Of a stretch of 20,264 bases of DNA, positions 1 to 20,264 are shown piece by piece. Source of the DNA: a virus. The position numbers and the translations under genes were made by a program. The notes beneath the pieces are model-generated. The model did not search any database and was not told the origin of the DNA. It was given only the letters and a program-made list of their open reading frames with translations. How positions within the stretch are numbered: the stretch's first letter is position 1; each line of letters opens with the position of its first letter. The stretch spans positions 1 through 20,264 of the IMG/VR virus record IMGVR_UViG_3300021519_000097; one strand, written 5' to 3'.

Positions 1-2145
1 ACTATAGCCAGACTCCCCACTATAGCCACTATAGCCAGAGATACCAGAGCTACCAGTAAATCCAGAGATACCACTAAATCCGCTATAACCAGAGTAACCA
101 GAGGTGCCGATTGTTCCTGCCCCTCCACTGTAGCCAGATACACCACTAAACCCGCTGTAACCAGAAATTCCAGAGCCACTATAGCCAGAGATGCCAGAAC
201 CACTATATCCAGATTCACCACTATATCCAGAGATACCAGAACCACTGTAGCCAGACACGCCACTGTAGCCAGATTCTCCACTATATCCAGAAATACCGCT
301 GTAGCCAGATAAGCCTAATCCACTGTAACCAGAGTAACCAGAAAATCCGCTTACCCCGTTAGTAACCGCAAGGATAACATTTAAATTATTAGCAAAGCCC
401 GTTGTTCCTGTGCCATTCGAATTAACCAAAGTTACTGGGTAATTCCAATAACTATTAGCTGCTCCTGGATTTGTGTTAGTAGGTGTCCCGTTTACTTCCC
501 ATGTTTGGAAGTTAGCGCTACTAGTGCTGTCTTGAATTGTAAAATTTTCGGTTTGTGTAATTAAAGCTAAGAAAATATCAATGTCAATATTTGCGGTTGT
601 TAAATGAGAAACTGAAATTTGCGTTGCACTAATTTGTGTAGCGTTATTCCATAAAATTAAACCATCGCCTGGGTAACCAGAAAATGCTGTTGTATTAGTT
701 TGATATGGAAATGATGTTGAAGAAGTTCCTGGTGTTCCGCTAAATCCACTGTAACCAGACTCGCCACTGTAACCAGACTCTCCACTGTATCCACTATAAC
801 CAGACTCACCACTGTAACCAGAAATGCCTAGTCCACTATAACCAGACTCTCCACTGTAACCAGAATAGCCACTGTCACCACTGAACCCAGAAATTCCAGA
901 GCCACTGTAGCCAGAATAGCCACTGTCACCACTGAACCCAGAAATTCCAGAGCCACTGTAGCCAGAATAGCCACTGTCACCACTGAACCCACTGTAGCCA
1001 GAATATCCAGAAATTCCAGAACCACTGTACCCAGAAATTCCGCTGAATCCACTGTAGCCAGAATTACCCGAACCACTGTAGCCAGAAATACCAGAGTCAC
1101 CACTGTATCCAGATTCGCCACTGTAACCAGATTCGCCAGAAAAACCACTGTAGCCAGAATATCCAGATACGCCAGAACCACTGTAGCCAGATTCACCAGA
1201 AAAACCACTGTAACCAGAGACACCTAATCCACTGTAACCAGACGTACCAGAGCCACTGTAGCCAGATACACCACTATGACCACTGTAGCCAGATTCACCA
1301 GAAAAACCACTGTAACCGCTGTAACCAGAGATGCCAGAGCCACTGTATCCAGATATACCAGAAAAACCACTATACCCAGATGCACCAGAGCCACTGTAGC
1401 CAGACACGCCACTGTAGCCAGAATAACCAGAGTTACCTAATCCACTATAACCAGAATCGCCGCTAAACCCGCTGTAGCCAGAATAACCAGACACACCAGA
1501 ACCACTGTAACCAGATTCACCAGAAAAACCAGAAAGACCAGACACACCGCTGTAACCAGACGCGCCAGAAGTGCCACTGTAGCCAGAGATACCGGAGCCA
1601 CTATAACCAGATGCCCCTGAGAAGCCACTATAGCCACTGTAGCCACTTATCCCTGATCCAGAATACCCAGATATGCCAGAGAAGCCTGAAAGCCCAGAAG
1701 CCCCGCTAAACCCCGATATACCACTAGCGCCTGTTGCACCACTAAATCCGCTGGTGCCTGTTGCCCCACTAAATCCACTGTAACCAGATTCTCCACTATA
1801 GCCAGACGCGCCCGTGTTACCACTGTAGCCAGATGCACCTGTTGCACCACTGTAACCAGACGCACCCGTGCTACCACTGTAGCCAGAGAACCCAGACATT
1901 CCGGAGTACCCAGACCAACCAGAGATTGGACCAACCGTAGACGTTGTTCCGTCGCTGTAATAGAATGTTAAATCGCCGTTTGCTGGGTTGTAAGTGACAT
2001 TCGTAATAAACTTGCCAGGTGCAACAGCATTAGCAATCAGCGCGATTGCCACTTGTTTTGTTACGCCTTGTTGCACTAATACAGTTACCTCATTACCCGT
2101 AACGGTATTGGCAACTGGTAATTGGGTTATCGACTGATCGGCCAT
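1..2145 (-). CDS. Collagen-like virion fibre protein, 3' end beyond the window
   Basis: The frame is open from the ATG at 2145 to the left edge, giving 715 codons with the C-terminus missing. Residues 1 to about 73 form a non-repetitive N-terminal part, probably the attachment domain. From about residue 74 the chain is a Gly-X-Ser collagen-like repeat, dominated by GYSG, GFSG and GxSG units. A non-collagen island at about residues 471-600 (345-735) contains GDGLILWNNATQIS and IDIDIFLALI; similar inserts occur in other phage collagen-like proteins as I recall them. Two-residue interruptions (SGSGISG, SGLGVSG) recur. Such proteins are usually tail or head fibres that form triple helices; that role is inferred. 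The gene follows the TIG-domain gene by 3 bases with no clear Shine-Dalgarno, so translation is probably coupled. Other minus-frame ORFs here are artefacts of the repeat. Confidence 0.88.
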   Translation of the reverse strand, partial: MADQSITQLPVANTVTGNEVTVLVQQGVTKQVAIALIANAVAPGKFITNVTYNPANGDLTFYYSDGTTSTVGPISGWSGYSGMSGFSGYSGSTGASGYSGATGASGYSGNTGASGYSGESGYSGFSGATGTSGFSGATGASGISGFSGASGLSGFSGISGYSGSGISGYSGYSGFSGASGYSGSGISGYSGTSGASGYSGVSGLSGFSGESGYSGSGVSGYSGYSGFSGDSGYSGLGNSGYSGYSGVSGYSGSGASGYSGFSGISGYSGSGISGYSGYSGFSGESGYSGHSGVSGYSGSGTSGYSGLGVSGYSGFSGESGYSGSGVSGYSGYSGFSGESGYSGESGYSGDSGISGYSGSGNSGYSGFSGISGYSGSGISGYSGYSGFSGDSGYSGYSGSGISGFSGDSGYSGYSGSGISGFSGDSGYSGYSGESGYSGLGISGYSGESGYSGYSGESGYSGESGYSGFSGTPGTSSTSFPYQTNTTAFSGYPGDGLILWNNATQISATQISVSHLTTANIDIDIFLALITQTENFTIQDSTSSANFQTWEVNGTPTNTNPGAANSYWNYPVTLVNSNGTGTTGFANNLNVILAVTNGVSGFSGYSGYSGLGLSGYSGISGYSGESGYSGVSGYSGSGISGYSGESGYSGSGISGYSGSGISGYSGFSGVSGYSGGAGTIGTSGYSGYSGFSGISGFTGSSGISGYSGYSGESGYS
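861..991. repeat. 51-bp tandem repeat inside the collagen-like gene
   Basis: A 51-base unit begins at 861, 912 and 963. The first two copies are complete and the third breaks off after about 29 bases. Each unit encodes 17 residues and contains one two-residue interruption of the Gly-X-Ser triplet pattern, so the duplication keeps the frame but shifts the triplet register. It looks like recent expansion by slippage or unequal recombination. Confidence 0.85.
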
Positions 2146-2148
2146 GTT

Positions 2149-2772
2149 CTATGTATATGTGTAGCCACCATGCTTGGTGGCAGTTCCAAACGGAGATAAT
2201 GCACTAACGTCAACAATACCAGTTACTATATACGCCGGAGTTGTTGCAATTATCTGAGTGGAGTTAACTAACGAAAATGTTGCTGATACACCACCAAATG
2301 TAATTGAGGTCACACCAGTAAAGTTTGCTCCCATAAGTGTAACCAAAGTTCCACCCGCTTGTGGACCAGACGCTGGAGTTACTGTATAAATATACGGGAA
2401 TAAAACTTGGGTGTTTGGTGGTGTGTTGCTTAATGTATTAAGGTCACCTTGTGTATTGCCACTAAATGGTGATACACCTTGAATAAAAATAGAGTTTTGA
2501 TTTGTAAAACCATTCTCTGTCATAATTTGATTGCCACCAATGGGTCCAGTGGCAACAGAAACGTCTGGGCGTGGAAATCTTAGTGCAATGTTTTCTGTTT
2601 GAATTGCTGGCAAACGCCATGGGTCAAAGACATCTAGGTCGTCCTTACACACCCGCATCCCAGGAAAATTTGGGTCGGGCATAAGGTCAACGTAGGCAAA
2701 CTTTCTGTTGCAACGGTCACAGACCGCCACGGACAAGACAGAATTACCTCGAGTATCAAGGTAAACTGACAT
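2149..2772 (-). CDS. Virion appendage protein: zinc-ribbon-like N-terminus plus IPT/TIG domain
   Basis: A 207-residue protein. Near the N-terminus a CDRC motif (Cys18, Cys21) is followed by RVCKDD (Cys42). Many phage virion proteins carry CxxC...CxxC here, so the fourth Cys appears replaced by Asp. The segment after it (DPWRLPAIQTENIALRFPRPD) is typical of that phage family as I recall it. Residues from about 127 to the end form an IPT/TIG immunoglobulin-like domain: PYIYTVTPASGPQAGG, then GANFTGVTSITFGG, then a TP and a final G-YTYT strand. TIG domains are common in phage tail and head appendages and bind cell-surface polymers or other virion proteins. It lies 3 bases before the collagen-like gene, which suggests a joint role in a fibre. 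The precise role is inferred. Confidence 0.8.
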   Translation of the reverse strand: MSVYLDTRGNSVLSVAVCDRCNRKFAYVDLMPDPNFPGMRVCKDDLDVFDPWRLPAIQTENIALRFPRPDVSVATGPIGGNQIMTENGFTNQNSIFIQGVSPFSGNTQGDLNTLSNTPPNTQVLFPYIYTVTPASGPQAGGTLVTLMGANFTGVTSITFGGVSATFSLVNSTQIIATTPAYIVTGIVDVSALSPFGTATKHGGYTYT

Positions 2773-2775
2773 TGT

Positions 2776-3060
2776 TTATCCCCAGAATATTGTTATTGCG
2801 GCAGAAGCTGGTAATGAAACGTAACATCCCGTAGAAAAACGAATACCAGTTCCTGGAATTAATGTTGCAATAATTGCAGTGTTGGTTGTTATATCTAATT
2901 CAATTAACGGTGTACCAGTTGCAGATGTATTGTCGTAAAACAATATTGAACCCGCAGTACCGCCAGGTTTTACTTGGTATCCTCCAATACGACCAGATCC
3001 AGTAAAGGCTTGCCCGGTTGCATTTAAATGCGACGCGGCTACATCATTTAATGTTGTCAT
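2776..3060 (-). CDS. Small putative virion protein of the appendage operon
   Basis: A 94-residue protein rich in Thr, Gly, Ala and Ile, with alternating polar and hydrophobic residues suggesting beta structure. Residues FTGSGRIGGYQVKPGG and GSILFYDNTSATGTPL recall small phage proteins encoded near capsid and fibre genes, but I cannot name a family. The start is supported by AGGAG (minus strand) about 6 bases upstream. It ends 3 bases before the TIG-domain gene, so the two are almost certainly cotranscribed. There is no signal peptide or membrane segment. Head decoration or a tail accessory role is inferred from position only. Confidence 0.75.
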   Translation of the reverse strand: MTTLNDVAASHLNATGQAFTGSGRIGGYQVKPGGTAGSILFYDNTSATGTPLIELDITTNTAIIATLIPGTGIRFSTGCYVSLPASAAITIFWG

Positions 3061-3083
3061 TATTTCTCCTAAAGGTTAAAAGT

Positions 3084-3100
3084 GGCGGGACTAGCCCGCC
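3084..3100 (-). terminator. GC-rich hairpin, possible weak or partial terminator
   Basis: A perfect 6-bp stem, GGCGGG/CCCGCC, with a 5-base loop lies between two minus-strand virion genes. Read leftward it is followed by ACTTTTAACC, a short T-run only, so termination would be partial. It could reduce expression of the fibre genes relative to the gene at 3108-3671, or act as an mRNA 3'-end stabiliser. Confidence 0.5.
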
Positions 3101-3107
3101 GTCTTAA

Positions 3108-3671
3108 TTAGTTATTTGTATAACCAGAACCAATTGGAGTAATAGAACCGTCGTAGTTACGTGCTGTGTAATCAACAGAGAATGTGCCGGCTAATGTGCC
3201 AGTGATAACTGTGATTGCAGTTGCGGTAAATGTGATAGTTGCATCAAGAGTACCGATGTTATTCCAAATTGCTGCGTTAGCTGCAGTAGCAGGAGCAGTC
3301 AATGTAAATACACCACCAGTTGTATCTGGAGTAAAAGTTCCAAGGGTAGTAGTTGTTATAACACCTGTTGTAGGATCAGTAATAGCAATAGCTACAGTAA
3401 TCACACCACCAGTTAAAGTGGCAGGAGCTGAAGTTTCATAAAATCTGATTCCTTCAATGATAGCACCGGCTGGTAATACAAATGGAACTGCTGTTGTTGA
3501 TCCAACATCAAATGTAGGAATTGCGCCAGCTAAGCGAGTTGCTGTAATTGGAGCAAAATATTGTTGTTGTGAGATACGTGATGCGCCTGTGTTGTCCGGA
3601 GCAATTGTACCGTCGTTAGTTGGGTTGTTACGCTTAAATACGCGAATTGGGCCTGTAAAGGTTGATGACAT
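3108..3671 (-). CDS. Putative virion protein, Thr/Ala-rich beta-structured
   Basis: A 187-residue protein without recognised catalytic motifs. The N-terminus (MSSTFTGPIRVFKRN) is followed by a long stretch rich in Thr, Ala, Ile and Val with alternating hydrophobicity, typical of beta-sandwich decoration or fibre-base proteins. It is the first gene of the transcription unit that starts at the promoter element near 3760, directly after the strong terminator behind the major capsid gene, with a leader of roughly 85 bases. A Shine-Dalgarno AAGGA lies about 8 bases before the ATG. A head decoration or head-tail accessory protein is plausible by position; no family is recognised. Confidence 0.78.
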   Translation of the reverse strand: MSSTFTGPIRVFKRNNPTNDGTIAPDNTGASRISQQQYFAPITATRLAGAIPTFDVGSTTAVPFVLPAGAIIEGIRFYETSAPATLTGGVITVAIAITDPTTGVITTTTLGTFTPDTTGGVFTLTAPATAANAAIWNNIGTLDATITFTATAITVITGTLAGTFSVDYTARNYDGSITPIGSGYTNN

Positions 3672-3759
3672 GTTTAATTCCTTATCTTAGTGGGTATCCC
3701 AAGCTGTCTCTAAGTCGTCCATCCGGGAAGTTCGGCGGTCAGAATGGGATGATTCTTCC

Positions 3760-3798
3760 TATATTTACTAATACGCTAAACAGGGCAAAGCCGCCCCC
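3760..3798 (-). promoter_or_regulatory. Late promoter element, copy 1
   Basis: On the minus strand GGGGGCGGCTT (3788-3798), an 11-base spacer and GCGTATTAGTAAATATA (3760-3776) match the other copies of this element. GGGCGG and TATTAG are 17 bases apart, like a -35/-10 pair, although GGGCGG is not the usual -35. The following bases are GGAAGA, also compatible with a single-subunit RNA polymerase start. It lies between the capsid terminator and the gene at 3108-3671. Confidence 0.65.
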
Positions 3799-3811
3799 GA
3801 AATGCAAAAAA

Positions 3812-3828
3812 GCCACCTTGTGGGTGGC
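3812..3828 (-). terminator. Rho-independent terminator behind the major capsid gene
   Basis: GCCACC and GGTGGC form a 6-bp stem with a 5-base loop. Read leftward it is followed by six T residues. On the plus strand four T residues follow, so it could also stop antisense transcription. It sits 26 bases past the capsid stop codon and just ahead of the next late promoter element, separating capsid from appendage transcription. Confidence 0.85.
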
Positions 3829-3853
3829 TTTTCTGTTATTACGAAGGTTTGGA

Positions 3854-4771
3854 TTACAAACCTGCTGTTCCGTAAATGTTACGTGCGTCATGCCAACCAG
3901 TCGCATAGCGCTCAGTTGCTTTATAACGCATAGAATCAGTCTCGAAGTCACCTTCCATGGATTTCTCCATTGGACGACGCATAACGAGCATGAGACCATT
4001 TTCTGCATCAGTCTGTACCCACCAAGCCTTGGAAGAGCTCAAACGGGTTACAACGTGTGTACCCTTTGGAAGCATACCAGTAGACTTAATTGGGTTCAGA
4101 TCGTTGTCAGCAGTACCAGAACGGAGAACTGACTTCAGAATTACTTCTGATTGGAACTCAAGTGCTGGTGGAACTACTAACTGCTCAGCGCGCAAACGAA
4201 TACGCTTACCATTGTTGTCAATAGCTGAACGGATCTGGATGAGCATTTGCTCTACAGAAGTTTGTGATAAAGAAGCAGCAGTGCTCAATTGGTTGCTGTA
4301 TGTTTGACCATTAGCAATTGGGTGAGCAGTGTTGACCAATGTAACGCCGTCGCCGCCAACATAGCCAGCCGTGAACGCGAAGTTCAACAAGTTAGCGCAG
4401 AGGGTTTCCTTAGTTTCAATCATAGACTGAGCTAAGTGTTTAGCGAAAGTGCTACCGATACGGATGTGATCACCGTCTTCCATCAATACTTTGGTCAAAG
4501 CATACGCTAAGCCATAGATTTGATAGATAAAACGTGTGATGTACAATGTACCACCTTGGTCATAGCTGACAGGAGTTCCGTCAGGCATCGCAGGTGCAGC
4601 ATTCATACCGAAGAGCATTACTTCTTCGTGATAGTTACGTGGAATACCTTGGATCTGTTCTACGAATCCCTTCCACTCATCGGCGCGTTGTTCATATACA
4701 CCGTCAAAGACTTCGTTGATAATCGGTTCGACTACCGCACGAAAGTCGGTACTACGCATTGGAGTTGCCAT
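3854..4771 (-). CDS. Major capsid protein, HK97 fold
   Basis: A 305-residue protein. The N-terminal RSTDFRAVVEPIINEVFDGVY and the central LVNTAHPIANGQTYSNQ with a following region LVVPPALEF resemble Mu gpT-like and related HK97-fold major head proteins; the N-AHP-xx-G-xxxN pattern is characteristic. The C-terminal half has the expected P-domain-like segment ending in ATGWHDARNIYGTAG. The length is normal for the family. AAAGGAAA upstream of the ATG is a good ribosome-binding site. It follows the scaffold and the putative decoration gene and is closed by a strong terminator, the usual arrangement for the most abundant virion protein. Capsid assembly is probably helped by the scaffold and by the GroES-like protein encoded upstream. 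The assignment to MCP is strong; the exact subfamily is less sure. Confidence 0.9.
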   Translation of the reverse strand: MATPMRSTDFRAVVEPIINEVFDGVYEQRADEWKGFVEQIQGIPRNYHEEVMLFGMNAAPAMPDGTPVSYDQGGTLYITRFIYQIYGLAYALTKVLMEDGDHIRIGSTFAKHLAQSMIETKETLCANLLNFAFTAGYVGGDGVTLVNTAHPIANGQTYSNQLSTAASLSQTSVEQMLIQIRSAIDNNGKRIRLRAEQLVVPPALEFQSEVILKSVLRSGTADNDLNPIKSTGMLPKGTHVVTRLSSSKAWWVQTDAENGLMLVMRRPMEKSMEGDFETDSMRYKATERYATGWHDARNIYGTAGL

Positions 4772-4789
4772 TGCTATTTCCTTTCGTTA

Positions 4790-5455
4790 TTAGACCGAAG
4801 TCTTTGGAGCTGCAAACGTGTTATTTGCAATCTGTACTTGAACAATCGTGTAAGCATCGCCCCAGGCATTTAACTGACCTGCTGGGTAAGATACTGCACG
4901 GCCTAAACCAACTACACGAACTTGTCCTTGTACGCCTGTGCCAACTGGAGTGGCAGCTAATGCTGTTGTAGAGAAACCAGCACCACCAACACCGATAGTA
5001 TAACCATCAGCAGTTGTGTAGCCAGTTGCACCAGAGAAGTTGTATTGTTGTCCAATAGAAGCCGATGTTGCGGAACCATTGACTTGAGCTTCGTATACTA
5101 ATTGTGGGTCTTGGAAAATCCAGAACACGATATCTGTAGCTGCATCTAAAGAAACTTTAGAAATTGATTTACCTAATGTACGACGACCTTCAGCGGTTGT
5201 ATATTCTACACCGTCAAATACGCCATATACAGGGCTAGTTGCTGCTGAAGTAGCAGCGATTGCTAATTGACCTGAAGCATTAACGCCAACTGGTTGATAC
5301 TGGAAAAAAGACTGTCCAGAACTCAACACATAAGGCGCACTATAACCCGAAGTACCTGTGACAAAGCTGTTTGTTCCTACAAACGGAACAGCGCGGTCAA
5401 GACCATTAGGGTGATATGCTGGCTTCATGCCAAAGGGTTTAAATGTTGTTGACAT
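4790..5455 (-). CDS. Putative capsid decoration or minor head protein
   Basis: A 221-residue protein beginning MSTTFKPFGMKPAYHPNG, a start seen in phage structural proteins encoded next to the major capsid protein as I recall them. The rest is rich in Gly, Ala, Ser, Thr and Val with aromatic residues spaced as in beta structure (YGVFDGVEYT, FWIFQDPQLVYEAQ). No signal peptide or membrane helix is present. A ribosome-binding site AAAGGAAA precedes the ATG. It is located between the 185-residue gene and the MCP in an unbroken run with 15-30 base gaps, so it belongs to the capsid module. Decoration protein is the best guess; a head-completion role is also possible. Confidence 0.72.
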   Translation of the reverse strand: MSTTFKPFGMKPAYHPNGLDRAVPFVGTNSFVTGTSGYSAPYVLSSGQSFFQYQPVGVNASGQLAIAATSAATSPVYGVFDGVEYTTAEGRRTLGKSISKVSLDAATDIVFWIFQDPQLVYEAQVNGSATSASIGQQYNFSGATGYTTADGYTIGVGGAGFSTTALAATPVGTGVQGQVRVVGLGRAVSYPAGQLNAWGDAYTIVQVQIANNTFAAPKTSV

Positions 5456-5485
5456 TTGTGTATTTCCTTTGTTTTTTGAAGAATG

Positions 5486-6043
5486 TTAAGAGAAACGAAT
5501 GTTTTTATTATTCGCCTTAGCGGTTTCCTTTTCCATTTCCAATAGACCACCTTCCAAGACTGAACGTCCGCCCTTATTGCCCTGAGCCGTATCACGCACG
5601 TTAGCGGTGATATTTTTCTGGTGCTCGAGAGGATCCTCGAGATGGAGCATGCGCATCACTTCTTGGTAGACATCTTCTGGTAACTTGAAGAGAACCATTT
5701 CGTTACAACTAACACAGCCTTCAAACTTGCCTGAATTCATTTTGCCCAGTCCTTCAAAGCCTATACCTAATTCTGAGGCTTTAACTGGCTCATAACCCAA
5801 TGCCATACGTTTGTCGATACTGTCGTAAGTATTGGTTGTTGATAACCAACACAAGTGGAATCCAGGAATAACCCCGTTTTCCAATTCGGGCAACGCACTG
5901 TTTGCCCACTTGTCTCTAAACGCATCAAGGCGTTCACGACGTGCTAAATTTGATTCACCGACCACTGCTCTTTCGGCTACTACTTCTTGCGCTTTATCCG
6001 CTAAGCGGTCTTCTAAGTCGCGTTTAATTCTGTTATTTGCCAT
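5486..6043 (-). CDS. Conserved virion-cluster protein, function unknown
   Basis: A 185-residue soluble protein. It starts with a charged helical segment (residues 1-50, many Arg, Glu, Asp). A central part follows, PGFHLCWLSTTNTYDSID then RMALGYEPVK, which resembles small phage proteins encoded between scaffold and capsid genes. CVSC (a CxxC pair, about residues 110-113) could bind metal but no partner pair is visible. The C-terminus is charged and probably helical. It is encoded 5 bases after the scaffold gene and is certainly cotranscribed with it. It could be an assembly factor or an inner capsid component; I do not recognise a named family. Confidence 0.75.
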   Translation of the reverse strand: MANNRIKRDLEDRLADKAQEVVAERAVVGESNLARRERLDAFRDKWANSALPELENGVIPGFHLCWLSTTNTYDSIDKRMALGYEPVKASELGIGFEGLGKMNSGKFEGCVSCNEMVLFKLPEDVYQEVMRMLHLEDPLEHQKNITANVRDTAQGNKGGRSVLEGGLLEMEKETAKANNKNIRFS

Positions 6044-6048
6044 TTTGA

Positions 6049-7041
6049 TTAACCTTTATTTTGACGATCATACAGCGCGTACGCGCGGATCATTTTATTT
6101 CGTTTAGAAACATCATCCCAAGAGCCGGCGTCTTTAATTGCCTGTACGCGATCGCGTGATAGCGTAATTGTTCCTGGTTTATTACCACTGGAATTTTCGG
6201 TTCTGCTAGAGGCTGATGGGCCCGCTGAACGCTTATTACTTCCACCTTTACTTGAGTACCGGTGTGGTAAGCGGTTTGATAAACGACTGTCTAACTCATC
6301 CCAATACTCAGGATCGCTAGGATCCCAACCATCGGCTGCGAGTTCTTGGTCAACTACTTTGGCGATTCTACTATCTGTGTCTCGAGCTTGCGGGTCGTAC
6401 CAAGAGTTCTTTTTTAACCATTTTGTAGCGTTTTCTTGTACTTCTGTAGACGCTGGGTTAGGAACGTTTTGCTTGGGGGCCCTAGCTGTTTCGAGTTGTT
6501 GTTTCTTGTACTGTTGAACTTGTTGCAAACGCCCTTTAGCGTCTGTTAGCTCTTCCAAGTACTCCATTTGAGCTGCAATGTTGCCTTCTTGCGCGGCTTG
6601 CATCATTTTCATTTTTGCGTACTCAACACGGGTGGCTTCATCTTCCACTGCCTTGTCAATTTGTGCAAACTGAAACGATGCCGCCGTATTTTCTACAGCC
6701 GCTAAACGCCTAGCAAGTTCTTCATTTCTGCGCTCAAGTGCGCTAATCTTGTTTTTAGATGTAATTTCGCGTTGCTTACTTAATTCTTTTTTAAGTCTAC
6801 GCTCTTCACGTCTGGCTTCACGAATGGCTTCACGATCGTCTTCTGTTTCACCTTCTTCCGCTGCTTCATTATCTGCATCGGCGTGAACATCATCTTCATC
6901 GCGGTCTTCGTCGGAACTTTCTACTTTTCCGCCTTCTTTTTTATCTTCTTCGTCGTCAAAACCTTCTGGTTCTTCGATCCTGGCTAAGACTGAGCCATCT
7001 TCACGTTCCTTAATTGGAACATCTTTTTCATTTTCTGCCAT
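6049..7041 (-). CDS. Capsid scaffolding protein
   Basis: A 330-residue protein. Residues 1 to about 70 are extremely acidic (runs of D and E). From about 70 to 190 comes a long helical, heptad-like region rich in Arg, Lys, Glu, Gln and Ala (REARREERRLKKELSKQR, LERRNEELARRLAAVEN), a clear coiled coil. A flexible Ser/Pro/Gly-rich linker and a basic C-terminus follow, ending in ALYDRQNKG. Acidic N-terminus, coiled-coil middle and basic capsid-binding C-terminus, next to the MCP, is the standard plan of phage scaffolds, which are expelled or degraded during maturation. No protease is evident in the adjacent genes. The Shine-Dalgarno is a weak GAAAAG. The function is inferred from composition and position. 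Confidence 0.82.
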   Translation of the reverse strand: MAENEKDVPIKEREDGSVLARIEEPEGFDDEEDKKEGGKVESSDEDRDEDDVHADADNEAAEEGETEDDREAIREARREERRLKKELSKQREITSKNKISALERRNEELARRLAAVENTAASFQFAQIDKAVEDEATRVEYAKMKMMQAAQEGNIAAQMEYLEELTDAKGRLQQVQQYKKQQLETARAPKQNVPNPASTEVQENATKWLKKNSWYDPQARDTDSRIAKVVDQELAADGWDPSDPEYWDELDSRLSNRLPHRYSSKGGSNKRSAGPSASSRTENSSGNKPGTITLSRDRVQAIKDAGSWDDVSKRNKMIRAYALYDRQNKG

Positions 7042-7062
7042 TTTTTTTCTTTTCTACAAAAG

Positions 7063-7506
7063 TTAATCTACAAACGCTTTCATTTTCTGCGCGTACTCAA
7101 AATTCTTGATGCGAGAAATGATTTCACGAGCTTGCAACGTGATAAACACCACTGGGGCGCCATCGTCACCTGCGTTTACTACAAATCGGTCACCGCCGTA
7201 CTTAATTGTACGTACCAAATCACCTTCTTTACACCAGGGGCCTTCTGGCCACGGCGTTAAATCATCCGGTGACTTGTATGCTAGTGGGCCAACTTGGCGT
7301 ACCTTAGCTACAGTCTCGTTAAACTTTAACGTCTGGGTGGTTTCATCAACAAAAATGATTCCGCCTTTACTTGCTGTCTTAGGGCGTCTTAGTTGAACTA
7401 AAACTCTATCGCCAGCTACCTCGACTCCATGGTCAATCTCGGGAAAACACTCTAGTTCCGATCTTGTGTCTGGTTCGTCTTTACTATTTAAATCAAATGC
7501 TGCCAT
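7063..7506 (-). CDS. GroES/Cpn10-like co-chaperonin
   Basis: A 147-residue protein. From about residue 31, GDRVLVQLRRPKTASKGGII aligns with the Cpn10 start and mobile loop: the K-x-x-K/S-x-GGI pattern places hydrophobic residues of GGIIF where GroES uses IVL to bind GroEL. It is followed by TVAKVRQVGPLAYK (the G-x-V-x-x-VG-P strand), then GDLVRTIKYGGDRF, equivalent to the VGD-V-F--YGG part of GroES. It is longer than GroES (97 residues) through an acidic N-terminal 30 residues, an insertion around 78-92 and a C-terminal helix. Phage T4 gp31 and other phage co-chaperonins pair with host GroEL to fold the capsid protein; the location between portal and scaffold supports that here. GGAG precedes the ATG. 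Confidence 0.87.
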   Translation of the reverse strand: MAAFDLNSKDEPDTRSELECFPEIDHGVEVAGDRVLVQLRRPKTASKGGIIFVDETTQTLKFNETVAKVRQVGPLAYKSPDDLTPWPEGPWCKEGDLVRTIKYGGDRFVVNAGDDGAPVVFITLQAREIISRIKNFEYAQKMKAFVD

Positions 7507-7526
7507 ACGGCTGCTCTCCTTGACCT

Positions 7527-7721
7527 CTACAGGTCTTCTTCATCACTTTCCGTTAAAATTTCATCAATAATGTCAAGAGTTAGTTGCAAACCCTCAATCT
7601 TACCAACGTATTGCTTGTAATCATCAAAAGATATGATGTTGGTTCCCGCAGTAACGGTGTCTGCTTGAACCTTTAACTCAGCGCGTACGCGACCGATAAT
7701 TTCGCTAATAAAGTCTTTCAT
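7527..7721 (-). CDS. Small acidic helical protein, function unknown
   Basis: A 64-residue protein, predicted mostly helical (KDFISEIIGRVRAELKVQ and YVGKIEGLQLTLDIIDEIL), ending in the acidic ESDEEDL. It is the first gene after the second late promoter element, whose last base is the A of this gene's ATG. If transcription starts there, the message would be leaderless, because no Shine-Dalgarno is visible. It precedes the co-chaperonin gene by 20 bases. Similar small genes sit between portal and capsid modules in many phages but no function is recognised. Confidence 0.68.
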   Translation of the reverse strand: MKDFISEIIGRVRAELKVQADTVTAGTNIISFDDYKQYVGKIEGLQLTLDIIDEILTESDEEDL

Positions 7722-7759
7722 ATTTTCACTAATACGTAGACAGAATTAAATCCGCCCTA
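7721..7759 (-). promoter_or_regulatory. Late promoter element, copy 2
   Basis: On the minus strand TAGGGCGGATT (7749-7759), an 11-base spacer and ACGTATTAGTGAAAATA (7721-7737). The last A is the first base of the ATG of the 64-residue gene. Upstream box and spacer length are the same as in copy 3. Used as a -35/-10 pair (GGGCGG, 17 bases, TATTAG), the start site would fall on or within a base or two of the start codon. Confidence 0.65.
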
Positions 7760-7763
7760 AATA

Positions 7764-7994
7764 TTAATAAAAATTGCCGCCGTCAATGTCTTTAAGGTTT
7801 TTACCTGGACCAATTTTTCCAGCATTACGCGTTTTAGCTTGAGATGCGCTAATTTTCCAGTTGTTGTCGCGGTGCGATCCAGCAGGACCAGCGTCAATAT
7901 TTTTCTCACCAGGTCCGCCGCCGTTTCCTAGGTGACCGGTTTGTTTGTAAGTTTGGCGTAATCCTAATTCGCCTTCTTGTTTTTTAGTTGCCAT
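7764..7994 (-). CDS. Small Gly-rich basic protein, function unknown
   Basis: A 76-residue protein with low-complexity, Gly/Lys/Asn-rich sequence (GHLGNGGGPGEKNIDAGP, AGKIGPGKNLKDIDGG). It is probably largely disordered. The ATG overlaps the portal stop codon (TAATG), so it is translationally coupled to the portal and cotranscribed. I do not recognise it. A head-assembly accessory or packaged basic peptide is conceivable but unsupported. Confidence 0.7.
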   Translation of the reverse strand: MATKKQEGELGLRQTYKQTGHLGNGGGPGEKNIDAGPAGSHRDNNWKISASQAKTRNAGKIGPGKNLKDIDGGNFY

Positions 7995-10888
7995 TATTGT
8001 CCTTCAGTAGGTGGTTGTGGTTGTGCTTGTTGGTCTAACCCAGCTTGTTGCTGTTGTTGTTCCAGGGTTTGTTGGTGTTCTATGCCGCTGTTCATTGCTT
8101 GATTTTGAGCCTGCATAGCTTGTTGCTGTGCTTGCTGCTCATGTTGCTGTTGTGCTAATGCTGCTTGTTTTTGTGCGTCTGCTTGTTGACTTACTTGGTC
8201 TGCTTCGGCTTGGAACGCTTTTTGCTGAACCGCTAAACCATGCTGACGGATGTCTGCGTCTGATGCCTTGATGGCTTCTATTGCTGACATGTTCTGTTCG
8301 TGGTCTAACTGTATCTGCTGCTGATCCATCTGCGCGCCGGCTGTAATCATCGCCACACGCTCTCTTGCCGCGTTGTTGATGTTTGCCATAGCAATATCGG
8401 TAGCGTTGCGTTGGTTGTCGATATTGGTCTGTGTAGAGTACTTTGCTTGCAATTCCGTAACTTTTGCTTGCAGTTCTGCAAGTTTGATTTGGTAGTTTTG
8501 CTGAGACGCCTGTAAATCTGCTTGCATTTTTGCTTGACCTTCTTGGGTCTTGCGCTGTGTTTCTGCCATTTGAGTCTGAACAATTGCCGCTGCTGTTGGG
8601 TCGTTTGCTGCTGCGGCTTGTGCTTGTTGTTGACGAGCCTGCGCAACTTTTTGAGCCAGTGCTTGAATCTGTTGCACGTACTGTGTAAGGTTTTGTTTTG
8701 AGTCTTCGTCCACCATGTGCGACGCAATTGCCAAAGCCTTCTGAGCATTTTGATCCAATGGCTTTTCTTGGTGCAAGTCTAGTACGTCTTTGCCACCAGA
8801 AGCCTCGGCTACGTACCCGCGCATTGCTTGCAGGTAATGTAGTGTTAAGTGCTGCTTAATATGTTCAAGCGCGTGCGGTGCAAATATTGGTCCAATAACT
8901 GGGTTACCACCGTACGCCGGATTGTTAGCGTACTCCAAGTGAATTTGTATGTGCGCAATATGATCTTGGTCGGGGTAGGCTGCAGCGGGTCGGCCCATCG
9001 TCATAGAGACGTTCTCTAATGCAGGATTGGATTCGCTGGCGCCTAAAGGGTTTGGCAGTACTTCTTCCATCTCTGGAACCTTTAGCTGCTTTAAGATACG
9101 CTTGTATACTGACCGCATGTCAAACATTCCGGGGGGCGCGGTAGACGCCATCTGTAGCAGCGCTTGGTTTTGGGCCAGACGTTGTGTCTCAGAGAATATG
9201 TTAGGGTCAGATACTGGGCGTACGTCGTTGTTGTATGCGAAGTCACGTACTTCAATTTCTGTACCAGACTGGTTGTCCATTTCCTGGAGATACCAATGAT
9301 TAATACGAGAAATAATTTTAAGTGACATTGCCTGTGAGCGATGCAGGCGTGCGTGAATGCTAGAGAATACTTTAGCACCTTGCTCAATTAATGCTTGTGT
9401 TGTACCAACGGGCATGTTGCTGTTGGCGTCGGCAATTTTTTCTTCGGACGTAGTTACCACGCCCTTAGCTGCGGCAGTTAACCAACCAAGCAAGTCATAC
9501 AATACGCTTGACGGCGGGTTAAACGGCATAGGCATGGCAATCTGACGAATGTCAGTCACGCCAGGGCCAGACTCTACTTCAATTACTTGCGTAGGCTCAA
9601 TTCGGTCACTTTGTCCAGATACGCGTCCAGTTTTGAGCTTAAGCATCGTCTGAGAGTTGTTGATATGAGCAGCATCAAGCAAAGCACGTAAAGCACCGGT
9701 AAGAGCAGCAGAGAGGCCACCAATAAGATGGGGGAGGCCAATAGCGTAAGCACCACGCCAGGGAATGAATTTAAACTCCACATACCAGTCGAGTTTTTCA
9801 AGTTTGTCATCATTTGCTTCCCAGTTACGACGCAACGCCAAGACTTTAGTACTTGACTCATCAATTGTTAAAATATATGGTGCGCGGCGCCCTTCTGTTT
9901 CTGGGTCTTCTTCTAAACGCATGAAGCAAGTTATCTCGTAGACACGACGCAATCCATCAATGTTGGTAGATGGCTCAGACTTGCCTTCAATCTTGTTGTT
10001 TGCTTTTTCAGATTGTGTTTGATCGTTTAACGGCGCGTCGGATGTGTAGCTTGAGTCAATGTCGCGGTACAGACCTTCGTCTATACGTTTAATAAAGATG
10101 TCTTCTGTAATGTCTTGCTGTTCTGCTACACGCTGTGATGTGTAGAAGTTTGTTGACGCGTACGGAAGAATAATGTTGTCAATTGGAACCCATTCACACA
10201 TTGGACGACTTTGCTCGTCGTCGTAGCGCCACTTTAAATACTGTGACCCGCCCAAAGGTAATTGAGTAAGGAGCTGTTCCATCTCGTCGCGGTACTCAGG
10301 AATTTGTTCCGTGAGCTGCCAGTTCATAAACTGTACCTTGCGGTCGGCTACCTCAACCTTACCGCGGTCGTCGGTGCCTTTAATGTTTGCCTTAACAATG
10401 CCATCAGATGGTAAAAGTTCTTTAGTTGACGAGGCCGCAAAATCTACGCAGGCCTCTGCCATTACCGGATGAACAACTTTGCTAGCACCATCAAAAGTAG
10501 CGCCACCAGGAGCGTCTTTACCCAAGCCAGTGCGTTTAAGGCCCTCTTCGTATTGTTTGTCGCGTTGTGAGCGAGCTTCTTTGTCGACGTCAATGTAATC
10601 CAAATATTCAACTGCAAGTTGATCTAAAAACCCTTCGTCAAATTCTTCGGCTAAGTTTGCATAAAACTCAGGATCTTTGAGTGGGCTTGATTTGTCTACA
10701 AAGTTAACAACTACTGAGCCGTCGTCCAGCTCTACCACTTCTTCTTCAACCTCTTGATCTTCCAATCCAAGAGATTCTGCGTACATTTCCATATCCGCGT
10801 CTTTTTGCGCGTCTTCTTGTTCAGTATCTATTCGATCTAAACCTGGAAGATTTGAACCTGATTGTATAGGAATTTGTGGTTGTGCCAT
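7994..10888 (-). CDS. Portal protein with long Gln/Ala-rich C-terminal extension
   Basis: A 964-residue protein encoded directly after the large terminase. Residues 1-70 are acidic and flexible. The region from about 75 to 620 looks like a phage portal: GATFDGASKVVHPVMAEA, then DFAASSTKELLPSDG, then PLGGSQYLKWRYDDEQ, CEWVPIDNIILPYAS and GLPHLIGGLSAALTGALRAL. These resemble P22-type or related podovirus portals. From about 730 to the end it is a Gln/Ala-rich coiled coil (QQAQAAAANDP, QQANQ-like runs, final QPQPPTEGQ). P22 portal has 725 residues, so this is unusually long. The extension may act as a portal barrel or as an internal ejection-like domain; that is inferred. There is no clear Shine-Dalgarno before the ATG. 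Confidence 0.85.
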   Translation of the reverse strand: MAQPQIPIQSGSNLPGLDRIDTEQEDAQKDADMEMYAESLGLEDQEVEEEVVELDDGSVVVNFVDKSSPLKDPEFYANLAEEFDEGFLDQLAVEYLDYIDVDKEARSQRDKQYEEGLKRTGLGKDAPGGATFDGASKVVHPVMAEACVDFAASSTKELLPSDGIVKANIKGTDDRGKVEVADRKVQFMNWQLTEQIPEYRDEMEQLLTQLPLGGSQYLKWRYDDEQSRPMCEWVPIDNIILPYASTNFYTSQRVAEQQDITEDIFIKRIDEGLYRDIDSSYTSDAPLNDQTQSEKANNKIEGKSEPSTNIDGLRRVYEITCFMRLEEDPETEGRRAPYILTIDESSTKVLALRRNWEANDDKLEKLDWYVEFKFIPWRGAYAIGLPHLIGGLSAALTGALRALLDAAHINNSQTMLKLKTGRVSGQSDRIEPTQVIEVESGPGVTDIRQIAMPMPFNPPSSVLYDLLGWLTAAAKGVVTTSEEKIADANSNMPVGTTQALIEQGAKVFSSIHARLHRSQAMSLKIISRINHWYLQEMDNQSGTEIEVRDFAYNNDVRPVSDPNIFSETQRLAQNQALLQMASTAPPGMFDMRSVYKRILKQLKVPEMEEVLPNPLGASESNPALENVSMTMGRPAAAYPDQDHIAHIQIHLEYANNPAYGGNPVIGPIFAPHALEHIKQHLTLHYLQAMRGYVAEASGGKDVLDLHQEKPLDQNAQKALAIASHMVDEDSKQNLTQYVQQIQALAQKVAQARQQQAQAAAANDPTAAAIVQTQMAETQRKTQEGQAKMQADLQASQQNYQIKLAELQAKVTELQAKYSTQTNIDNQRNATDIAMANINNAARERVAMITAGAQMDQQQIQLDHEQNMSAIEAIKASDADIRQHGLAVQQKAFQAEADQVSQQADAQKQAALAQQQHEQQAQQQAMQAQNQAMNSGIEHQQTLEQQQQQAGLDQQAQPQPPTEGQ

Positions 10889-10959
10889 AGATTTTTTTAT
10901 TTGGGTTGCCGGTTTTTATTAACCGACAATTATAGAATGTGGAGGGTAATTTGCACCCT

Positions 10960-10998
10960 TATTTTAACTAATACGTTATTTACACGTAATCCGCCCTA
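10960..10998 (-). promoter_or_regulatory. Late promoter element, copy 3, ahead of the portal
   Basis: On the minus strand TAGGGCGGATT (10988-10998), an 11-base spacer and ACGTATTAGTTAAAATA (10960-10976). The TAG of the upstream box is the stop codon of terL. A leader of about 70 bases separates it from the portal ATG. The box, spacer length and core match copy 2 almost exactly, although the spacer sequence is different. Confidence 0.65.
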
Positions 10999-12441
10999 TT
11001 GTGCGTACGGATTAATGTATTTACGTCTTGCGATGTCGTCTGAGTAGTCGTAGTCTCGCGCGGGCAATGGATCTAACTGCAACCAGCCGGCGTCTCTAAG
11101 GATTCTTAACGATTGTGAAAGCGAGTCCACGTAGTCGTCATGCCCGCCGGCTTCTGGAAACGAGCAAACCTGGCGTAAAAAACGTTTTGCCCAGTCCGCG
11201 AACTGTGTCGACTCTTTTTGGTCTTCCGGAATAAACACCTTACCCTTAGCAACCAAGGGCGCCACGATATTTAGGCGCTGTACCTTGTCGGCGCGGCCCG
11301 GATTGTAGCCTTGGACGGGCACGCCCGCGCCCTGGAGCTCTTGAATTAATGAAATACCAGCCGATTTGTCTTCCATGAGGATTAAGTCTGCTTTTCTGCC
11401 CTTAGCAAACGTATTATCCGCGCCGTATACCACCTCTTTGAAGTCTTCGATGACTTTCCGACGTAATTCTGGGTAAGAAAGGTGCGCGTCCCACGCGTCC
11501 AAAAGAATTACTGCCGTTCCTGCGTCGCGCTGTTCAAAAACTCCCCACACTGTGCACGCCGTTGGGTCGTTTTTTGTTTTTTCTGAGGTGGCTGGGTCGT
11601 AAGACGCAATTACGTACTCAAGGTCCGGTGTTGGTGTGTTAGCCGGCCACATGCGGAAGTGTTTACGCTTAATAATACCGGTGGCTTCTGGGTCCAGGAT
11701 CTCTCCGTAGATTTCCTGCCTACCAATGTCGGTGCCGTCGTACGTTTCTAGCTGCTTAAAAAATGTTTCTGATAAATTTGCCCGGTTGTCGTACGAGCTA
11801 GCGTTAGCTACGTACACGTCGCCACCAACTTTTCCCTCGTTTAGGTCAACAATAAGTTCTTTTGGCTTTGGCGTGGTTGTAATAATTTGTTGGACACGTT
11901 TAATTCTAGGGTCTTTAAGACGTAAAGTGAACTGCACACCATCATATGCTTCGTCAATATAGTCAAAAGCACACAGTTCGTCAAACCAGGCACCGTGATA
12001 TTGTTTTCCACGGTAACGTTCCGGTTCTGAGGCGGGTATCCCTTGTATAATGGATCCGTTAATGAGAGTAATTTCAAACAGTGACTTGTTGTAGCTTTCA
12101 ATAAGGGACTTTGGTATAATGTTGAGCAGTCCAGAGTCGCCTTCAAAACAGGTGGCACGTATATCGTTTGATGTTGGGGCGGTGACAAGCCAGCGAGTAT
12201 TATCAAAAGTGGCAGCACGAATCCCAATCCAATTGCTAGCTGTGTGCGTCTTGCCCGATCCGCGGCCAGCGAGCATAAGAAACGTGTCGTACTCTCCATC
12301 TTCCGGCTCCTTTTGGTGTTCAAGTGCCTGCAGCTTCCATTTGACCTGCCAAGTAAGCAGGTCGAGCTGTGGTTTTGGCCAATGCTGGCGCGCCTCAATA
12401 AACTTTGTTAAAAGTTTTTCATTTTCTACTGTTAAAGACAT
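10996..12441 (-). CDS. terL: Terminase large subunit (packaging ATPase and nuclease)
   Basis: A 481-residue protein that powers packaging of phage DNA into the prohead and cuts the concatemer. Walker A is GRGSGKT at residues 59-65, Walker B is GAWFDE at 150-155, and the coupling motif IITTTP is at about 186-191. The C-terminal RNase H-like nuclease shows SYDPA (Asp282), LILMEDKSAG (Glu357/Asp358) and GGHDDYVDS (Asp435-439 region), the three acidic clusters expected for metal binding. Length and domain order are normal. AAGGA precedes the ATG. The start overlaps the 3' end of the intein-like gene by 10 bases, so the pair is probably translationally coupled. No small terminase gene is recognised nearby. 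Confidence 0.96.
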   Translation of the reverse strand: MSLTVENEKLLTKFIEARQHWPKPQLDLLTWQVKWKLQALEHQKEPEDGEYDTFLMLAGRGSGKTHTASNWIGIRAATFDNTRWLVTAPTSNDIRATCFEGDSGLLNIIPKSLIESYNKSLFEITLINGSIIQGIPASEPERYRGKQYHGAWFDELCAFDYIDEAYDGVQFTLRLKDPRIKRVQQIITTTPKPKELIVDLNEGKVGGDVYVANASSYDNRANLSETFFKQLETYDGTDIGRQEIYGEILDPEATGIIKRKHFRMWPANTPTPDLEYVIASYDPATSEKTKNDPTACTVWGVFEQRDAGTAVILLDAWDAHLSYPELRRKVIEDFKEVVYGADNTFAKGRKADLILMEDKSAGISLIQELQGAGVPVQGYNPGRADKVQRLNIVAPLVAKGKVFIPEDQKESTQFADWAKRFLRQVCSFPEAGGHDDYVDSLSQSLRILRDAGWLQLDPLPARDYDYSDDIARRKYINPYAQ

Positions 12442-13424
12442 GCAATAAATCCTTCTTCTACAAGAAAGCTCTTGTCTGGCCCGTCGGTCTCGATAAAAAC
12501 GCAGGCCTGTGGTTTAATTTTTTCAATTTCAGAAATGTAACGGCGATTTTGATGGACCCTTATCTTGTCAGGCTCCTGATCTTCCATTAATTTCAGTTTA
12601 GTTCTAATAATTAATGAATAAGTTTTATTTATTCTGTTTGTTTCTATGTTTGTTTTACACCCAAGTGACTCCGCCAGGTTTTGTACCTGCCTAACTTGGT
12701 GGTAGTTCTGTGATGTAAAACGAAATTGTTTTTTGTTTTTGTTGTACAGCCTAGATTTTGAGTGCAAAATGCCGCTGAGTAGTTCTTGGCGCTGTTCCGC
12801 GGAGGCAAATAAGTAATTATCCGGAATTTTATTTGGGATATTAGGGACTAAGTGCGACACGATGCTAGGATACGCAAAGTAAACGCGGTGGTGTCTCGCA
12901 GAATCATGCCGCCACGTTAGCTTGTAGCCGTTGTCCTTAAACTTTTGCTCAAGAAATTCTATATAATCGGCCGGCGGTTTCATTGTGTGGTCCGCCCGCT
13001 TGTTAAACAGCCAGAATCCAAACAAAAAAGGCGGCACTGGCAGCGGTTGGGTTGGAAAATTAACCGCCGTAGTTGTCGGGACAGAGAACTTTTTTCTATT
13101 TCGTTTGGTGACCAGCGGTTCTTGTGACAGGTCTTGCGCTGATTTGTTAACCAAGGGGCGCCTAAACTTGTGCACCCCTTTGTACGTGTAAGTTCTTGTC
13201 CGGTATTTTGGTGTCTCAATTAACAACTTTAAGTTAACGTCGCCTTCAACTGCGGTGCCGTCGTTAAAGTGCACACGGTAGCAATGAGAACTAAGGAACT
13301 GCTGAACCAATTTTACCTTGACTGGATTGCCCAACCGATCAAACACAATGTCGCCTGGGTTAATGTCTCTTGCCAGCTTCCAGTAGTCAAGGGTTAGCAC
13401 CCTTTGGGTTGATAATATCGCCAT
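12432..13424 (-). CDS. Free-standing intein-like (Hint plus degenerate LAGLIDADG) protein
   Basis: A 330-residue protein counted from the ATG at 13424; an upstream TTG at 13442 would add six residues but lies inside a promoter element. In the 336-residue numbering, residues 11-43 (VLTLDYWKLARDINPGDIV) match intein block A. CYRVHFNDGT (54-63) matches the strand before block B, and the expected block B His is Leu71 in GDVNLKLL. LFGFWLFNK (140-148) and IPDNYLFASAEQRQELLSG (206-224) match the two LAGLIDADG regions, but the catalytic acids are replaced (FNKR, LHSKS). CVFIETDGPDKSFLVEEGFI (314-333) matches block F, and the usual terminal His-Asn is Cys-Leu followed by a stop. The protein thus begins and ends where an intein would, without exteins. 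It overlaps terL by 10 bases. A regulatory or DNA-binding role is possible; splicing is unlikely. Confidence 0.82.
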   Translation of the reverse strand: MAILSTQRVLTLDYWKLARDINPGDIVFDRLGNPVKVKLVQQFLSSHCYRVHFNDGTAVEGDVNLKLLIETPKYRTRTYTYKGVHKFRRPLVNKSAQDLSQEPLVTKRNRKKFSVPTTTAVNFPTQPLPVPPFLFGFWLFNKRADHTMKPPADYIEFLEQKFKDNGYKLTWRHDSARHHRVYFAYPSIVSHLVPNIPNKIPDNYLFASAEQRQELLSGILHSKSRLYNKNKKQFRFTSQNYHQVRQVQNLAESLGCKTNIETNRINKTYSLIIRTKLKLMEDQEPDKIRVHQNRRYISEIEKIKPQACVFIETDGPDKSFLVEEGFIACL

Positions 13425-13462
13425 ATCATTACTAATACGCAAATTGTTGCGTTTCAGCCTGT
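13424..13462 (-). promoter_or_regulatory. Late promoter element, copy 4, ahead of the intein-like gene and terL
   Basis: On the minus strand GCGTATTAGTAATGATA occupies 13424-13440 and its last A is the A of the ATG at 13424. The upstream box at the same spacing (ACAGGCTGAAA, 13452-13462) is only loosely similar to TAGGGCGGATT, keeping GGC and GA. No Shine-Dalgarno lies between the element and the ATG. Confidence 0.6.
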
Positions 13463-13506
13463 ATAACTAAAAGTTATATAAAATTAATTCTATATAACTA
13501 AAAGTT
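13462..13506. repeat. Direct repeat TATAACTAAAAGTT, two copies 31 bp apart
   Basis: Copies at 13462-13475 and 13493-13506 in an A/T-rich stretch just upstream of the leftward promoter copy 4. The spacing is three helical turns, so two protein molecules would bind the same face. It may be an activator or repressor site for the intein-like gene/terL unit. Confidence 0.6.
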
Positions 13507-13510
13507 TGAA

Positions 13511-13710
13511 TTGACAGGGTTGACAGGGTTGCCACGCGTTTTCCAGGTCGGTACCCTACTCCTTTTATTCTTTTTTTTAAAAAAATAAAAAAAAATAAAA
13601 AGAAGTGTGCCTACTGTGGCACGACCACGCTAAGTCTTTGATTTGTATAGAAGGGACCCAAAAGAAGTGTGGCAATTTGCTGGCAATTTTGACAGGGTTG
13701 ACAGGGTTGC
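13511..13710. repeat. Two blocks of tandem TTGACAGGGT repeats, iteron-like
   Basis: The same 22-base block, TTGACAGGGT twice followed by TGC, occurs at 13511-13532 and 13689-13710, 178 bases apart. Single related copies (TTGACAGGC, CTGACAGGT) are at 14111 and 14159. TTGACA also equals the sigma-70 -35 consensus, so some may serve as promoter parts, but no good -10 follows at 17 bases. The pattern beside an A/T tract suggests initiator binding sites. Confidence 0.6.
13562..13603. other. A/T homopolymer tract, possible DNA-unwinding element
   Basis: About 40 bases of almost only A and T: a run of T followed by runs of A broken by single T residues. It lies between the two TTGACAGGGT blocks. 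Such tracts melt easily and are typical next to iterons at phage and plasmid origins. It could also act as a terminator-like element in either direction. Confidence 0.45.
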
Positions 13711-13725
13711 TAGGGGTAAACCCTA
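13711..13725. promoter_or_regulatory. Imperfect palindrome TAGGGGTAAACCCTA
   Basis: It is the reverse complement of TAGGGTTTACCCCTA and is thus nearly the same as the palindrome at 14434 and similar to the one at 17143. It follows the second TTGACAGGGT block directly. Likely a shared protein-binding site. Confidence 0.45.
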
Positions 13726-13796
13726 ATAAAAAATTGTAGGATCTTGCAAAAATAAAAAACTTAACGTTTCAGTTGGGGCCTCCGCCCCCGCCCCCC

Positions 13797-13837
13797 GGGT
13801 CCGCGCAAGGGGTGTCGGACTGCGCAAAAAGGGACCC
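13797..13837. other. GC-rich imperfect hairpin
   Basis: GGGTCC pairs with GGACCC and, inside that, GCGCA pairs with TGCGC. The right side has a bulge of six bases (AAAAAG). It follows a long C-rich run at 13780-13796 that makes strong strand asymmetry. The function is unknown. Confidence 0.4.
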
Positions 13838-13839
13838 TT

Positions 13840-13991
13840 GCACCAAAATGGTGCACAGTAAGTGAGCGCTCACTAGCACACAGGCTATGTAAGTGAGTAC
13901 TCACTGGGGCGGTGGCACTAAGTAAGTGAGTACTCACTGGGGCGGTGGCACTAAGTAAGTGAGTACTCACTGGGGCGCACCAACTTGGTGC
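13840..13991. repeat. Array of four 14-bp palindromes framed by two dyads
   Basis: Perfect palindromes AGTGAGCGCTCACT (13861-13874) and AGTGAGTACTCACT (13892-13905, 13925-13938, 13958-13971). The last three belong to a 33-bp tandem unit starting at 13889, 13922 and 13955. At both ends sits a 6-bp dyad GCACCA-NNN-TGGTGC (13840-13854 and 13977-13991). The symmetrical layout and helical-turn spacing point to cooperative binding by a dimeric regulator or replication initiator. The first palindrome contains GTGAGCGCTCAC, the core of the symmetric lac operator. Confidence 0.75.
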
Positions 13992-13996
13992 ACGTT

Positions 13997-14025
13997 GTTA
14001 GCACTCACCTAGCCTGAGTGCTAAC
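13997..14025. other. Perfect 11-bp inverted repeat (hairpin)
   Basis: GTTAGCACTCA and TGAGTGCTAAC form a perfect 11-bp stem with the 7-base loop CCTAGCC. It lies six bases after the palindrome array. It may be an RNA hairpin, a cruciform or another operator. No T-run follows in either direction. Confidence 0.6.
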
Positions 14026-14044
14026 GAGGGCACCGAGCCTAGAT

Positions 14045-14063
14045 GATAATGATTCTCATTCGC
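14045..14063. promoter_or_regulatory. Fur-box-like sequence
   Basis: GATAATGATTCTCATTCGC matches the classical 19-bp Fur consensus at 15 of 19 positions and includes the dyad AATGA-TTC-TCATT. Host iron regulators bind such sites. No promoter is evident at the site, so control by host Fur is only a possibility. Confidence 0.3.
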
Positions 14064-14433
14064 ATCAAGGCAGAGTAACCACGCTAGCAGTGTGGGTATT
14101 CAGGGCGCGCTTGACAGGCACGGTGCTAGTGTGCTAAGCCGGACGCGCGCGCGAGTGCCTGACAGGTGGGGTGGACGCCAACAGGCGAGAAAGTATTGCA
14201 GTCGCGGTACCAAGTAGAGCCCCCCAATCAACGATGCCATTTAAACCGCAATAGAGGCACCTAGGAGACGAGCAAGCAAGAGTTGATACCCTAGCACCAC
14301 CCACTCAGAGATAACGCCGTGTGGCGATGCCCCACCCTGAGAGCCTTATGTTTATTAGAGGCAGTTGGGGCGGATTATCTAAAAGCGATTACACATTTCA
14401 CAATGTGATAAAGATTAATTATTTTGCGTAACC

Positions 14434-14447
14434 TAGGGTTTACCCTA
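14434..14447. promoter_or_regulatory. Palindrome TAGGGTTTACCCTA beside a promoter
   Basis: A perfect palindrome that abuts the -35 of the candidate promoter at 14448-14475. Related copies are at 13711 and 17143, the latter also directly upstream of a plus-strand promoter. An activator site or upstream RNA hairpin is possible. Confidence 0.5.
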
Positions 14448-14475
14448 TTGTATTACCTGTTCGTATCACTACAAT
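14448..14475 (+). promoter_or_regulatory. Candidate sigma-70 promoter for the rightward block
   Basis: -35 TTGTAT (14448-14453), a 16-base spacer, and -10 TACAAT (14470-14475). The start would be near 14482, giving a leader of about 475 bases before the first rightward gene. The -10 is good and the -35 only fair. Confidence 0.5.
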
Positions 14476-14687
14476 AGTATTTATTGGAAGGGCGGGGCTA
14501 ATCCCCGCAGGCGCAAGCGGTCAGGCGGTTCATGCAGTAACGAAACCAACAGTCCCACCGAGCGGTGCCCGCCTCACAGGCGTAACCTGTGCGTGCCGAC
14601 TTAAAGTACCTAGCACGCTAATCATGAGGCAAGCCTAGTGGATAGAAACGCACTAGAGGTGGGATGAGGAAGTGCTCAAGACCACAA

Positions 14688-14882
14688 CAGTAGCGCAGTA
14701 GGCTACGGTATTACCAAGTAGGAATGAGGAAACCACCGCCGTATAGCAGTTCCGAGTATACATTGGGGTATAAAGGGGTCACGGTAACAAGCGAGTCAGC
14801 CCCCTAACAAACAGACCGAATAGTCTTGGCTAAGAGTGTGGACTCGCATATCCACTTAATACCGTAGCCCACTGCGCTACAG
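14688..14882. repeat. 26-base inverted repeat, arms 143 bases apart
   Basis: The arms are 14688-14713 and 14857-14882; 24 of 26 positions are complementary. Each arm also contains its own small GTAGC/GCTAC hairpin, so local and long-range pairing are mutually exclusive. This could be a switch or the closing helix of a large RNA domain. Confidence 0.75.
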
Positions 14883-14883
14883 A

Positions 14884-14930
14884 TAGTAGTGCTCAAAGCG
14901 CATTGATACAGTGCGCTTGAGGCAGTACTA
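14884..14930 (+). other. 47-base hairpin before the first rightward gene
   Basis: TAGTA/TACTA, TGC/GCA, TCAA/TTGA and GCGCA/TGCGC stack to 17 pairs around a 9-base loop, with one G-G mismatch and two single bulges. It ends 13 bases before the AAAGGA ribosome-binding site of the gene at 14958, so it could shape translation or protect an RNA 3' end. Confidence 0.6.
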
Positions 14931-14957
14931 ACCAACCAACATAAAGGAATACATACC

Positions 14958-15212
14958 ATGGCAAACTTTACATTCTTAAAATTAATTGACTTACAAAAAA
15001 CAGTTCCACTTGCATTACTGCCTGAGAAACTAGGCAATGATGTATATACGTGGCAAGTAGGTGACACAGACGTGCTAGAGTACAACACAAAGACAAAGCA
15101 GTTTAAGTATGAAATATATGATTTCATCGACGACGATTACCAATTGGTTAAAACACTTGACCATAAAGACGCACAGTTAATCGCGTACGCTGAGAACATT
15201 ATTTACCAATAA
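14958..15212 (+). CDS. Small early protein, function unknown
   Basis: An 84-residue protein, the first gene of the rightward block. It is acidic with several aromatic residues (NDVYTWQVGDTDVLEYN, YEIYDFIDDDYQLV). The ATG has AAAGGA at nine bases in the leader AAAGGAATACATACC, a form repeated before other rightward genes. It has no signal peptide or membrane segment. Its stop lies three bases before a hammerhead ribozyme, so its mRNA probably gets a defined 3' end by self-cleavage. No family is recognised. Confidence 0.75.
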   Translation: MANFTFLKLIDLQKTVPLALLPEKLGNDVYTWQVGDTDVLEYNTKTKQFKYEIYDFIDDDYQLVKTLDHKDAQLIAYAENIIYQ

Positions 15213-15215
15213 ACA

Positions 15216-15268
15216 AGTCGAAACAGTCTCCGGACTGTCTGCACGTGAGGCGTGCACTGATGATGACT
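15216..15268 (+). ncRNA. Type II hammerhead ribozyme, copy 1
   Basis: All core elements are present in type II order. Stem II 5' strand AGTC (15216-15219) comes first, then GAA (15220-15222). Stem III is ACAGTC/GACTGT with a TCCG tetraloop (15223-15238) and includes the A15.1-U16.1 pair. The cleavage-site C17 is 15239. Stem I is TGCACG/CGTGCA with loop TGAGG (15240-15256), followed by the core CTGATGA (15257-15263). After one extra U, GACT (15265-15268) closes stem II. Cleavage is expected between 15239 and 15240, in the gap between two genes. Established knowledge: type II hammerheads occur in phages and metagenomes. Stem II is short (4 bp) and the extra U after A9 is unusual, so activity is not certain. 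Confidence 0.88.
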
Positions 15269-15287
15269 AACCAATGGAGATTTTAAT

Positions 15288-15860
15288 ATGCCAATTTTTG
15301 TGCACGACTTTGAAACAAAAACCAACACGCCAACATATGTTGGACTTGTAGTATCCATGTTTGAAGAAAACGGCTATCACGACAGCGACTTTTTCGCGAT
15401 GGTTTGGGACGCCGAAACTAAATCCCTCAAGCGCGTTTTGTATGACACCACACGCGGTGCAATGTACGGCGGTGCCTGTGTTGACGCGACGCCTGAAGTA
15501 CTCGCTGAAGTTGAGGCAATGCGTGAGCGCAATCGCGCAGACTATAATGCTAGGCGCGCTGAGATTCAAAGCAGACGCGCTGAAAAAGGCGTCCTAGCAT
15601 CTGTGAGAGGATTAAAAGGCAAACACTCCGGACTCAACGGCGCTTGGGGTAAGGTGTTTTGGACGGGTGGTGACAAGTTCGGTTCTAAATACTCTATTCG
15701 TGTGGGTATTGAAATCAACGGCACCAAGCACTTTGTTAGTGGTCTCAATGTATTTGTCGACGGTTCAGATAAATCCGCACAGGACGTTGAGCAAGAGTGG
15801 AATATAGTTCAAAAAGTCGCCTGTGCAGTCGCAACGCACTCACGCGGTTATTATAATTAA
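15288..15860 (+). CDS. 190-residue early protein flanked by hammerhead ribozymes
   Basis: A soluble protein without recognised catalytic motif. The N-terminal half (VHDFETKTNTPTYVGLVVSM, FFAMVWDAETKSLKRVLYD) is beta-like. A charged helix follows (about residues 70-100, EVEAMRERNRADYNARRAE). The C-terminal half begins with GLKGKHSGLNGAWGKVFWTG and continues SIRVGIEINGTKHFVSGLNV, a Gly-rich pattern reminiscent of small SH3/KOW-like barrels; this is a weak inference. GGAGA lies 8 bases before the ATG. The gene is bracketed by two self-cleaving ribozymes, so a 647-base RNA carrying just this gene could be released from the polycistronic transcript. Confidence 0.8.
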   Translation: MPIFVHDFETKTNTPTYVGLVVSMFEENGYHDSDFFAMVWDAETKSLKRVLYDTTRGAMYGGACVDATPEVLAEVEAMRERNRADYNARRAEIQSRRAEKGVLASVRGLKGKHSGLNGAWGKVFWTGGDKFGSKYSIRVGIEINGTKHFVSGLNVFVDGSDKSAQDVEQEWNIVQKVACAVATHSRGYYN

Positions 15861-15862
15861 CA

Positions 15863-15915
15863 AGTCGAAACAGTCTCCGGACTGTCTGAGCGTGATGCGC
15901 TCACTGATGATGACT
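15863..15915 (+). ncRNA. Type II hammerhead ribozyme, copy 2
   Basis: It has the same architecture as copy 1: AGTC (15863-15866), GAA (15867-15869), stem III ACAGTC/GACTGT with TCCG loop (15870-15885), and cleavage C at 15886. Stem I is TGAGCG/CGCTCA with loop TGATG (15887-15903), then the core CTGATGA (15904-15910), one extra U and GACT (15912-15915). Compared with copy 1, two adjacent stem I pairs changed in a compensatory way (C-G to A-U, A-U to G-C), while core and stem III are identical. That covariation is strong evidence for a functional RNA. It starts 3 bases after the stop codon of the upstream gene; the next ribosome-binding site GAAAGGA lies 9 bases past the end. Confidence 0.9.
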
Positions 15916-15935
15916 AACAACCTGAAAGGACTACC

Positions 15936-16154
15936 ATGTTACCAAAGCAATTACTTAGAGATAAAACCGTCATGGACATGATGTTAAAGATAACCACAGA
16001 CGACTTAAAAGAATACGCCAACACAACAGACAAGCAAGTGTTCGTCACGGACTTGTTTGACTGCTCAATTAGTGACAGGTTCATTAACGTATACGAGCAG
16101 ATAGTCATTGACTTGTGCGACGCCAACAACATAACCATCAATTGGAAGGACTAA
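15936..16154 (+). CDS. Small early protein, function unknown
   Basis: A 72-residue, mostly helical protein (LLRDKTVMDMMLKITTDD, then VFVTDLFDCSISDRFINVY). The ATG is preceded by GAAAGGA at a good distance, just past the second ribozyme. After cleavage this gene would be the first on the downstream RNA, with a leader of about 50 bases that still holds the ribozyme's 3' half. The overlap-free neighbour at 16156 starts one base after its stop codon. No family is recognised. Confidence 0.72.
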   Translation: MLPKQLLRDKTVMDMMLKITTDDLKEYANTTDKQVFVTDLFDCSISDRFINVYEQIVIDLCDANNITINWKD

Positions 16155-16155
16155 T

Positions 16156-16302
16156 ATGAAAGTTAAAGACCTAATCGAACAGTTAAAAGACTGCGACCAA
16201 GAGCAGTACGTTTTCCTTTATATCGACGGTAACCGGTACAGTGCCGATATGGTCGACGAGATGGACGACTGTGTGGACATCAACACCAACGCTGAAAGGT
16301 AA
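16156..16302 (+). CDS. 48-residue early protein, function unknown
   Basis: ATG one base after the previous stop, GGAAGGA upstream, stop TAA at 16300. The start MKVKDLIEQLKDCDQEQYVF is like a common type of small phage protein in which a short N-terminal helix is followed by a beta strand; the remainder (YIDGNRYSADMVDEMDD) is acidic. The conserved spacing, the ribosome-binding site and the uninterrupted gene chain support it despite its size. Confidence 0.7.
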   Translation: MKVKDLIEQLKDCDQEQYVFLYIDGNRYSADMVDEMDDCVDINTNAER

Positions 16303-16306
16303 TAAT

Positions 16307-16729
16307 ATGAAAACCGAATTTCAATACATATGTAACAACCCCCGCTCGATTGACGTTGAGCGTAATGACTGTGTAGTTCGCGCCCTAAGCCTAGCATTCA
16401 ATCGGGACTACATGGACGTGCACCGAGTGTGCGCCACCGCCGGACGCAAGCCTCAGAAAGGCATGACGCGCGATAAGACAGAAAAAGCGCTTAAGCAGTT
16501 GTCTAATAAGACCGACGCGTCCTTGATTAGATTGGCGCGCGGTAAGCGCCAAACGCTCGCTACGTTCGCGCGTGACAACAACAAGGGCAATTGGCTAGTA
16601 ATCAAGCGCGGTCACGCCGTGGCGCTCATAGACGGCGTCTACCACGACTCTAGCAGTCAAGTATTTATTGAGTCCGGCATATCGGACTTACCGCGTTCAA
16701 TTGTGCAGTGCTACTACAAGGTGAAATAA
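16307..16729 (+). CDS. Putative papain-fold cysteine peptidase-like protein
   Basis: A 140-residue protein counted from the ATG at 16307; an in-frame ATG at 16241 lies inside the preceding gene and lacks a ribosome-binding site, while GAAAGG precedes 16307. RNDCVVRALSLAF (Cys22 at the N-terminus of a helix), then GNWLVIKRGHAVALIDG (His103) and YHDSS (Asp114), give the Cys...His...Asp order of the papain-like fold. This pattern is common in uncharacterised phage proteins annotated as C39-like or papain-like peptidases as I recall them. Between them lies a basic helical region. Possible roles are cleavage of host or phage proteins, deamidation or amidase activity; the substrate is unknown. It lies within the early gene chain, which hints at a host-takeover role. 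Confidence 0.68.
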   Translation: MKTEFQYICNNPRSIDVERNDCVVRALSLAFNRDYMDVHRVCATAGRKPQKGMTRDKTEKALKQLSNKTDASLIRLARGKRQTLATFARDNNKGNWLVIKRGHAVALIDGVYHDSSSQVFIESGISDLPRSIVQCYYKVK

Positions 16730-16730
16730 C

Positions 16731-16904
16731 ATGAACATTATTGAAATATACAAACAAGAGCCAAGATACAATCCGCGCATTCGCGCCACTGTTGGTGGTG
16801 CTTGGATTGCGGTCTTGGACAACGGGGAAGAGTTTCCAATTTGTGCTGACTATCAGGCTCAAAATGAGGCTGAGGCAAGACTGATGCTAGAGGGGGTGGT
16901 ATGA
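16731..16904 (+). CDS. 57-residue early protein, function unknown
   Basis: ATG one base after the preceding TAA, stop TGA at 16902 overlapping the next start (ATGA). MNIIEIYKQEPRYNPRIRAT is followed by a beta-like GGAWIAVLDNGEEFPI and an acidic helix EAEARLMLEGVV. A compact alpha/beta peptide without a named family. GTGAAATAAC before the start offers only a weak ribosome-binding site; coupling to the upstream gene is likely. Confidence 0.66.
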   Translation: MNIIEIYKQEPRYNPRIRATVGGAWIAVLDNGEEFPICADYQAQNEAEARLMLEGVV

Positions 16905-17149
16905 ACATTAAACGACTACAACAGGCAGTGGACATCATAAAAGATCGATGCAAGCATGACCTGTACGCGGACGGGGACATTTGGTACTTTCTCAATAATT
17001 ACTCTGTCAACATCCACGACAACGAGGGTAAGGACGTGTTTGTCGTCAACGTGTACCCGTACGACAGGGACACGGGCATCACGGACTATAGCGTGCAGAT
17101 AGACCTCGAGCCGTTCAATAAACAGTTTGAATTAATTTTTGAGAACTAA
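16901..17149 (+). CDS. Small early protein, function unknown
   Basis: An 82-residue protein overlapping the previous gene by ATGA and preceded by AGGGGGTGG. It contains an N-terminal amphipathic helix (RLQQAVDIIKDRCKHDL) and a beta-rich acidic remainder (VFVVNVYPYDRDTGITDYSV). The stop codon lies inside the left arm of the hairpin at 17143-17165. No family is recognised. It is the last gene before an internal promoter candidate. Confidence 0.72.
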   Translation: MNIKRLQQAVDIIKDRCKHDLYADGDIWYFLNNYSVNIHDNEGKDVFVVNVYPYDRDTGITDYSVQIDLEPFNKQFELIFEN

Positions 17150-17165
17150 GGGTTTCCCCTAGTTC
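17143..17165 (+). terminator. Hairpin at the end of an early gene, possible terminator or operator
   Basis: GAACTA/TAGTTC plus GGG/CCC with one mismatch and a TTT loop gives nine pairs. No T-run follows (ACAAACCC), so intrinsic termination would be weak. The inner AAGGGTTTCCCCTA resembles the palindromes at 13711 and 14434. The next promoter's -35 begins within its right arm. Confidence 0.5.
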
Positions 17166-17191
17166 ACAAACCCAAAATAACCCACGATAAT
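17163..17191 (+). promoter_or_regulatory. Candidate sigma-70 promoter inside the rightward block
   Basis: -35 TTCACA (17163-17168), a 17-base spacer, and -10 GATAAT (17186-17191); each box differs from consensus by one base. The -35 overlaps the preceding hairpin. The expected start is near 17198, 25 bases before the next ATG. Confidence 0.65.
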
Positions 17192-17222
17192 AGATACATC
17201 AACACAACAAAGGAAATACATT

Positions 17223-17492
17223 ATGACATTTGCACAATACGACCCAAAAGCTCAAGCAAGACGCGAAGAGCAAGAGCGTGCCGAGGCTTGCTACGAGCGC
17301 GTAATGAGCGCTGAGGCTCACGAGGCGGTAAGCCTGCCCTACCACTACGAGGCTATCACGTTTGACGCCCCTGCGCCTGTAGACAAGGCAGAAGAAGAGC
17401 GCAAGCGCTTGGCAGTAAAGAAGGCAAATGGTGACCGTTTCTTAGCCATCTGCGCCGGTTTAGGAATTGAAACAGTACAAGGAGATGAATAA
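17223..17492 (+). CDS. Small charged early protein, function unknown
   Basis: An 89-residue protein, first of the transcription unit behind the promoter at 17163. The N-terminal part is a charged helix (DPKAQARREEQERAEACYER), the middle is an uncharged YHYEAITFDAPAPVD, followed by a second charged helix with EEERKRLAVKKANGDRFLAI. AAAGGAAA precedes the ATG. It has no named family. Its stop overlaps the next start (TAATG). Confidence 0.72.
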   Translation: MTFAQYDPKAQARREEQERAEACYERVMSAEAHEAVSLPYHYEAITFDAPAPVDKAEEERKRLAVKKANGDRFLAICAGLGIETVQGDE

Positions 17493-17626
17493 TGTTTTAC
17501 ATCATGCTAGGCAGTTCAATAGTCGCACGGTTTTATAACGAGTCACAGGCACAGGCTTACCTTGCCGGCATCAGCGCCGACGAGTTAGCAGTGTGGGACT
17601 ACCGCATCGCAACAGAACCATATTAA
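17492..17626 (+). CDS. 44-residue early protein, function unknown
   Basis: The ATG overlaps the preceding stop (TAATG), with AAGGAGATGA immediately upstream as ribosome-binding site. MFYIMLGSSIVARFYNESQA and AYLAGISADELAVWDYRI show a beta strand, then a helix, like other tiny phage proteins. No transmembrane prediction is convincing. The tight coupling is the main support. Confidence 0.66.
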   Translation: MFYIMLGSSIVARFYNESQAQAYLAGISADELAVWDYRIATEPY

Positions 17627-17643
17627 TAGAAAGGAATACCACC

Positions 17644-17874
17644 ATGAAAAACGTCACAAGACACGAAGGACTTTTAGAAGTGCTAGTAAAACTACCTAAC
17701 AGTATTAATGGCAATCCACGGTACATCATATCTATTGATGGGTTTGTCTGCAAGACGCCCGTAGACAGCTCGTACGGTTACTCAGTGACCAATTACGACG
17801 GCAAAATGGTAGGCGCCACCATTGGTACCCACTACAGGACTGCCACACTTAACACATTATGGGAGATAGTGTAA
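17644..17874 (+). CDS. 76-residue early protein, function unknown
   Basis: The start at 17644 is preferred over an in-frame ATG at 17593, because AGAAAGGAATACCACC precedes it and the upstream ATG lies within the previous gene. The sequence is beta-rich and fairly uncharged (LLEVLVKLPNSINGNPRYII, SIDGFVCKTP, YGYSVTNYDGKMVGATIG). No family is recognised. It ends one base before the next gene. Confidence 0.72.
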   Translation: MKNVTRHEGLLEVLVKLPNSINGNPRYIISIDGFVCKTPVDSSYGYSVTNYDGKMVGATIGTHYRTATLNTLWEIV

Positions 17875-17875
17875 A

Positions 17876-18052
17876 ATGAAAACATACACAATTACAGAAG
17901 CGCAATTTAACGCATTGACTCGCATGATTGACTTTGCCGAGTATTGGTTGGAAGACAGGGAGAATGATAGCGACGGGCAGTGGGAACTAGACAACCAAGA
18001 TATTAACCAAGCCATTTTAGTAATGGATGAAATTAAACAGGAGATTAAATAA
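17876..18052 (+). CDS. 58-residue acidic early protein, function unknown
   Basis: ATG one base after the previous stop, GGGAGATAG upstream; its stop overlaps the next start (TAATG). MKTYTITEAQFNALTRMIDF and WLEDRENDSDGQWELDN suggest two helices with an acidic, polar linker. It may be related to phage helix-turn-helix-sized proteins but no DNA-binding motif is visible. Confidence 0.67.
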   Translation: MKTYTITEAQFNALTRMIDFAEYWLEDRENDSDGQWELDNQDINQAILVMDEIKQEIK

Positions 18053-18390
18053 TGGCACTACTAGACATACAACCGGAAGTAAACCCAATCGAGTACACAC
18101 ACTTTGACAGTTGGTTTGAGTACGAGGAGGGTGATGACGAGGACGGACACTACATGGACGCAGAAGACGCGACGCCTCAGCAATTGTCAGACCAAGCCAA
18201 TGACGTCTTGGACTCGTGGGAGGATACACTCAGCATTAAAATCGACAGGGAGGGCTTGGACTTCAGCACATGGGACGCAGTCTACGAGTCATTTGACACG
18301 GTCGCAGAACAAATTGCAGAGGCTGGGTACGACGTGTACGTGTCCGACGACCAACTTTTTATTGAAATTTATAACCCAATCAAGGAGTAA
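18052..18390 (+). CDS. Highly acidic early protein, DNA-mimic candidate
   Basis: A 112-residue protein with 32 Asp/Glu and only 3 Lys/Arg by my count, the most acidic of the rightward block (YEEGDDEDGHYMDAEDA). Secondary structure appears mixed, with a helix around DQANDVLDSWEDTL and a strand near YDVYVSDDQLFIEIYN. Many phage inhibitors of host DNA-binding enzymes, such as T7 Ocr, are acidic DNA mimics; no sequence likeness to Ocr or ArdA is seen, so this is only a hypothesis from composition and early position. TAATG coupling to the preceding gene. Confidence 0.72.
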   Translation: MALLDIQPEVNPIEYTHFDSWFEYEEGDDEDGHYMDAEDATPQQLSDQANDVLDSWEDTLSIKIDREGLDFSTWDAVYESFDTVAEQIAEAGYDVYVSDDQLFIEIYNPIKE

Positions 18391-18394
18391 TTAA

Positions 18395-18700
18395 ATGACT
18401 GACAAACAACCAATAGGCGCTTACGCCGACATTACTTGGAACGATGGCGACATGACGGACGGCTACTACTTTAGTTTTGGTGACGCCAATGTAGACGAGG
18501 AAGAGGGTATGGGAGGGGACTGGCTACCTGATTCCTTCGGCGTGCCTGATGACGATATATTCTTTTATTGCAACGGCGGAGAGGCTGAACTCAAGAAATA
18601 CATGACAGACAACTGTCAGGGGTTTACAGTGCGAAGTTATGAATTAGTTTACCAAGAACCAACATTTATCATTCATAAGGGAGAGGCATATGGCATCTAA
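18395..18700 (+). CDS. Acidic early protein, function unknown
   Basis: A 101-residue protein with 21 acidic and 5 basic residues, Gly- and aromatic-rich (ITWNDGDMTDGYYFSFGD, DDDIFFYCNGGEAELKKY). Four bases separate it from the preceding stop; AAGGAGTAA serves as the ribosome-binding site. It probably folds as an alpha/beta unit. No family is recognised. It is the second of three consecutive acidic proteins and overlaps the next gene by 11 bases. Confidence 0.72.
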   Translation: MTDKQPIGAYADITWNDGDMTDGYYFSFGDANVDEEEGMGGDWLPDSFGVPDDDIFFYCNGGEAELKKYMTDNCQGFTVRSYELVYQEPTFIIHKGEAYGI

Positions 18701-18908
18701 GTACATCGTAGAGACAGAGTTTTTATACGGGTGGGAAAACGTTTGGACGGACGGCGATACAGGCGAGCCAACGGTTTATGACACCTACGAAGAGGCTCAG
18801 GCTGAGTTGGAGGACTTCATTGCTAGTACGATGGTTGACTCTGAGGGTGGCAACTTGGAAGAGCCGTACGACATAGAGCAGTATAGAATCGTTGAGGTGG
18901 CGCAATGA
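18690..18908 (+). CDS. Acidic early protein of a common phage type, function unknown
   Basis: A 72-residue protein with 19 acidic and 2 basic residues. KYIVETEFLYGWENVWTDGD, then TYEEAQAELEDFI and YRIVEVAQ is a recurring pattern in small proteins of many phages: beta strand, Trp-rich turn, helix starting at a T-YEEA motif, beta strand. The role is unknown. GGGAGAGG upstream inside the previous gene supports the start. Confidence 0.74.
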   Translation: MASKYIVETEFLYGWENVWTDGDTGEPTVYDTYEEAQAELEDFIASTMVDSEGGNLEEPYDIEQYRIVEVAQ

Positions 18909-19117
18909 CAAACACGTACATTGACGAAGAGGTAGCCATCGAGGTAGGGTGGCAGTTGGACCACTTGCTGCAAGGTATGCCAAGGGCAAGCGCAAGGCAC
19001 CTGATATGTCAAATTGCCGAGGGCATTGTTGCACAGGGTGTAGTGAACTCAGAGACAGAGTACATTGACGTAGTTGTCAACGAATACTTAATTAAAAATA
19101 AGTGGCTCACTTTATGA
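18905..19117 (+). CDS. 70-residue early protein, function unknown
   Basis: It overlaps the previous gene by four bases (ATGA). Helical and mostly neutral (EEVAIEVGWQLDHLLQGM, ASARHLICQIAEGIVAQGVV, YIDVVVNEYLIKNKW). No motif was found. The stop codon lies within the hairpin at 19104-19120, a layout repeated from the gene ending at 17149. Confidence 0.7.
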   Translation: MTNTYIDEEVAIEVGWQLDHLLQGMPRASARHLICQIAEGIVAQGVVNSETEYIDVVVNEYLIKNKWLTL

Positions 19118-19136
19118 GCCAAATGATCGATACAAT
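19104..19136 (+). promoter_or_regulatory. Hairpin plus weak promoter candidate
   Basis: GGCTCA/TGAGCC form a perfect 6-bp stem with loop CTTTA (19104-19120), followed without a T-run by TACAAT (19131-19136), a good -10 identical to that of the promoter at 14470. No convincing -35 is at the right distance. It precedes a gene with a strong ribosome-binding site after about 50 non-coding bases. Confidence 0.35.
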
Positions 19137-19168
19137 AGAATCTTAATAACAAAGAAAGGAATGCAACC

Positions 19169-19336
19169 ATGAAAAAGTATAGAATTTATATTGAAGTAAA
19201 ATCAATTATCACTAAAGATATAGAGGCGGTAAACGACCAACACGCTGAAACATTGCTTAATGATTTAGATATACAAGCCATGTACGGCAACGGTGGTCAA
19301 GCAGACGCATCTGTTTATAAAATGGAGGAAATTTAA
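19169..19336 (+). CDS. 55-residue early protein, function unknown
   Basis: AGAAAGGAATGCAACC before the ATG is the same leader form as at 17644 and 14958. MKKYRIYIEVKSIITKDIEA, then DQHAETLLNDL, resembles the frequent phage pattern of a strand with KYRI/V, followed by an A-x-x-A helix. It stops at 19334, two bases before the next gene. Confidence 0.7.
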   Translation: MKKYRIYIEVKSIITKDIEAVNDQHAETLLNDLDIQAMYGNGGQADASVYKMEEI

Positions 19337-19338
19337 TT

Positions 19339-19623
19339 ATGAAACGAGCACATAGACTAGCATTCAACGCACTTAAGAAAATTGGTGCGCCGGTGTACGA
19401 GCGCAGTGACTTAGAGAACTTTCAGATTAGTGCTGAAGGTTTGGGTAGTAGGTCAGCCTACGAGGGGTACAAGGATTACATTATGTGGGCTAGTTTTTAT
19501 GAGGGGCCTGACATTGCCCACTGGGAGTTTGGTATTAATCCGTTGATTACGGACACATTAAAGCGGTATGGACTTCATGCCGAATGGATTAATCCAGCAG
19601 AGATAGGAGTTTACAATGATTAA
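19339..19623 (+). CDS. Conserved phage-type protein, function unknown
   Basis: A 94-residue protein with an N-terminal helix (RAHRLAFNALKKIGAPVYER) and an alpha/beta core (GYKDYIMWASFYEGPDIA, HWEFGINPLITDTLKRYG). The pattern of a short helix, then WxxxFGINP and a final helix, looks like uncharacterised small phage proteins. The upstream AGGAAATTTAATT gives the ribosome-binding site. It overlaps the next gene by 8 bases. Confidence 0.72.
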   Translation: MKRAHRLAFNALKKIGAPVYERSDLENFQISAEGLGSRSAYEGYKDYIMWASFYEGPDIAHWEFGINPLITDTLKRYGLHAEWINPAEIGVYND

Positions 19624-19924
19624 AGAGGAAGTAATGGACGACTTGAGAGAGTCGGAGCTTGGAAGGGTTATGGGGCGTGTAAGATACACGTACACGTCAC
19701 CGACCCACTGGTGCAAGGACGGCATCTGCCAAGTGACACTGAACTACGGTTGGATGGAAAGACCCGACATCAGCATGAACTGGGGCAGTGGTGGCGTCAA
19801 CAAGGGCTACACTGAGCGTGAGATAGCCGTCGCAATGTCAGAGGCATTTAAGATGGCATCCAAGCGCCTTGAGAAGTTAGAGCGCATTATTGATATGGCA
19901 AACAAAAAAGGACAGTACGCATGA
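19616..19924 (+). CDS. 102-residue early protein, function unknown
   Basis: The start at 19616 is preceded by GGAG; an in-frame ATG at 19634 has AGAGGAAG upstream and is an alternative, and both are plausible. The middle (VRYTYTSPTHWCKDGICQVT) is beta-like with one CxxxxC pair. The C-terminal part is a long basic helix (AMSEAFKMASKRLEKLERII). No family is recognised. Confidence 0.7.
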   Translation: MIKEEVMDDLRESELGRVMGRVRYTYTSPTHWCKDGICQVTLNYGWMERPDISMNWGSGGVNKGYTEREIAVAMSEAFKMASKRLEKLERIIDMANKKGQYA

Positions 19925-20172
19925 TTAACCATAGCGTAGTTAAAAGGGTAATGAATGAAAATTTTCCGTGCGAGGGGTGCTTTCACGAGGACAGGTGTAA
20001 GACGCAAGAAGAGGCGTGCTACGCCTTTGTAATGTACGTGCATAATGGTAGGGCGCACCCCGCCACACCAAAAAAACCAACACGAGATACTTTTGTTCGT
20101 GTAATGCTGTATAATTATAAAAGTTTAGTAATGCAAATTAACCATGAAATGAAACTAAAAGGACTAATATGA
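19921..20172 (+). CDS. Small Cys-rich protein, possible zinc binding
   Basis: An 83-residue protein overlapping its neighbours by ATGA on both sides. CEGC at about residues 17-20, followed by HEDRC and then ACY, gives Cys17, Cys20, Cys26 and Cys33, close enough for a single metal site or a redox function. The remainder is helical and basic (PTRDTFVRVMLYNYKSLVMQ). No named family is recognised; small zinc-binding proteins of phages often modulate host transcription, but that is not shown here. Confidence 0.7.
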   Translation: MINHSVVKRVMNENFPCEGCFHEDRCKTQEEACYAFVMYVHNGRAHPATPKKPTRDTFVRVMLYNYKSLVMQINHEMKLKGLI

Positions 20173-20264
20173 ACATCATCGATAACCTAGGCATCATCAA
20201 CCAACAGATTAAAGAGTTGGAGGCAACCGCCCGTAAACTTAAGGCGCAGCTCATCGCGCGTGGC
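20169..20264 (+). CDS. Coiled-coil early protein, 3' end beyond the window
   Basis: ATG overlapping the previous stop (ATGA) and 32 codons open to the window end. NIIDNLGIINQQIKELEATA and RKLKAQLIARG form a short coiled coil, typical of a family of small phage proteins that begin with I-D-LG-I---I-ELE repeats. The rest of the gene is not seen. Confidence 0.72.
   Translation, partial: MNIIDNLGIINQQIKELEATARKLKAQLIARG

Follow-up and report, generated by a model that had tools for sequence, protein, structure and literature searches.

The stretch of DNA analysed here, hereafter the window, is a virus record of 20,264 bases. Its minus strand encodes the terminase and the capsid together with a 964-aa ORF, which we take for the portal by its position only, and its plus strand encodes many small genes from position 14958 on. 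The nearest named relatives of the terminase are found in a spring-water siphovirus (MW202545.1, 52.6%) and in Caulobacter phages (~41-42%; 42.1% for Caulobacter phage RW), and a DNA search of the 6.9-kb region against annotated phages gave no match. The minus strand also encodes a long collagen-like protein with GYSG-type triplet-like repeats (1-2145), which is probably a tail or fibre protein. The gap between the two divergent gene blocks holds four tandem repeats of 31-33 bp (13854-13983) with the palindrome GTGAGTACTCAC (GTGAGCGCTCAC in one of them), which are candidate operator sites, as well as repeated TTGACAGGG units at 13511-13548 and 13680-13717.

Three genes on the plus strand concern us here, i.e. 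a gene of 84 codons (family F4, 14958..15212), a gene of 190 codons (15288..15860) and a gene of 72 codons (family F16, 15936..16154). The product of the 190-codon gene matches phrog_30881 (E 9.2e-11) and has partial relatives in phages of Rhodococcus, Caulobacter, Salmonella and Burkholderia; no relatives were found in viral contigs, no match in Pfam and nothing significant among solved structures. This gene was called early in the earlier note, a label suggested only by the layout of the genes, its cluster being divergent from that of the structural genes. The leader upstream of F4 (14480-14945) resembles an uncharacterised structured RNA with a folding z-score of -5.88 and no Rfam match, and within it 14640-14945 has a structure shared by 6 phages, in which 27 pairs are changed on both sides.

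The 190-codon gene is bracketed by two hammerhead ribozymes of type II topology on the plus strand, copy 1 at 15216..15268 and copy 2 at 15863..15915, which sit right after two consecutive stop codons as the earlier note had claimed. Copy 1 consists of stem II AGTC/GACT (15216-15219 and 15265-15268), GAA (15220-15222), stem III ACAGTC/GACTGT with the loop TCCG (15223..15238), C17 (15239), stem I TGCACG/CGTGCA with the loop TGAGG (15240..15256), the core CTGATGA (15257-15263) and an extra U at 15264, between A9 of the core and stem II. Copy 2 has the same anatomy 647 nt downstream, with C17 at 15886 and the extra U at 15911. Both copies thus share the stem III loop UCCG, GUC at the cleavage site, the stem I hairpin, CUGAUGA, one extra U and a stem II of 4 bp, and the minimum-energy fold of each is the three-way junction of stems I, II and III. 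The predicted cleavage sites are C15239/T15240 and C15886/T15887, in agreement with the RNA ends (15240 and 15887) and with the 647-nt product carrying only the 190-codon gene that had been proposed before. If both copies cut, this RNA (15240..15886) would comprise a stem I hairpin, a Shine-Dalgarno sequence, the 190-codon gene and a stem III hairpin. The two copies lie in direct repeats of 64 nt (15208-15271 and 15855-15918), which are 91% identical with an identical first half. The core and stem III are the same in both, which in the case of stem III suggests a recent duplication or gene conversion, and in stem I two base pairs are changed in a compensatory manner, one from C-G to A-U and one from A-U to G-C.

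We identified the two motifs using covariance models. Against RF02276 (Hammerhead_II), with its gathering cut-off of 37 bits, copy 1 scored 31.1 bits (E 0.0078, whole-window search) and copy 2 scored 27.9 bits (E 3.3e-4, 121-nt search). The earlier note had named scores below threshold in both copies as a refutation, and both are formally below it. Our analysis indicates that these scores reflect the divergence of a lineage which has no pseudoknot, and not a false match. Both copies share with RF02276 the topology with closed stems I and III and an open stem II, and the order CUGANGA ... GAAA ... UH; they have the features of the hammerhead class, i.e. the core CUGANGA, GAA with A15.1-U16.1, and a cleavage-site H that is not G. 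In neither copy does loop I form a Watson-Crick pseudoknot with the 3' tail, and the extra U separates stem II from A9, which it directly follows in the usual hammerhead consensus. This extra U does not disqualify them from the class, since such a deviation is already known in nature: the plus-strand hammerhead of Chrysanthemum chlorotic mottle viroid also has an unpaired extra nucleotide directly after A9 (PMC3705267), although it is an A in the viroid and a U in the window, and the context of the viroid is unrelated.

A pattern search of IMG/VR yielded 69 stretches of DNA with related motifs, and a lineage covariance model (R1) was built from 26 copies. R1 gave 82.4 bits (E 3.5e-20) and 80.5 bits (E 1.1e-19) for copies 1 and 2, scores that are partly by construction since both copies are among the 26 training rows, and the next best hit in the window had 12.3 bits (E 0.23). 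MW202545.1 and Caulobacter phage RW gave no match to R1 in the stretches examined. Two pattern matches in bacterial genomes (L076 and L077) have no stems and look like chance.

The structure of these ribozymes is under selection, as the earlier note had claimed, and the evidence is the covariation across the family. An alignment of the 26 copies by MAFFT has 413 of 413 pair cells paired, 64 of them changed on both sides. With 48 distinct copies, 99.9% of the pair cells are paired and 138 are double-changed compared to 31.6 in shuffles, with covariation in all three helices, and the signal is destroyed when the partners are slid; this larger alignment leans towards the model since it was fitted to it, a bias of which the MAFFT alignment is free. 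Because the search pattern required GAAAC, CACTGATGATGAC and the inner pairs of stem II, and fixed much of the core in the 26 seed copies, conservation at these positions is partly by construction. Independent evidence comes from the positions of stems III and I outside the pattern and from the outer stem II pair, which changes from G-C to A-U. Among the copies found by the model only, the core varies at N7 (T/C/A), at the cleavage-site H (C/A, never G) and at the extra U, and this variation is restricted to places where hammerheads tolerate change. The two stem I changes between the window's copies had been read before as direct evidence of selection; the changes are real, as is the identity of core and stem III, but taken alone they are weak evidence because other phages have the same two stem I hairpins (GCACG and GAGCG), which could be swapped whole by recombination.

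The window's copies belong to a phage sub-lineage that has a U inserted after A9 and UNAKG as loop I and lacks a Watson-Crick pseudoknot. Both copies share the extra U with 43 of 46 distinct relatives, and the other three lack it. Members of this form have a 4-bp stem II, the tail AA and five bases in loop I, which is UNAKG in most of them, and the complementarity between their loop and tail is that of shuffled tails (46 distinct copies), so that we rejected a Watson-Crick pseudoknot for the sub-lineage. In 39 of 41 copies of the other form, loop I is complementary to the 3' tail over 4-6 Watson-Crick pairs, clearly more than shuffled tails give. By analogy with other hammerheads, the window's form presumably relies on non-canonical contacts between loop and tail. 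Six hammerheads of the pseudoknot type lie within 1.8 kb in one record (L038, 11310-13072), all above the Rfam cut-off with 37-47 bits, and five of the six match a pattern demanding the extra U. As they score above the cut-off with the same U, the missing pseudoknot and tail consensus, rather than the extra U, are the likely reason for the low Rfam scores of the window's copies. A ribozyme of the same lineage with a long stem III was also found in a contig of the cultured strain Burkholderia sp. LMG 13014 (L073, 1791-1872), and this contig is probably a prophage.

The placement of the ribozymes relative to the genes is regular. They lie on the same strand as the genes, and in the sub-lineage stem II mostly begins 0-5 nt past a stop codon and an ATG with a Shine-Dalgarno sequence mostly follows 13-25 nt beyond the ribozyme (a few near-duplicate contigs included in these counts). 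The stop codon of an ORF with at least 40 codons is found in the 12 nt ahead of 30/32 copies of the sub-lineage and of 48/65 of the pseudoknot type (78/97 with both forms pooled), compared to 8.6% of random positions on the same strand. A Shine-Dalgarno sequence and an ATG are found downstream of 25/32 and 45/65 copies, respectively. The window's form is present in one to six copies per whole record, which cluster in a segment of ~1.2 kb, or of 3.2 kb in one case, and the window, like other phages with arrays, has two or more hammerheads around a single gene. The search with R1 found no further copy in the rest of the window's plus-strand gene cluster, so segmentation of the transcript would be confined to the first few cistrons. 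On a consensus scan we found no plus-strand terminator-like site at either copy and no plus-strand promoter match between them, so that neither an intrinsic terminator nor an own promoter of the bracketed gene is suggested and both copies should lie in one transcript. One minus-strand terminator-like site overlaps stem III of copy 1.

Gene and ribozyme are gained or lost together. The two related contigs L080 and L081 carry flanking genes 95.3% (F4) and 97.7% (F16) identical to those of the window with a single ribozyme between them, where the window has F4, ribozyme, 190-codon gene, ribozyme and F16; the 190-codon gene with one ribozyme thus behaves as a presence/absence cassette. Upstream of its ribozyme L080 shares the flank of copy 1, whereas the paired part of stem I and the flank downstream are those of copy 2, as expected if the gain or loss came by recombination within the repeat. 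L080 has one more ribozyme elsewhere, beside genes absent from the window.

The repeats could also act mainly as DNA, homologous recombination at gene borders adding, removing or swapping small genes while cleavage is secondary or incidental. The 91% identity of the window's repeats with their identical first halves would fit this explanation, and so would the difference between L080 and the window, which is exactly one gene and one repeat. F4 is directly followed by a ribozyme in all eight contigs that carry it (seven distinct phages), with a next gene of a different family in each distinct phage, and F14 always has a ribozyme upstream, with three different genes before it. Ribozyme borders kept the same next gene in 1 of 26 comparisons and other borders in 58 of 244, a difference whose Fisher p of ~0.02 overstates the evidence since the comparisons share phages and F4 dominates them, and for which the gene families came from BLASTP on short proteins, so that remote relatives may be missed. 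However, ribozyme-free borders also turn over strongly (186/244 differ), and selection for homology would conserve the sequence, whereas stems I and III change freely with their pairing kept. We consider recombination as the main role of the repeats to be rather unlikely.

We propose instead that the hammerheads act in cis and cut the mRNA cistron by cistron, insulating genes that are often swapped, and we give this reading a probability of roughly 0.6. Hammerhead cleavage leaves a 2',3'-cyclic phosphate on the upstream RNA and a 5'-OH on the downstream RNA. Each copy would cut the common plus-strand transcript of the cluster just after C15239 or C15886, turning its promoter-proximal part into single-gene RNAs, and a double cut would free the 647-nt mRNA. 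At copy 1 the upstream RNA would be closed at its 3' end by the stem III hairpin, and the downstream RNA would start at the stem I hairpin with a 5'-OH. Each RNA in general would begin with a 5'-OH and a stem I hairpin, ~30 nt ahead of the Shine-Dalgarno sequence, and end with a stem III hairpin and a 2',3'-cyclic phosphate, if the known chemistry applies. If one transcript spans the leader and the ribozymes, the cut at the first hammerhead would also part the leader RNA and F4 from the rest. The likely benefit of such cutting, which we infer to take place in infected cells, would be insulation and separate stability of small, often exchanged genes: as each gene would bring its own processing site, its mRNA ends, stability and translation would be independent of its neighbours.

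Activity of this kind is known elsewhere. Perreault et al. (2011) report that tandem hammerhead arrays of three bacteria cut in vitro and that one of them cut in E. coli, and also that 4 of the 18 consensus-matching hammerheads tested were inactive (PMC3088659). Counting against our reading is the weak stem II in its native context, with a pair probability of 0.72 for copy 1 and of ~0.00 for copy 2 when flanks of 400 nt on each side are folded in a model without tertiary contacts, and so does the limitation to the first few cistrons. Nor does the model suggest that cleavage unmasks the Shine-Dalgarno sequence, which becomes less accessible at copy 1 and hardly changes in this respect at copy 2.

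We also speculate that a pseudoknot-free ribozyme and its gene could form a natural plug-in expression cassette, with cleavage timed by upstream translation and swapped genes arriving already insulated. With a stop codon only 0-5 nt away from its stem II, the hammerhead would lie within the footprint of a ribosome terminating on the gene upstream, and it would also border the region where translation of the next gene is initiated. Such a cassette, unlikely as we judge it, would correspond in nature to synthetic ribozyme insulators and would in addition sense translation.

Two further explanations compete with processing of the mRNA. The motifs could be decaying or selfish leftovers with no present role for the phage, for which one could cite the copy number of 1-6 and the two weak copies among the relatives (34.4 and 27.8 bits), i.e. 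L007 (634-706), with a tail like that of the pseudoknot form, and L045 (7423-7502), with a damaged core, which may be a decayed ribozyme. A later review, according to which such ribozymes flank small ORFs of no known function, calls the role of prokaryotic hammerheads an open question (PMC6155905). Yet purifying selection acts on the core and the pairing across 46 distinct copies, the spacing to stop and start codons is near-constant and decayed copies are rare, all of which make this explanation quite improbable. That the 647-nt RNA is circularised after a double cut by an RtcB-like ligase or the reverse ribozyme, giving a stable circular mRNA as in plant retrozymes, is very improbable: two co-oriented hammerheads would release an RNA whose 5'-OH and 2',3'-cyclic phosphate ends match and retrozyme circles measure 600-1000 nt (PMC6155905), but the piece here is a protein gene with its own Shine-Dalgarno sequence and stop codon, several relatives (some of them fragmentary records) show one ribozyme and could release no circle, and Perreault et al. 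describe a search for spliced or circular products of bacterial arrays in which none was found (PMC3088659).

Several known systems resemble the arrangement in the window. The hammerhead of the haloviruses HF1/HF2 (HHphage) is likewise close to a gene, 13 nt upstream of an early-gene start codon, with a transcript 5' end no more than 3 nt from its cleavage site (PMC3088659); it has a variant core, its hosts are archaeal and it does not form a pair around one gene. RiboJ, a self-cleaving ribozyme used as an insulator upstream of a reporter gene, increases the abundance of the transcript ~twofold and the amount of protein two- to tenfold when used in E. coli (PMC6206723), an analogy of working only, since RiboJ is engineered and placed at the transcript start. 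Plant retrozymes also have hammerheads bracketing a few hundred nucleotides (PMC6155905), but these retroelements encode no protein, and their hammerheads are of type III and lie in long terminal repeats, whereas the window has a protein gene of a DNA phage, type II hammerheads and 64-nt repeats.

The closest system is that of the prophage arrays, for which Perreault et al. describe groups of hammerheads that flank single genes or short blocks of genes and propose processing into single-gene mRNAs (PMC3088659). The window is thus a variant within a known arrangement. It differs from those arrays by the extra U, by scores below the Rfam cut-off and by the absence of the pseudoknot between loop I and the 3' tail, which is typical of type II hammerheads and is found in the majority, not all, of them according to the same study, and also by the presence or absence of gene and ribozyme between close phages, although the two datasets may overlap. 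Since the pseudoknot-free form is missed by the Rfam cut-off, hammerheads in phage metagenomes are probably under-counted. The role of hammerheads in phages becomes testable with this lineage, which offers dozens of copies, placed regularly between a stop codon and a Shine-Dalgarno sequence, and a pair of close phages whose difference here is exactly one gene and one ribozyme. Compared to the known arrays, what is new here is a pseudoknot-free, extra-U lineage under the Rfam threshold and a natural presence/absence pair that ties a gene to its ribozyme.
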